From the NCBI GenBank assembly GCA_029941785.1, contig JAPYTK010000011.1, forward strand, positions 378 to 56,032: a DNA stretch of 55,655 nt, in the 5' to 3' direction. This document shows positions 1 through 55,655 of this stretch, in pieces. Made by a program: the position numbers and the translations under genes. Source of the stretch: Polyangiaceae bacterium. GTDB taxonomy: Bacteria > Myxococcota_A > Polyangia > Polyangiales > Polyangiaceae. Position 1 is the stretch's first letter, and every line of letters begins with the position of its first letter. The notes under the pieces are model-generated. The model was given only the letters and a program-made list of their open reading frames with translations, was not told the origin of the DNA and searched no databases.

Positions 1-22
1 GGGCTCGCCGACGCGAAACATC

Positions 23-532
23 ATGCTGTTCGTCCTGGTCATCGTGGCCACCGCCGCCACCTTCGGAGTGATCGGCAACAGCGTGAACCGAAGCAGTAGC
101 AACAAGCCGAAATGGAAGATTGGGCAAACGGCCGAGATTTCGCTCACCGTCGTGACGCCAGACCATCGTGATCTGCAATGCGCCATGGCCGACGAGGTCA
201 AGGGGCTTCGGTGCCTCTACGAGAGCGAGAACAAGACGAACACAAAGGTGACGGACAAGAGCAGCCGAACCAATGGCAAACTCCTGCAACCTTTCACCAC
301 GACCAACGGGGCGGCGCAGCTCATGGCGGCCGGCCTTTGGGTGCAGCCCGCGCTCAAAGCAAAGCTCGACAAGGAAAACCCCAAACTGCCCAGCCCGCGC
401 TTCAGCGTCAAATGCAAGTACAAGGTCCTTGGCCTCGCAAAGAAAGCGCGCGTGCGGTGGAAGGCGGGCGGCCCCTGGTACAACGGCCACAAGTGGTATG
501 TGGGCGAGCTCTCCAATTGCAAGATGGAGTAG
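23..532 (+). CDS. Membrane-anchored conserved hypothetical protein
   Basis: I do not recognise a named family. The 169-residue product has one N-terminal hydrophobic segment (about residues 1-20) and a basic, probably periplasmic body containing four cysteines. It ends in a W- and Y-rich segment (WKAGGPWYNGHKWYVG) and a Cys-Lys-Met-Glu terminus. Similar short anchored proteins occur in myxobacteria, as far as I recall. The frame stays open upstream to the window edge, so the true start could lie outside and this entry may be partial at its N terminus. The TlpA-like gene follows after 15 bases on the same strand, which suggests co-transcription. Confidence 0.6.
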   Translation: MLFVLVIVATAATFGVIGNSVNRSSSNKPKWKIGQTAEISLTVVTPDHRDLQCAMADEVKGLRCLYESENKTNTKVTDKSSRTNGKLLQPFTTTNGAAQLMAAGLWVQPALKAKLDKENPKLPSPRFSVKCKYKVLGLAKKARVRWKAGGPWYNGHKWYVGELSNCKME

Positions 533-547
533 GAAGTCCCTGAAAAC

Positions 548-1093
548 ATGGCGCGACGGCCTGAGTTTTTTTCCGGGAACACGCTGTATCCCATCATCGC
601 GATCCTCGTCGCGCTCAGCGCGCTATTCGGCTTGGTCGTGTTGCCCCGACTGTCGCCGCCAGGTGGCGACATGTTGCGCCAGCCCGCCCCGGATTTCTCG
701 CTGCCGATCGCCGCGAATGGCGATGAGGGCGCACGGCTCAAGCTCTCCGAGCAACAGGGGAAAATCGTGGTGCTCGACTTTTGGGCAACCTGGTGTGGCC
801 CCTGCGCTGTGCAAGCCCCCATCTTGGACCGCATCGCGCGTAAGTTTCCCGACGAAGTGGTGGTGCTGGGAGTCAACGTCGGCGAACGTCCGTCACGGGC
901 AAGCGCGTACGCCAAGCGCAAAGGGCTCAGTTATCCCATCCTGAGTGATCCCCGAGGTCAAGTGCAGGCGCTGTACGGCGCCACTTCGCTTCCAACGGTA
1001 GTTCTCATCGACCAAAAAGGCGTGATGACCGCCTTTGTCCGTGGGCTGGTAAGCCAAAACAAGCTCGAACGGGCCATCCGGGGCCACTTGTAA
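548..1093 (+). CDS. TlpA/ResA-like membrane-anchored thioredoxin
   Basis: This is a thiol-disulfide oxidoreductase of the TlpA/ResA type, 181 residues long. It has an N-terminal membrane anchor (about residues 14-33), an AhpC/TSA-like fold entry (APDFSLP) and the active site WCGPC at 82-86. The conserved cis-proline lies in TSLPT (Pro149). The family acts on the outer face of the inner membrane, typically reducing apocytochrome or other envelope disulfides. The partner here is unknown. No cytochrome c maturation genes are adjacent, although heme-motif proteins are encoded elsewhere in the window. The ATG at 548 precedes the anchor directly. Confidence 0.9.
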   Translation: MARRPEFFSGNTLYPIIAILVALSALFGLVVLPRLSPPGGDMLRQPAPDFSLPIAANGDEGARLKLSEQQGKIVVLDFWATWCGPCAVQAPILDRIARKFPDEVVVLGVNVGERPSRASAYAKRKGLSYPILSDPRGQVQALYGATSLPTVVLIDQKGVMTAFVRGLVSQNKLERAIRGHL

Positions 1094-1176
1094 TTGGCGG
1101 GCCCGCCGCGGGCGGCTTGCACGGCGGCGACGCACAAGACGCGCCAGGAGTTGCGCGAGACCCCGCGATACGCGGT

Positions 1177-2493
1177 ATGCTGGCGTCGGCCGCCTTGCAA
1201 ATCTCGTCAAAAATCACCTTGTCCATTTCGTTGGTGGTCGCGCTCGCCGGCGCGATAGCCACCGGAGCGGCGCTCGAGGGCCAAGCCAATGAACAACGCA
1301 TGGCGTTCACGCGGACCAATACCGAGGCGCTCGATTTGCTCGCTCTGTCCGTCGCCCCCGCTGTCGCTGCCGGCCACCATTACGAGGTTCAGGCGACTGT
1401 CGACAACATGGTGACGTTCAAGGAGCGTTTTGAAGGGATCGACGATTTCGAGGTCATCGACACGAATGGCCGCATCGTGGCGGCCCACGATCCCAGGCGC
1501 TTCGGCGAGGTGCTCACCGACACCAAAACCCGTGCGCAACTACGAGAGCCGATGTCGACAACCGAGCGCACCGCCCAGCACTTGGTCGTGACCCTGCCCA
1601 TTCGCCTCGAACACCCAATTGGCATGTTGCGCGCGCATATCGGTCTGAATCGGTTCAACGCATCGGTCCGGCGCCAACAATCCGGCGCGGCCCTCCTTCT
1701 GGCCATCACCATGCTCCTCATCGGCGTGTCGCTTCACTTTCTTCACGGCAGGCTCGTCGGCAAACGCCTGAGCGCACTCGCCCAAACCGCTGTCACGTTC
1801 GGGAAAGGTACGCTCGCCACCCGCGCCGACATCACCGGCAGCGACGAGATCAGCGAGCTTGCCGGCTCCTTCAACAAGATGGCGAGTGAACTCGAGATCT
1901 ATACGCATGATCTGGAACACCTCGTCACAGAACGCACCGCCCAACTCGAGGAGGCAAACGTCGAACTCGAGCGCCTCGCCACGACCGACCAGCTCACCGG
2001 ACTGTGCAACCGGCGGCACTTCGACCAGAGTGCACGCCGGGCCATCGAAGTCGCGCAGCGCAACGATCGTCCGCTGAGCGTGGTCCTCATCGATACCGAC
2101 CGCTTCAAGTCGATCAACGACCGCTTCGGTCACCCCGCCGGCGACATCATTCTCCGGGATGTCGCGCGGGTCCTCACCGAAAACGCCCGCAAAGCCGACC
2201 TCGTCGCCCGCATCGGCGGAGAGGAGTTCGCCGTTCTGATGCCAGAGGCCAGCGAAAAGCTCGCCGCCCAAGGTGCGGAACGAATGCGCCGCGCGCTACA
2301 GGATGCCAAGCACCCAGACGCCCCGGATCTGGGGGACGAGCCGGTCACCGCGAGTTTCGGCGTCGCCGCCCTCGACGACTCGCTCAACAGCCTCGACCAA
2401 CTACTGTTTGCCTCGGACAGCGCGATGTACAAGTCGAAAACAGACGGCCGCAACCGGGTCACGGTCGCTAGCGCCATCGAGGGGTCCGCATGA
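1177..2493 (+). CDS. Membrane diguanylate cyclase (HAMP-GGDEF)
   Basis: The gene encodes a diguanylate cyclase making c-di-GMP from two GTP. Numbered from the ATG at 1177 (438 aa): first membrane helix about 13-33, a periplasmic sensor region of about 135 residues, second helix about 170-190, HAMP about 190-242, a coiled coil, then the GGDEF domain. The signature is GGEEF at 347-351. The allosteric inhibitory site RxxD (RKAD, 338-341) lies exactly five residues upstream, so product inhibition is expected. A TTG at 1117 would extend the frame, but the ATG places the first helix normally. The last bases overlap the next gene (ATGA), so the cyclase is translationally coupled to a binding-protein-like lipoprotein. 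That suggests a ligand-sensing pair. Confidence 0.92.
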   Translation: MLASAALQISSKITLSISLVVALAGAIATGAALEGQANEQRMAFTRTNTEALDLLALSVAPAVAAGHHYEVQATVDNMVTFKERFEGIDDFEVIDTNGRIVAAHDPRRFGEVLTDTKTRAQLREPMSTTERTAQHLVVTLPIRLEHPIGMLRAHIGLNRFNASVRRQQSGAALLLAITMLLIGVSLHFLHGRLVGKRLSALAQTAVTFGKGTLATRADITGSDEISELAGSFNKMASELEIYTHDLEHLVTERTAQLEEANVELERLATTDQLTGLCNRRHFDQSARRAIEVAQRNDRPLSVVLIDTDRFKSINDRFGHPAGDIILRDVARVLTENARKADLVARIGGEEFAVLMPEASEKLAAQGAERMRRALQDAKHPDAPDLGDEPVTASFGVAALDDSLNSLDQLLFASDSAMYKSKTDGRNRVTVASAIEGSA

Positions 2494-3413
2494 AACCGTG
2501 GTGGCTCATCGCCTCGCTCAGCTGCGCGTTGTCGCTCGGCTGCAGCCCCGAGCGGACAACGTCTTCCGCACAAGTGCACCCGACTGACCGGCTACCGGTC
2601 GATGGCCTTTCACCGTCCCCTCTTCGTTTCGGCTCCACGGCGTTGTTGGGCAGCACGGCGGACCGGCGCGCCGCCCCCTTGGTCAACTACCTCGCGAAGA
2701 AACACCGCATCCCGACGACCGTGGTCGCCGCGGCGGACTACAGCGATCTGCTGCGTCTGTTCCGGGACAAGAAGCTCGACATGGTGATGCTCTCGGCGAT
2801 GAACTGCGTCAAATTGAGCAAGAAGCCGCCGCCCATCACGATCGCCACGAGCACCCGGAAAGGCTCGCCGACCTACCTCGGTTACCTCGTGACACTCAAA
2901 GAAGCCAAGCTCAACACCATCGATTCGCTGGAAAACAAACGCATCGCTTGGGTTAGCCCCAACAGCACCTCAGGTTACCTTTTCCCGCGCGCACTTTTGC
3001 GCCACTTCAACCACGATCCCGACACCTTCTTCGCCCCGAATCCGCGCTTCGGAAAAACACACCGCGCCACCCTCGAGCTGCTCGTCAACGGCGAAGTCGA
3101 TGTAGCTGCAACCGCCGGCTCCTTCGTGGATCCCGGGCCGCAGCGCCTGGTGCCTGACGATGTCGAGACGACAGTGGTAGCCAAGACGGCCCGGATCCCG
3201 TTCGACTGCGTGGTCCTTCGGCCCGAGCTTCAACGAGATCTGGGACGAAAAATCAGCGACGCCCTGCTGGCATTGAACGCCGACCACGCCACCCGCGAGA
3301 AGCTCGCGAATACCTTGGGCATCAACGGTTTTGTTCCCTACGACGCGGACCGCTACCGCGACGTGGAGAAACTGCTCGAAACGAAGACCAGCAAGCCGAC
3401 GCCCTCCAAGTAG
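2490..3413 (+). CDS. PhnD-like periplasmic substrate-binding lipoprotein
   Basis: The 307-residue product resembles the phosphate/phosphonate ABC-transporter binding protein family (PhnD, type 2 periplasmic fold). A lipoprotein signal peptide ends at Cys18 (LSLGC). The mature part shows an initial FGSTALLG strand, a DYSDLLRLF helix, and the segment STSGYLFPRALL that is characteristic of PhnD-like proteins. No permease or ATPase gene is adjacent. The start codon overlaps the stop of the diguanylate cyclase, so I infer a sensory rather than transport role: the lipoprotein may present a bound anion to the cyclase's periplasmic domain. The ligand cannot be told from the sequence. Confidence 0.85.
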   Translation: MKPWWLIASLSCALSLGCSPERTTSSAQVHPTDRLPVDGLSPSPLRFGSTALLGSTADRRAAPLVNYLAKKHRIPTTVVAAADYSDLLRLFRDKKLDMVMLSAMNCVKLSKKPPPITIATSTRKGSPTYLGYLVTLKEAKLNTIDSLENKRIAWVSPNSTSGYLFPRALLRHFNHDPDTFFAPNPRFGKTHRATLELLVNGEVDVAATAGSFVDPGPQRLVPDDVETTVVAKTARIPFDCVVLRPELQRDLGRKISDALLALNADHATREKLANTLGINGFVPYDADRYRDVEKLLETKTSKPTPSK

Positions 3414-3451
3414 GCCCCGGACAGGGTCGGCGCTCGCCGCGAAACACCGCC

Positions 3452-4591
3452 CTAACGGTCAATTTCAGGCGCCACGACATCGAGGCTCGCGATGAGCGCC
3501 ACGAGATCGGCGACGAACAAGCCCGGGCTCTTGGGCTCGACGATCCCCATCGCCGTGAAGCTACCGGTGCGAAAACGCACTCGATACGGCTCTTGGCCGC
3601 CGCGACCGATGACGTAACAACCCATGTCGCCGCGCGCACTCTCGACGCGCACGTAGGCTTCCCCGGTGGGCTTCATCTTGCGCGGCAGCTTGCCCATGAT
3701 GTCGTCTTCGGGGTGCTCGTCGATCTTGTCCAAGGCTTGGCGAAGGATCTTGCTCGACTCGCGGCACTCCTGGCAGCGCAGCCAGAAACGATCCCAGCAG
3801 TCCCCGACGGTGCCGACGAGGCCCTGACCGACCGGAATGTCGAAGTCCAGCTCCGGGTACACCGAGTACTCGTCCTCTTTCCGCAAATCCCACGCGACAC
3901 CGGAGGCGCGGAGATTGGGCCCGACCAGGCCCCAGTCCTTCGCCTCCTCGGCACTGATCACCGCGACGTCTGCGAGACGCTTCACGTAGATGGTGTTGTT
4001 CGTGATGAGACGGTCGAACTCTTCCATGGCGGGATCGAACGTTTCGAGGAAAGCGAAAACCTTGTCCCGCCATCCCTTCGGCATGTCGAAGCTGACGCCG
4101 CCAATCCGGTGGTAATTGAATGTCAATCGAGCACCGCACAGCTCCTCGATCAAGTCGTTGATGTACTCGCGCTCGCGAAGGGCCCATGGGAACGGGGTGA
4201 TGGCGCCGATATCCATGGCCATGGCCCCAAGAGCGACCATGTGGCTCGAGATACGGTTGAGCTCGCAGGAGATGACGCGCAAGTACTGCGCGCGCTTCGG
4301 GACCTCGATGTCCATGAGCTTCTCGCATGCGCTGGCCCAGCACTCGTTCGCGAACATCGCCGCGACGTAATCCACGCGATCCGTGTACGGCATGTAGCCC
4401 TGGTAGGTGCAGCGCTCGCCGATCTTCTCGATCGAGCGATGCAGGTAGCCGACGTCAGGCGTCGCCTTGCGAATGATCTCGCCGTCGCTTTGGATGATGA
4501 AGCGCAGCACGCCGTGGGTGGACGGGTGGTGCGGCCCCATGTTGAGGGTCATCTCCTCATCCATCTCATTGGCAAAAACGACCTCGCTCAT
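3452..4591 (-). CDS. nuoD: NADH-quinone oxidoreductase subunit D
   Basis: NuoD (49-kDa subunit) is the peripheral-arm subunit of respiratory complex I that forms part of the quinone-binding cavity next to cluster N2. The 379-residue protein is close to the usual length for a stand-alone NuoD. It opens with the hallmark [14 protein letters not shown] and contains the ELNRISSHM segment and a C-terminal region ending VAPEIDR. The start overlaps the nuoC stop by 4 nt (ATGA). It is the last nuo gene here, since the next gene downstream is convergent. The remaining nuo genes must be elsewhere. Confidence 0.97.
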
Positions 4592-5196
4592 ACCTCCTCC
4601 TCCACCGCCGTAGCGGTCTCTGCGTCCGCGACGCCCTCCGCCTCGCCCTCCTCAGCAGCCCCGTCCTTGTCCGGCAAGGAGATCGAGAATAGCTCGATCG
4701 GATTCGGTCGAATCGTTGGGATGCCGTGATAGTCGTCGGCCTCTTCGTAGTCTTTGCGCATGGGGTGACCTTCCCAGTCCTCGGGCAACAACAGCCGCCT
4801 GAGATCGGGATGCCCGTCAAAGAGCACGCCGAGCAGGTCGAAGCACTCGCGCTCCTGCCAGTTGGCCGCGGACCACACGTCCGTCAACGTTGGGATGACC
4901 GGGTCTTCGCGATCGAGAAAAGCCTTGAGGACGATGCGGTGCTTCTTTGCGTAGGAGTAGACGTGATAGACGACCTGGATTTGGTCGTCGTCGGGAAAAT
5001 CAGTCCCCGTCACGCACTCGAGGTAGTCGCAATGGAGGGCGGGATCACTCTTCAGCAAGGTGCCCACGTCTTCGATACGAAAAGGCTCCACCTGACACCA
5101 CGGGTCCTTGTCACCCTCGCTGCCATCGTTGAAGTTGAACACGACCTCGTCGCCGAATTCGCCTTGAAGCTTGTTGAAGATATCCGCTGGAGTCAT
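4588..5196 (-). CDS. nuoC: NADH-quinone oxidoreductase subunit C
   Basis: NuoC (30-kDa subunit) belongs to the peripheral arm of complex I and packs against NuoD. The core motifs are visible: the [14 protein letters not shown] segment, [14 protein letters not shown], and [18 protein letters not shown]. The ATG at 5196 is preferred because AGAGAG lies just upstream. A GTG at 5235 would add 13 residues. The last about 30 residues form an acidic Ala/Glu/Asp-rich tail (AEEGEAEG...VEEEV) absent from most NuoC proteins and probably disordered. It couples to nuoD through ATGA. The 106-bp gap to nuoB is unusually long for this operon and holds a 15-bp tandem duplication. Confidence 0.96.
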
Positions 5197-5235
5197 CCGC
5201 TCTCTCTCTGCAGTTTCAGAAGGTGCGACCTTCAC

Positions 5236-5265
5236 GCTCGTATCAATGCCGCTCGTATCAATGCC
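5236..5265. repeat. Perfect 15-bp tandem duplication in nuoB-nuoC gap
   Basis: The unit GCTCGTATCAATGCC occurs twice in direct succession (5236-5250 and 5251-5265). It lies between the nuoB stop and the preferred nuoC start. I see no protein-coding role, because it is upstream of the likely ATG and of the alternative GTG. It may be a recent slippage duplication or part of an intergenic control element. Confidence 0.9.
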
Positions 5266-5302
5266 CCGATGGCCAAACCGTTTTTCTCGTTAGGGCGTGC
5301 CT

Positions 5303-5878
5303 CTACTCCGCTGCGCCAACGTTCGGCGTGGTGCCCACACCATAGCGATGCTGCAAATACCGCTCGTTGCGGATCTGGTCTTGAATCTTGAGTAGGCCCT
5401 CGAGCAAAGCCTCGGGTCGTGGCGGACATCCAGGCACGTAGACGTCGACGGGGATAATCTGGTCGACACCTTTGCAAACCGAATAGGCATATTGAAACAG
5501 ACCGCCGCAATTGGAGCAGCTGCCCATGGAGATCACGTAACGGGGTTCGGACATCTGGTCGTACAGACGCTTCACCCGCAGAGCCATCTTGTAAGTGAGC
5601 GTCCCTGCGATGATGAACAGATCGCTCGATCGCGGACTGGGACGCGGTGCAGCGCCGAAACGCTCGAGATCACCACGGGGACCACCGGTTTGCATCAGCT
5701 CGATGGCGCAACAAGCCAAGCCGAAAAGCATGTACCAAATGCTGTTGGCGCGGCCCCAGTTGATCAACCAGTTGATGGCATCGTCGACACGGGTGGTGAT
5801 GACGCTACCGCCGTCATCGAGGTACTTGGCATCGTACCCCGGTGCTGGCGCCATCATGTTGAGCTTCGAGGGGTCCAT
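5303..5878 (-). CDS. nuoB: NADH-quinone oxidoreductase subunit B
   Basis: NuoB (PSST) carries [4Fe-4S] cluster N2, the last electron donor to quinone in complex I. From the ATG at 5878 (191 aa) the four N2 ligands are visible: the tandem Cys56-Cys57 in LACCAIE, Cys121 in MGSCSNCGG, and Cys151 in VPGCPPRPE. Length and motif spacing are normal. The start at 5878 leaves 10 nt after nuoA. An upstream alternative start would overlap nuoA and adds non-conserved residues. Confidence 0.97.
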
Positions 5879-5888
5879 GGTCGGTTCC

Positions 5889-6356
5889 TTAGGCAGCTTC
5901 CAAGTCGTCGTCCGCAGCATCTTGGCCCGGAGCTTTCACGCGCGAGGTCACATCTTGTACGCCGCGCGGATCGCCCTTGATCCCGCGAATCCAATCGAGA
6001 TCACCCTTGACCCAAACGTACGCGAGACCAACGAGCAGAATCGCGACGAAGAGAAAGATCTCGACGAAAGCGTAAAGGCCCATGCCCTGCTCGACCCAAC
6101 GCCGGAACACGCGCGCCACCGGATAGATGAAGGCGATCTCGACGTCGAAGATGATGAAGATGAGCGCGATGATGTAAAATCGCGGGTTGAAGTTGAACCA
6201 AGCGGGTCCGACCGGCGCCTCGCCGCACTCGTAGGTCTCCCGTTTTTCGGGATACATGTTGTCCGGGCGGATCAGCCTGCCCGCGAGCATGGAGACGAGC
6301 ACGAAACCACCGGCGACGAGAAAAAAAGCCGCCACGCTCGCGTACGCCATCAACAT
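5889..6356 (-). CDS. nuoA: NADH-quinone oxidoreductase subunit A
   Basis: NuoA is the small three-helix membrane subunit next to the quinone site of complex I. The 155-residue protein shows three hydrophobic helices (about 4-26, 60-80, 95-115), the loop motif YECGEAPVG with its conserved cysteine, and [13 protein letters not shown] in helix 2. A charged 35-residue C-terminal tail follows the third helix. This is the first gene of the nuoABCD cluster. A promoter-like sequence lies about 100 bp upstream, in the divergent gap shared with the permease gene. Confidence 0.96.
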
Positions 6357-6454
6357 ATCGATAATCCTAGAGTTTGGGGTCTGGCCCGATGGCCTCCCGA
6401 GGGTCGTCTCTACCCTCTCGTCAGCCTGCCGTAAAGGGAGCTAGGCACCCCAAT

Positions 6455-6483
6455 AGGTTACGTCCAAAGCCGGCTCAGGTCAA
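6455..6483 (-). promoter_or_regulatory. Candidate sigma-70 promoter for nuoABCD
   Basis: On the minus strand, TTGACC (6483-6478) and TAACCT (6460-6455) are separated by exactly 17 bases. The position, in the 242-bp divergent gap about 100 bp upstream of nuoA, fits a housekeeping promoter. Only the -35 box is close to consensus, so this is a motif-level inference. Confidence 0.4.
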
Positions 6484-6598
6484 TTTGGACGGCTCGAACC
6501 AGACCGCGTCCGTTCGCGGGTTTCTTCGGGCTCTGGCGGGCCAGCTTTATGCTGGCGGCGCGTGGGTCATTCCGCGTCCAGAGAAGGGCTCCGATACG

Positions 6599-7810
6599 AT
6601 GCACGATTCAACCAGCCAACCGCCTTCCATGACCGCCCGCTGGGCTCAGGTCCGAAACCCGCTGTGGACAGCGGCCGCCTTGGTGATCGTCGTCGCGGGA
6701 CTGAAGGAAGCCCAGAGCATCCTGCTCCCCATCATCATCTCCATCACGCTCGCCATCATCTGCTCTCCCGCCGTAAACTGGCTCGAGCGGCGGCGCGTGC
6801 CGACCGTCATCGCCGTGCTGCTGGTGGTCGCTGGGCTCATGGCCCTCTTGACGGGCGTGGGGGCGCTGGTCGGCAGCTCCGCGAGCGACTTTCGAGAGGC
6901 GATCCCGACCTATCAGAAGCGCATCGTGAGCATGGTCAACGGCGTGTTCAGCTGGGCGCAAGCCCGTGGCTTGCCAGTGGACCACACCCGACTTTTGGAG
7001 GTGATCGAGCCGGGTGCCGCGGCGTCCAAGGCAATGGGTTTCGTCGGCAGCTCGGTCAACGCCCTTGCAGCTGCGCTCTCCAACACGATCCTCGTGGTGC
7101 TCACGATGATTCTGATCTTGATGGAGGGCGCCACCGTCCCCGGAAAACTGAGAGCGATATCCGGCCACCCAGAAGCGGACATCAGTCACTTCCAACGCAT
7201 CGCTTCCGACGTGCAGAGTTATCTGTTCATCAAGACGATTCTTGGCATCGGTACCGGCGCCCTCATCGCCGCGTGGGCGGCTATCCTCGGAGTCGACTTC
7301 CCCTTGCTGTGGGGGCTCATCGCCTTCTTGCTGAACTACATTCCGAACATTGGATCCATCCTCGCGGCCATTCCGGCCTGCCTGCTCGCGCTCATCCAGC
7401 TCGGACCAGGATCGGCCTTGGCCTTGGGTGCCGGCTACGTCGCGGTCAACATGGTGCTGGGCAACGTGATCGAGCCGATGTGGATGGGGCGCAAGCTCGG
7501 CTTGTCGACGGTCGTCGTCTTCCTCAGTTTGGTCGTGTGGGGATGGATCTGGGGCCCGGCCGGGATGCTTCTCAGCGTCCCGCTCACGATGATCATCAAG
7601 ATCATGCTCGAGGACAGCCCGGATTATCATGTCGTGGCCCTGTTGCTCGATACCGGTGAGGCCGATCCACCATCCACCAGGCGCTCTCAGGTCGAGGTAT
7701 CTGACCCCACGACCGAGCGAGGCACATCCCCTTCTCAACCTCCTCGGTCCGCCGCCGCTGCCGCATCCGGAGACGACGGCGAATCACCCGACGAGGCGGA
7801 TAAAGAATGA
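6599..7810 (+). CDS. AI-2E family transporter (TqsA/PerM-like permease)
   Basis: The product (403 aa from the ATG at 6599) is a multi-spanning membrane protein of the AI-2E/UPF0118 family. Members export or pass small molecules including autoinducer-2, Na+/H+ or unknown solutes; the substrate here is unknown. Two helix pairs lie at the N terminus, then a hydrophilic segment (about 95-145). The C-terminal half has the family signature NYIPNIGSILAAIPA and the EPMWMGRKLGLSTVVVFLSL motif. A polar, probably cytoplasmic tail of about 50 residues follows. AGAAGGG lies about 13 nt upstream of the chosen start. The longer upstream frame lacks sensible sequence. Confidence 0.9.
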   Translation: MHDSTSQPPSMTARWAQVRNPLWTAAALVIVVAGLKEAQSILLPIIISITLAIICSPAVNWLERRRVPTVIAVLLVVAGLMALLTGVGALVGSSASDFREAIPTYQKRIVSMVNGVFSWAQARGLPVDHTRLLEVIEPGAAASKAMGFVGSSVNALAAALSNTILVVLTMILILMEGATVPGKLRAISGHPEADISHFQRIASDVQSYLFIKTILGIGTGALIAAWAAILGVDFPLLWGLIAFLLNYIPNIGSILAAIPACLLALIQLGPGSALALGAGYVAVNMVLGNVIEPMWMGRKLGLSTVVVFLSLVVWGWIWGPAGMLLSVPLTMIIKIMLEDSPDYHVVALLLDTGEADPPSTRRSQVEVSDPTTERGTSPSQPPRSAAAAASGDDGESPDEADKE

Positions 7811-7910
7811 TCCATTTGTGGGTACTCGTTCGACCACCTGGCCGATCTTAACAACAGTCATATCATCCAGTTACAAGTGTCCCACCTAAACCGACAGTGT
7901 GGCACAGTTC

Positions 7911-8849
7911 ATGCTGTTCTTACTCGGCATGATCGGCCGACCCTTCCTGCTCGCATTCGGTGCTCCCTTGGCGGTAGCTATCGCCCTGAGCGCCTGCGGG
8001 GCGCTCAACACCGCGCAAGACGACCAGTTCGAGAATGAAGCTGACCCCTGCCAAAGCTGCCAACGAAGCCTGACCGACTGCAGCTCCCGCGCGACGACGG
8101 ACGCGCACTTTGTTGCCTGCCGGGACGAGTACCTCGGCTGCCAACAGGGGGCCGGTCTCGGTGTTGGCGCGTGCACCAACCCCGACGATGATTTGGCCTG
8201 CAAGCTCTGCGAGGAGCGCTATGACCTGTGCTCGCAAACCGAAAATCCCGAGCTTTGCGGCGGACAATTCGACGGCTGCAAGGCACGGTTGATCCGAAAC
8301 GAAGAAGCCCGCGGGGTGTGCGGCACCCTGGTCGAGCCGCCCGTGGATCCAGAGGGCTGCACGCTATGCAAAACCAATTACGCAAGCTGCATGTCGGATG
8401 CGACCGGCGGCAACACCGCGCAGCTCTGCTCGACGCTCTTCATGGAGTGCGGCTTGACCGTCGGCATTACCGCCGAAGAGTGCCCTCTGCCAGCCGCAGA
8501 GGAAGCGTGCGCGCTTTGCGTCACCGAATACGACACGTGCGTAGCGGCGGGTGATTCCGACATCTGCGCAGCGAACTTCCTCGCCTGCTCGACGAAGCTC
8601 GCCGCCGAGGTGAGCTGCGACTTGCCCGATGACGGCAACGGCGGCGCAGGCGGCGCAGGCGGCGCAGGCGGTTCGGCGCCCACCGATTGCGCGCACGACA
8701 CCTGTGAAATCGGCGACGCGCTCGAAGCCTCCTGTAACGCGTGCACGACGGCCGTGTGCGACGTGGACCCGTATTGCTGCACCACGGAGTGGGACAGCCA
8801 ATGCACCGACTGGGCCGAAAAACTCAACGACTGCGATTGCCCCCAGTGA
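7911..8849 (+). CDS. Cys-rich lipoprotein with CC...WD..C terminal motif
   Basis: I do not know the function. From the ATG at 7911 (312 aa) a signal peptide ends in the lipobox LSAC (Cys29); an ATG at 7929 is an equally plausible start. The mature part holds several repeats of a pattern C-x-x-C-...-Y-x-x-C-...-C of about 55-65 residues (CQSCQRSLTDC, CKLCEERYDLC, CTLCKTNYASC, CALCVTEYDTC). A GGAGGAGGAGG linker leads to a C-terminal module CDVDPYCCTTEWDSQC, recurrent in exported proteins of myxobacteria and planctomycetes. It is probably an outer-membrane or surface lipoprotein held by disulfides. The stop overlaps the next start by one base (TGATG), so the two lipoproteins are likely co-translated. 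Confidence 0.85.
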   Translation: MLFLLGMIGRPFLLAFGAPLAVAIALSACGALNTAQDDQFENEADPCQSCQRSLTDCSSRATTDAHFVACRDEYLGCQQGAGLGVGACTNPDDDLACKLCEERYDLCSQTENPELCGGQFDGCKARLIRNEEARGVCGTLVEPPVDPEGCTLCKTNYASCMSDATGGNTAQLCSTLFMECGLTVGITAEECPLPAAEEACALCVTEYDTCVAAGDSDICAANFLACSTKLAAEVSCDLPDDGNGGAGGAGGAGGSAPTDCAHDTCEIGDALEASCNACTTAVCDVDPYCCTTEWDSQCTDWAEKLNDCDCPQ

Positions 8850-9754
8850 TGGTCACCACGATGCTCCTACGCCAGCTGCTTCCGTCCTCGCTCTCGCCGC
8901 GCTCGATACCGTGGTTGTCGCTCACATTGGGCCTGTTGGCCGGCGCGAGCGGTTGCACCCGGTCGGGCGAGACGTCCGCCGCGGCGATGTGTGAACCGGC
9001 CACCTACGTGTTCTGCCGCTGCGCTGACAGCTCTGCTGGAACGAAACGCTGCAACGACGAGGGCTCGGGCTTCAGCGAATGCGACTCATGCGAAGGCAAC
9101 GCCAGCGACAACAATCACGGGTCCAAGCCTGGCTCTGGGGTGGGCGCCCCTGGTGACGGTTCGGGCGCGGGCTCTCCCAGCGACGGTTCGGGCGCGGGCT
9201 CTCCCAGCGACGGATCGGGCGCAGGCTCTCCCAGCGGCGGATCGGGCGCAGGCTCTCCCAGCGGCGGCTCGGGAGGCACGACGCCCGTAGCCAGCAAAGC
9301 CTTGTTGGACAGTTGCTCTACCCATGGCCAGTGCCTCAGTAACTGGTGTGAATCGGGCTACTGCACGGCTTCGTGCCAGAAGGTGTCGGACTGCCCCTAT
9401 CCCGATTCGGAGTGCGTGCTCACCGGCGACGCCGCCAAGGCACGCTGCATGCCCAGCTGTCAAACCGCACTGGATTGTACAGACTACGGCGCGCCCACGA
9501 GCCGATGCGGGCACGCCGTCGCCATCGACAGTTTCAGCGTTCGTTCATGTTCCCACTGGGGCGAGGATCACCTCGTGCCGCCGTACGGAACGGGCTGCAC
9601 GCCGCTCAACCACGCCGCATGCAACCTAGGATACGGGGGTCGCGAGACCGTGTGCACGGCTCATGGAGTGTGCGCCAAAGGCTGCTTCGTCGACAAAGAC
9701 TGTCCAAAGGGCACGAGCTGCTCCGCACAGGGCGAACTCGGCACCTGCAAATAA
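8849..9754 (+). CDS. Cys-rich lipoprotein with tandem GSGAGSPSD linker
   Basis: This lipoprotein of unknown function begins at an ATG overlapping the previous stop (TGATG). The signal peptide ends at Cys36 (GASGC). Next comes a short module of the type FCRCADSSAGTKRC...CDSC, common near the N termini of Polyangium-type lipoproteins. A repetitive linker of four nine-residue units (GSGAGSPSD or GSGAGSPSG) follows. The C-terminal half has paired cysteines in a 'C.....C.S.WC..G.C...C....DCP' arrangement, typical of myxobacterial disulfide-rich surface domains. The frame upstream of 8849 belongs to the preceding gene and was rejected as a start region. Confidence 0.85.
   Translation: MVTTMLLRQLLPSSLSPRSIPWLSLTLGLLAGASGCTRSGETSAAAMCEPATYVFCRCADSSAGTKRCNDEGSGFSECDSCEGNASDNNHGSKPGSGVGAPGDGSGAGSPSDGSGAGSPSDGSGAGSPSGGSGAGSPSGGSGGTTPVASKALLDSCSTHGQCLSNWCESGYCTASCQKVSDCPYPDSECVLTGDAAKARCMPSCQTALDCTDYGAPTSRCGHAVAIDSFSVRSCSHWGEDHLVPPYGTGCTPLNHAACNLGYGGRETVCTAHGVCAKGCFVDKDCPKGTSCSAQGELGTCK
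9158..9265 (+). repeat. Four 27-bp in-frame tandem repeats
   Basis: Four consecutive 27-bp units encode the nine-residue linker unit of the lipoprotein at 8849-9754. Units 1-2 are nearly identical to each other, as are units 3-4, which suggests stepwise duplication. Such arrays vary in copy number by slippage. Confidence 0.95.
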
Positions 9755-9760
9755 AGACGA

Positions 9761-9784
9761 CCGCGAACGGTCTCCCGTCCGCGG
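9761..9784 (+). terminator. Hairpin after the lipoprotein operon
   Basis: CCGCGAACGG and CCGTCCGCGG form a nine-pair stem with one A-C mismatch and a TCTC loop. It lies 6 nt after the stop at 9754 and is followed by CCTTGTTCT. It fits an intrinsic terminator with a weak U-tract. Confidence 0.55.
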
Positions 9785-9800
9785 CCTTGTTCTAGGCTCC

Positions 9801-9820
9801 GAGAGCGATCACTCGCTCTC
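9801..9820. terminator. Perfect 8-bp hairpin between convergent genes
   Basis: GAGAGCGA and TCGCTCTC are separated by TCAC. This second hairpin in the 72-bp convergent gap lies just after the stop of the HEAT-repeat gene on the minus strand, so it may end transcription from that side. There is no clear T-run. Confidence 0.45.
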
Positions 9821-9826
9821 CGCCCA

Positions 9827-11788
9827 TCAACCGCCACGCGCTTCGAGACGGTAGATGAACTGCTGGAGCCCCTTGACGGCGTCGACCTTGCTCTGAATGC
9901 GAGTCGCTGCCGCTTTGTCGAGGATCTTCTGCATCGCCGCGGCGGCCGCCTTGTCACCCTTCGGTGAGAGGCGGTCGATGGCGAGCGCCACTTGCGAGCG
10001 CACCCCGCGACTCTTGATCTTGCCGAGTGCCGTGATCAGGTCCTTCTTGATTCCAGGCCCTCCGAGCGCAGCGGCCATGTAGGCGGCCTTCAAGCCGATC
10101 ATGTCGGTCTTCCGATCCTGACCTTCCTTGCTGGTGAGCTTTTTGACGTAACACTTGGCGTCCGTGGTGCACTCGTCGAGCACCTTCTTGCCGTTCTTCA
10201 TCGCCTTGACATAGGCCGTGCGTCGGAGAGCGTTCTGGAAGGTGACACTGTTTTGCATCGGCTTGTGCTTGCTGCCGTCCTTCGTCTCTCGGAAGGTGAA
10301 CGCCTCAAGCTCGAGCGCGACGATCTTGGAGACGATCTGGCTCTCGGTGAATGGACCTTGATCCTTCTTGTCTTTGGTACCCTTGATGAAGAACTTCTCG
10401 GCCTTGCCCTTGACCGGCGGGAACATCCCGTAAACCTTCTCGACGACGGCCCACGTCTCCGGTGTGGCAGACTTGATCAAGGTCGGCAGCGCGGCTTGAC
10501 GAAGCGCGTCGACGTCTTCCTTCTCGCCCTTCATCTTGCCCAACAGGCTCTGGCCGAGCCATTTTGCGAGTTCGAGGTCGAAGTAGGCTTCCACTGCGCT
10601 CGCCAAGCCCTCCTTCGCGTAGCCACCCCGGGGCGTCTTGGTGCCGAGTTTGGTGGCGTTATACGCCTTCTTGAAACGCGCGGTCACCTCGTCGCTAGCC
10701 GGTAGCTTGGCCAGCTCCGATGCGACGAAGGCCTTCATCGATTCGTCGCCCTTGGCGAGAGCGTGGAGCATGGGCTCGATACAAGCGCTCGTCCCCATGA
10801 ACGCAACGATGACCACGCCCTGAATCGAGGCGTGCTTCGCGGAATCCTTCTTCACGCTAGCTGTGATTTTGCCGCCCTGGTCTTCCTTGCTGCGGAGGTA
10901 CTCGCTGGCAGCGTATTCGGTCAGGTCAGCGTCGCTGCCGTCGAGCAACTTGACGGAATCGGCGATAGCGGGGCCTCCGATTTTGATCAGCGCGTTGATC
11001 GCCGTGGAGTGCACCGGCGTCTTGAATGGGGTCAGCACGACCTTGAGCAGAGGCTTGACCGCCTTCTTCGACTTGAGCTTGCCGAGAACCTCGGATGCCG
11101 TCACCTGCCAGAAGACCTGATTGAGGACCTTCTTGCGCACCTTTTTCTGGGTGCTCTTGATCGGCACCTTGATCATGGCGATGAGTTCGGACTCCCAGCT
11201 CGCGTCCGCGACGTCGAGCATGGCGCCGTTGAGCACCTGGTAAAACTTCTTGTTTTGTCCCTTGGGCGAGAAAGCCTGCAGGCCCTTGAAGAGCTTGAGC
11301 ATGCCTTTCTTGACGTCGGCGTTATCGAGGGTGCCCTTTCGCGCCATGGAACCCACGCCGCGCACGACATCGATGATCGAGCTGTCGTAGTCCTCTGGGC
11401 CGCGGTCGTCGGGGCGATAGGCGATCAGAGCCTTAGCGATTGCCGGCAGAGCACGCGCGTCACGGGTGTCGGCCAGGAAACTCAACAGCGGCGCTTGGGA
11501 GCGCTCGTCGAGCACACCGTCGGTCGAGACCTTGGCGAGCGGGGGCAAGATGAGGTCGAGCAAAGGCTTGACGTGCGGACCACTACGGTCCTTCTTGTCC
11601 TGGGTCATCGCGTCTTCGTAAAATCGCACCAGGCGCTTCACGGCGGACACGCGGCGTCGCGGATCCTCCAAGCGCTTGACGTACGTTTCCGGAGCACTTT
11701 CGTCGGTACAAGCAACGAGTGTACTGGTGCTGACGAGGGTGGCAGAACAGATGATCGCACCGATGAAAACGGTACGAAACAACGACAT
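9827..11788 (-). CDS. HEAT-repeat lipoprotein
   Basis: The product (653 aa from the ATG at 11788) has a lipoprotein signal ending at Cys27 (TLVAC). It then consists of alpha-helical HEAT/armadillo-like repeats throughout, for example PLLSFLADTRDARALPAIAKAL, AVKPLLKVVLTPFKTPVHSTAINALIKIGGPAIADSV, and a C-terminal repeat on sequential residues about 590-640. Lysine-rich helices are frequent. Such scaffolds bind proteins; the partner is unknown. A GTG/ATG start farther upstream would add eight residues before the signal peptide. Paired hairpins follow the stop. It is likely monocistronic. Confidence 0.85.
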   Translation of the reverse strand: MSLFRTVFIGAIICSATLVSTSTLVACTDESAPETYVKRLEDPRRRVSAVKRLVRFYEDAMTQDKKDRSGPHVKPLLDLILPPLAKVSTDGVLDERSQAPLLSFLADTRDARALPAIAKALIAYRPDDRGPEDYDSSIIDVVRGVGSMARKGTLDNADVKKGMLKLFKGLQAFSPKGQNKKFYQVLNGAMLDVADASWESELIAMIKVPIKSTQKKVRKKVLNQVFWQVTASEVLGKLKSKKAVKPLLKVVLTPFKTPVHSTAINALIKIGGPAIADSVKLLDGSDADLTEYAASEYLRSKEDQGGKITASVKKDSAKHASIQGVVIVAFMGTSACIEPMLHALAKGDESMKAFVASELAKLPASDEVTARFKKAYNATKLGTKTPRGGYAKEGLASAVEAYFDLELAKWLGQSLLGKMKGEKEDVDALRQAALPTLIKSATPETWAVVEKVYGMFPPVKGKAEKFFIKGTKDKKDQGPFTESQIVSKIVALELEAFTFRETKDGSKHKPMQNSVTFQNALRRTAYVKAMKNGKKVLDECTTDAKCYVKKLTSKEGQDRKTDMIGLKAAYMAAALGGPGIKKDLITALGKIKSRGVRSQVALAIDRLSPKGDKAAAAAMQKILDKAAATRIQSKVDAVKGLQQFIYRLEARGG

Positions 11789-11925
11789 GAGTTTTCGCGC
11801 GTCGGCGAGCATACTTCGAAATCCCTTCCTGATCGCCGCGGCTCAAAGCGGCGTTGCAGCCGGCGAAAACTAAACCGGCCTTGGCTTCGGAGTCAACGAA
11901 GCGGGCAAGTTTCGCTCGCCGCCCT

Positions 11926-12798
11926 TCATTCCTGATCCATCTGTAGCCTCTCGCGGAGCCGTTTTTCTTCGCGCAAAGCCCACGGAACGGCAGACAAGGC
12001 GCCGATGTGCAGCACGCCATTGGACGCCAGCAGACCCCCCGCCAATTTGTCGACGCCCGGTGAATAGCGAAGCGGAGCACCATCGAGCGTGGTCATGCGG
12101 CCTCCGGCCGCGGTGAGTATCGCTTCCGGGGCGCAGCAATCCCACGAGGCGAGGCCATGACCCGCATGGACGTACAGATCTGCCTCGCCCAGAGCGATAC
12201 GTGCGACTTTGACGCCAGCCGATCCACAGGGGATGACCTTGCCCAGACCGAGCCGTTGGCGAAGTTTGTCTATGATCGCAGGCCGATGAGAGCGCGATAC
12301 GAGGGCGCGCGCCTCAGTGAAAGAGTTTCGGGCAGACACGCCGATCAGCCTTCGCTCACCATCGCTCCGTTCGACAATGGCACGTTGCCCGACGCGCCCG
12401 GCGAGAATCGTGTTGTCGACGGGAAGCGCCACGACCCCCGCTTCTGCACGACCGGCCACCGCGAGTCCTATCATCACGGCAAACTCACCGTTCCCGGCGA
12501 GCAGCTCCGCCGTGCCGTCGATGGGATCGACATAGTAGATACGGCCGGACGCGGCGTCGGCTCGTCGCTGACCCGGCTCGTCCTCTTCGCCCACGACCCG
12601 CCCGCTCAGGCGCTGTTCGATCTGCTCGCGAATGAAAGCGTTCAACGCCCGATCCAACGCCGTGACCGGTTCGCCGGACGCCTTCTCTTGCGCCTCGAGC
12701 GGTTGGCCGCTCCCGAGCCAGTCACGAACACGTTTCGAAGCCTCGCGAGCAATGGCCACCATCGTCTCGAGCTCTTCGCCCAAGTCGATACGCATCAT
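11926..12798 (-). CDS. Inositol monophosphatase / CysQ-family phosphatase
   Basis: The 290-residue enzyme belongs to the Mg2+-dependent inositol monophosphatase superfamily. Metal-binding residues are visible in GEEDEP (70-75), DPIDGT (91-96) and WD..APEAILTAAGG (about 217-231). Overall it looks closer to CysQ-type 3'(2'),5'-bisphosphate nucleotidases than to SuhB, but the substrate (inositol phosphate, PAP or another) cannot be decided from the sequence. It follows the aldo/keto reductase by 16 nt in the same orientation, so the two probably form an operon. Confidence 0.88.
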   Translation of the reverse strand: MMRIDLGEELETMVAIAREASKRVRDWLGSGQPLEAQEKASGEPVTALDRALNAFIREQIEQRLSGRVVGEEDEPGQRRADAASGRIYYVDPIDGTAELLAGNGEFAVMIGLAVAGRAEAGVVALPVDNTILAGRVGQRAIVERSDGERRLIGVSARNSFTEARALVSRSHRPAIIDKLRQRLGLGKVIPCGSAGVKVARIALGEADLYVHAGHGLASWDCCAPEAILTAAGGRMTTLDGAPLRYSPGVDKLAGGLLASNGVLHIGALSAVPWALREEKRLRERLQMDQE

Positions 12799-12814
12799 CG
12801 GCCCGCCCCGCGCG

Positions 12815-13750
12815 TCATGGCTGCAGCCCCACGGAGGCGAGCCGAAGGGGAAGCTCTTGCAGAATCGATTCCGACAGGGTGCTATCAGCCAATTCGCGCA
12901 CGAGCTGATCGAGCTGCAGCAGCGTGCGCGGGCCCAACACCGCAGAGCTCACCAGATGATTGGCGAGCACAAAGCGCAGCGCCAAGGCCCGCAAGCTCGG
13001 CACCTCTTCGCCCAGAAGCGGGCGAAAAGCGGACAACTGCTCGACGCGGTATCTCAGCTGCTCCGGGTCCCAACGCTTGTTCCGATGATCGGAGGAAGGG
13101 AAGGTCCGGTCCGGACGCCAGTAACCCGCGAGCAACCCGTGGGCGAGCACGCTGCGAGCGAGAAGTGCCGTCTCGGTGGCTGCAATGCTGTCGGCCACTT
13201 CGTGCAGGTCGGACGCGAGCATGAGATTGTAGGCGAGCTCGACGACTTCAGCTCCGGCATCGACCGCCGCGCCCGCCACCTCCGGAGACCCCGCGCTTAC
13301 CCCCCAATGGGACAACCGCCCCTCTTCGACCAGCTCGCGCATCGTGGTCGCACAATCGCCGGCCTCGAGTACCGTCACGCTAGGACAATGCAGCAAAACC
13401 ACATCGAGCTTGTCGCGACCCAGGCGTTCTTGCGACCCATCGAAAGCCGCCCGGAGGGAGTCTCGATCGAATCGCTTTTGGGGGGGCTCTGCGGAGCGGC
13501 ACACACCCATTTTCGTCACGACATAGGTCGACGCCGGATCGAGCATTTCGCCAAGCAAGGTCTCCATCTCGCCTTGCCCATACACGTCCGCCGTCTCGAA
13601 CAGGTTGATGTCGTGCTCCACGGCTCGCTCGATGACCTTGTCCCGCATGTCTGCGCGGATCGGTCCGTAGGGATCGCCACTGAGGCCCCAGGTACCGAGC
13701 GCCACTTCACTGACCTCGAAACCGAAGCGACCAAACGCCCTACGCCGCAA
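12815..13750 (-). CDS. Aldo/keto reductase
   Basis: The protein (311 aa) is a TIM-barrel NADPH-dependent oxidoreductase. It opens with GRFGFEVSEVALGTWGLSGD. The catalytic tetrad region reads FETADVYG: Tyr57, Lys80 (TKMG) and His121 (LLHCP) are in place. The acidic residue usually found as D-T-A is Glu52 here. NADP-binding residues lie in the C-terminal SSAVLGPRTLLQLDQ segment, in the position of the family's 'IPG...' motif. The substrate is unknown. It is followed after 16 nt by the phosphatase gene. Confidence 0.88.
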   Translation of the reverse strand: MRRRAFGRFGFEVSEVALGTWGLSGDPYGPIRADMRDKVIERAVEHDINLFETADVYGQGEMETLLGEMLDPASTYVVTKMGVCRSAEPPQKRFDRDSLRAAFDGSQERLGRDKLDVVLLHCPSVTVLEAGDCATTMRELVEEGRLSHWGVSAGSPEVAGAAVDAGAEVVELAYNLMLASDLHEVADSIAATETALLARSVLAHGLLAGYWRPDRTFPSSDHRNKRWDPEQLRYRVEQLSAFRPLLGEEVPSLRALALRFVLANHLVSSAVLGPRTLLQLDQLVRELADSTLSESILQELPLRLASVGLQP

Positions 13751-13855
13751 AGCTCCGCTCCAAACGATGGCTGTCGTTGTCTGCTCGCATGATGGTCGGC
13801 GCGAACATAACTGTCCGTGCAGGGCTACGCAAACCTTAGCCTATCGCCCACGCTA

Positions 13856-15124
13856 TCAGCTCTCGGCGTTGTACATCTCGGTAGCCCAGCCGCGCCATCG
13901 CGGCACTTGATCGAGTTTGCCAAGACGTTCGACATAGTCCAAATCCAAGTCGGGCGGCATGGCAGCGATGGGCGCCGCCGTTTCGACCTGCATGGCCGGC
14001 AAGAGACTCGATATGGGTGCGCCCCGCACGAGTTCCTGCTCGCTAATGAGAGCATTGGCGATGTGCACGGCCCCGATCGCGTCCAGTTCGTTGCCGGACT
14101 GAACCGCGTGGTGACGGGCCACGGCGTCGACGATCGGCGTCGGTAGTCCCCACATTCCGAGGAGAAAGGCACCGATGTCCGCGTGCGTGATCTCGACCAA
14201 CTCGACCTCGGCTTGCGTCATGGTGACGTCGTGCGCGTCGGCATAATCCCGCACTTGAGCGTAGGTCTCCGGCATGCGGGTGGCGAGCACCAACATGCCC
14301 ACGTCGTGCAGCACACCAGCGGCATAAGCCAGTGAAGCCTGCGCCAAGTCGGTCACCAACCTCTTGGCCAGCAGCCCGGTCTTGATCGAATGGGTGTGCA
14401 GATCCTCAATCGAGAAGTCTTCCGATTCGATGTCATCCTCGAACGCGCCGACCAAGGCCGCGGACAAGACGAGGGTTCGGAGCGCCTCGGTGCCGAGATA
14501 GCTGACGGCAGAGTTGATTGTCGACACGGGCCGCGCGAGCGCGAAGTAGGCCGAGTTGACGACCTGCAGAACGCGCGCCGTCATCGCGATGTCCTTTTCG
14601 ATGATCGCACCGATGGAGGACAGAGCAATCTCAGGGTCATTCAGAGCTGCCGATAGCTCGAAATAAAGCCTCGGCACGCTCGGCATGCGATCGAGTTGGC
14701 CTACCTGCCCCTTGGCCGACTCACCGCCGAGCCGATCGCGCAGGGTCAAGGCGCGCGCGATGACGCGATCGAGGACATCGACGGCCACCGGCTTGTCGAG
14801 CAGCTGGTGGGCCACGGGCAAGGCGTCGATTTTCTGATCGTGGTTCGTCTGAAACGACAGCACGATCCTCATCACGTCCGGCTGGATCCGCCGCACCCTC
14901 TTGAGCAATTCGACACCATTCATTTCGGGCATTTGCATGTCCGTCACGACGGCATCGAAACGCTCGGACCGAAGAAGCCCCATGGCCTCCCGTCCACTGG
15001 CGACTGCTTGAACCGTCCAGTCCTGCCGCCGCACGGCCAAGCGTGCGCGGAGGACGTCGAGGACCTGAGGTTCGTCGTCAACCAACAGAATGCGCCGGGT
15101 CGGTCCGTTCTGCCCTGCAGCCAT
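13856..15124 (-). CDS. Response regulator with HDOD output domain
   Basis: The product (422 aa from the ATG at 15124) has an N-terminal receiver domain (about 9-125) with acidic pocket DDE (16-18), phospho-acceptor Asp62 (VTDMQMPEMNG) and a conserved KP near residue 110. A HDOD domain follows (about 145-350: LDRMPSVPRLYFEL, VNSAYFALARPVSTINSAVSYLG, YAAGVLHDVGML), with a variable C-terminal tail. HDOD proteins are regulatory scaffolds related to HD phosphohydrolases, often without catalysis. Receiver-HDOD proteins act in c-di-GMP, motility or stress signalling. No histidine kinase gene is adjacent. It is divergent from rpmI. Confidence 0.9.
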   Translation of the reverse strand: MAAGQNGPTRRILLVDDEPQVLDVLRARLAVRRQDWTVQAVASGREAMGLLRSERFDAVVTDMQMPEMNGVELLKRVRRIQPDVMRIVLSFQTNHDQKIDALPVAHQLLDKPVAVDVLDRVIARALTLRDRLGGESAKGQVGQLDRMPSVPRLYFELSAALNDPEIALSSIGAIIEKDIAMTARVLQVVNSAYFALARPVSTINSAVSYLGTEALRTLVLSAALVGAFEDDIESEDFSIEDLHTHSIKTGLLAKRLVTDLAQASLAYAAGVLHDVGMLVLATRMPETYAQVRDYADAHDVTMTQAEVELVEITHADIGAFLLGMWGLPTPIVDAVARHHAVQSGNELDAIGAVHIANALISEQELVRGAPISSLLPAMQVETAAPIAAMPPDLDLDYVERLGKLDQVPRWRGWATEMYNAES

Positions 15125-15193
15125 ACGGCGCACCTTACCCCGCCACCCGGTTCGGCACCATCGCGCAACTCAGCAATTCGCGGCCAGCAGGTC

Positions 15194-15222
15194 TTGACAA
15201 GGGGTAGTCTTTCTGGTGATAT
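15194..15222 (+). promoter_or_regulatory. Sigma-70 promoter of rpmI-rplT-pheS
   Basis: TTGACA (15194-15199) and TGATAT (15217-15222) are spaced by 17 bases, the best promoter match seen in the window. The roughly 80-nt leader that follows contains the small palindrome GCCGGTCGTCGGC near 15264. L35-L20 operons are often self-regulated by L20 binding the leader, so this leader is a candidate site. Confidence 0.65.
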
Positions 15223-15307
15223 CCGCGCCCCTCGCATCCCACGCGGTGCACAACAGCCCAGCCGGTCGTCGGCCGGGCGACCCCTCGGAGCGAGACAGGA
15301 GAACCCG

Positions 15308-15505
15308 ATGCCGAAGATGAAGACCAACCGAGCCGCCGCCAAGCGCTTTCGCAAGACAGGCAGTGGCAAAATCCGTCGCGCGAAGGCAGGCCTTTCGCAC
15401 GGAATGGTTAGCAAAAACCGCAAGCATTGCAGGCGTTTGCGCAAGAACGACATGGTCCACAAGTCCATGGTCAAGCGCATCAAGGTCTTGCTGCCTTACG
15501 CCTAA
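15308..15505 (+). CDS. rpmI: 50S ribosomal protein L35
   Basis: L35 is a small basic protein of the large ribosomal subunit. The 65-residue product starts MPKMKTNRAAAKRF and contains GSGKIRRAKAGLSH and the terminal IKVLLPYA, all typical. AGGAGA lies 5 nt upstream of the ATG. In most bacteria infC precedes rpmI. Here a promoter and a divergent regulator gene precede it, so infC has been separated. Confidence 0.98.
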   Translation: MPKMKTNRAAAKRFRKTGSGKIRRAKAGLSHGMVSKNRKHCRRLRKNDMVHKSMVKRIKVLLPYA

Positions 15506-15653
15506 TTCTCTCGTCTCGTTTTCCGCGGCAAAGACCGCGCAACTCACGGCAAGGCGCCACGGCCGGCCGAGACGCTTCTCCTCCCTCCCTTTCGCTGGTC
15601 ACTGCACCGCGCAGGTCCAGCCCCTCGAAACCAACTGGTAAAGGTCATCTATC

Positions 15654-15998
15654 ATGGCACGTGTCAAACGTGGGTTTAAAGCCCGTCGTCGTCGCAACCG
15701 CATCCTCAAACACGCCGAAGGCTTCTTTGGAGGCCGGAAGAACCGTTTTCGTCAGGCCATCGATGTCGTGCATAAGGCATGGGCGTACGCTTACAAGGGT
15801 CGCAAGCTGCGGAAGCGCAATTTCCGGCGCCTGTGGATCTCCCGAATCAACGCCGCTGCCCGCCTGAACGGCACCACGTACGGCCGCTTCATCCACAACC
15901 TCAAAGAGGCCGGGATCGAGCTCGATCGCAAAGTTCTCTCGGACATCGCCATTCACGATCCGGCCGGCTTCACGGCGGTCGTCGACGCGGCGAAGTAG
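15654..15998 (+). CDS. rplT: 50S ribosomal protein L20
   Basis: L20 (114 aa) is needed early in 50S assembly and represses its own operon in several bacteria. The start [19 protein letters not shown] and the segment [19 protein letters not shown] are diagnostic. A purine-rich AAAGGT lies about 10 nt before the ATG. The 148-bp gap after rpmI is long for this operon. It holds a CGCGG-caaaga-CCGCG hairpin (15524-15539), which might partly terminate or stabilise the mRNA. pheS follows after 28 nt. Confidence 0.98.
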
Positions 15999-16026
15999 CC
16001 GCCGTCAGACGACGCGCACTGCGACC

Positions 16027-17136
16027 ATGACGGCCCCTGCTGCCGATGCGGTCACCGCCATCGAGGAAGGCCTCGCGGCGCTGGGAACCCGCTACCGCGA
16101 CGCCTTCGCCGGCGCTGCGGACGAGCAAGCTTTGCGCGACGCCCAAGCCGCCGTGCTCGGCAAGAAGAAGGGTGAGCTGACCCGCGTCATGGCCCTGATG
16201 AGGGATGTGCCCAAAGAGGCGCGCCCTGAGGTTGGCGCCAAGGTCAATACCTTCAAGCAAGGCGTACAGGAGGCCTTTCAGTCGCGACTTCAAGAGATGG
16301 CTCGCGAAGCGCGCAATGCCGACCTCAACGCGAGCCCCTTCGATCTCAGTTTGCCCGGGCGGCTCGAACTCGGGCGCGGTCACTTGCACCCTGTGCACCA
16401 GACCCGCGACGACCTGCTCACGATCTTCCGAGATCTCGGCTTCGAGGTCGTTGCCGGACCGGAGGTCGAGACCGAAGCCAACAACTTCACCAAGTTAGCC
16501 TTTCCCCCTGACCACCCGGCGACCGACATGCAGGACACCTTCTGGGTCGATGTGCTCGAGAGTGGCGACGATCCCCGTTCCGTACGAGACGGAAAGGTGC
16601 TGCTTCGCACCCACACGAGCAATACGCAGATCCGTGTCATGAGTCAGCGCACGCCTCCCATGGCGGTGGTCAGCGCGGGTGCCGTCTACCGCCGGGATGA
16701 CGATCTCACTCACTCGCCGATGTTCCATCAAATCGAGGGGTTTCTCGTCGATGAGAACGTGAGCCTCGCCCACTTGAAAGGCGTGCTGACGTCATTTGCC
16801 GAAGCGCTCTACGGCCCGGGCACCCCGGTGCGCCTACGGCCGAGCTACTTCCCCTTCGTCGAGCCCGGTGCCGAAGTCGACATCGGCTGCGTATTCTGCT
16901 CCGAAAGCGACGGATCGCGCTCCTCCTGCAAGGTCTGCAAGACCACGGGGTGGGTGGAAGTCCTAGGTTGCGGAATGATCCACCCTGAGGTGCTCACGCA
17001 CTGTGGCATCGATTCGGAGAAGTACACTGGATACGCTTTTGGCTTCGGTGTTGAACGTATCGCCATGTTGCGCTACGGCATCCCGAGTATCAAGCTCCTG
17101 TTCGAGAATGATCCTAGATTTATCGAGCAATTTTAG
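16027..17136 (+). CDS. pheS: Phenylalanine-tRNA ligase alpha subunit
   Basis: PheS is the catalytic subunit of the alpha2-beta2 phenylalanyl-tRNA synthetase. The 369-residue protein has the N-terminal coiled-coil tRNA-binding arm (about 15-105). The class II catalytic core carries motif 2 around HQIEGFLVDENVS, the SYFPFVEPGAEVDI strand, GCGMIHPEVL, and motif 3 GFGVERIAMLRYGI. A CxxC...CxxC insert (CVFCSES...CKVC) resembles the zinc-binding insert seen in many bacterial PheS proteins. Unusually, pheT (beta subunit) does not follow: about 480 bp of non-coding sequence comes next. Confidence 0.97.
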   Translation: MTAPAADAVTAIEEGLAALGTRYRDAFAGAADEQALRDAQAAVLGKKKGELTRVMALMRDVPKEARPEVGAKVNTFKQGVQEAFQSRLQEMAREARNADLNASPFDLSLPGRLELGRGHLHPVHQTRDDLLTIFRDLGFEVVAGPEVETEANNFTKLAFPPDHPATDMQDTFWVDVLESGDDPRSVRDGKVLLRTHTSNTQIRVMSQRTPPMAVVSAGAVYRRDDDLTHSPMFHQIEGFLVDENVSLAHLKGVLTSFAEALYGPGTPVRLRPSYFPFVEPGAEVDIGCVFCSESDGSRSSCKVCKTTGWVEVLGCGMIHPEVLTHCGIDSEKYTGYAFGFGVERIAMLRYGIPSIKLLFENDPRFIEQF

Positions 17137-17163
17137 CAGCTTACATCGCACATCCGAACGCAT

Positions 17164-17225
17164 GGCCGCCCTGGCGCCGACGATGAACGACGTCGCTGTT
17201 AGGCGGCCCTAATGTTTTCTTTGTA
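17164..17225 (+). terminator. Probable terminator of the rpmI-rplT-pheS operon
   Basis: Outer arms GGCCGCC (17164-17170) and GGCGGCC (17202-17208) enclose inner arms CGACG and CGTCG. The stem is followed by a T-rich stretch (AATGTTTTCTTTG). It lies about 30 nt after the pheS stop. A second inverted repeat, AACATGA and TCATGTT, follows at 17226-17253. Confidence 0.45.
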
Positions 17226-17500
17226 AACATGATCCGGACATCCTTGTCATGTTCCTGATCGAGGGTGTGCGCAATGCTAACGGCAAGCGTTTGGTCGTGC
17301 ACGACGAGCTTGCGAGGCGTCCTGCTACCCAGGCGACCGAAATAGTGGTGTTTTCTTAGAGACTTTTGGCCGTTTGCAACGTCTGAAGGATGACAGGCGA
17401 GCAGACCAGCGGTGTCGCCGATGTGGTGGCACTGTTTTTGCTCGTGTTTCTTGGTGGTTAGAAGTTTCTGGCCCGAGGAATGAAACTTGGGCACAGCACG
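17226..17500. other. Gene-free stretch after pheS
   Basis: From the pheS terminator to the sigma-factor promoter I find no supportable gene. The base composition is visibly less GC-rich than in neighbouring coding sequence. The minus-strand frame open here (17141-17509) has no recognisable motif, an odd composition rich in His, Lys and Gln, and no ribosome site. The stretch sits where pheT would normally be, so it could be a rearrangement scar, but nothing identifies a mobile element. Confidence 0.6.
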
Positions 17501-17528
17501 TTGAAACAATGGTGATCGGACTTATTTT
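17501..17528 (+). promoter_or_regulatory. Candidate promoter of the sigma-factor gene
   Basis: TTGAAA (17501-17506) and TATTTT (17523-17528) are separated by 16 bases within an AT-rich patch about 90 bp upstream of the sigma-factor ATG. The patch CTTATTTTAATAGT stands out in this GC-rich DNA. Confidence 0.45.
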
Positions 17529-17615
17529 AATAGTAAGCGCACGCTCGAATGCTTGGGGCCCGCCACGCACCCCATCCACAAGAGCCTTTCGCCGACCCTC
17601 ACAGAGGTGCCCTGA

Positions 17616-18977
17616 ATGAACAAATCCGAAGCAACCGCTAGCTCGAAGCTATTTCCGCTGTCGAGTATCGCCGACGACGACGAGGACACCGCCGTCCGCC
17701 GGCGTCGCTTGAGCGAAGCTCCGTCCTCACCGCGAAGTGAGCGCACGCCAGAGTCGAGCCGCGCCACGCGCATGACCAGCGACACCATGCTGGCCCGGTA
17801 TTTCCGAGACATGGCGGGACATCGCGTCATGACGGTGCAGGAAGAAATCGCCGCCGCCAAGCGCGTACAAGAAGCCGAGGCCAAGCACTGGGTCAACATG
17901 CTCGCCTACCTCCCCACGGCGCGCCTCATTCTGCCCGCCCTCGCCCAAAGGATCGAAAAGGCAGGCGAAGAGAAGGTTCAAGCACCCGAGCTGCCCCGTT
18001 TGCTGAAGCTGGCCAACAAGACCAAGCATGACAAGCGAACGTCGACCCGTTACACCAAGCTGTGCCATGAGATGGCGCTGCGCATCCAACTCCCCGATTC
18101 GGATCGAACCTGGGCCGGACAGGCCGAACGGATCGCTCACGAGTACGGCCGGCGTCCGGATCCCGGCGAGGCGCGCGAAATCATGTTCGGCGTGCCGACG
18201 CCCTACGAGCCACCGACGCCCGAGTACAACGCGTACATCGCGAAAGTTGCCCGCAGCAGCGCGCAGCAACTCGGCGTGAAGAACCATTTCGTCAAAGCGA
18301 ATCTACGTTTGGTCGTGTCGATCGCGCGTCGCTACAGCCGCGGCAAAATGCCCCTCATCGATTTGATCCAAGAGGGCAACATCGGCTTGATGAAAGCGGT
18401 GGAACGCTACGATCACCTTCGCGGCTATCGCTTTTCGACCTACGCTTCTTGGTGGATCCGTCACGCGATCAATCGCGCCTTGGCCGACAAGGGGCGAGCG
18501 GTGCGCATCCCCGTGCACATGCTCGATACTTACAATCGTGTGGCACGAGCCCGCCAAAAAATGCTCACCCGACACGGTCGCGAGGCCACGATGGAAGAGC
18601 TCGAAAAGCAAACCGGCGTACGCCGGGACAAGGTCGAGAAAGTTTGCAATTTCAGCGCCGACACGCCCTTCAGCCTCGATCGTCCCGTGGGTGACGAGGA
18701 CGGCCGCAAATTCGTCGACTTCCTCGAAGAGGAAGACAGCGCCTCGCCGTTTGAACAACTCGCCGATCGCTACTGGAGCGACGAAGTGCAGCGGCTCTTG
18801 AGTCAACTGACTCCGATCGAGTGCAACATCATTCGATGGCGTTTCGGTCTCGACAACGAGAACCAGCTCACGCTCAAGGAAATCGGAGACAAGTACCACC
18901 TCTCCCGTGAACGCATTCGCCAGCTCCAAGAGCAAGCGCTGATAAAGATGCGTCGGCACATGCGCGACTTTCGCTGA
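17616..18977 (+). CDS. Sigma-70 family RNA polymerase sigma factor (group 2)
   Basis: This is an alternative sigma factor of the RpoD/RpoS/RpoH-like type (453 aa). A polar about 55-residue extension leads into region 1.2 ([22 protein letters not shown]). A lysine-rich insert of about 120 residues follows. Region 2 is complete ([46 protein letters not shown]), then region 3, and region 4.2 ([20 protein letters not shown]). The lack of region 1.1 and the modest length argue against the primary RpoD. I infer a stress or developmental sigma factor. It is monocistronic, and the next gene is convergent. Confidence 0.93.
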
Positions 18978-19052
18978 CCGCTGGTCTGAACCCACGACTG
19001 ACGCGGGGGGAGGCCCGGGGATGGGGGTATGCCGGACGGACTTCGTGCCGAG

Positions 19053-19595
19053 CTACGGACGCACCGCGTGACGGAACTTGTTCGCGGGTTGAAACTGAAC
19101 GGGTTTGCCGCGACCCGGAGCGTGGATCGCCCAACCGTTGCCAACGTACAGTCCCACGTGTCCAGGACGCCAGAGAATGTCGCCCGCAGCGAGCCGTTCC
19201 AACGACACGCGCGGCAGGCCCTTGTGCTGTGCGGTAGACGTTCGTGGGATGCTCTTGCCGACGCTCTTCCATGCCATGTAGGTCAGACCTGAACAGTCGT
19301 AGCAGCCCGGTCCGGTCCCGCCCCAGCAGTAAGGCTGTCCAAGTCGCGATTGGACATACCACGCCACGTGCTGACCTCGAGTCGCCATGGCCGGATCGGT
19401 CGGTTTCGGGTAAGCATGACGCCCGTACGGAAGCCGTGGCGGTTGGCCTGGTGCAGGCACGACGGCGTAGGATCCATGAGGGCCCTCGTGCGCGCCATGA
19501 CCACGTCCCGGCAGCTCACCGTCGCGCAAACGGTGACACGCGCTCAGCGACAAACACACCGCTCCAAACACGACGAGCCGAAGGCACGGGCGCAT
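19053..19595 (-). CDS. NlpC/P60 family peptidoglycan hydrolase lipoprotein
   Basis: NlpC/P60 enzymes are cysteine peptidases that cut peptide stems of peptidoglycan. From the ATG at 19595 (180 aa) the lipoprotein signal ends at Cys20 (LSLSAC). A proline-rich linker leads to the catalytic domain. The triad is Cys101 ([11 protein letters not shown]), His146 (PGHVGLYVG) and His158 (AIHAPG). An additional [12 protein letters not shown] arrangement gives nearby cysteines that could form a disulfide. It is convergent with the sigma-factor gene and divergent from 19706. Confidence 0.92.
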
Positions 19596-19705
19596 CGACG
19601 GGAGCCGCGCAGGACAAGGCTGAGGTGCTGGTGCCACGATGGGATCAGTCTAGCTCGTGGCACAAGTCCTGGAAAAGAAGCCGACAGGGCAGTATAGGAT
19701 GAACC

Positions 19706-20320
19706 ATGAGCACCGAAGCTGCCGCGCAAAGCCATTCCACCCCGACCACGCTGCGGGCCCTGCTCGAAGCGGGGGCCGACGCAAGCGCCATCGCCGAGCA
19801 CTTGAAGGGCATGCCTAAGCAAGAGCGTTACGCCGAGGCGCTCGGCTTGACGACCAAGCGCGTGGGCATGTTGTACGACGCGTGTGCGGGCGCCGAGATG
19901 ACGGGGGCCGACTTCGTTCCGGAGGATACCGCCGACGGCGATCCGATCATTCACCAGGGGCGAAACTCCCTGCCCATGTTCAACGATTTCCAGAAGCGTT
20001 TCGCTCGTATGAGCTCAGGCGAGATCGTCGGCTACAACCACCAAGCGATGGCTTGGCTGACCGGTCCTGGCTACTTCGTGTTGCGAGAAGCCCATCCGGA
20101 GAGCGACGTCCCCGAAGAACTGTACTTGGACTACACGAGCCAGCCCGAAACCTGGCCCGAGCATTGGCCGACCTTCAAGGCGAACGACAGCGGCCTATCC
20201 AACCTCGTCTACAAGAACATGAAGGACTACATGCGTCTCGTGGCCGAGGGCGTCAGCGTCGGCAAGGCCTACAAGCTCGGCAAGAGCCAGGATCAGTACT
20301 TCATTCTGTGCCGTCAGTAG
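19706..20320 (+). CDS. Conserved hypothetical cytosolic protein
   Basis: I do not recognise a domain. The 204-residue protein has no signal peptide or membrane helix. The N-terminal 70 residues look helical (TLRALLEAGADASAIAEHLKGM; LTTKRVGMLYDAC). The remainder is a compact mixed domain with strongly patterned aromatic residues (GYNHQAMAWLTGPGYFVL; TWPEHWPTF; NLVYKNMKDYMRLV). The sequence looks like a conserved family of myxobacteria, but I cannot name it. It ends 16 nt before the stop of the convergent Cys-rich gene. Confidence 0.8.
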   Translation: MSTEAAAQSHSTPTTLRALLEAGADASAIAEHLKGMPKQERYAEALGLTTKRVGMLYDACAGAEMTGADFVPEDTADGDPIIHQGRNSLPMFNDFQKRFARMSSGEIVGYNHQAMAWLTGPGYFVLREAHPESDVPEELYLDYTSQPETWPEHWPTFKANDSGLSNLVYKNMKDYMRLVAEGVSVGKAYKLGKSQDQYFILCRQ

Positions 20321-20336
20321 CTGCGCCGGCGAAACC

Positions 20337-21878
20337 CTAGGGCCCCGTGACGGCCCAGCCGTTCGGCAAGCAGGAGGACGTGCCGCTGCACACCGGCGCC
20401 GGGCAACTCATCGCCCCGGAGCAGTCGAGCTGCGGATCGGGACTGGAAGCCTGGCACGACCCCTCCCCGCTGCAGGTGACAGTGCACGACGCAGCGTTCT
20501 TGCAAGTGACAGCGATCTCCGTCTGGCAGGCGTCGGTCCCATCGCAGCTGAGCGAGCAGTCGTTGCCGTCGTCACAGTCGATCGTCGTACCGCCTTGGCA
20601 GCTCGACACGGCATCACACTTGACGTCGCAGTCTTGCCCCGTGGCGCAGTTGATGGCGGACCCTTGGCAACTCAAGACGCCGCAACTGATCTGGCAGTCG
20701 AGACCTGGAGCGCAGTCGATGGTCGCCGGGCTCGAGGAAGCAGCCACGTCGATGATGCACAGACCTTGTGCGCTGCAGCTATCACATGCAGCGGGACACT
20801 CGCAGACCGTGTTGGAGCTCGCCGTGCAATCTCCCATCGCGGCGACCGAGGGCGTCGCGCCGCTGCAGGCCGTGCAGCTCAAGCAAGCGACTCCATCGGT
20901 CGAATAACTGACGCCGTTGACGCACGCTTCGCACATGGTGTCGCTGCCGGCCATCGCCGAGGAGCCAGCCTCACACGCCGCGGTGGTGCCGGAGCCGGCC
21001 ATGCAAGCGCCACAGGCCGCCGTTTCCGTGTTGGCGCCGGCTTGGGAGGAAGTACCTGGGACACACGCCGTCGAAACATAACTTCCCATCGAGGGCTCGC
21101 TGCACACGGCCATCGACGTGTTGGTCCCCTTCGTTTGGGCATCGCCCGACTCACAGGTCGTCAACACGTACTGCCCTGCCTGAGGCTGGCCACACGGGGC
21201 TGAGATCGTGTCAGCACCTTCTGCCGTCGCATCGCCCGGTTGGCAGATGTCTGCGACGTACTGACCCGCAAGGGCCGCCGCGCAGTCCGCTACAACCGTG
21301 TCGACGCCGACGGTATGCGCATCGCCTGCGACGCATGCGCCCGTCACGAACTGCCCAGCAGCCGGCTGCGTGCAGTTCGAAATCGCCGTGTCTTTGCTGC
21401 CCGAGCAGGGTGACACGACGTATTGACCCGGACCCGGAGTGCTGCAATCACCGCAAGTGGTGTCGGACGTGGAGCTGCACGGCAGGACCGAATACTGGCC
21501 GACGGTACATATGCGGCAAGCCACACACTCCGTCGCCGGGTCCTGATCGTCGTCGAGAAAACCGGCGGGACAGGGGTCACAACTGACCACCGCTCCCCCT
21601 ATTGAATACGTCCCCGCGTCGCACGGGCCACAGCCGTCGGTTGGCGACTGCGCATCGTCTTTGGTCGCCAGCTCTCCCGGCCCGCACTTGACCGGCAAAC
21701 ACGCGTTGCTGCTGGCGTCCAAGAAAGTGCCCTTCGCGCACTCCGGGGGACCCGGGATCTTATCGCGATCGAGGTCGGTCACGGCGGTGCAGGCCAAGAC
21801 ACCGAAGGAGCAAAAAAACAACGCGACAACCCCAGAGCGTGTGAGAAGCATGGCGGCATACTGCGACGCGACGGACAT
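20337..21878 (-). CDS. TNFR-like repeat, Cys-rich lipoprotein
   Basis: The function is unknown. From the ATG at 21878 (513 aa) a signal peptide ends at Cys30 (FGVLAC). The mature protein holds at least eight short repeats of the type 'C..P..GQYV...C..GD..T.G.DT....C' (ephrin-receptor/TNFR-like cysteine repeats). A second array follows with 'DC..G.DC...C....SCQG' units of about 25 residues, like those in other myxobacterial surface lipoproteins. It is Asp-, Ser- and Thr-rich and probably disulfide-stapled on the outer surface. It follows the hydrolase gene by about 52 nt in the same direction. The longer upstream frame overlaps that gene and was not used. Confidence 0.85.
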   Translation of the reverse strand: MSVASQYAAMLLTRSGVVALFFCSFGVLACTAVTDLDRDKIPGPPECAKGTFLDASSNACLPVKCGPGELATKDDAQSPTDGCGPCDAGTYSIGGAVVSCDPCPAGFLDDDQDPATECVACRICTVGQYSVLPCSSTSDTTCGDCSTPGPGQYVVSPCSGSKDTAISNCTQPAAGQFVTGACVAGDAHTVGVDTVVADCAAALAGQYVADICQPGDATAEGADTISAPCGQPQAGQYVLTTCESGDAQTKGTNTSMAVCSEPSMGSYVSTACVPGTSSQAGANTETAACGACMAGSGTTAACEAGSSAMAGSDTMCEACVNGVSYSTDGVACLSCTACSGATPSVAAMGDCTASSNTVCECPAACDSCSAQGLCIIDVAASSSPATIDCAPGLDCQISCGVLSCQGSAINCATGQDCDVKCDAVSSCQGGTTIDCDDGNDCSLSCDGTDACQTEIAVTCKNAASCTVTCSGEGSCQASSPDPQLDCSGAMSCPAPVCSGTSSCLPNGWAVTGP

Positions 21879-21930
21879 ACCGTCAACGTTGGTCCTTTCA
21901 GCGCGCCGCGGCCGCACGAGACGCGAGCGA

Positions 21931-22764
21931 TCAGCCCCCGAGGGCATCGACAAAAACAGCATTCAGTGCGGCGGCCGCATCGACGTGCACCCAATGCCCC
22001 GCGTCGGGAAAGACGTGCTGATGCACACCGCGGGGTGCGAGATCCTCGAGTCGGCGCAAGTCGCTCGCGTCGAAGATTCCGCTCGCCCCAGCGACCACGA
22101 TGTGGGCCTGCGCGGCTTCATGGACACGATTCAGTTCAGGCCACAAATCGGTCCCGAAGTAACTGTCCAATATCTTCTCGATGAGATCGAGATCCAAGCC
22201 GAGCCTCATGCCTTCGTCGCTTGCTCGCACGTTCATGGCGAGCCACTGTGCGATGGATCGCGACACGCCGCGGCTCTCGAGATTCTCGATGAACCCCGCC
22301 CGTGACACGATCGGGTCGGCCGCCACAGCACGGAGCCATCCCAGCACCTTCATGGCGGGTGATCCCGCCCTTTCCTGCATCGACTCCGCACCCAAACGTG
22401 AGTCGAGCACCCAAACCTGCTCCCAACGCTCCCAGGACTGAAGGGCATGATAGAGGGCCACCTTGCCCCCGAGCGAGTGACCGATGATACCGCTCACCGG
22501 TCGATTGACCGATCGCGTGAGGTCGGACAGGGACTGGCTGATCCCCTTGAGATCATTGGGCTGCGTTCCTAGACGCGAGCCACCGTGGCCGGGCAAGTCG
22601 ACGAGCACGAAACCCCACTGCGGACAGGACTGGCTGAGCCGTCGCGCAAATCCGCGCCAGTTCTTCGAGGACCCGAAAACGCCGTGGATCACCAACGCCC
22701 AGCGGCTCGCCGTCGCGTCAGCCACGATCTCGTGAGCGAGAAGCTGTTGCCCGCCACCCATCAC
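21931..22764 (-). CDS. Alpha/beta-fold hydrolase
   Basis: The 277-residue protein is an alpha/beta hydrolase resembling YbfF/ABHD11-type esterases. An oxyanion motif HGVFGS (27-32) and FVLVDLPGHGGS precede the nucleophile elbow GHSLGG (Ser97). The catalytic His is in DAGHWVH near residue 258. An acid (probably in GIFDASD or VLDSRLG) completes the triad. The substrate is unknown. The start codon overlaps the methyltransferase-fusion stop by 4 nt, so it is translationally coupled to it. Confidence 0.88.
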   Translation of the reverse strand: MMGGGQQLLAHEIVADATASRWALVIHGVFGSSKNWRGFARRLSQSCPQWGFVLVDLPGHGGSRLGTQPNDLKGISQSLSDLTRSVNRPVSGIIGHSLGGKVALYHALQSWERWEQVWVLDSRLGAESMQERAGSPAMKVLGWLRAVAADPIVSRAGFIENLESRGVSRSIAQWLAMNVRASDEGMRLGLDLDLIEKILDSYFGTDLWPELNRVHEAAQAHIVVAGASGIFDASDLRRLEDLAPRGVHQHVFPDAGHWVHVDAAAALNAVFVDALGG

Positions 22765-23996
22765 GTGCTCTGGCCCAGCTTTCGTTCGGCCACGACCAAC
22801 ACATTCGAAAAGGGCGTCCCACTCCAGGCCGGCCGAACCTCGACCTCAAGACCACTTTTTTCGAGGCGATCGACGATGAGACGGATGGGCCGAAAGCGTA
22901 CGCGCGGACCACGATTGAACCGAAGCCCAGTAAACAGTTTCTCCTGCACGAGCGTCATGAAGCTCCGCCACCCCCGCTCGGTATCCGCCTCTCGCACCAG
23001 GAGCCTGCCGCCAGCACGAACCGAAACAGCCGCGCGGTCCAGCAGCTCGTCCTGGTCGTCGTCGTCGAGGTAATGCAGCACATCGATGAGCAGCACCGTA
23101 TCCGCCTGGGCCAGCGCAGCCTCACGCACGTCTGCAACGTCGAAGGTCGCGGCAAGCGCCGGCTCGACCGTCGCCGCTTGGGTTGCGATCGCTATCTTGT
23201 CGGCGTCCCAATCGAATCCGCGGACACGGCGCGCACGCTGCAGCGCGAGCAACAGCATGGGCAGCTGTCCGCGGCCGGTGCCGATGTCCAAGACCTCGCC
23301 GTAGTTTCTCTCGCTGCCCAGATCGGCGATCATCTTCATGACCGGATCACGCAACAGCTTGATCCGAACGTAGTGAAACTGAGCACGCTCCTTCGGGGAG
23401 CCTACCTCCGCGGTCGAAAACCTGGACGCGATGGCCTCAGCGGCTCTCCACCACGCGGGAGCGTTGGCCGGCAGCCTGTAGGGCTCGCGGAGACGCGATT
23501 CCGACGAGCCGAACCGTTGCCGCAGGCGAAGCCCACCGTACACGAGCAGCGCGCCCCCGACAGCGAGACCCAGACCGACGAAAATCGCGCCGACGAACGC
23601 GTAGTGAACAAATCCCTGCACACCGATGTCACGGGCCAATTCGGGCCCGAACATCAGCGGCGCGCCCGTCAACACCATGCCTCCCACCTGCACCTCGGCC
23701 GTGAGGAGAAAAGGCGCAAAAACCGGATTGGAGATGTTGGACGCGACCCAACTCAAGGCCGCATCCAACCGCAGCCACATGCACAGGCCGAGCACGATGA
23801 AGGTGTGCAAGCCGAAGATGGGCTGGCTGCCCACAAACAGCCCAATCGCAACCGCAACGGCAACACGAGACGGGGTTTGCTGCGTGCCCCGCAGTTCCGA
23901 CCACGCACGCTTGAGTTCCTCGCGCCAGAACGACGGAGGCTTTGCGTTCGCCGGCGCGACCGGAGCATCCTCGACAGCGTCATCCGCGTGGACCAT
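22761..23996 (-). CDS. DUF2062 membrane domain fused to a SAM methyltransferase
   Basis: The N-terminal part (about residues 25-155) is a DUF2062 membrane domain: SRVAVAVAIGLFVGSQPIFGLHTFIVLGL, then SNPVFAPFLL and a further helix pair. The C-terminal part is a class I SAM-dependent methyltransferase with motif I VLDIGTGRGQLP, an acidic FDWD motif, VLLIDVLHYLDD and the C-terminal PFSNVLVVAE. A TTG at 24026 would overlap the PilZ gene's stop (TTGA); the ATG at 23996 is used here. The gene therefore places a methyltransferase at the membrane in one chain. The substrate is unknown, perhaps a lipid or isoprenoid. It overlaps the downstream hydrolase by 4 nt. Confidence 0.88.
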   Translation of the reverse strand: MVHADDAVEDAPVAPANAKPPSFWREELKRAWSELRGTQQTPSRVAVAVAIGLFVGSQPIFGLHTFIVLGLCMWLRLDAALSWVASNISNPVFAPFLLTAEVQVGGMVLTGAPLMFGPELARDIGVQGFVHYAFVGAIFVGLGLAVGGALLVYGGLRLRQRFGSSESRLREPYRLPANAPAWWRAAEAIASRFSTAEVGSPKERAQFHYVRIKLLRDPVMKMIADLGSERNYGEVLDIGTGRGQLPMLLLALQRARRVRGFDWDADKIAIATQAATVEPALAATFDVADVREAALAQADTVLLIDVLHYLDDDDQDELLDRAAVSVRAGGRLLVREADTERGWRSFMTLVQEKLFTGLRFNRGPRVRFRPIRLIVDRLEKSGLEVEVRPAWSGTPFSNVLVVAERKLGQST

Positions 23997-24022
23997 GAAT
24001 CGTCGGCCTCGCTCGGGTCGGC

Positions 24023-25228
24023 TCAACCTTCCGGTTCGGCCGGCGCCATTCGCTTTGGAGGGCAGGTGCTCGCATGCCGCGCGGCGCGCTCGCCGAGGAA
24101 CACGCGATAACTCCGGTCATAGCGTTCCATGTCGGCGCTCGAAGCCCCGGCAATTTCGACCCCGAAGCCACTTGGGACGGTGGCCGCCCCGCCAGGTCCA
24201 AAGCCCCGCGTCCACAATGCCCTCGCCTCGAGATGAATCACGCGGTCACTCCGCGGCGGCACAAACTCGAGCCAAAGCTCCTGCCCACTGTCTGGGAGCG
24301 CAAGAGATCGAACGTACAGACCTCCGGCGCTGAGGTTGTAGGTGTAGCCAAAATCCTCATCCGACCGCCCGCGACCGGCCGGTCGAAAGCGAACCGAGGT
24401 GCCGTAGAGCAAGCGCTCGCTCTTGCGTGCGTCCTTGGCTTCCTGGTTGAGCGCGTCATTCACCACAAAAAGGAGCGTGGCGGGGGCCGCAAAGGCATCG
24501 TGAACGACCATCCGCTGCTGGGCGCTGCCGGCCACACGACCGAGCATGCGCGGGATCCCTTTGGGCGGAGTGTTGATGATCCAAGCCGGTGCTCGGACCG
24601 GCTCCTCCTCGCCGAGCTGCGAGAGATGGCGCGTCAATCGACAGCCATCGACACCCGCCTCCTCGAGTTCGGCGCTCAGGACCACGGCGGCCACGTCGGG
24701 CTGCGCAGCCTGTTCGAGGGCCTCTTCGGGCGTGCTGGCGAAAGTCGTCGAGTAGGCAGCTCCACGAAACACCCGGCCCAGTAGCAATCGACTGCGTGCA
24801 TTATCGTCCGCGATCACGATCACGCGGCCGCCGCGCACGGTATCGGGCGAGCCGATGTCGTCGAGCTGCCGCAGGCGACGAGCGAGACGCTCTTCGTCGA
24901 GGACGCAGCAGTCGTCGATGCCCATGGAGTACGCCTCTCCGAAGGTCAGATCACCGAGTTCCTTCGCCACGCCCACCATCGGAACGGCCGACAGAGCCGG
25001 CCGTGAACGGACAGCCGAAGCGTGTTTGGCGAGGTCGGGGTCGTCCATGCTGACCACGATCGCAGCCACGCCGCCGCCCGCCGGACAATCGAGGGGATCG
25101 TCAGGAGCGAGCACGCCCTCATCTCGGACCACTTGACCCGCCAATTTCGCCCCCTGTGCGACCAACTCCTGAATGTGTGGGTCTTGCCCTAGCAAGAGCA
25201 CCTGGTTTTTTTGGCTGGGGTTGTCCAT
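24023..25228 (-). CDS. Receiver-like, PilZ-domain c-di-GMP effector
   Basis: The 401-residue protein has two receiver-like folds (about 8-130 and 132-250). In the second the phosphorylation position reads VVLSAELEEAG with no Asp, so phosphorylation is unlikely. A PilZ domain follows (about 265-375): RxxxR as RKSER, and NxSxxG as NLSAGG, both typical of c-di-GMP binding. A cysteine-containing basic tail ends the protein. It would bind c-di-GMP and relay to partners. It is first in a minus-strand run with the membrane methyltransferase and hydrolase. The ATG at 25228 is used; a GTG at 25270 adds 14 residues. Confidence 0.85.
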   Translation of the reverse strand: MDNPSQKNQVLLLGQDPHIQELVAQGAKLAGQVVRDEGVLAPDDPLDCPAGGGVAAIVVSMDDPDLAKHASAVRSRPALSAVPMVGVAKELGDLTFGEAYSMGIDDCCVLDEERLARRLRQLDDIGSPDTVRGGRVIVIADDNARSRLLLGRVFRGAAYSTTFASTPEEALEQAAQPDVAAVVLSAELEEAGVDGCRLTRHLSQLGEEEPVRAPAWIINTPPKGIPRMLGRVAGSAQQRMVVHDAFAAPATLLFVVNDALNQEAKDARKSERLLYGTSVRFRPAGRGRSDEDFGYTYNLSAGGLYVRSLALPDSGQELWLEFVPPRSDRVIHLEARALWTRGFGPGGAATVPSGFGVEIAGASSADMERYDRSYRVFLGERAARHASTCPPKRMAPAEPEG

Positions 25229-25414
25229 GACGGTTCTTTCGGGGACCCGACGCACCGTGGGGGTCGCCAACGGTGGCGAGTACGATTATGGAGAGTCAGT
25301 TCGTATGTTTAGCGTCATTTGTCGCGGCTAGCTAGCGCAGCGAACACACGACGGTCCAACTCACATCTTCACGTCCGTGGCCCGGCTTCGGGCCCCTTGC
25401 CGAGAGCATTCACG

Positions 25415-26599
25415 ATGCCCCTTTCTGCCCCCGTCTACATCGCATCTGCCTGCCGTACGCCCATGGGATCCTATCTTGGTGCCCTTTCGAGCCTTACCGC
25501 GCCCAAGCTCGGTAGCGTCGCCATTCGCGACGCGATCGAGCGGGCCGGAATTTCGGCCGACAGCATCGAGGAAGTGTTCATGGGAAATGTGTTGAGCGCC
25601 GGCGTCGGACAAGCCCCGGCTCGCCAGGCGGCCATCGGCGCCGACGTGCCAACCTCCGCGCCCGCGACCACCGTCAGCAAGGTCTGCGGCTCAGGACTTC
25701 AGGCCGTGATCCTCGGCGCCAAGACGATCGCGCTGGGCGACGCCGAGTTGGTCGTCACCGGCGGGATGGAAGCGATGTCCCAGGTTCCCTACTACCTGCC
25801 CAAAGCGCGCTCGGGCTACCGCATGGGGCACGGTCAAGTCATCGACGGAATGGTTCACGATGGTCTCTGGGATCCCTATGGCGATTTCCATATGGGGGAA
25901 GCAGGTGAGAGCTGCGCCGCAAAATTCGACCTCAGCCGGCACGCTCAAGACGCATACGCCAAACGGAGTTACGAGCGCGCCCTCAAAGCGCAACAGGACG
26001 GCCTCTTCGACGACGAACTCGTCTCGGTCGAGGTCCCTCAGCGGCGCGGCGAGCCCGTCGTGGTTTCCCAAGACGAGGAGCCGGGCCGGGGCAAGCTCGA
26101 CAAGTTTGACCGCTTGCGCCCCGCCTTCCAAAAAGACGGCACCATCACGGCGGCCAATGCCTCGACCATCAACGATGGAGCGAGCGCGCTCGTGCTGGCG
26201 AGCGAGGCGGCGATAAAGAAGCACAAGCTCACGCCGCTCGCGAGGATCGTGGGATACGGAGGCGCTGCGCAAGAGCCCGAGTGGTTTACCACCGCACCAG
26301 CCGCCGCGATCGACAATGCCCTGGCGCGCACGTCGTTGAAACGAAGCGACATGGATCTGCACGAGATCAACGAAGCCTTCAGCGTCGTGGCGATGGCGTG
26401 CAGTCAGCTGTGCGAACTCGATCCGGATATCGTCAACGTCCGCGGTGGTGCGGTCGCGCTGGGCCACCCCATCGGCGCCAGCGGCGCGCGTATTCTGACG
26501 ACCCTGCTCTATGCCATGCGCGACCTCGACAAGAAGCGGGGGATGGCGTCGATCTGCATCGGCGGCGGCGAGGCCTTGGCCCTGATTGTGGAGCGATGA
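25415..26599 (+). CDS. Acetyl-CoA acetyltransferase (thiolase)
   Basis: This is a thiolase that condenses two acetyl-CoA or cleaves acetoacetyl-CoA. The 394-residue protein starts at the ATG at 25415. Catalytic Cys91 lies in KVCGSGLQA, the His in [10 protein letters not shown] and the second Cys in CIGGGEA. The NEAF motif and [11 protein letters not shown] are also typical. The thiolase class (biosynthetic PhaA-like versus degradative) is not fully certain. It overlaps the next gene by 4 nt (ATGA), so a joint function in acyl-CoA metabolism is plausible. Confidence 0.95.
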
Positions 26600-27459
26600 C
26601 GACCCGCGCCATACCACGGCCGCAACAAATCATGCCGGGAGTGGCTCTCTTTCCGGCGCGCACACCTACACTTCCGCCCGCGACTCACACCAACAGCTAT
26701 GCGCTGGGTGAGAAACAGGTCGTGCTGGTCGAGCCCGCCACGCCTTTCGACGACGAACAGCGAGCTTGGACCGACTGGGCGCAGCAGATCCAGGGCGAAG
26801 GTCGAGAGCTACTCGCCATCTTCGTCACCCACCATCACAGCGACCACGTCGGTGGTGCCGCCTGGCTCTCGAGCCAACTCGCTCTTCCGCTGTGGGGGCA
26901 TGCGGCGACCGCCCAGCTCCTTCCAGAGCTGAACTTTCGGCGGCTGCTCGACGACGGAGAAGTGCTGGTACTCGATGGGCCTTCGCCCCAGCATTGGCGA
27001 GTGCTCCATACGCCGGGGCACGCACCAGGCCACCTCTGCCTTCACGAAGCTCAGCTCGAGGTGCTCGTCGTCGGTGACATGGTCGCAAGCGAGGGAACGA
27101 TCCTCATCGATCCACAAGACGGCGATCTCGCCACCTATCTCGATCAACTGGCCCGACTCGCTACGCTCGGTGCCAAGGTCGGTCTTGCCGCCCACGGCGC
27201 CCCTATCGAGCAACCCGAGATCCTCTTTCGCCACTACATCGCTCACCGACTTCGGCGGGAACGCAAGGTCCTCGAAGCACTCGCCGCCCTCGGAGACGAC
27301 GGCGGAACCGTCGAGGCCATGCTCCCTGTCGCCTACGGCGACACGGACGAACAGCTGTGGCCACTCGCAACGCTCAGCTTGCTCTCTCACCTGGTGAAGC
27401 TCCAGCACGACGGCCGCGCGTGTTGCCAAGATCAGCGGTGGTCAGCCTCGATAGACTGA
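26596..27459 (+). CDS. Metallo-beta-lactamase-fold hydrolase
   Basis: The 287-residue protein has the MBL fold with the metal-binding HHHSDH (79-84), followed by a histidine in TPGHAPGH, the bridging Asp in VVGDMVASEG, and the histidine in AAHGAP. A C-terminal winged-helix-like domain (RRERKVLEALAALGDDGGTVEAML) matches the LACTB2/glyoxalase-II-like branch. The substrate (perhaps a thioester or RNA) cannot be assigned. The ATG at 26596 overlaps the thiolase stop, so translation is coupled. A longer open frame exists upstream in another reading of the thiolase gene. Confidence 0.9.
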   Translation: MTTRAIPRPQQIMPGVALFPARTPTLPPATHTNSYALGEKQVVLVEPATPFDDEQRAWTDWAQQIQGEGRELLAIFVTHHHSDHVGGAAWLSSQLALPLWGHAATAQLLPELNFRRLLDDGEVLVLDGPSPQHWRVLHTPGHAPGHLCLHEAQLEVLVVGDMVASEGTILIDPQDGDLATYLDQLARLATLGAKVGLAAHGAPIEQPEILFRHYIAHRLRRERKVLEALAALGDDGGTVEAMLPVAYGDTDEQLWPLATLSLLSHLVKLQHDGRACCQDQRWSASID

Positions 27460-27475
27460 GCCAGTGTGCCGAGCA

Positions 27476-27491
27476 TCGCTCACTCGAGCGA
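27476..27491. terminator. Hairpin between convergent genes
   Basis: TCGCTC and GAGCGA enclose ACTC in the 39-bp gap between the MBL-fold stop and the Cys-rich remnant. There is no U-tract, so it is only a candidate. Confidence 0.35.
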
Positions 27492-27498
27492 AGGAAAC

Positions 27499-28035
27499 TC
27501 AGTCGCAACCGTCGTCGTAGATCCAGGCTCCGGTTTCGAGGGGCCCCCTCGACCCTACACACGTCGCGACCTGCCAGCCTTGTTCGGGGTCCCCGTTGCA
27601 GGGGTATCCGCAATTCTCGCGCACCGCGCCCATCTCCAAGGTGGAACACTCGCCCCCTTCCAATACCGGAGTATCTGGACACGGCGTCAGAGGATTGGTC
27701 CCCAAGGGCATGCCCCACCCCGAGACACAATGCAGCTCGGTTCCGGGACACGAATCGTGCGGCCGGCTGCACGCTTGGCCCTCGACGACGCGGAAGCCAA
27801 AGTCTTTGCCTGAGCGCTGGAAACGAATCGACCTGAGCCCACTTTGACAGGGCACATCGTAGACGCAGCTCTCGCCGGAAACGAGATTGCATGGCTCGTA
27901 ATCGGCCGGCGTTGTCGCGGAGCAGTTGGGGCCATTGCTGCCGCTGCTGCGCTCCGAGCCCCGCCAAGCACTGCCCGATGTGCGATCGTGGTTTCTCTGG
28001 TCTGCGGGCGTCAGGTCGCGGTTCGGTTCAGCGGC
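27499..28035 (-). pseudogene. Cys-rich exported-protein remnant without a start
   Basis: This open frame runs from the stop at 28036 to the stop at 27499. Its translated segment is strongly patterned: CSATTPADYEPCNLVSGESC, CSRPHDSCPGTELHC, PLETGAWIYDDGCD at the end. It resembles the C-terminal modules of Cys-rich myxobacterial lipoproteins. It has no ATG and no signal peptide; the only usable start is a GTG at 27855, inside the Cys module. The frame begins right at the stop of the metalloprotease gene. I infer a truncated gene that lost its N-terminal half, or a fragment fused by rearrangement. It might alternatively start at a non-standard codon. Confidence 0.5.
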
Positions 28036-29785
28036 TCAATCGGGCGCTCACGACGGCGTCACCCAAGCCTCGAATCGTAGCTGCCAACGCTCGGAGCGCA
28101 GCGGGCTCGTCCCGTCTCAGGAGATCGATGGCCGTCAGCGCCGCATTCCGAGCTGGGCGGCGACGCAGCACCTTCTTGGCTATGGCCACGACGTCAACGA
28201 GGGGGCGGCGTTGGCTCCGCGCGAAATCGAGCACGCGAAGAGCACGTGCGCGCACCAAATCAAAAGCCTGGGGATCGAGCGCGAGCTGTTGCAGCCGACG
28301 GATGCGCGCCACCGATCCCCGACCCAAGACCGCCTGCTCATAACCCTGAGTTCGCGCGCACCAAACACCGCCGAGCAACCGCTCGACCTCATCGCGTGGT
28401 GTCCGCATTGTCCCAAGCTCGACCGCCGTACCCTTCGCGGCGAGTTTCGCGAATCGCGGCCAAGGCTTCACGCTCGACGGGGCCGCCGAAGGCACCGGTG
28501 GCGAGGGCTGCCCATCGCTGAGCAGCGTCCCTCGGTAGAGCGCACTTCCCTGCATCACGATCGCTTGGGCCGCGGAGACTTCGGTGCCCCCCGCCGCCAT
28601 CGGGAACATCATGTTCGTGATGTCTGGGCACTGCCCAGGCTTGCTGGTGATGACGCTGTGCGAACATATTGCGGTATCGCTCAAAGGATCCGTCAACTCT
28701 ATCGCGAACTCCGTGGTGTGGAACAAGCCCCCGAGATGCCCAATCTCGTGCGCGAGCACCATAGCGTCTTTGTTGGGATCCCCCGATGGCTGCAGCGCCA
28801 CTCCGCTCATGATCGTCCCATGCTTCATCGGCGATCCGGGGATCCCGCCAGCAATGCCAATCGCGCCGCCGAATTTCGCATCGAGAAAGTCAGCGACGAC
28901 GAAGAGATTGATCGCGGGTACCGGGCCAATGCCTGCAGAACTTGCCAGCATTTGGTCGTACTCGGCGCGGCTGTCGATCACCGTGTGAGCCGCATCACCG
29001 GCGGTATAGATGACGTTTCCGAGACGGAGTCCCATCTTTGGACCGTAGTGTTTGTCGAACAGCGACTCGAGCATCGCCTTCACGTACAAGCTGTTCGTTG
29101 TATTTGGCGCGAGGAACACGTTGAAATCCATCGCCCCGCCGTGAAAGAGACCGTCAGCCGTGCGCCGCACCCATATCTGCAGGTGAGTCGAGGGCAAGGG
29201 CTCGTTGGCGCCCACGACGACAGCCCAGTTTTGCGGTTTCATAGGCCAAGCGTCCACTGAATCGCTTTGGGGGTTGGCCACCGCCACCGTACCGGCGCCC
29301 ACGAAGATCGAAACGTCCTTACCGGCCATGGCATAGTCGAACACCACACTGCTTCCGGACTCGGGCGTGAGACGATAGAGCCCGATGAGATCCGACGACT
29401 GAGGGGCCGTCGCCAAAACGGTAAACCCAAGTGAACGATCGGGGATCGGGAAGTCGATCGCAGCCTGAATGCTAACGTCGCCGAGGTCGATCGAAGAGAG
29501 AGCGTACAGCGGGCCGCTCCAGGGGCCCTGGCCGCCCGCACCGCCGACAGCCGCACCTCCGCCATCGGCGCCGCTGCTCGCCATGCCCCCGTCACCGCCG
29601 GAAGAGCTACTATTGGCTGCCGACGCCGAGCCGCCTCCTCCTTGCAGCGTGGCACCGCCGTGTCCTCCTCCCGCGAGGCCGCCAGCACCTGCCCCCTTCG
29701 TGGCAGAGACAGGAACGTTATCGCTTGCGCAAGAAAGGACCATCCCGGCGGCCACGCAAACGCTGAAGAGTCGATCGCGCCTCAT
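28028..29785 (-). CDS. Metzincin-like metalloprotease lipoprotein with HEAT-like tail
   Basis: From the ATG at 29785 (585 aa) a lipoprotein signal ends at Cys19 (VLSC). A Gly/Ser-rich linker of about 65 residues follows, then a beta-rich region, then the zinc motif HEIGHLGGLFH (346-356), matching HExxHxxGxxH of metzincins, with NMMFPMA as a possible Met-turn. The C-terminal about 110 residues are helical and HEAT-like (RRPARNAALTAIDLLRRDEPAALRALAATI), an unusual attachment to an exported protease. The substrate is unknown. It is probably anchored in the outer membrane, and hence may be displayed on the surface. Confidence 0.85.
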   Translation of the reverse strand: MRRDRLFSVCVAAGMVLSCASDNVPVSATKGAGAGGLAGGGHGGATLQGGGGSASAANSSSSGGDGGMASSGADGGGAAVGGAGGQGPWSGPLYALSSIDLGDVSIQAAIDFPIPDRSLGFTVLATAPQSSDLIGLYRLTPESGSSVVFDYAMAGKDVSIFVGAGTVAVANPQSDSVDAWPMKPQNWAVVVGANEPLPSTHLQIWVRRTADGLFHGGAMDFNVFLAPNTTNSLYVKAMLESLFDKHYGPKMGLRLGNVIYTAGDAAHTVIDSRAEYDQMLASSAGIGPVPAINLFVVADFLDAKFGGAIGIAGGIPGSPMKHGTIMSGVALQPSGDPNKDAMVLAHEIGHLGGLFHTTEFAIELTDPLSDTAICSHSVITSKPGQCPDITNMMFPMAAGGTEVSAAQAIVMQGSALYRGTLLSDGQPSPPVPSAAPSSVKPWPRFAKLAAKGTAVELGTMRTPRDEVERLLGGVWCARTQGYEQAVLGRGSVARIRRLQQLALDPQAFDLVRARALRVLDFARSQRRPLVDVVAIAKKVLRRRPARNAALTAIDLLRRDEPAALRALAATIRGLGDAVVSARLSR

Positions 29786-29907
29786 GATGTAGAGCATTAT
29801 CGCGCACTCTGCCCCGCTCCGCGCAACTATCCGAAAGACACTTGTTACGCTGCGCGCCTCGCCGACCTTCGCTCGCTCACCGAGTCCCACCGCACAGGCT
29901 GCGCAGG

Positions 29908-31320
29908 TCAGGCGTCGATACCGAGCTTCTTGATGCGATAGTAGAGCGTCGTGCGATGGATGCCGAGCGCCCTGGCCACCTCAGCCTTGTTGCCGTGGTG
30001 AGCCTCCAGAGCCTCGACGAGTTCGCGCCGCTCAATAGCATCGAGGCGCCGGCTCAAGCTGATGCCATGCGTAGCCTCCGAGGCAGGCTCCCGGCTCTCC
30101 CCCCCGGTGTCACCTTGAAAAAGAAGATGCGAAACATCGATGGTTTCGCCCTTCGCCAAGATCGCCGCGCGCTCGACGACGTTTTGAAGCTCGCGCTCCC
30201 CGCCTGGCCAGGCATACGACCTGAGCTTGCGAAGCGCTTGCGCACTGATCGCGGTCGCCGCCCCAGCATTTCGCGCCGCGTAACGCCGAAGAAAATGTTC
30301 GGCGAGGTCCCCCACGTCCTCCGAACGGTCACGGAGCGCGGTCAATCCGATGGGGAACACGCTGAGACGTGAGCTGAGCTCGTCAATGCCGTGGGCTCCG
30401 AATTGGCGAGCCGTGCCCACCGTGGAGACGACGAGTCGCACGTCGATCGCACGGCTCTCCGTTTCCCCGATCCGCTCGGTCGTACCCTCGACCAAGAGTC
30501 GCAACAACCGAGCCGCAAGTGCCGGCGTCAACTCGCTCAACTCGTGGAGATACAAGGTCCCGCGATCGGCCAGCTCGAGGCGGCCAGCGCGATCGGCAAG
30601 CGCCCCCTCGAATGCCCCCCGCTTCCAACCAAACAGTTCCCGCTCGAGCGCTTCGCCGGCAAAGGCAGCGCACGTCACGCGCACGAACGGCCGGCTCTCA
30701 CGGGGAGAGCTCACGTGAATCGCCCGGGCCGCCACGTCCTTGTCCGATCCGGGCTCGCCGCCGATGAGAACGGGCGTCACGGTCGGCGCCACCTCTGCCA
30801 CGCGATCGAGAAGCGCCTGGGTCGCCTCGCCTTGACCGACGATCGAGCCAAAGTCGATGGGATCACGCTGTTGGCCCTCAAGATAGCCGGTGTAGGCTCG
30901 AAGCTGGTCCCGAAGGCGACGGTTCTCACTCAGGGTAGCCCAAACGCGGATCCCTTGCCGCACGATCGACCCTAACTCATCAGCATTCCACGGCTTTTGA
31001 ACGTATCTGTCGACTGCCCCACTGTTCACCGCATCGACGAGCACATCCAAATCGGCGTAGGCCGTGAGCAGCACGGCGTAGCAATCGGGGAAACGCTTCT
31101 TAATGGCAGCCAGCAGTTCGACCCCACTCGTCTTGGGCATGCGCTGATCGGCGAGCACGACGGCTGGCCGAATGGTCTCGAGGCGCTCCCAAGCCTGGTC
31201 GGCTCCATTCGCGTAGGACAGCCGAAACGCCTTGCGAAAGGTGAAACGCAAGGCATCCAGATTGTCCTGCTCATCGTCGACGACGAGCACATCAAACCGA
31301 GTCCAGTCGAGGTCATCCAT
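29908..31320 (-). CDS. NtrC-like response regulator with degenerate AAA+ site
   Basis: Architecture is receiver (1-125), AAA+ (155-390) and Fis-type DNA-binding helix-turn-helix (NKAEVARALGIHRTTLYYRIKKLG at the end). Phospho-acceptor Asp58 is present (VVLADQRMP). The AAA+ core has changed at key places: Walker A reads GGEPGSDKD (187-195), with Asp for the Gly before Lys; the sigma-54 contact loop is GAFEGA (235-240) instead of GAFTGA; Walker B reads YLHEL, with His259 for the first Asp. I therefore expect it not to activate sigma-54, and to act as a repressor or decoy. A perfect inverted repeat covers its start codon. Confidence 0.9.
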   Translation of the reverse strand: MDDLDWTRFDVLVVDDEQDNLDALRFTFRKAFRLSYANGADQAWERLETIRPAVVLADQRMPKTSGVELLAAIKKRFPDCYAVLLTAYADLDVLVDAVNSGAVDRYVQKPWNADELGSIVRQGIRVWATLSENRRLRDQLRAYTGYLEGQQRDPIDFGSIVGQGEATQALLDRVAEVAPTVTPVLIGGEPGSDKDVAARAIHVSSPRESRPFVRVTCAAFAGEALERELFGWKRGAFEGALADRAGRLELADRGTLYLHELSELTPALAARLLRLLVEGTTERIGETESRAIDVRLVVSTVGTARQFGAHGIDELSSRLSVFPIGLTALRDRSEDVGDLAEHFLRRYAARNAGAATAISAQALRKLRSYAWPGGERELQNVVERAAILAKGETIDVSHLLFQGDTGGESREPASEATHGISLSRRLDAIERRELVEALEAHHGNKAEVARALGIHRTTLYYRIKKLGIDA

Positions 31321-31340
31321 ACGAACCTAAACCGTTCGTA
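31320..31340. promoter_or_regulatory. Perfect 7-bp inverted repeat at the regulator start
   Basis: TACGAAC and GTTCGTA, separated by 7 bases, form a perfect palindrome of 21 bases that abuts the ATG of the NtrC-like regulator. This arrangement suits a dimeric helix-turn-helix protein, so autoregulation is an obvious hypothesis. Confidence 0.45.
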
Positions 31341-31448
31341 CTACAAGCCACGGCTCGTGCTAAGGTCCCGCCCCGTCAGCGACTTTGAGAGGTCGCGACG
31401 CTGCACATCCAACGGAAACACCGAATAGGGCACAAGGGAGACGCTGTC

Positions 31449-32006
31449 GTGATCGACGATGTGATCCAAGAGCTAACAGATGGCATCGCCAAGAGCATCG
31501 AGGCTTTGCGCCGCGAGCTCGCCAAGGTGCGTACCGGGCGCGCGCATCCCAGCATCCTCGATCGCGTGCGAGTCGACTATTACGGCACCCTCACCCCGCT
31601 ATCTCAGATGGCGAACATCGGCGCACCAGATGGAAGCATGCTGACCGTCAAACCGTGGGAGAAATCCCAAGCTCAAGCCATCGACAAGGCCATCCGCGAA
31701 GCCTCGCTTGGCCTCAATCCGCAAATGAGCGGCGACATGATCCGAATCCCCATTCCGCCTCTCACCGAAGATCGTCGCAAGGAGCTCGTCAAACAGACGA
31801 AGCGCGACGGAGAAGATGGGAAAATCGCGATCCGCAAGCATCGTAGGGACGCGCTCGACATGCTGACGTCCCTGCAAAAGGATGGAGACATCAGCGAAGA
31901 CGATTCGGACCGCGGCAAGAAACGAGTGGAAGAGCTCGTCGCGTCGCGCGTGAAGGACGTCGATAATGTCGTGTCCGACCGCGAATCCCAGATCATGGAA
32001 GTCTGA
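31449..32006 (+). CDS. frr: Ribosome recycling factor
   Basis: RRF splits the 70S ribosome after termination, together with EF-G. The 185-residue length and the motifs KVRTGRAHPSILDRVRVDYYG, PLSQMANIG, EASLGLNP and KQTKRDGEDGKIAIRKHRRDA are all diagnostic. The start is a GTG preceded by AGGGAG about 13 nt upstream. Usually it follows pyrH or tsf; here it leads an operon with purA 10 nt downstream. Confidence 0.96.
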   Translation: MIDDVIQELTDGIAKSIEALRRELAKVRTGRAHPSILDRVRVDYYGTLTPLSQMANIGAPDGSMLTVKPWEKSQAQAIDKAIREASLGLNPQMSGDMIRIPIPPLTEDRRKELVKQTKRDGEDGKIAIRKHRRDALDMLTSLQKDGDISEDDSDRGKKRVEELVASRVKDVDNVVSDRESQIMEV

Positions 32007-32016
32007 GGCCAAATCA

Positions 32017-33300
32017 ATGCCAGCAATTGTCGTGGTCGGCGCTCAATGGGGTGACGAAGGCAAGGGTAAAATCGTGGACCTTCTCAGCGAGAAGGTCGAC
32101 GCCGTGGTGCGTTACGCTGGGGGGCCAAACGCTGGCCACACGCTCGTCGTCGGAGACGAGAGACTGGTCTTCCGGCTCGTCCCGAGTGGCATCTTGCACC
32201 CCCACACCGAATGCCTGCTCGGATCGGGCATGGTCATCAACGCCGAAGCACTCCTCGGCGAGATAGGTGAGCTCGAAGGCCGCAACATCGAGGTTCGCGA
32301 TCGCCTGCGCATCTCCGACCGCGCGCACCTGATTCTGCCGTACCACATCACGATCGACGGCTTGCGCGAAAGCAAGACGGGCGGCACCAAGATCGGGACG
32401 ACCAAGCGAGGGATCGGACCTTGTTACGAAGACAAGATCGGAAGGCGCGGGGTTCGCATGGGCGATCTGCTGAACCTGGATGCCGCACGGCACCGCATCG
32501 AAGAGGCGATCGAATTTTGGACCCCTCAGCTCATCGCCATGAACCATGAGGTTCCGAGCCTCGATTCGCTTTGTGCGCCGCTCGATGCACTCGCGAAAGA
32601 ACTTGGGCCGTTGATCGGCGACACCGCACCGCGGATCGACAGCCTCGTCCTCGCTGGCAAGAAACTGATGCTCGAAGGCGCCCAGGGCACCATGCTCGAT
32701 ATCGACCACGGTACCTACCCATTCGTAACCTCCTCGTCAGCCATCGCCGGCGGCGCCTGCACAGGCTCCGGCATCGGCCCCTCGCGGATCGACCATGTAC
32801 TGGGGATCACGAAAGCCTACACAACCCGCGTCGGCGAAGGCCCCTTCCCCACAGAACTGAACGACGCCAACGGTGAACACCTCCGTAACAAAGGCCACGA
32901 GTTTGGCTCCGTCACGGGTCGACCACGGCGGGCCGGTTGGCTCGATCTCGCAGCCTTGCGCTACGCGCGGCAGGTCAATGGTCTGGACAGCATCGCGCTC
33001 ACGAAGTTGGACGTGATGAGCGGACTGGACACCATCAAGACGTGTGTCGGCTACGATACGCCGCAAGGACGTCGGGACACCATGCCCCTCGGTAGCCAGG
33101 ATGGGCTCACCCCCATCTACGAAGAGCACCCAGGCTGGCAAGAGGACATCAGTGGCTGCCGCGAATACGAGGCTCTGCCAGCCACCACCCGCCGTTATCT
33201 CGAGTTTGTCACCGAAACGACCGGCCTGCGCATCGATTTGGTGTCGGTTGGACCACGACGACGAGAGACCATCGTGGTGCGAGAGCTGTTCGCGGGCTAA
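32017..33300 (+). CDS. purA: Adenylosuccinate synthetase
   Basis: PurA makes adenylosuccinate from IMP, Asp and GTP, the first step from IMP to AMP. The 427-residue protein shows the P-loop-like GAQWGDEGKGKIVD, the GGPNAGHT motif, GTTKRGIGPCYEDK, EGAQGTMLDIDHGTYPFVTSS, and the C-terminal GPRRRETI. The ATG at 32017 follows frr by 10 nt, so it is co-transcribed. The gene is followed by two TPR-like genes with almost no gap. Confidence 0.97.
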   Translation: MPAIVVVGAQWGDEGKGKIVDLLSEKVDAVVRYAGGPNAGHTLVVGDERLVFRLVPSGILHPHTECLLGSGMVINAEALLGEIGELEGRNIEVRDRLRISDRAHLILPYHITIDGLRESKTGGTKIGTTKRGIGPCYEDKIGRRGVRMGDLLNLDAARHRIEEAIEFWTPQLIAMNHEVPSLDSLCAPLDALAKELGPLIGDTAPRIDSLVLAGKKLMLEGAQGTMLDIDHGTYPFVTSSSAIAGGACTGSGIGPSRIDHVLGITKAYTTRVGEGPFPTELNDANGEHLRNKGHEFGSVTGRPRRAGWLDLAALRYARQVNGLDSIALTKLDVMSGLDTIKTCVGYDTPQGRRDTMPLGSQDGLTPIYEEHPGWQEDISGCREYEALPATTRRYLEFVTETTGLRIDLVSVGPRRRETIVVRELFAG

Positions 33301-33309
33301 ACTGAGCGG

Positions 33310-34251
33310 GTGACACCACTTGTCGTGACCACGAGCTGGATGGTCCTGCTCAGCGGCAGTCTCGTGGGCTCCTCCGCCACCGAACTGCAAGCCGCCGCTG
33401 CGGCGTCCCCGCGCCCGCATGTCTGCGGGCTACTGCACGGAAAGGCGAGGCTGTCGGTGTGGCGCCGTGTGGACGACACCGGTTTGGCGAGCTATTGCCG
33501 CTTGCTGGCGCGAGCTGCCGGACGGCTGAACACCGATCCCGCCACTGCCGCCAAACTGGCTGAACGCGCCCACGCTTTGCTGCCCGAGGCCGCCGGCGCG
33601 CTCGTGTTGGCTGGCCGCGCGGCGGTGCGGCGAGGCGAGTTGACCGTGGCGACGAAGTACTTCGACCGCGCTGCGACGATCGATCGACGCAGCGTCGAGG
33701 CCCCGGTGATCATGTTCGACCGCGCCTTCGCCGCCTGGCGCACTGGAAAACGCTCCGCCGCACTCAAACTGTACCAATCGCTCGTCCCGCGAGCATCACT
33801 CATGCCATCCCGTCAAGCTCGCGCGCTCGCCCTCCTGCGCGCAGCTCACCTGACGATGGGCTTCAGTGCGACAGCCCCCCCGCATGACCGGGCGCCGCTT
33901 CTGCGACAATCGATCGCCTACCTACGCGAGGCCCATCGCGATCCGCATCACCGGCTCAGACGCGACGTCAGTCTCTCGCTCGCGATGGCGCTCCTTGTCG
34001 CGGGTCGGCCCGGCTCAGCCCAAGTCGTATTGAACGAGGACAAGAACCTCGACAAGTGGGCCCCACGCCCGCAAGCCGACTACCTCGACCGGACATATGA
34101 CAATCATCTGTTGCAAGCGCTGTCGCTCGAACGCCAGGCGCCACGAGATGCCGCTTCGCACTACGCCACGTATCTTTCCGATCCCCGCGCACCCTTTCGA
34201 GACGCCATCACGAAACGAGCCAAGACGTTTCGCGGTCAGGGCCAGCGATGA
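33310..34251 (+). CDS. TPR-like exported protein
   Basis: The 313-residue protein begins at a GTG 9 nt after purA. A hydrophobic N-terminal segment (about 5-32) probably exports it. The remainder is helical and TPR-like: AAKLAERAHALLPEAAGALVLAGRAAVRRGELTVATKYFDRAATIDRRS and later AQVVLNEDKNLDKWAPRPQADYLDRTYDNHLLQALSLERQ. It carries a single unpaired region with two cysteines near residue 39 and 63. The function is unknown. It couples to the next gene through a 4-nt ATGA overlap. Confidence 0.8.
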   Translation: MTPLVVTTSWMVLLSGSLVGSSATELQAAAAASPRPHVCGLLHGKARLSVWRRVDDTGLASYCRLLARAAGRLNTDPATAAKLAERAHALLPEAAGALVLAGRAAVRRGELTVATKYFDRAATIDRRSVEAPVIMFDRAFAAWRTGKRSAALKLYQSLVPRASLMPSRQARALALLRAAHLTMGFSATAPPHDRAPLLRQSIAYLREAHRDPHHRLRRDVSLSLAMALLVAGRPGSAQVVLNEDKNLDKWAPRPQADYLDRTYDNHLLQALSLERQAPRDAASHYATYLSDPRAPFRDAITKRAKTFRGQGQR

Positions 34252-35234
34252 CGGGACGTTGCTTGCCGGCCTGCCTGGCCGCGGTGCTGATCCTCCTGAT
34301 CCACTCGAGCGCCTGGGGCCGAGACTCGGTGTGGCAGCGCGCCGGGTCGCCGGTCCAGAGCAGGCTCGATCGACTGCTCGAAGAAACGGAGGCACTTTAC
34401 GCCATCGCTCGAAGTGCCCGCCGCGCAAAGTCGCGAGAAGGCCAACGTCTGCTCGACATGTTGCGCGGTCGTCTGTCCGAGGCCGGCGCACGAAAAGCCG
34501 ATCATCCGCAACTCAATGAGATCTTGGCGCGAGTGGAGTATCAGCTGTACGAGCTGAATCACGACGACCGTTTGCTGCGACTCGCCGCCGCAGGTTTCGC
34601 TCGAGCGGCTTCGCGAGCCAGTGGGACGATGGCCCGCGCATCCGCCTTCAACGAACTTGCCGTGTGCCAGGCACGGCTCGGCTCGGCCACCGCAGAACTC
34701 ACGTCCTACGACGCTGCCCTTCGCCACGAGCCCCACGCCGAGACGCGCGCCATTTTACTGGCCAACCGGGCGGAAGGTCACATGGTGCGCGGCGACATAC
34801 GACAAGCGATCCGTGGCTACCGGGTGAGCTTGCGCGGCACCCCTGCGACCGCTCGCCATCGCTTGTCGGTCACGACACTTTGGGGACTCGCCGTCGCCCT
34901 CGATCGCGATGGTGACCTCGATCAGGCCTTCGAACAAATCCGTTTAGCCCGCAGCTACGACCCCCAAGACGCACAGTTGCAGGGGCCCCATTGGTTCTTC
35001 GTCCCCGCCCACGATGTTCATTGGTACGCTGCGCTGGGGCATTGGGCGCGCGCTCGCCAGAGCAAGCTGACGGCCGACCGACGGAAACACTACCGTCACG
35101 CTTTGGAAGCATGGGATCGATACATCGCTCAGGCGCACCGAAAAGACCGCTGGATAGGAATCGCGACGGAACGCCGCGCCCGATGCCAACGCGAGCAACA
35201 ACATGCCGAGCAAGACCCGAAGAGCGATCGTTGA
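34248..35234 (+). CDS. TPR-like exported protein
   Basis: The 328-residue protein begins with a signal-peptide-like MTGRCLPACLAAVLILLIHSSAWG and is otherwise helical, with TPR-like pairs such as AAAGFARAASRASGTMARASAFNELAVCQARLGSATAELTSYDAALR and LWGLAVALDRDGDLDQAFEQIRLARSYDP. It therefore probably acts outside the inner membrane as a scaffold for other proteins. Overlap with the preceding TPR gene (ATGA) and with the kelch-like gene (TGATG) makes a tightly coupled trio. Confidence 0.82.
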   Translation: MTGRCLPACLAAVLILLIHSSAWGRDSVWQRAGSPVQSRLDRLLEETEALYAIARSARRAKSREGQRLLDMLRGRLSEAGARKADHPQLNEILARVEYQLYELNHDDRLLRLAAAGFARAASRASGTMARASAFNELAVCQARLGSATAELTSYDAALRHEPHAETRAILLANRAEGHMVRGDIRQAIRGYRVSLRGTPATARHRLSVTTLWGLAVALDRDGDLDQAFEQIRLARSYDPQDAQLQGPHWFFVPAHDVHWYAALGHWARARQSKLTADRRKHYRHALEAWDRYIAQAHRKDRWIGIATERRARCQREQQHAEQDPKSDR

Positions 35235-36793
35235 TGCGCCAATCGACCAAGTGTAGGATCGAGGCGATGCGAATCGGGCGGGCCAAACAATACGCAGCGT
35301 TCCTATCGGCCACGACCATCCTTCTCGTGGCCACGGGCTGTCCGCTCGAGCCCTTCGACGTCCCCTTCCTCGGCTGCGAGGATGTGGTTTGCGATGACGA
35401 AAACCCGTGTACGCGCAACCGCTGCGACGAGACGACAGGGGAATGTGTGTTCGAGCTGTTCGTTTGCAACGACGACAATCCTTGCACGCTCGACATGTGT
35501 CATGACGAATCGGAGAGCTGCCTGTTCGAGCCGATGAAGGTCAACACCTTGTGCGAAGACGACGATGCCTGCAACGGCATCGAGACATGCAACGCCGAGC
35601 AGCAGTGCTCTCCCGGACCGCCGACGAAGACCGACGACGACGATGAGTGCACGACCGATAGCTGTGATCCCAAGACCGGCGAGGTCAGTCACGCGCCGAT
35701 CGCGGGCTGCGGCGTGGCGTGGGACCAACTTGCCACCAGCGGCGCGCCTCCCGCCCGGAGGCTCCACACTGCCGTCTGGACCGGTAACGAGATGATCGTC
35801 TGGGGAGGCCGCGATGACGCGGTACCAACCACCGCCCTGAACACCGGCGCACGTTACGATCCGGCTACCGATACCTGGTCGGCCGTAAACGAAACGGGGG
35901 CGCCGGAAGGACGCCACTCTCATAGCGCGGTGTGGACCGGCGAGGTCATGCTCGTCTGGGGGGGCTTCGGCACATCGGACTATCTCACCGACGGCGCCGC
36001 CTATGATCCGGAGACCGACAGCTGGATCCCCATCGCGTCGAGCGGCGCGCCGAGCGGACGCACGCTCCACAGCACCACATGGACGGGAAGCGAGATGATC
36101 GTTTGGGGCGGGCTCAAGGGCGTGGCCGGGCTCAAGACGGGGGCGCGCTACAACCCGAAAAGTGACACTTGGGCGCCCGTCAAGACGAACGGTTCGCCGT
36201 CGCAACGCTTCTTGCACGCTGCGGTATGGGCTGGCAGCGAGTTGGTGATATGGGGCGGTACGGATACCTTCGATTGGCTGGGCAACGGCAAGTTCTACAA
36301 GCCGGGCAGCAACAGCTGGACGGACGCCATCAATACCAACGGAGCGCCTCGGGCCCGCGAAGACGCCACGGCAGTATGGACCGGATCGCAGGTGCTCATC
36401 TGGGGCGGCAATGACGGCGGCGTCTACTTGAACGACGGGGCTCTGCTCGACGTCGGCGCGCCGAACGGCGGGAGCTGGACAGCGATGAACGACACCCAAG
36501 CGCCCTCCCCTCGGTACAAACACAAGTCGGTATGGACGGGTCAGGAGCTGATCGTTTGGGGTGGTTGCGGCGGCATGTCCTGCGGAGAGCTGTACGACGA
36601 TGGAGGCGTTTGGCAGTCTGTCGCAGCTGGAAACAGTTGGTCGAAGATCGCCGGCAACAACGGCCTGAGTAAGCGCACCCGGCACAGCATCGTGTGGACG
36701 GGCCAAGAGGTCATCGTCTGGGGAGGCAGCGGCGACGACGAGGCGCTAGGCAACGGCGGACGCGCCACCATCGCAAGACTGCTGGCGCGCTGA
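35234..36793 (+). CDS. Kelch-like beta-propeller lipoprotein with Cys-rich head
   Basis: The 519-residue protein starts at an ATG overlapping the TPR gene's stop; an ATG at 35267 is an alternative. A signal peptide with lipobox ATGC precedes a cysteine-rich region of about 110 residues (C.DENPCTRNRCDE..GECVF; CEDDDACNGIETCN), like the Cys repeats of other myxobacterial lipoproteins. Then come six or seven kelch-like repeats of about 50 residues, each with RxxHxAVWTGxEMIVWGG. These fold into a beta-propeller used for binding carbohydrate or protein. The stop is 13 bp from that of the convergent gene. Confidence 0.88.
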   Translation: MRQSTKCRIEAMRIGRAKQYAAFLSATTILLVATGCPLEPFDVPFLGCEDVVCDDENPCTRNRCDETTGECVFELFVCNDDNPCTLDMCHDESESCLFEPMKVNTLCEDDDACNGIETCNAEQQCSPGPPTKTDDDDECTTDSCDPKTGEVSHAPIAGCGVAWDQLATSGAPPARRLHTAVWTGNEMIVWGGRDDAVPTTALNTGARYDPATDTWSAVNETGAPEGRHSHSAVWTGEVMLVWGGFGTSDYLTDGAAYDPETDSWIPIASSGAPSGRTLHSTTWTGSEMIVWGGLKGVAGLKTGARYNPKSDTWAPVKTNGSPSQRFLHAAVWAGSELVIWGGTDTFDWLGNGKFYKPGSNSWTDAINTNGAPRAREDATAVWTGSQVLIWGGNDGGVYLNDGALLDVGAPNGGSWTAMNDTQAPSPRYKHKSVWTGQELIVWGGCGGMSCGELYDDGGVWQSVAAGNSWSKIAGNNGLSKRTRHSIVWTGQEVIVWGGSGDDEALGNGGRATIARLLAR

Positions 36794-36806
36794 GCCACCG
36801 ACGCGG

Positions 36807-38369
36807 TCAATCGAAGGTCGCAAGCTTGAGCCGTCCAGAGGCGACCCAAGCGACGGCGATCCGGTCATCGAGACCGCCGACACTTAGGCTCAGCGAGCCC
36901 ACCGCCGTCTGTGGATCCGGCGTATTTAGCGCCGCGGGGCTCGTCCAGCGAGCGGCCTCCGATGTGGCTGACAGCTGGTCGTTGCTCCGCCGCACATACA
37001 CCACGTCCGCATCGTTAGCAGACTTCTCCTTCCAGCTCACGGCGACGCCGCCGTCCCTGCCGGTATCGAGCGCGGGGCAGGACGCCCGGTCATCGAGGCT
37101 CAGGGTCAGCGGCTCGCGGCCGGTGGCGAGCCAGCTTCCCGCCCCGTGGCGGTGCGCCAACTGAACGCGACGCGATCCAGCCGGGGACACCTCGAGCCAG
37201 CTCAGGTACAAATCTCCGCCAGCGGAAAACGCCATCTGTGGGCAACGGATCACCCGACCGGACGCGGTGAACACGTCCTCGAAGGAGGCGGGCCTTTGCC
37301 AGTCACCATCGGGCTGCCTCGTCGCCAGGAAAACACCGCTCTCCCCGAAGGCGGTCGGTTGAGTCCACACCACAGCCCGCTCTCCACCGGAACTGATCGC
37401 AGGGATGCTGTCATCGAGGAACATGCCGTCACCTCCCTCGGCGCCAGGGTGGTCCAAACTGAGCTGCTCATCGGCTTCAGGACGCGAGAAGCCACCGTCA
37501 AGCGAGCTGCCCTCGCTCACGAACACATTGAGCGGGCCGCCTACCGATTGGTACCAGCTCACCAGCGCTTCACCCTGGGCGTTGATCACGATCTTCGGCT
37601 CATTGGTGAAGAGGATCGCCGGCGACAAGAGATCTTGCACGCTCTCCGGACCGTGCAGCTCGCCGTCGTGCTTACGCACAACCGCCACGCCGTGTCGCTG
37701 CCCCGCAACCTGGCTGAACACCGTCACGACCTCGCCTTCGGGTCCAACCGCCACATCTGGGCTGTACGCGGACGACTCGAACGACAATACCTCTCCGTCT
37801 TGCGCCAAGGGCTCCCAATCCGCGGGCGGCTCGCGGTGAACGCCGCGTATGAGCGTGCGGTCGTTGCGAGAGGCCTCCCAAACGAGAGCCGCGTCTCGAT
37901 TTTCCCCGGTCGCCAGCCGCGTGTAAAACAACGCCTCTGGGAGGCCAGCGGCAAAGGTGTGGTACCCAAAGACCCCGCCTCGACCGAGTTCTTGCGCGAA
38001 ACGCAGGCGACTCTCCTGAAGCGGAAGCACCGCCTGCCACGAGAGCAGCACCTGCGCGCTGGCGTCGATCGCCACGTTGACCTCGTTGGCGCTTCCCATG
38101 GATTCGACAGCGTGGGCCGTCCACGCGCGCAAGCCACAAGCCTCACCGGCCGTGTCGGCCCGACTCCACGGCGGACAGCAATCGCCGGAATCGAGCTGTC
38201 TATAGGCCGGACAGACGCAGTCGCCGTCGCCACATACTGGCCGCTGTACCGGAGCGCACGCGACCAACCCCACCAGGCACGACCCGCAGGCGAGAGCCCG
38301 CACGCCGCGAGCGACCGAGGGTGCTAAACGCCTCGTGTCACTCGCCGCAGGTGTGGCTGAAATGCGCAT
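36807..38369 (-). CDS. Beta-propeller-like lipoprotein of unknown function
   Basis: The 520-residue lipoprotein has a signal peptide ending in LVAC near Cys38, then CGDGDCVCPAYRQLDSGDCCPPW, a short Cys knot. The rest is beta-rich with recurring strands such as 'ALVWEASRNDRTLIRGV', 'PDVAVGPEGEVVTVFSQV', 'PKIVINAQGEALVSWYQS', 'PQMAFSAGGDLYLSWLEV' and 'CPALDTGRDGGVAVSWKEK'. These repeat at about 60 residues and suggest a sialidase-like or other beta-propeller. No catalytic motif is visible. It follows the DUF4215-type lipoprotein by 30 bp. Confidence 0.8.
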   Translation of the reverse strand: MRISATPAASDTRRLAPSVARGVRALACGSCLVGLVACAPVQRPVCGDGDCVCPAYRQLDSGDCCPPWSRADTAGEACGLRAWTAHAVESMGSANEVNVAIDASAQVLLSWQAVLPLQESRLRFAQELGRGGVFGYHTFAAGLPEALFYTRLATGENRDAALVWEASRNDRTLIRGVHREPPADWEPLAQDGEVLSFESSAYSPDVAVGPEGEVVTVFSQVAGQRHGVAVVRKHDGELHGPESVQDLLSPAILFTNEPKIVINAQGEALVSWYQSVGGPLNVFVSEGSSLDGGFSRPEADEQLSLDHPGAEGGDGMFLDDSIPAISSGGERAVVWTQPTAFGESGVFLATRQPDGDWQRPASFEDVFTASGRVIRCPQMAFSAGGDLYLSWLEVSPAGSRRVQLAHRHGAGSWLATGREPLTLSLDDRASCPALDTGRDGGVAVSWKEKSANDADVVYVRRSNDQLSATSEAARWTSPAALNTPDPQTAVGSLSLSVGGLDDRIAVAWVASGRLKLATFD

Positions 38370-38399
38370 GGCCCGACGCCACCAGCGCCAACTTCGAAC

Positions 38400-39596
38400 C
38401 TAGGGCTGCGGGATGCACTCTTTGTAGCAACAGAGAATGTCACGCTTCTGGCTGCTACAGGGGCCGCCGTTGGCGTTGGCACCAACATCGCCCGTCCCGT
38501 TGGGCCCACCCATGGACCCGGGGCTCCCCTGATGGCCATCACTCCCTACGCCCGTATACTTCGTGTCCTGGTCAAAGTGATACGTCGGGACGGTTGCGTT
38601 GTTACCATCTTTCGTGAGATCGACGTACTCGCCCTTGGCGATATGACCGGTCGGGTAGGTCCAGTCGTTGCATCGACCGCCCGCTCCGGGAGGCGTAGAA
38701 GTGCCATTGGCATCGTAGCCACCGTTGGAATCGATCATGACGGTTTCCGACACGCGGTGAAGCCAAAAGTCCTTCGGGCCGTTAGCGATACCAAGCTTGG
38801 TCTGGTTCTCGGCGCTGTCGAGTTCATTCTTCTTCAAGGCCGCGTCGAGTTCGCGATATTTACATGCGTGGTGCGCGCCGCGCGCCTTGCACATCGCGTC
38901 ACCCGCGGCGACACCAATATCGCCACCGTAGGCCCACACCGGAAGCGAACCGACGCCCGCCGCCACAGCATTGGGGTCCATCGGGTTGCTGACCACACTG
39001 TGGAAGATGAGCTGCTTGTCGCAGTCGACGATGTCCATTCCGCCGGCACTCGTCACGGGGTCCTTGCAGTCGTCCGGGCACATGTCGTTCTCGCTCATGA
39101 TGCCGTCGTCGCAATCCTCGCCGAGGTGCGCTTGCGTGATCCCGTCGCCGCAGACCGGCTCGCTGCAGTCGTTCGGGCATTCGTCATCGTTGACTTCGTT
39201 GCCGTCATCGCAGAATTCGCCGTCGTTCGGCTCGCCATTGCCGCAGTCGGGATTATTGCCCGGGCCGCTGCTCGTCGGATTGGACGAGGTACTCGAGCCG
39301 TCCGTGCAGTCGTTGGCGCAATCGTCGTCGTCCTTGTCGTTGCCGTCGTCGCAATCCTCGCCGTCGTCGACAACGCCGTCACCACAGGTGGATTTCTGGC
39401 ACAAATTGTTGCAGCCGTCGTTTTCGTTGATGTTGCCATCGTCGCACTGTTCGGTGCCCTCGACGCGGCCGTCACCACAAAATGCGGTTCCTGATCCGTC
39501 GTCTACGGTGTCAGTTCCACCGCACGCGCCGAACCACGTTCCCGCCAACAACACTGTTCCACACAACCCGAGCCAAGCTTTTACCTGTAATTTCAT
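38400..39596 (-). CDS. DUF4215-type Cys-rich repeat lipoprotein
   Basis: The 398-residue lipoprotein starts at the ATG at 39596, with GGAGG perfectly placed. The lipobox is FGAC (Cys25). Four DUF4215/'Myxococcus cysteine-rich repeat' units follow: 'CGDGRVEGTEQCDDGNINENDGCNNLC' and like units at about 70, 110 and 150. The C-terminal about 200 residues form a separate globular domain (AGDAMCKARGAHHACKYRELDAALKK, FWLHRVS, CNDWTYPTGHIAKGEYVDL), with cysteines, resembling a lectin-like module that I cannot name. It is probably a surface protein. Confidence 0.85.
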   Translation of the reverse strand: MKLQVKAWLGLCGTVLLAGTWFGACGGTDTVDDGSGTAFCGDGRVEGTEQCDDGNINENDGCNNLCQKSTCGDGVVDDGEDCDDGNDKDDDDCANDCTDGSSTSSNPTSSGPGNNPDCGNGEPNDGEFCDDGNEVNDDECPNDCSEPVCGDGITQAHLGEDCDDGIMSENDMCPDDCKDPVTSAGGMDIVDCDKQLIFHSVVSNPMDPNAVAAGVGSLPVWAYGGDIGVAAGDAMCKARGAHHACKYRELDAALKKNELDSAENQTKLGIANGPKDFWLHRVSETVMIDSNGGYDANGTSTPPGAGGRCNDWTYPTGHIAKGEYVDLTKDGNNATVPTYHFDQDTKYTGVGSDGHQGSPGSMGGPNGTGDVGANANGGPCSSQKRDILCCYKECIPQP

Positions 39597-39687
39597 TTTT
39601 CCTCCACGACGCCGTTCGGTCAACGGTAGCACAATTTCACGCCGTGCGCGTATTGCTTCTGCCGAGAAATGAGTTGAGCGCTGAAGC

Positions 39688-41553
39688 TCAATTCAGGCGA
39701 AACATGACCATGCCAGGCTGATTGCTCTTGACCTTGATCGTGCGCGAGCGGGTCGCCTGGCCGGTCCGTGCGCAACTCACGGTGTGGACGCCCACCGGTA
39801 CCTTGAGACGAATGCTGCTGGTGGTGCCTTGGCCTTGACCATCGACGGTAAACGAACAGCTTCCTCCGACCGCGATGGCGACCAATGTCCCCGACCCATC
39901 TCCTCTGCCTCCACCAGTACCCGTGGAGGCAGAGGAGGAGGACGAGGACGACGAGGAGGACGACGAGGAGGCAGAGGAGGAGGAGGAGGAGGACGACGTG
40001 GAGGAGGACGTGGATGACGTGGCGCCGCTGGTCCGCGGAGTAGGGTATCTCAGTGGCCCCTTGACCAGCCGTGGGCCCGCGCCGCCCGCGTCGGCGTCAC
40101 TCGGAGCTCCTCCGGCGCCATCCGCCGCAGAGGCGGATGGCGACGCCGATGCAATCGTCACAGCTCGCCGGCCACCACTGTCGTCGTCGTCAGTGGTCCC
40201 TTCAACCGTCGGCGCCGTACGCAACGAGAAGTAAAGCACCACGGCGAGAACCGGGATAAGGAACACCGCAACTCCGATGGCGACGGTGGCAAACTTTCGC
40301 TGGGTTGCTCGCTTACGCTGCCCCAAGGCGTCTTGGGCGGGAAAACTGCCTGTGGAACTGGGACGCCCAGCAGCTGACGTCGACTCATCTGCGCCAGGCG
40401 ATGATGAGGCTGGGGGGGCTACGGAACTGGAGTCGGACCCGGACTTGCGCTTCGGCGGCGGCGGCGTACGGCTGCCCTTCGCACCGGATGTTGCCGGCGG
40501 CACCGTGTAAAATTGAGTCCGCTCCATGTCGGAGACCTGCTCCTCAGGCGCGGCCGCTCCCCCCGCTTCGCCGACATCATCGGTAAATGACTCGAGACCC
40601 GCGCTGCGAGCAAGGGGCGACGTCGCAGAAATATTGGGCGCATTCGTTGGCGCGGCCTCGTCCCCGGTACTCGACAACCGCCCGATTCGCTCGATCAAGA
40701 GCTGGCCCTCTGCAGAGGCGTAGGGCCCTAGGGCATGGGCGAGAGCGTAGACGCTTCCGAATCGGCTAGCCGGATCTTTTGCGAGCGCCCAATCAATGAT
40801 TTGGTCCAGCTGCTTGGGCACGTCGGCTCTCAAGCGACTGATCGGTACGTGCGCCTCGCGGGTGATCTTGATCATCAACTCGGCCATGTCGCCACTGAAT
40901 GGCGGAGTCGCGGCAAGCAGTTCATACAGGACACAACCCAACGACCACACGTCGGTGCGGTGATCGATGTCGCTGGTCTTGCGCACGAGCTCTGGGGAAG
41001 CATAAGGCGAGATCCCGAAAATCGCGGTCATCTCACTTTGCCCACCTACCGATGGACCGCTGTCCTTGAGAACTTTCGCGGTGCCAAAGTCGGTGATTTT
41101 CACGAGCGCGGATCCACCGCGCCGCTTGGTCAGGAACAGATCGGAAGGCGATAGCTCCCGAACGATGATGTGGTGACTGTGCGCTTCCTGGATCGCCTCG
41201 CACGCTTGGAGGACGTACAAAATGGCCTCGTCCAAGCGCAGGGCGCCTCGCTGCTGGATGTACGAGCCCAGGTCATCGCCATCCAGATATTGGCGCACGA
41301 GAAAAAACGATCCGTCGGAATGGGTGCCGACGTCGATGATGCGCGCGGCGTGCTCCGACTCGAGCTTGGACAAGGTCCGCGCTTCTCGGCGAAAGCGTTC
41401 GACCTCCTTGCGGTCGCACATTCCCGGTGCCAGCAGGCGGATGACAACATGCTGATCGAACTCCGTATGCCGGCCCTCAAGGAGAAAACCGCGCTTTTGC
41501 GCAAGTACCCGCACGACACGGTACTTCCCAGCAACGACGTCTCCGGGCTTCAT
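39688..41553 (-). CDS. Receptor-type protein kinase homologue, predicted pseudokinase
   Basis: The 621-residue protein (ATG at 41553; a TTG at 41589 adds 12 residues) has an N-terminal kinase fold (1-265), a low-complexity linker, one membrane helix (about 415-437), a long Ser-rich linker and a C-terminal PEGA-like beta domain (VPVGVHTVSC). Key catalytic residues are changed: the glycine-rich loop is absent (LAQKRGFLLEG), the VAIK lysine is Arg39, HRDLKPSN reads VRELSPSD (Glu133, Ser135, Asp138 in place of Asp, Lys, Asn). DFG (155-157) and the SPE motif are kept. I predict a pseudokinase acting as a signalling scaffold rather than an active Ser/Thr kinase. Confidence 0.88.
   Translation of the reverse strand: MKPGDVVAGKYRVVRVLAQKRGFLLEGRHTEFDQHVVIRLLAPGMCDRKEVERFRREARTLSKLESEHAARIIDVGTHSDGSFFLVRQYLDGDDLGSYIQQRGALRLDEAILYVLQACEAIQEAHSHHIIVRELSPSDLFLTKRRGGSALVKITDFGTAKVLKDSGPSVGGQSEMTAIFGISPYASPELVRKTSDIDHRTDVWSLGCVLYELLAATPPFSGDMAELMIKITREAHVPISRLRADVPKQLDQIIDWALAKDPASRFGSVYALAHALGPYASAEGQLLIERIGRLSSTGDEAAPTNAPNISATSPLARSAGLESFTDDVGEAGGAAAPEEQVSDMERTQFYTVPPATSGAKGSRTPPPPKRKSGSDSSSVAPPASSSPGADESTSAAGRPSSTGSFPAQDALGQRKRATQRKFATVAIGVAVFLIPVLAVVLYFSLRTAPTVEGTTDDDDSGGRRAVTIASASPSASAADGAGGAPSDADAGGAGPRLVKGPLRYPTPRTSGATSSTSSSTSSSSSSSSASSSSSSSSSSSSSASTGTGGGRGDGSGTLVAIAVGGSCSFTVDGQGQGTTSSIRLKVPVGVHTVSCARTGQATRSRTIKVKSNQPGMVMFRLN
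39925..40020 (-). repeat. Serine-codon-rich tract in the pseudokinase
   Basis: About 30 consecutive codons are almost all Ser with a few Thr and Ala, from a GAG/GAC-rich stretch on the plus strand. Such tracts are low-complexity linkers that cross the envelope, and they vary by slippage. Confidence 0.9.
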
Positions 41554-41665
41554 GCTTTTCGTTTTGCCTGCCGTACCATCCGGAATCAAGGACGTTTCTC
41601 GTTGAGCATGGCATATGCTCGCGAGTTTGGGCCCGTTCGTGCCGTTTCGTAGGTAGTTTTTCGCG

Positions 41666-42181
41666 TTACGGAAGGCGCGCTAGCGCAGCTTCGCACGCCT
41701 GACGCACGCTGTTCACGTGATCACCGCGAAGCCAGCCTACCACACAGAGATCCGCATCGTCGAAAGGGTTGAAGACCTTGCCGCCCTTGTGCCCTTCCTT
41801 GCCACGGCCCTTGAGGACCAAAAGCAGTTGATTGACCGCTTGTCCGGCCGGATCGCTGGCCACGTCTTGCGTCTTTTCTGGCTGGACACTGCAAACGGCC
41901 AGATAATTCGCGAAACGCTCGAAGACGGTCGTTGCGTTGCCTCCAGAGCGGTTTAGTTCGCTCGAGTGGCGCAAGCCCAACTCTCCGTAGAGCCTCATCG
42001 GGCGATAGTCGCTGCCATGACAATCGAGCGTCCCGCAGCGTCGTTCCATGAGTTCGGACACGTGATCCATGAACACGGCTCGATCTGGACACTCGATGGT
42101 TATGCGATCATCCAAATCCTTGGCTTTGCAGGCGGTCAACGACATGACCACCAGTCCCAGCAACACGATGCGCGGCATCAT
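41666..42181 (-). CDS. Small c-type cytochrome-like lipoprotein (CX4CH)
   Basis: The 171-residue product is a lipoprotein (lipobox LTAC, Cys18) with one heme-binding-type motif CGTLDCH, that is CX4CH at 49-55. The sequence around it, HVSELMERRCGTLDCHG...MRLYGELGLR, resembles cytochrome-like domains of exported myxobacterial and planctomycete proteins. No clear axial Met was identified. It is the last gene of a four-gene run joined by 4-nt overlaps. In CX4CH motifs heme is bound in some cytochromes (for example cytochromes c3), so a functional heme is plausible, not proven. Confidence 0.75.
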   Translation of the reverse strand: MMPRIVLLGLVVMSLTACKAKDLDDRITIECPDRAVFMDHVSELMERRCGTLDCHGSDYRPMRLYGELGLRHSSELNRSGGNATTVFERFANYLAVCSVQPEKTQDVASDPAGQAVNQLLLVLKGRGKEGHKGGKVFNPFDDADLCVVGWLRGDHVNSVRQACEAALARLP

Positions 42182-43038
42182 GGCGTACCTCCTGTTCCCC
42201 CGGTCGCAGCCTGGCCACCGCCAGTCGCTCCCGCACCGCCACTTCCGCCCGTGCCCGGTGCTCCGCCCGTAGCTGCTGCCCCGCCCGTGCCCGGTGCTCC
42301 GCCCGTAGCTGCTGCCCCGCCGGCATCCGCTCCACCGGTGCCGGACGCCGCCGCGCCACCCGTGCCGGGGGAACCAACCTGGATCTTCCCGCAGCGCTCT
42401 TCGGGCGGGATATTATCCGGATCCACCAAAACCGCGCCCGCAGAGTCACGAGACTGGCCCGTGCTTGCATCGACCGTCGGGTCGTTGGCCACGCGCGACG
42501 GTGTGGCGAGAGTATGGCAACCTGCGCACGATCGTTCCCGACCGATGAGCGAGCGCATGAATCGATTGCCCACTCGAATCGTCAAAGGAAATGCCGCGTC
42601 GGGCCAGTCGCTCGTCTCGAGGTAGAAATTGCCGGCCGAATTCGTACACGCTTTCTGCGAAGCACCGTTCGAGTCGTAGATCGTCACGAAAACCCCTTCG
42701 ACCGGAGCAAGCTGCAGCGTGTTCAGGTCCTGGGCGTAGATCGTGCCGCCAATGGCCATCTCTGGTTCGGCAGCCTCGTAGGTACTGTGGCATAAGACGC
42801 AGGGCTGGCCTGCGCGATGCTCGGCACTGGGACCTGCCGCATCCTCCGGAGGGAGTTTGTCGATCTGATCTTGAATAACGGGGTCCATACGACAGCTCGA
42901 CCACAGAGCGGCCGCCGCGAACAGGACCAGCAAGCTGCGCCACACCGGCCATCGGCGCAATAGGTCAAGCCGACGGCGCGCCGTCCGACGAGGCGTGGGC
43001 CCAGTGGCCGCGGTAATGTTCTTCACCTTGCGCATCAT
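42178..43038 (-). CDS. Diheme-motif lipoprotein with Gly/Ala repeat tail
   Basis: The 286-residue lipoprotein has a basic N terminus, a signal helix ending at Cys49 (ALWSSC), then two classic heme motifs CVLCH (80-84) and CAGCH (171-175). Between them lies a beta-sandwich-like segment (APVEGVFVTIYDSNGASQKACTNSAGNFYLET) resembling a carboxypeptidase-regulatory-like domain. The last 65 residues are low complexity (TGGAPGTGGAAATGG). Overlaps of 4 nt with both neighbours make a coupled operon. I infer an electron-transfer lipoprotein; the heme content is untested. Confidence 0.78.
   Translation of the reverse strand: MMRKVKNITAATGPTPRRTARRRLDLLRRWPVWRSLLVLFAAAALWSSCRMDPVIQDQIDKLPPEDAAGPSAEHRAGQPCVLCHSTYEAAEPEMAIGGTIYAQDLNTLQLAPVEGVFVTIYDSNGASQKACTNSAGNFYLETSDWPDAAFPLTIRVGNRFMRSLIGRERSCAGCHTLATPSRVANDPTVDASTGQSRDSAGAVLVDPDNIPPEERCGKIQVGSPGTGGAAASGTGGADAGGAAATGGAPGTGGAAATGGAPGTGGSGGAGATGGGQAATGGTGGTP
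42245..42316 (-). repeat. Perfect 36-bp tandem repeat (two copies)
   Basis: Two identical 36-bp units (42245-42280 and 42281-42316) encode 12-residue repeats of the Gly/Ala tail of the diheme-motif lipoprotein. Perfect identity implies recent duplication. Confidence 0.95.
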
Positions 43039-45155
43039 TCGATCTCCATCTCGACTGCCGTCGCCGTGAACAATCCCATGCGATCGAAAAGGTACAAGTG
43101 ATCCTGAAAGCGGGTGTAAATGCCCTCGGCGTACACCGAAGCGCTGAAGACCTCGCTAAGTCGCATCCGTAGGCTCGTCCCGCCGCTCACGGCCCACAGA
43201 GGTCCGAGTTCACGGTCGGTCGTGCGGTACTTGGGAAGGTCGTATGTGCCAAGCGTGTTGCGCGGCGCAGCGTAGGCGCGCCGCCAAAAATCAACCGGCC
43301 CCTGCAAATGAAAGCGAGCGTGGGGCCCGAGCGTGAAGGTATCGTTGATCGTCCACAAGAACCTCAGGTCGGTCGTGCTGGCCCGCTGCCCCCAGCTATC
43401 CATGTAGAGCCGCTCGCTCAGGCGCAAGGTCGCGCCGAGATCGAAGCGATGAATACCCCGAAGCAGAGCACCGTAACGTAGACGCTTGAGGGGCAGTTGC
43501 TCCAAAGGCATCGATTCGAGCCGCGCAGCGTGTATGAGTTCGGGCGCAGCACCCAGCGGAATCTCCGACGTCTGGATGACGTCCGGATCGAACACCGGCA
43601 CATGCCGATAGGGCTTGGAGGAATCGCCATCTTCGTATTGGAAGGTCCCAACGAGCGCGGCCAAGGTCGAAGCCGAAAACACGATCGAGCTGCCCGCATT
43701 GACGGAATGACGCGTGATATTCCGGCTAAAAACATCGAACGACGTTTTTGCACGACCGATCGTGTCGAAACCAAAGCCGTAGCTCACGATCGGGGACACC
43801 ATCTTGTCAAACAGGTCCGCCCGGATACTGCCGCCTAGCCCTCGACCGATGTAATCGGGCTCGGCAGACACCGAGCCACTCACGCCCGCGGTGACCAACC
43901 CCATCTTGTAGCCGCCGCCAAATTTACCGCCCGCGCGAACCTCGTCCCAACGACGCGAAGCGGTGGCAACGATGTCTGCAGACGCCGTCGTGACGACGTC
44001 CACGATCGCGGTCGCGCCGACATTCCAGCCCTGGGTGGGCTGCACCGCCGCCACGTAGACGGAGGGTGAAAGCACGTCGACATTGTCGTTGTCATTGTAG
44101 CTGGCAACCTCGATACCCGCCTTGAAGTTGAGCCCCTTCTCGAGGATGCCAAACTTCGCTTTGCAGGCGCGCTCTTCACGGGCCGTTCGGGCCCCCGTCA
44201 TGCACTGCTGAAACGGCGATGACAGCTTGAACTTGGTCAGGTCGAACCGCAGCGTCTCGTGCCGCTGAAACCGCACATCCTTCGCGAAGTTGAACTTGGT
44301 CCCGCCGCGGACACCCAAGACTTGGATGTTGGCCAAGCCCGGGTTGTGAGGAATGGGATTGTCGACCTCTTCAGCCGAAATCTCCTTGCCGTCGACTTTC
44401 ACGACCGCGTCGCGAATGCCGACCTTCTTGATGTTGAGCACCAGAATCTTCGGCGTGGCGGTGACCACGTCTTCCAGATAATCAGAAATCTCCTGCACGA
44501 GCTTCGAATTACCGTCACGCTTGGCGAGATCCCTCGCAGCCGCGGCGTCCCGGTGCGCCTCGAGCAACAGCCCGCCCTTGTCCTGACAGCGGGCCAACAT
44601 CAACTTGCCCTCGGCGTACTCGCCCATCACCGTGGCGCCGATCATCGTCGCCATGCACGCTTGCCAGTCGCCAGACCCGAGTTGGCGTCGCGCCTGGTCG
44701 ACGGAAGCCATCTGGTTGGCGCTTGGACCTTTCGGCGCGGCGACCGTCGGCACCGGCGGCGTTGCACCATTTCCAGCCTTCACTTTCACGGAAGCGGCTG
44801 CAAAGGCAGCCCGCACGCGACGCGTCACGAAACGCTGATCGGGCTTCCCCGTGGCATCTTTCGCCAGAGCCCACTCGAAACGCTTCTGGGCTTGCTTCGC
44901 CTTGCGCCTCAACGCGAACAAGGTGCCCTGCGCAAGGAAAATCTTGGCCTCCAATTCGTCGTCGCAGCCCTTGCTCAGGCATAGCTCTTCGGCGGACTTG
45001 AGCTTCGCGGATGCCGCATTGTACTTTCGATAAGGCACCTGCCCCATCGCAGCCTTGTGGAGGGCCTTCGCCTCGGCGTCACCCGAAGCGTGCGCCGTCG
45101 ATGATCCCAGCGTCATCCACGAGCAAACGGCGGCAGTAACGATAGCGTACTTCAA
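43035..45155 (-). CDS. DUF3570 outer-membrane barrel with TPR/PEGA-like head
   Basis: The protein (706 aa from a TTG at 45155) begins with a signal peptide ending near STAHASG. An alpha-helical TPR-like segment follows (about 30-225), then a PEGA-like strand segment (ILVLNIKKVGIRDAVVKVDGKEI). The C-terminal 380 residues match the DUF3570 barrel style: FKAGIEVASYNDNDNVDVLSPSVYVA, DVVTTASADIVATASRRWDEVRAG, DSWGQRASTTDLR, and RTTDRELGPL. TTG overlaps the upstream stop (TTGA) with a GGAGC nearby. DUF3570 has no established function; I recall such genes near redox proteins, and infer a pore or conduit. Confidence 0.82.
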   Translation of the reverse strand: MKYAIVTAAVCSWMTLGSSTAHASGDAEAKALHKAAMGQVPYRKYNAASAKLKSAEELCLSKGCDDELEAKIFLAQGTLFALRRKAKQAQKRFEWALAKDATGKPDQRFVTRRVRAAFAAASVKVKAGNGATPPVPTVAAPKGPSANQMASVDQARRQLGSGDWQACMATMIGATVMGEYAEGKLMLARCQDKGGLLLEAHRDAAAARDLAKRDGNSKLVQEISDYLEDVVTATPKILVLNIKKVGIRDAVVKVDGKEISAEEVDNPIPHNPGLANIQVLGVRGGTKFNFAKDVRFQRHETLRFDLTKFKLSSPFQQCMTGARTAREERACKAKFGILEKGLNFKAGIEVASYNDNDNVDVLSPSVYVAAVQPTQGWNVGATAIVDVVTTASADIVATASRRWDEVRAGGKFGGGYKMGLVTAGVSGSVSAEPDYIGRGLGGSIRADLFDKMVSPIVSYGFGFDTIGRAKTSFDVFSRNITRHSVNAGSSIVFSASTLAALVGTFQYEDGDSSKPYRHVPVFDPDVIQTSEIPLGAAPELIHAARLESMPLEQLPLKRLRYGALLRGIHRFDLGATLRLSERLYMDSWGQRASTTDLRFLWTINDTFTLGPHARFHLQGPVDFWRRAYAAPRNTLGTYDLPKYRTTDRELGPLWAVSGGTSLRMRLSEVFSASVYAEGIYTRFQDHLYLFDRMGLFTATAVEMEIE

Positions 45156-45775
45156 TTGTTCGGTGCTCCGCAGCGGATCCACTCCGCAATGGTATCGAGT
45201 TGCTCTTGAGACAACGGCTCGCCGGGGCTCTTCCCTTGAAGCTTCGGCATCGGCGACCCACACGGGCCGCTCAAGGTTAGCTCTTCGCTGACAAAGTCGT
45301 TATCCACTCCATCCGCGAACGCCAAGTTGCACATGATGCGAGATTGACCCGGCTCACAATCAACAATGTAGGGCCCGCTGCCAGCGATCTTGTAGTTGGT
45401 GAGTTGAGTGTACGCGGTGTCGGATTGCCCGGGTGGCATGAATAAACCGGCAGCGCCCATCTCGTGGCAACCGGCGGCGCCGCATGCGCCGGTCGGTTCC
45501 GCGGCCTCGGTGGGCGCATCGAGAATCCCCTCGAAGATGTCTTTCGACCAGCTCACGCCGCAGTTCGGATCCACGGTGCAGATTGGGCCCGCGCCACTCG
45601 AACTCGACGAGGCGGCAGACGAACTCGTGCCGCCGGCTACCCGTGCCGGATCTCCGAACAGAACGTCCTCTTCGGTTGCGCACCCGAACTGAAAAATACA
45701 CGCAGCTACAAACGTCGTACCCACGGCAGCACGGAACCAGTTGCTCGAACCAGTCGACTTGTCTTTCATTCGCAT
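45152..45775 (-). CDS. Cytochrome c-like lipoprotein (CX4CH), operon leader
   Basis: The 207-residue lipoprotein has a signal peptide ending at Cys32 (FQFGC), a short Ser/Ala linker, and CGAAGCH (98-104, CX4CH). Its C-terminal residues PLSQEQLDTIAEWIRCGAPNN are typical of the end of c-type cytochrome domains in exported proteins. A possible axial Met is in CGSPMPK. It is the first gene of the four-gene run; its stop overlaps the DUF3570 start. It starts at the ATG at 45775, or 45769. Confidence 0.78.
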   Translation of the reverse strand: MRMKDKSTGSSNWFRAAVGTTFVAACIFQFGCATEEDVLFGDPARVAGGTSSSAASSSSSGAGPICTVDPNCGVSWSKDIFEGILDAPTEAAEPTGACGAAGCHEMGAAGLFMPPGQSDTAYTQLTNYKIAGSGPYIVDCEPGQSRIMCNLAFADGVDNDFVSEELTLSGPCGSPMPKLQGKSPGEPLSQEQLDTIAEWIRCGAPNN

Positions 45776-46077
45776 CCCCGTCCCGATCATTCAACCTGAG
45801 AGGTTAGCCCGTATCGCTCCGTGCCGCGACCGTAAAAACACCACACTCGACGAATTGAAAGAACCGGGTGTGCTCATGGGTCACGGGCCGTTGAGTTGGC
45901 GCGCCGGTGACGACGGGTACGCGGCCTAACTAAGGGCAGAGCCGCGGTCGTTCGACATGGTCCGACGCGCGCGAGATGCGCCCGTTCGTATCGAACTCGC
46001 TCACCTACGTGATACCGGTTTTCGGCGCTCCGAGGAGCCAGAAGCCATGGGGTGCTGGGTAGGAAACAGACCGCTGC
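45776..46077. other. Intergenic gap upstream of the cytochrome cluster
   Basis: I see no gene here. The gap must hold the promoter of the cytochrome-like cluster, but I could not find a convincing -35/-10 pair on the minus strand. Confidence 0.5.
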
Positions 46078-47100
46078 TCAGAAGATCCAAGTGGCGGCCA
46101 TGCCCCCACCCTTCGTCCCAGCAAACGGCGTCAGCGTGGGAACCGCAGCGCTGTCTTCCTCGGCCCCGTCGTCGCTAAACAACAATACGGTTCCTGTAAT
46201 ACCGAAAGTGAGGGCCACGCCGAATGACATATCCGCGATCAAGGCAGAACGTTCAGCCTTGTCCGCATTGTCAACCGTCGGATCGGCGTCAAAATCGCTC
46301 TTCGCTCCGAGGGCCTGTACCCCGAAAACACTTCCGAGCACGGCTCCTGCACCCGCCACACCCAAGGTGACGTAGGCAGGCACCTTGGAACGGCCGTCTG
46401 CTTCGTCCACGATAGCCTCATCGGATAGGGGTTCAGGGACGGGCGCCACCGGAGCGGTCGCTGGCGGCGCAGCGGGAGCCGTCGGTTTGAGCGTGGCAGC
46501 CACGGGATGCGTCCCTCCGGCCGTCACCTCCACCTCGTGTGAGCTGCTCGCGTAGCCGTCTGCCGACACCACCACTTTGTGCGCGCCTGGGGCGAGCTCA
46601 AGCGTACAGGAATTGGGGCAAGCGTTGTTCTTCTCGGCCTTGCCATCCACGGTGATCGTGGCCTTGGCCTCCCCAGGCGTCACGGTCACGTTGACCACAC
46701 CTGGGAGGGTTGCCTTCAGCTCGCCTATGCGCTTCGTGGCCGCATCGATACGTGTCTGGTGCTTCTTCGCACTGGGCTTGGAGTCCAAAAACACCTGATA
46801 CGCTGCGATGGCTTCCGCCGGCTTGTTTGCGAGGTCGAGAGACTGGCCGATCATGAACTTCGGCTTGGCCCCGGGAAGCAAGCCCTCCGCCTTGCGATAG
46901 GACTCGAGGGCTCCGGCGTAGTCTTTCGCGTCGAAGAGCTTCTTTGCAGCCTTGAATGCAGCGACCGCTTGCTTCAACTTGGACTTGCCGAAGGCCGGCT
47001 TCGCCTGCGCTTGGGCATCGGTCGGCGTCGCCATGACGACGGCGCCAGAAAGTGCGGCCAATGTTCCCAGGATTAATACTCGATTGCGCATCGCTTTCAT
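46078..47100 (-). CDS. TPR/PEGA-domain exported protein
   Basis: The 340-residue protein (start near 47100; ATGs at 47103, 47091 are alternatives) has a signal peptide (LGTLAALSGAVVMATPTDAQAQA). A TPR-like helical segment (LKQAVAAFKAAKKLFDAKDYAGALESYRKAEGLLPGAKPKFMIGQSLDLANKPAEAIAAYQVFL) follows, then a PEGA domain (TVTPGEAKATITVDGK...LAPGAHKVVVSADGYA). A proline-rich linker and two C-terminal hydrophobic helices (about 245-265 and 288-306) follow. Such TPR-PEGA proteins are common in myxobacteria. Its gene precedes the cytochrome-like cluster on the opposite side of a 302-bp gap. An inverted repeat lies just upstream. Confidence 0.82.
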   Translation of the reverse strand: MKAMRNRVLILGTLAALSGAVVMATPTDAQAQAKPAFGKSKLKQAVAAFKAAKKLFDAKDYAGALESYRKAEGLLPGAKPKFMIGQSLDLANKPAEAIAAYQVFLDSKPSAKKHQTRIDAATKRIGELKATLPGVVNVTVTPGEAKATITVDGKAEKNNACPNSCTLELAPGAHKVVVSADGYASSSHEVEVTAGGTHPVAATLKPTAPAAPPATAPVAPVPEPLSDEAIVDEADGRSKVPAYVTLGVAGAGAVLGSVFGVQALGAKSDFDADPTVDNADKAERSALIADMSFGVALTFGITGTVLLFSDDGAEEDSAAVPTLTPFAGTKGGGMAATWIF

Positions 47101-47110
47101 CATCTCCATC

Positions 47111-47128
47111 TCGTGTGCTTGCACACGA
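47111..47128. promoter_or_regulatory. Perfect 8-bp inverted repeat upstream of the TPR/PEGA gene
   Basis: TCGTGTGC and GCACACGA flank a TT centre, 10 bases upstream of the chosen start. It could be a repressor operator or an RNA hairpin that masks translation. The divergent gap also serves the BamA/TamA-like gene. Confidence 0.5.
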
Positions 47129-47287
47129 TCACTGAATAGCCCGGTCAGCATCCCGGGTACAAGCCTCCTGAGAGGTTTTTTCGAGACGTGCCTGCGCATC
47201 TTCACCCCTCGCGGCACCGGAAACATGCCTCTTTCCGCCGGAGTCATGAACGATTTGACCCGAGCCAGGCTATGCTGAGCCAAGGCC

Positions 47288-48781
47288 ATGAGGAACCGCA
47301 CCATCGACTCGATTGTAGCCCTCGGTCTCGGCCTGTGCACAAACTCGATATGCGTGCTTGACGCGCGGGCAGCCGACTTGCCGGCTACCGAGGTTGCCCC
47401 TCAAGCAGCTCTTCGTTACGAAATCGAGGGGATCGAGTTCCGCGGCAACACCCGTACGGCCGATTCGGTCATTCGACGCTTCGTGCCCTTCAAGAGCGGC
47501 GATGTGCTCGCGGTCGACGACCCCGAAATCGAGATCACCCGCTACCGCCTACTGACAGCGGGCTTCTTTTCGAAGGTCCGTGTTTCGCTCCGCCGCGGGC
47601 GGGAGCGCGGAAAGGCCATCCTCTCGATCGAGGTGGTGGAGCGGAACACGCTCATCATCGACCACATCTCCATGGGCATCGCGGCCGATGAAGACAAAGA
47701 TGGGCAGGCAGAACTGCTGTCGCCCTATTTCGGTTTGGGCGTGGCAGAAGCCAACCTCGCCGGACGAGGCATGCGACTGAACGCCGGCGTGGCGGTCGCG
47801 GCGGACCAGTGGGCGATGACCACCGGGTTCGCAGACCCGGCCATTTTCAAGAGCAAATGGTCCTTCGACACCTCCCTCTACTACGTGGACGGACGCGACT
47901 TCTTCGGAACGAAAGACGTCTCCTTTGAGAGCCCGCTTCTGTCCCAAAAAACGGTCACCGATTACGCCATCGTCGACTACACGCGATTCGGCGGCTCAAT
48001 TGGCGGAGGACGCGATCTGACGCTCCTCACCCACTTGAGCTTTGGGTATCGGCTCGAGGCGGTCGACGCGGTTGTGCCAGTCGTCGCCTCCCACGTACGA
48101 GGAACCACCCGCGAGCCTATTCGCTTTCACATCCTGGGCGGCAAGAGCGTCCACTCATCACTCCACGCGGCGATCCGCTACGACAGTCGCAATCGACCCT
48201 TTTTGCCCACCGCAGGAACGGTCGCCGCCCTACGAGGCAGCGTCGGGCTGACCCCCCTCGGAAGCAATTACGGTTACCAGAAGTTCGAAGCACAGTACCA
48301 GCGATGGTGGACGTTGCCGTGGGCCCACGTCATCAGCCTCCAATCGCAGATCGGTGTGGTCCACGGCGATGCTCCGTTCTTCGAGCGGTTTTACGTGGGC
48401 GACTTCGCCGAGGCACTCCCTGGACGAATCTTGGGAATCAACCCTGACCGCCGGCAGCCTCCCAACCTCTTCAATACAGCCATCGAAGAGGTCCGCTACG
48501 GCGACTACGCGGCCCGGCTCGTCAGCGAGTATCGGGTCGAACTGTACGAAGGGCGTAGCTCGATCTACGGGATCGACTTGTTTGGCCGTGTCGGGCTCTA
48601 CAGCGTCATGTCGCACCGCGACCTGACAGACGCCGCCACGGGGTATGAGGGGGCCGCGCGCATCCCAATCGACTTGACTTACAACCTGGGACTACGCGTC
48701 GAAACCGAAGTCGGCGGTTTCTCGCTTGGCTTCTCCAATCTCCTCGGTTTGCTGCCAGCCCGGGGCGGGGATCGCAAGTGA
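47288..48781 (+). CDS. Single-POTRA BamA/TamA-like outer-membrane protein
   Basis: The 497-residue protein has an N-terminal export signal, a single POTRA domain (about 43-118: YEIEGIEFRGNTRTADSVIRRFVPFKSGDVL...RYRLLTAGFFSKVRVSLR), then a beta-barrel of the Omp85/BamA type (about 135-497) ending in alternating hydrophobic strands with C-terminal FSNLLGL. Canonical BamA has five POTRA domains, TamA three. A one-POTRA form suggests a specialised insertase or patatin-like or lipoprotein exporter. It overlaps the next gene by 4 nt (GTGA). The barrel closes within the length expected of the family. Confidence 0.82.
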   Translation: MRNRTIDSIVALGLGLCTNSICVLDARAADLPATEVAPQAALRYEIEGIEFRGNTRTADSVIRRFVPFKSGDVLAVDDPEIEITRYRLLTAGFFSKVRVSLRRGRERGKAILSIEVVERNTLIIDHISMGIAADEDKDGQAELLSPYFGLGVAEANLAGRGMRLNAGVAVAADQWAMTTGFADPAIFKSKWSFDTSLYYVDGRDFFGTKDVSFESPLLSQKTVTDYAIVDYTRFGGSIGGGRDLTLLTHLSFGYRLEAVDAVVPVVASHVRGTTREPIRFHILGGKSVHSSLHAAIRYDSRNRPFLPTAGTVAALRGSVGLTPLGSNYGYQKFEAQYQRWWTLPWAHVISLQSQIGVVHGDAPFFERFYVGDFAEALPGRILGINPDRRQPPNLFNTAIEEVRYGDYAARLVSEYRVELYEGRSSIYGIDLFGRVGLYSVMSHRDLTDAATGYEGAARIPIDLTYNLGLRVETEVGGFSLGFSNLLGLLPARGGDRK

Positions 48782-49479
48782 AGAACCCCGCGGCCTGGGT
48801 CGCTTCCGCATCCTTCTGCATCCTGCTCACGGCTGCCCCCAGCGCCGCTGCACAGACCAAAGGAAAGACCGCTCGCAAGCTCAACCGACGCAACGCCAAG
48901 CTGGAATTGTCCGGTGGATGGCTACGTCTGACGACGTCCTGGCAAGACGCTGTGGACGCCAACATTCAAAGGAAGCTCTTGAGTGGGCTGCCCACGGTGG
49001 TCGTGAGTCGGGCTTATCTCTTTGGCCAGAAGTCGAAACGGGCCGTCGCACTCAGTGTGAAAACATGCCGTATCGTGTACGACCTTTGGGACGAGGTATT
49101 TCGGATCGATCTATGGCAGATGCAGACGAGCGGCTCACGAGTGGCCGTCAACGTCGACGGGGTGCTTCGCCACTGCGGCGGGGCACGTGGTTTGCCACTC
49201 GTGCGCGCCTCCTCCCTCGATCCGCAGGGTAGCTATTTCGTTGCCGTGCGGGTGGAAGTCAACCCGCTCGACGACAAGATGCTGAAGCGCATACGGCGGT
49301 GGGTGGCCCGTCCGCGCGGTGCCGCCACGGTAAGCACCGGAGACTCGCTCTTTGGTAGCTTCGTCGGGTTGTTCATCACACAAGTCCCTTCGGCCGACCG
49401 CGCGATCGCCTTCCGCGGGCCTCTCTTCACGATGCGCAGCGTCGCCGGGCTCACCCCCCCCCGCCGTCCACGACCGTAA
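48778..49479 (+). CDS. Probable DUF4390-like exported protein
   Basis: The 233-residue protein has a GTG start overlapping the BamA/TamA-like stop, an N-terminal signal peptide (CILLTAAPSAAAQ) and a beta-rich core. The core starts GWLRLTTSWQDAVDANIQRKLLSGLPTVVVSRAYLF, which resembles the DUF4390 family, whose members carry 'lnnaL..AL..GipL.f......' helices and often sit beside signalling genes. A C-terminal basic, Pro/Arg-rich tail ends it. I infer a periplasmic helper of the barrel protein. The family match is by recollection only. Confidence 0.6.
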   Translation: MKNPAAWVASASFCILLTAAPSAAAQTKGKTARKLNRRNAKLELSGGWLRLTTSWQDAVDANIQRKLLSGLPTVVVSRAYLFGQKSKRAVALSVKTCRIVYDLWDEVFRIDLWQMQTSGSRVAVNVDGVLRHCGGARGLPLVRASSLDPQGSYFVAVRVEVNPLDDKMLKRIRRWVARPRGAATVSTGDSLFGSFVGLFITQVPSADRAIAFRGPLFTMRSVAGLTPPRRPRP

Positions 49480-49488
49480 CGAGGCGCC

Positions 49489-50796
49489 TCAGGAGTCCCT
49501 GGCCGCCTCCTCGTCGTCGCTACCGGCCGCCTCCTCGTCGTCGGCCTCGGCTCGGCCGACCCCATCATCCTCATCGTCCTCAGGTTCCGCTCGTGGGGGG
49601 TCGGAACCGGCGTCAGTCTCCGGGTCGGAGTTCGGCGCAGCCTCGGACTTGCGCTTCGAATTCGACTCGGGCGACTCCTCGACCAAATCGGACGGAAGGT
49701 CCAACGACATGGCGGTCTCGGGGTGTGCAAGCGCAGCTCGGTCGAACACGAAATAGGCACCGCACGCCGCCACTCCACTCGCCAAGCCGATAAACTGTGA
49801 GGTGGAGAGCGCCATCAGCGCCGGGCCGGCGAAGTTCTCCGGACGAAGGGCGATCACCAGCGCCAAGGCAGGAAGGAACGCGAGGGCCTGACTGATCCGC
49901 CGCGCCCGCTCGGAGTCGATGAGACGGGACACACTGATTGCGTACCCACCGGCGAACAGAGCGAGGCACAGGGGCAGCAAGATGTGCTCCGGCAGACTCG
50001 GCGGCACGGTGCCGCGCTCGGGGTCATCGCGCACCATCTCGAGAAGAAACCGGCCGACGCCATAGGCAAAGGTGAACAACAGAAAAATCTGGCCGCGAAA
50101 CGACTGACGGCGTCGCGCCCATAGGAGCAATACGAGCAACGACAAGCCAAGTAAGGACTCGTAGATCTGCGTCGGATGAACCGGCAAGGAGCTGGTCGTC
50201 GAGGCGTCGATGAGGCCCAGTTCTTGGTGGCGAACCCACGCCGGCGACCCCGAACTGCCGGGGAGAGTCGCCTCATCCCATCGGGGAAAGGTCCCGAGAG
50301 ACTTCAGCCAGGCAGGAGCTTCGGCGGTGAGCGTGCCTCCGTAATCGCACCCGAAGAGGTAACAACCAATGCGGGTGATCATCAGTCCGGACGCCAAGCT
50401 CGGGACCGCCACATCAGCCCAAGGCAACAGTCGAATGCGCTTCAAACGGAGGTAACTCCACGAACCGAGGAAACCACCAAGGAAGCCACCGTAGGCCACG
50501 AGACCACCACTGCGCATCGACAAGATATCCCCGAGGGAACCAAATTCTTCGAGATTGGTCACCACGTACAGCAGACGCGCAGCCACGACCGCGCACACAG
50601 CCGTGATGACGTAATTGTTCGCCATCGTCTCGCGGGGCAGGCCGTCGCGTTCGGCGAGCGCGAGCGTCAGGTACCAACCCACGACGAAGGACAAGCCGAG
50701 CATGACTCCGTAGCTGTAGATCGGGAGAGAACTCATCTGCCCGACAACCGGGAAATTCCAGCTCGGAAGGGGAATGCGAAACAGGATGGGATGCAC
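49489..50796 (-). CDS. lgt: Prolipoprotein diacylglyceryl transferase, enlarged
   Basis: Lgt transfers diacylglycerol from phosphatidylglycerol to the lipobox Cys of preprolipoproteins, at the inner membrane. Key motifs are present: RSGGLVAYGGFLGG, ITRIGCYLFGCDYG, VHPTQIYE and GRFLLEMVRDD. The start is a GTG at 50796 giving HPILFRIPL, as usual for Lgt; the frame is open upstream without a better start. At 435 residues it is longer than typical Lgt (about 260-300) because of two extra helices and a C-terminal acidic tail (DDEDDGVGRAEADDEEAAGSDDEE). The extension is probably cytoplasmic. Its presence among many lipoprotein genes is fitting. Confidence 0.93.
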   Translation of the reverse strand: MHPILFRIPLPSWNFPVVGQMSSLPIYSYGVMLGLSFVVGWYLTLALAERDGLPRETMANNYVITAVCAVVAARLLYVVTNLEEFGSLGDILSMRSGGLVAYGGFLGGFLGSWSYLRLKRIRLLPWADVAVPSLASGLMITRIGCYLFGCDYGGTLTAEAPAWLKSLGTFPRWDEATLPGSSGSPAWVRHQELGLIDASTTSSLPVHPTQIYESLLGLSLLVLLLWARRRQSFRGQIFLLFTFAYGVGRFLLEMVRDDPERGTVPPSLPEHILLPLCLALFAGGYAISVSRLIDSERARRISQALAFLPALALVIALRPENFAGPALMALSTSQFIGLASGVAACGAYFVFDRAALAHPETAMSLDLPSDLVEESPESNSKRKSEAAPNSDPETDAGSDPPRAEPEDDEDDGVGRAEADDEEAAGSDDEEAARDS

Positions 50797-50906
50797 GCCC
50801 CACTCATACGCGAACCACGCCCGCTCTGCTATGATGACGAAGACGTCTGTCTTACTCTTGGGTACCCGAGTCGTACGAGCGACGCCGTCCCAGACCGTCC
50901 GGCACC

Positions 50907-51758
50907 ATGGAAAAAAACGAGATCCAGGATTTGGTCGACAGCCTAAACCCGCGGTTGGAGCGACTGAGGGCATTGTACGAGCAGTACTTCATGGGGATCG
51001 AGAGGATTCCACCCGCCACCCTTCGCAAGGACATCGACCGCGCATTTTGGCGCCTAAGGCGGGAACGATTCAACAACACCGCGCTGCGGTTCCGGTTTCA
51101 GCAAATATTGCAGCGCTACAACGTCTACAAGCAGCACTGGATGCGTATCATGCGCGAAATCGAGCGCGGAACCTATCGCCGAACGGTCGCGCGGGCAGCC
51201 CGTCGATTCGACAAGGAAACGCTCCGCGGCGTAGCCGGCAAAGCAGGCGTCTCAGCGGCCGAGCGACATGCGGCATCCGTTGCAGAAGACGAGGCTCCTA
51301 CCCCCCCCCGCGGCATGGCGACCAGCGAGATCGACCAGCTCGCGCAGGCGGCCACCACTGCGCTGCTCGGTCAACCCGGACCGGCGCCAGCCGCCGCAGC
51401 ACCGCCGACCGCAGCACCGCCGACCGCAGCACCGCCGACCGCAGCACCGCCGACCGCAGCACCGCCGACCGCAGCAGGACCTCGCTTGCGCCCGCCGACG
51501 CCAGCCGGAGCCGGTCGCACCGAAAATCCAACCCCGGCCCGTGGCGACGAGACCCGAGCCTTATACGACAAGCTCATCGCAGCCCGTCGCGCTCAGGGCG
51601 ACCCGAACGCCAATCTCAGCTACGACAAGCTTCGCCGCAGCCTCGACAAACAGCGGCAGCAACTGCAAAGAAAGCATGGCAGTGACAAGCGTATTGCTTT
51701 TGAGGTCATCGATCGTGGCGGAAAAGCCATGATCCGCCCGGTCGTCAAGAACGAGTAA
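50907..51758 (+). CDS. MXAN_5187-like protein with APPTA repeat linker
   Basis: The 283-residue protein is cytoplasmic, without signal peptide. The N-terminal 120 residues are helical and basic (LERLRALYEQYFMGIERIPPATLRKDIDRAFWRLRRERFNNTALRFRFQQILQRYN...IMREIERGTYRR). The C-terminal about 70 residues (LYDKLIAARRAQGDPNANLSYDKLRRSLDKQRQQL...IAFEVIDRGGKAMIRPVVK) match a myxobacterial domain I know from MXAN_5187. A Pro/Ala linker of five identical five-residue units APPTA (repeats at 51396-51470) joins them. The function is unknown; its role in gliding or sporulation is speculative. Confidence 0.8.
   Translation: MEKNEIQDLVDSLNPRLERLRALYEQYFMGIERIPPATLRKDIDRAFWRLRRERFNNTALRFRFQQILQRYNVYKQHWMRIMREIERGTYRRTVARAARRFDKETLRGVAGKAGVSAAERHAASVAEDEAPTPPRGMATSEIDQLAQAATTALLGQPGPAPAAAAPPTAAPPTAAPPTAAPPTAAPPTAAGPRLRPPTPAGAGRTENPTPARGDETRALYDKLIAARRAQGDPNANLSYDKLRRSLDKQRQQLQRKHGSDKRIAFEVIDRGGKAMIRPVVKNE
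51396..51470 (+). repeat. Five perfect 15-bp tandem repeats
   Basis: Unit GCAGCACCGCCGACC repeats five times in frame, encoding five-residue APPTA units. Perfect identity suggests recent slippage; copy number may differ among strains. Confidence 0.95.
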
Positions 51759-51759
51759 C

Positions 51760-51772
51760 GCGGAGCGTCCGC
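51760..51772. terminator. Short hairpin between convergent genes
   Basis: GCGGA-GCG-TCCGC sits just after the MXAN_5187-like stop, in the 27-bp gap before a convergent gene. The stem is short and lacks a T-run, so the call is weak. Confidence 0.3.
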
Positions 51773-51785
51773 CGGGCTGCCAGAC

Positions 51786-52046
51786 TCACGTGCCTGAACT
51801 GACGTTCACGCGCCTGATCCCGCTCGCCTTGTCGTCGCAAAACAGGATGGCGCAACTCCGATTTTCGACGGATTGCACCCTCGCACACAGGGCCGCCAAG
51901 TCGGTATCGGCATCGACAACCTCGCCGTCCACGGGACTGCCGCCGTCATACTTCACGTCGTCGAGCGCGACCCACCGCTGCCGGTAGCGCGAATCTGCGC
52001 AGAGCTCGGCCCATGACATCCGGCCGCTCGTGTCCGCTTCGCTCAT
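51786..52046 (-). CDS. Small conserved cytosolic protein
   Basis: The 86-residue product starts at an ATG with GGAGATGAG just upstream. It contains MSWAELCADSRYRQRWVALDDVKYDG, then EVVDADTDLAALCARVQ and CAILFCDD. This looks like a conserved small family widespread in myxobacteria, whose function I do not know. Residues CAILFCDD near the C terminus may bind metal or act in redox. The longer frame upstream overlaps the next gene and lacks support. Confidence 0.75.
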   Translation of the reverse strand: MSEADTSGRMSWAELCADSRYRQRWVALDDVKYDGGSPVDGEVVDADTDLAALCARVQSVENRSCAILFCDDKASGIRRVNVSSGT

Positions 52047-52176
52047 GCACTCATCTCCATTGCTCCGTCCCGGGCGGCCTACTGCCGCGCAGAGGCAAAT
52101 CTTGGGTTCAGGTGGGCTGCGTGTCAAGCAATCAGCGGCGCTGGACGTCCCACACATGCTGGTCCATGATATTACC

Positions 52177-52689
52177 ATGCTATGTAAAAACAACAACTTA
52201 CAGGCATCGATCTGTGTCTTTTCGCTACTTGCGACGCACTGCGGAGGAGCCGGGGAAGCACCGCCCAAATTGGCCGAAACATCCACATCGAGCGAGACCG
52301 CGCCGGACGCAGCACCAGCTCCACCGCCGACAACCGCGGCAGCCATGGACGAGCCCGCCGCGTCCAAGCCACCTGAAGCGCCGCCGGCCAGAGCACGCGA
52401 GGAGCCCGATTACCAGCTCATGCCCCGCGACTGCGAAGTTCTCGCACGGGCCTACCACAAGTCATGGCTCAAAGATGAGCTGAAGAAACGGGGCAAACAG
52501 CATGGCGACAAGGTGCCTCCCGCGCTTCATTCAAGAATTGAGCGTTCGGCCGAGCAAGGCCGCGATCAGTGGCTGGGCCAGTGCTTGTCCATCGCCGGCT
52601 CGACGATGCCGCGAAAAAACCTCGTGTGCGCCACCAAGGCCCGGTCCATCGAGCGCTTCGACGCCTGCTGGGAAGGCCGGGCGAAGTAG
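52177..52689 (+). CDS. Small lipoprotein of unknown function
   Basis: The 170-residue product has a signal peptide ending at Cys22 (LATHC), a Pro/Ala-rich linker (about 30-75) and a C-terminal helical domain with four cysteines (PRDCEVLARAYHKSWLKDEL, RDQWLGQCLSIAG, LVCATKARSIERFDACW). The 'L.CA.kA....fdaC' pattern recurs in myxobacterial lipoproteins of unknown role. ATGs at 52156 and 52177 are both possible starts. It is convergent with the Cys-rich gene. Confidence 0.75.
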   Translation: MLCKNNNLQASICVFSLLATHCGGAGEAPPKLAETSTSSETAPDAAPAPPPTTAAAMDEPAASKPPEAPPARAREEPDYQLMPRDCEVLARAYHKSWLKDELKKRGKQHGDKVPPALHSRIERSAEQGRDQWLGQCLSIAGSTMPRKNLVCATKARSIERFDACWEGRAK

Positions 52690-52720
52690 CCATACGCTCG
52701 ACTGAGCCTGACGCTCGAGG

Positions 52721-54052
52721 CTATTCGCAGCGCTTGAATACCTGACCCTCGACGGCTGGCGCGCCCCCATTTTTGCACTGCAAACCACCGGGACAAATGC
52801 CGTCCACGGTGCAATCGCGGCTGCACTTGTTGTTTGCGCAGTAACCAAACACGCACTGGGTGTTGTTCGCGCACGCGCTCCCGGGTTCGCCCGCGCCGGA
52901 GGGCATGCACACGCCGATGCGCTCGGTCACCAGATCGCCGAGGGCGACGCAGTTGAAGCCATACGCGCAGCCGCCGCCATAGCGGCAGGAGTTGACGCAG
53001 CTGTCGTCAGCCGCGCCCGCTACGCTTTGCTCCGGTGGCGATTGGCAATTGATCGCCGGGGGCGTGGGTGGCGTCGAGCTTGTGAAGCTGGTGTTCAGGC
53101 CATCATTGCAGAGGTTGGCCACCTGGCCCCCATTGCAGTGGTACTCCGTTGGGCTGTAGCCGCCCTCGAGCGTGCCAATGACGTCGGTCGGTCGAAGGCA
53201 GTAACCGCCAAAACACGTCCAGGGCGTCAGCGGAACGGCTCGCTGCGGACAATCCGCTGCCGTCGCGCACAAGGCCGTGCATCCGCCGATCAGCAAGGGC
53301 GGATTGGGATCGCATGCCTGCGTACATTCGGACGCCGATGTGCAGTAGCCCTCGGCCCGAATGCAGACCGATTGGCCGGGGTCATTGTTGCAGCCGTAGC
53401 CATTGGGGCAATCCGCGCCGCTGGCGCACGGCGCTGTGCAATAGGAGGGACCGCCCTGCACACTCAGGCAGCTCGCATTACAAGACGATGGCCCGCTGCA
53501 TGAGCGCCCCACATCGTCACCCAGGCAGTATTTGCCGTTGCCGTAATTGAGACAGCGGGTTCCACGCGGACACTGAGCGCTCGCTGTGCAAGCGGTCGTG
53601 CAGCGGCTCTTTCCACCCACGGTCATCGGCTCGCAGTGGCCGAGCGTACATTGTGCGGCGGTCGTGCATACGTCGAGCAAACCCTTGGTCGGCGCGCCGC
53701 CGGTGCCCGTGGTGCTGCTCGCGGTCGCTCCCCCCGCCGCCACGCTGCTCGACACCGTCGCGCCGCCCGCGCCGGCCCCACCGGTCGTTGCGCTCGTCAC
53801 GCTCTTCGTCGTTCCGCCCGCTCCCCCCATGCCGCTCGTGCCGGTCCCCTCACATTGACCGTTGGCATTACAAACGTAGCCGTCGAGACAATCGAACTCC
53901 GCCTCGGCACAGTCCCGAAGACATTTGCCTCCGAGACAATAAAACCCGTGCTGACATTCGCTGTTCAATTGGCACACCGGTATGCCCGCACAGCCACCAC
54001 TCCCCACCGCGACGAGCGCGCACCAGATCGCCAGCAGCAGACTGCTCTTCAT
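52721..54052 (-). CDS. Cys-rich lipoprotein with Gly/Ser linker
   Basis: From the ATG at 54052 (443 aa) a signal peptide ends at Cys21 (GSGGC). Next is the repeat CQLNSECQHGFYCLGGKCLRDCAEAEFDCLDGYVCNANGQC, then a Gly/Ala/Thr/Ser linker, then further 'CTTAAQCTLGHC', 'CSGPSSCNASC', 'CASGADCPNGYGC' repeats. Cysteines are in repeated paired arrangement, like EGF-like or Dickkopf-like modules that bind partners at the surface. No enzyme motif is seen. It is divergent from the membrane protein at 54265. Confidence 0.85.
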   Translation of the reverse strand: MKSSLLLAIWCALVAVGSGGCAGIPVCQLNSECQHGFYCLGGKCLRDCAEAEFDCLDGYVCNANGQCEGTGTSGMGGAGGTTKSVTSATTGGAGAGGATVSSSVAAGGATASSTTGTGGAPTKGLLDVCTTAAQCTLGHCEPMTVGGKSRCTTACTASAQCPRGTRCLNYGNGKYCLGDDVGRSCSGPSSCNASCLSVQGGPSYCTAPCASGADCPNGYGCNNDPGQSVCIRAEGYCTSASECTQACDPNPPLLIGGCTALCATAADCPQRAVPLTPWTCFGGYCLRPTDVIGTLEGGYSPTEYHCNGGQVANLCNDGLNTSFTSSTPPTPPAINCQSPPEQSVAGAADDSCVNSCRYGGGCAYGFNCVALGDLVTERIGVCMPSGAGEPGSACANNTQCVFGYCANNKCSRDCTVDGICPGGLQCKNGGAPAVEGQVFKRCE

Positions 54053-54264
54053 CACGTGGAACCGATGCATCTGGACAAAAGCTACCACATTCGCCGGAGC
54101 CCTGCCGACCTGCCCTGACCACCGGACTTCGGACGCGAGACGGTCGGCGCTTGGGCCGCGGCGGCGCGAGGCATTTGCTCGCTTGCACCACGGCGCTACG
54201 TTATGCTCCAGCCGATGCTGCGGGACGAGGCCTCGCACCGCCGCTCGTACCCCAAGGACACATT

Positions 54265-55572
54265 GTGAACGAATACACCCGCCGCGAAGAGACTCGATGG
54301 ACCTTGGCCACGGTCCTCATCCTCGTGCCGGCCGTCGCCTCCGCGATCGTGGTCCTCGTCAACGCAAAAGGACCTCTGGTGACGAGCCCGAGCGCCATCC
54401 GGGCGGAGACCGAAGCGCGTGAGCAAGTCGAGAGCTTCAAGGGCTGCGAGAAGAATGCCAAAGACCTCGCGGCCGAAGTGGGCATTTTCAAGAGCCGTGC
54501 CGCCAAGAAACAACGCGAGGCCAAGGAAGCGGCCAGCAAGAGACGGCGCCGAAGAAGGCGTGGCGAGACCATCGATTTCGAGATCCCTTGGTCGGCAGCC
54601 TCGCCGGTGTTGAAACAAGTTCGCTCCTTGGCAAAAAAGAACTGTCGCGCGATCGCCAACCGAGCCACCAGCCCGAAGAAGGACACGACAAAGGCCTGGG
54701 GAGCGGTGAGCCGGGCCTCGGCACTCAAGAGCCCCGGCACGAGCCTCAAGGCTCGTCAAGCCACCGCGAAGAAGTTACTCGCCTTGTTCGCCAAAGCGCC
54801 TGTCCGCGCACTGGAGAGTCACGCCAGCAAGGCCTCGAAGCAACTGGCCAAGAAGCTTGAAGATGCCACGGAGAACGCGAAAGACGACTTGATTCCAGCC
54901 CCGCTACCCGAAGGGCTGTTCTCTCGAGCCGCCGCCATTGGCATTGGCGTCGCCATCGCATTGGCCGCGCTCATCATCAGCTACCTCAGCGTGCGTTCCG
55001 TGTCGGTTCGCCGGGGAACCGCGCTGATGGCGCTGCGACCGCTGGCCAACACGGAAGAGGCAGGCATACAGGCGGCCGCCATCGTCCGTCTCGCCGCGCA
55101 CCACAATGGGGGTGAGCCAGGCATGGCGATAGGCGCGGCTCTGGGAGGGTTGCTCGGTGCGCTCACCGCCACATCCGGAAGTCCGGGGACATTTGTGGCC
55201 GACCTCTTCGTTGCGGGAACCATGGGCGGCGTGCTCGTCGGTCTGGCGGGGCAGTGGGTCGTGCGTCGACTCGAGGGCGCAGGTCGTTTCCGTAGCCGAG
55301 CGAAAGAGCTAGGCGATATCGAGAAGCCCACGGTTTCCATCGATCTCGTGGTCAACGCCGTCACGCCGGGCCTCGAAAAACAGTTCCTACGGTACTTCGA
55401 GGCGCAGCCAATGCCGAACGCCAGTGCCATCGTACAGAAGCTCGCCGCCCAGGCCGAAACGCAAATCCTCGCCGCAGCCGAAGCGGCAGCCGCTCAGCAA
55501 CAAATGCAAGCGGCGTCTCCCCAGGGCCAGATGCCGGGCATGCCTCCCGGCCCGCAGCCTCCCCAATACTGA
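54265..55572 (+). CDS. Two-helix membrane protein with basic coiled-coil region
   Basis: The 435-residue product starts at a GTG (VNEYTRREETRW) with AAGGA about 8 nt upstream. The first membrane helix (about 13-33) is followed by a basic lysine/arginine/alanine-rich helical region (about 50-210; SKRRRRRRRGE, KKLLALFAKAP). A second hydrophobic helix (about 220-242) and a third segment (about 280-330, GAALGGLLGALTATSG..., VAGTMGGVLVGLAG) follow. It ends with a Gln/Pro/Met-rich tail. I do not recognise a family. A perfect inverted repeat GCCGTCG-C-CGACGGC lies about 50 nt downstream (55624-55638), a possible terminator. Confidence 0.75.
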   Translation: MNEYTRREETRWTLATVLILVPAVASAIVVLVNAKGPLVTSPSAIRAETEAREQVESFKGCEKNAKDLAAEVGIFKSRAAKKQREAKEAASKRRRRRRRGETIDFEIPWSAASPVLKQVRSLAKKNCRAIANRATSPKKDTTKAWGAVSRASALKSPGTSLKARQATAKKLLALFAKAPVRALESHASKASKQLAKKLEDATENAKDDLIPAPLPEGLFSRAAAIGIGVAIALAALIISYLSVRSVSVRRGTALMALRPLANTEEAGIQAAAIVRLAAHHNGGEPGMAIGAALGGLLGALTATSGSPGTFVADLFVAGTMGGVLVGLAGQWVVRRLEGAGRFRSRAKELGDIEKPTVSIDLVVNAVTPGLEKQFLRYFEAQPMPNASAIVQKLAAQAETQILAAAEAAAAQQQMQAASPQGQMPGMPPGPQPPQY

Positions 55573-55655
55573 CCTCCTCGAAGATCCGGCGGGGCGAGCT
55601 GCCGAGGCTCCTGAATCAACGACGCCGTCGCCGACGGCCCGCCGCGATCACACCT

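Follow-up and report, generated by a model that had tools for sequence, protein, structure and literature searches.

What does a bacterium gain from an outer-membrane barrel whose gene is coupled to those of three small lipoproteins with heme-type motifs? The question is raised by four minus-strand genes, A, B, C and D, that follow one another in a stretch of 55,655 nucleotides from a Polyangiaceae bacterium (contig JAPYTK010000011.1 of assembly GCA_029941785.1), hereafter called the window. We consider it probable that this operon is a cytochrome-equipped branch of the DUF3570 electron-transfer system, a system otherwise recognized by covalently attached flavins.

Neighbouring genes of the operon share overlaps of exactly four nucleotides (TTGA, ATGA and ATGA), as a preliminary description of this DNA had stated. 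Junctions in orthologues read TTGA, ATGA or GTGA, so the tight coupling of the genes is itself conserved. The TTG start of B, at 45155, sits within the stop of A and opens a clean signal peptide, and an in-frame ATG at 45790, 15 nt upstream of 45775, is a possible alternative start for A. The heme-type motifs reported earlier are likewise all present: CGAAGCH in A, CVLCH and CAGCH in C, and CGTLDCH in D (Table 1). When the residues of each protein are shuffled, the motif or motifs reappear in 0.2% (A), 0 of 20,000 (C) and 0.6% (D) of cases. Invariance across relatives is the far stronger evidence, and it rules out a chance origin.

Table 1. Coordinates of the operon, its motifs and neighbouring features, numbered along the window
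Feature	Position	Strand	Description or basis
A	45152..45775	-	207 aa lipoprotein, one CX4CH
CX4CH of A (CGAAGCH)	45484-45464	-	family alignment, profile match
B	43035..45155	-	706 aa, DUF3570 outer-membrane barrel (predicted), TTG start, signal peptide
Degenerate flavinylation motifs of B (DVVTTAS, DIVATAS)	43956..44000	-	alignment of 50, then 147 DUF3570 loci
C	42178..43038	-	286 aa lipoprotein, two CXXCH
First CXXCH of C (CVLCH)	42801-42787	-	sequence motif
Second CXXCH of C (CAGCH)	42528-42514	-	sequence motif
C-terminal tail of C	42178-42390	-	Gly/Ala-rich GTGG repeat, about 70 residues
D	41666..42181	-	171 aa lipoprotein, one CX4CH
CX4CH of D (CGTLDCH)	42037-42017	-	sequence motif
K, Ser/Thr protein kinase	39688..41589	-	PF00069; adjoins D; Ser-rich linker
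PEGA/TPR protein	46078-47340		separate gene upstream of the operon
Prolipoprotein diacylglyceryl transferase	49489-50973	-	PF01790, E 1.2e-48
Thioredoxin-like protein	533-1090	+	E 2e-33 to Trx profile

B, C and D form a conserved cassette of the Polyangia that is present in several copies per genome. DUF3570 barrel homologues occur in 47 of 59 related genomes, often more than once, and in nearly every closer genome homologues of C and D lie directly behind the barrel; the window's own genome holds four complete B-C-D cassettes on contigs C11, C4, C74 and C281 (L001, L071, L072 and L073). The linkage test began from C alone and was blind to B. In a class-wide search of this kind, D was present at all 17 newly fetched places that scored above 114 bits, and 16 of them had DUF3570 a few kb away at most; of three weaker C relatives, two (L216 and L218) lacked both. 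Among 80 C-anchored loci in the collection of named genomes, D was found in 77 and a DUF3570 barrel in 77, and of the four loci without one or both, three are close to the end of a contig. By their titles, the C-anchored loci belong to Myxococcota and to delta- or unclassified proteobacteria, with none more distant. Whole A-B-C-D orthologues are carried by Minicystis rosea DSM 24000, Polyangium fumosum DSM 14668, other Polyangium and metagenome-assembled genomes, the closest with 61-63% identity in C. The order of all four genes is kept in Minicystis rosea and Polyangium, and that of B-C-D more widely; A is directly joined to the cassette mainly within the window's own subgroup. A literature search, in which a single paper naming DUF3570 was retrieved, found no description of C, of D or of their link to DUF3570.

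The 706-residue B, previously read as a DUF3570 barrel, matches PF12094 over residues 402-677 with 67 bits against a curated cut-off of 25, which bears out that reading; it is the sole Pfam match of the protein, and no MtrB/PioB-type barrel was matched. The additional N-terminal head of B, about 340 residues long, had been called TPR/PEGA-like. A search for a PEGA domain in B found none, the PEGA/TPR protein being the product of a separate gene, and TPR matches appear, below threshold, in the heads of B orthologues and not in B itself, so that a tentative TPR likeness is what stands of this description. The accompanying remark that no role is established for DUF3570 no longer holds: the family is a substrate of ApbE, which flavinylates the Chlorobium luteolum protein at two [ST]GA[ST] motifs (PMC8238504). 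DsbD, DUF4266 and a thioredoxin-like protein are frequent members of flavinylated DUF3570 clusters (PMC8238504; eLife 2021). The electron route of the flavin type is thought to lead from DsbD to a periplasmic thioredoxin, with DUF4266 and the ApbE-attached flavins on DUF3570 taking part.

In the Myxococcota, flavin-type loci follow the order (DsbD)-Trx-DUF4266-DUF3570-ApbE and their barrels carry two motifs. The two [ST]GA[ST] motifs by which ApbE-flavinylated DUF3570 is recognized are absent from B, which has DVVTTAS and DIVATAS at these sites. Across 147 DUF3570 loci, two motifs were found in 16, and all 16 have ApbE and none has C and D. Conversely, C and D accompany the barrel in 53 loci, none of which has an intact motif or an ApbE gene within 4 kb; the remaining loci are mixed. 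Within 8 kb, ApbE was met at one of the 80 C-anchored loci, and the window gave no match to it. In a tree of the barrels all 53 group in a single clade (SH-aLRT 96) of 59 members, and the remaining six lie at contig ends. The mutual exclusion of ApbE and C/D hence counts as one evolutionary event and not as 53, and we rejected a treatment of the 53 and 16 loci as independent cases. Barrels of the C/D clade mostly read [ST]AAS and [SA]TAS at the motif sites: although the Gly is gone, nearly all 53 retain the Asp, the Ala and the acceptor Ser/Thr. The window's subgroup diverges further: Thr or Asn has replaced the Gly, and the second motif has lost its first Ser/Thr.

Two readings of the cofactor history have to be weighed here. 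We regard it as possible, with some reservation, that a cofactor swap took place in which one Polyangia clade gave up the covalent flavins of DUF3570 for c-type heme lipoproteins, among them a new diheme architecture in which a transthyretin-like beta-sandwich has a CXXCH heme site at either end. The other reading, a tentative one as well, is that hemes came in addition to a retained flavin, B being flavinylated at DVVTTAS, perhaps also at DIVATAS, by an unlinked ApbE, which would give a relay of flavin and heme. Since its Asp, Ala and acceptor Ser are retained, B could indeed still be flavinylated. Furthermore, eight ApbE-linked barrels are without [ST]GA[ST], some ApbE-linked barrels having SAAS or TAAS, so loss of the motif is no proof of loss of the flavin; in a model substrate, Gly-to-Ala cuts flavinylation only to about half (PMC12052999). 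We accordingly withdrew the argument that a lost Gly proves a lost flavin. An ApbE gene, the only one in the window's genome, is encoded elsewhere (L299, G000:C3). It is broken by a run of undetermined bases at about 5159-5246, and an apparent frameshift was rejected, the interruption being an assembly gap. Against retention of the flavin stand the linkage pattern, in which ApbE adjoins every two-motif barrel sampled and no C/D barrel, and the further divergence of the motifs in the window's subgroup. As a separate observation, one C/D locus (L200:5121-5957) contains a protein of DUF2271, another ApbE substrate family, with DAITAAT, the same Gly-to-Ala change as in the barrel; together the two changes may perhaps point to an ApbE with relaxed specificity.

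Whichever way the flavin went, our main reading asks whether the lipoproteins are cytochromes. In C, two CXXCH sites flank a transthyretin/CnaB-like beta-sandwich, one on either side (AF2 pLDDT 80.5), and H26, C32, C35, H36, M113, C123, C126 and H127 are invariant in 38 sequences, as are five structural residues (G50, N85, G88, F90 and P103). Two CXXCH together with H26 and M113 are the set that heme ligation predicts. A Gly/Ala-rich tail ends C in the window and in near orthologues and is missing from most other homologues. Polyangia also commonly have a wider C-like family (about 60-90 bits) in which a beta-sandwich again lies between two CXXCH; at least part of this family is unlinked to DUF3570, for instance at L216 and L218.

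D shows a comparable pattern. Its lipid Cys, C32, C37, H38, R54, E71, H114 and W133 are invariant in 60 sequences, and the CX4CH with the distal H114, which lies in HKGG, is again what heme ligation would predict. The AF2 model is all-helical (pLDDT 92.9), with one helix immediately before the CX4CH and two at the end, an order that suggests class I cytochrome c. The relation of D to a solved cytochrome runs only through A, to which it aligns in a profile-profile comparison with a probability of 92.6% (E 4.5e-7). A itself looks like a class-I-like monoheme cytochrome c domain, as predicted from its profile. In an alignment of 28 family members the two Cys, the His and one Trp are invariant, and the Pro of a C-terminal 'MP' is present in at least 90%; the spacing between the Cys varies from 2 to 5 residues, and some relatives have a plain CXXCH. 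Among solved structures, the cytochrome c domain of hydrazine synthase alpha (5c2v) aligns with the profile at an E of 6.7e-9 over nearly the whole domain of A, the CX4CH falling on its CXXCH; c551/c552 match weakly.

The converse explanation, that A, C and D are not cytochromes and that their Cys serve in disulfides or metal binding within an outer-membrane complex with a structural or transport role, strikes us as unlikely. It draws on the rarity of CX4CH as a heme motif and on the window's A, C and D, none of which reaches the cut-off of any Pfam or NCBIfam family, Pfam's cytochrome families included. The AF2 models of C and D contain no heme, and neither has a clear fold match in the PDB: the matches of C to transthyretin/CnaB-like proteins are weak (Z 5-5.7) and the search with D gave no usable match, results that do not establish a new fold for either. 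Where the barrel has a single SGAS motif (L129-L190), the D relatives next to it have CX5CH to CX13CH instead of CX4CH, and these may be either very unusual heme sites or the mark of a changed function. A disulfide, however, needs neither the His that invariably follows the second Cys nor the invariant distal His or Met; A aligns with a solved heme domain and has relatives with the canonical spacing, and CX4CH does occur in tetraheme cytochrome c3 (PMC10454114).

Similarly informative is what surrounds the cassette. DUF4266 (PF14086) is kept in most C/D loci, and several, namely L061, L200, L204, L206 and L215, also have linked genes for DsbD (PF02683) and a thioredoxin-like protein, which ties the C/D branch to the same electron supply as the flavin type. 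No gene for a DUF4266 lipoprotein adjoins the barrel in the window or in 12 orthologous loci, and no DsbD or thioredoxin-like gene lies beside the window's operon. In the window's subgroup DUF4266 has been lost and A stands in its place, overlapping B directly; a paralogue in the same genome (L071) has the order A-DUF4266-B-C-D. Behind D, 11 orthologous A-B-C-D loci have a kinase homologue in the corresponding position, and the kinase may thus regulate, or belong to, the window's subtype, though we treat K as an associated gene and not as a core part of the operon. About 4 kb from the operon the window encodes a prolipoprotein diacylglyceryl transferase, the enzyme that lipidates lipoproteins, and a thioredoxin-like protein is encoded at its far end.

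Taking up the cytochrome-equipped branch again, C with two hemes, D with one and, in this subgroup, A with one would be lipid-anchored c-type cytochromes produced in step with B. On this reading the lineage probably acquired C and D, the flavinylation motifs of its barrel decayed and the linked ApbE disappeared. Proteins for cytochrome c assembly are encoded in the window's genome. Electrons would be periplasmic in origin, with DsbD and thioredoxin as their source in some relatives, and D, C and A would pass them between the periplasm and the outer-membrane barrel, to it or from it, with iron or a periplasmic enzyme as candidate final partners, for example. Covalent flavins are known from DUF3570, and a cytochrome branch with the same barrel would offer a second handle on the function of the system, since hemes can be readily seen and titrated and a single phylum contains the two types. 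If a swap did occur, it would be a clear natural replacement between flavin and c-type heme in one homologous system, as has been proposed for respiratory systems (PMC8238504). The reading also assigns a testable role to unannotated myxobacterial families that are present in several copies per genome and have cultured carriers in Minicystis rosea and Polyangium fumosum.

The idea of an electron conduit that accompanied the preliminary description holds in so far as a conserved barrel is encoded with lipoproteins bearing invariant residues of the c-heme type; the closeness to MtrCAB or Pcc conduits does not. A true conduit across the outer membrane, delivering electrons to acceptors outside the cell in the manner of MtrCAB or Cyc2, appears to us a rather improbable alternative. 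It would account for a barrel and lipid-anchored cytochromes in a single coupled operon, and one heme at the barrel can suffice, as Cyc2 illustrates (PMC8406198), but the predicted hemes number at most four, sit in small separate lipoproteins, and serve a barrel that has no CXXCH, its seven Cys being scattered. MtrCAB, MtoAB and Pcc share with the operon an outer-membrane barrel encoded with cytochrome-like proteins; no homology was detected to them, their hemes number 10 or more, and here all the cytochrome-like proteins are lipoproteins. Although the operon would function in some measure as porin-cytochrome systems do, membership of the MtrCAB/Pcc group was rejected on heme motifs of 1 + 2 + 1 as compared with multiheme proteins of 8 or more, and on the absence of any multiheme cytochrome or MtrB match. 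The fused cytochrome-porin Cyc2 is alike in combining few hemes with an outer-membrane barrel, and a fusion of this kind was rejected because B contains no CXXCH. Least likely of all is iron or heme acquisition, in which the barrel would import a ligand that the lipoproteins bind or reduce: some flavin-type DUF3570 clusters include an iron transporter and iron assimilation has been proposed for them (PMC8238504), yet no iron transporter or TonB receptor was recognized beside the few C/D cassettes scanned.

Two more known systems invite comparison. Class I or PSCyt1-like cytochromes c, such as hydrazine synthase alpha and c551/c552, resemble A over nearly its whole domain and D by way of A, from which they differ in having CXXCH for CX4CH; in D the candidate distal ligand is a His, and the likeness lies below Pfam cut-offs. 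For the operon as a whole, the better parallel is the DsbD-thioredoxin-DUF4266-DUF3570-ApbE system. The barrel is homologous to that of the flavinylated clusters (PMC8238504), and C/D relatives keep DUF4266, the thioredoxin-like protein and DsbD. C/D loci differ from these clusters in that ApbE is unlinked, both motifs are degenerate and C and D, and in places A, have been added, and the window's subtype differs further in missing DUF4266. Through B the window's operon belongs to DUF3570, and it represents a variant of the DsbD/DUF4266/DUF3570 kind.
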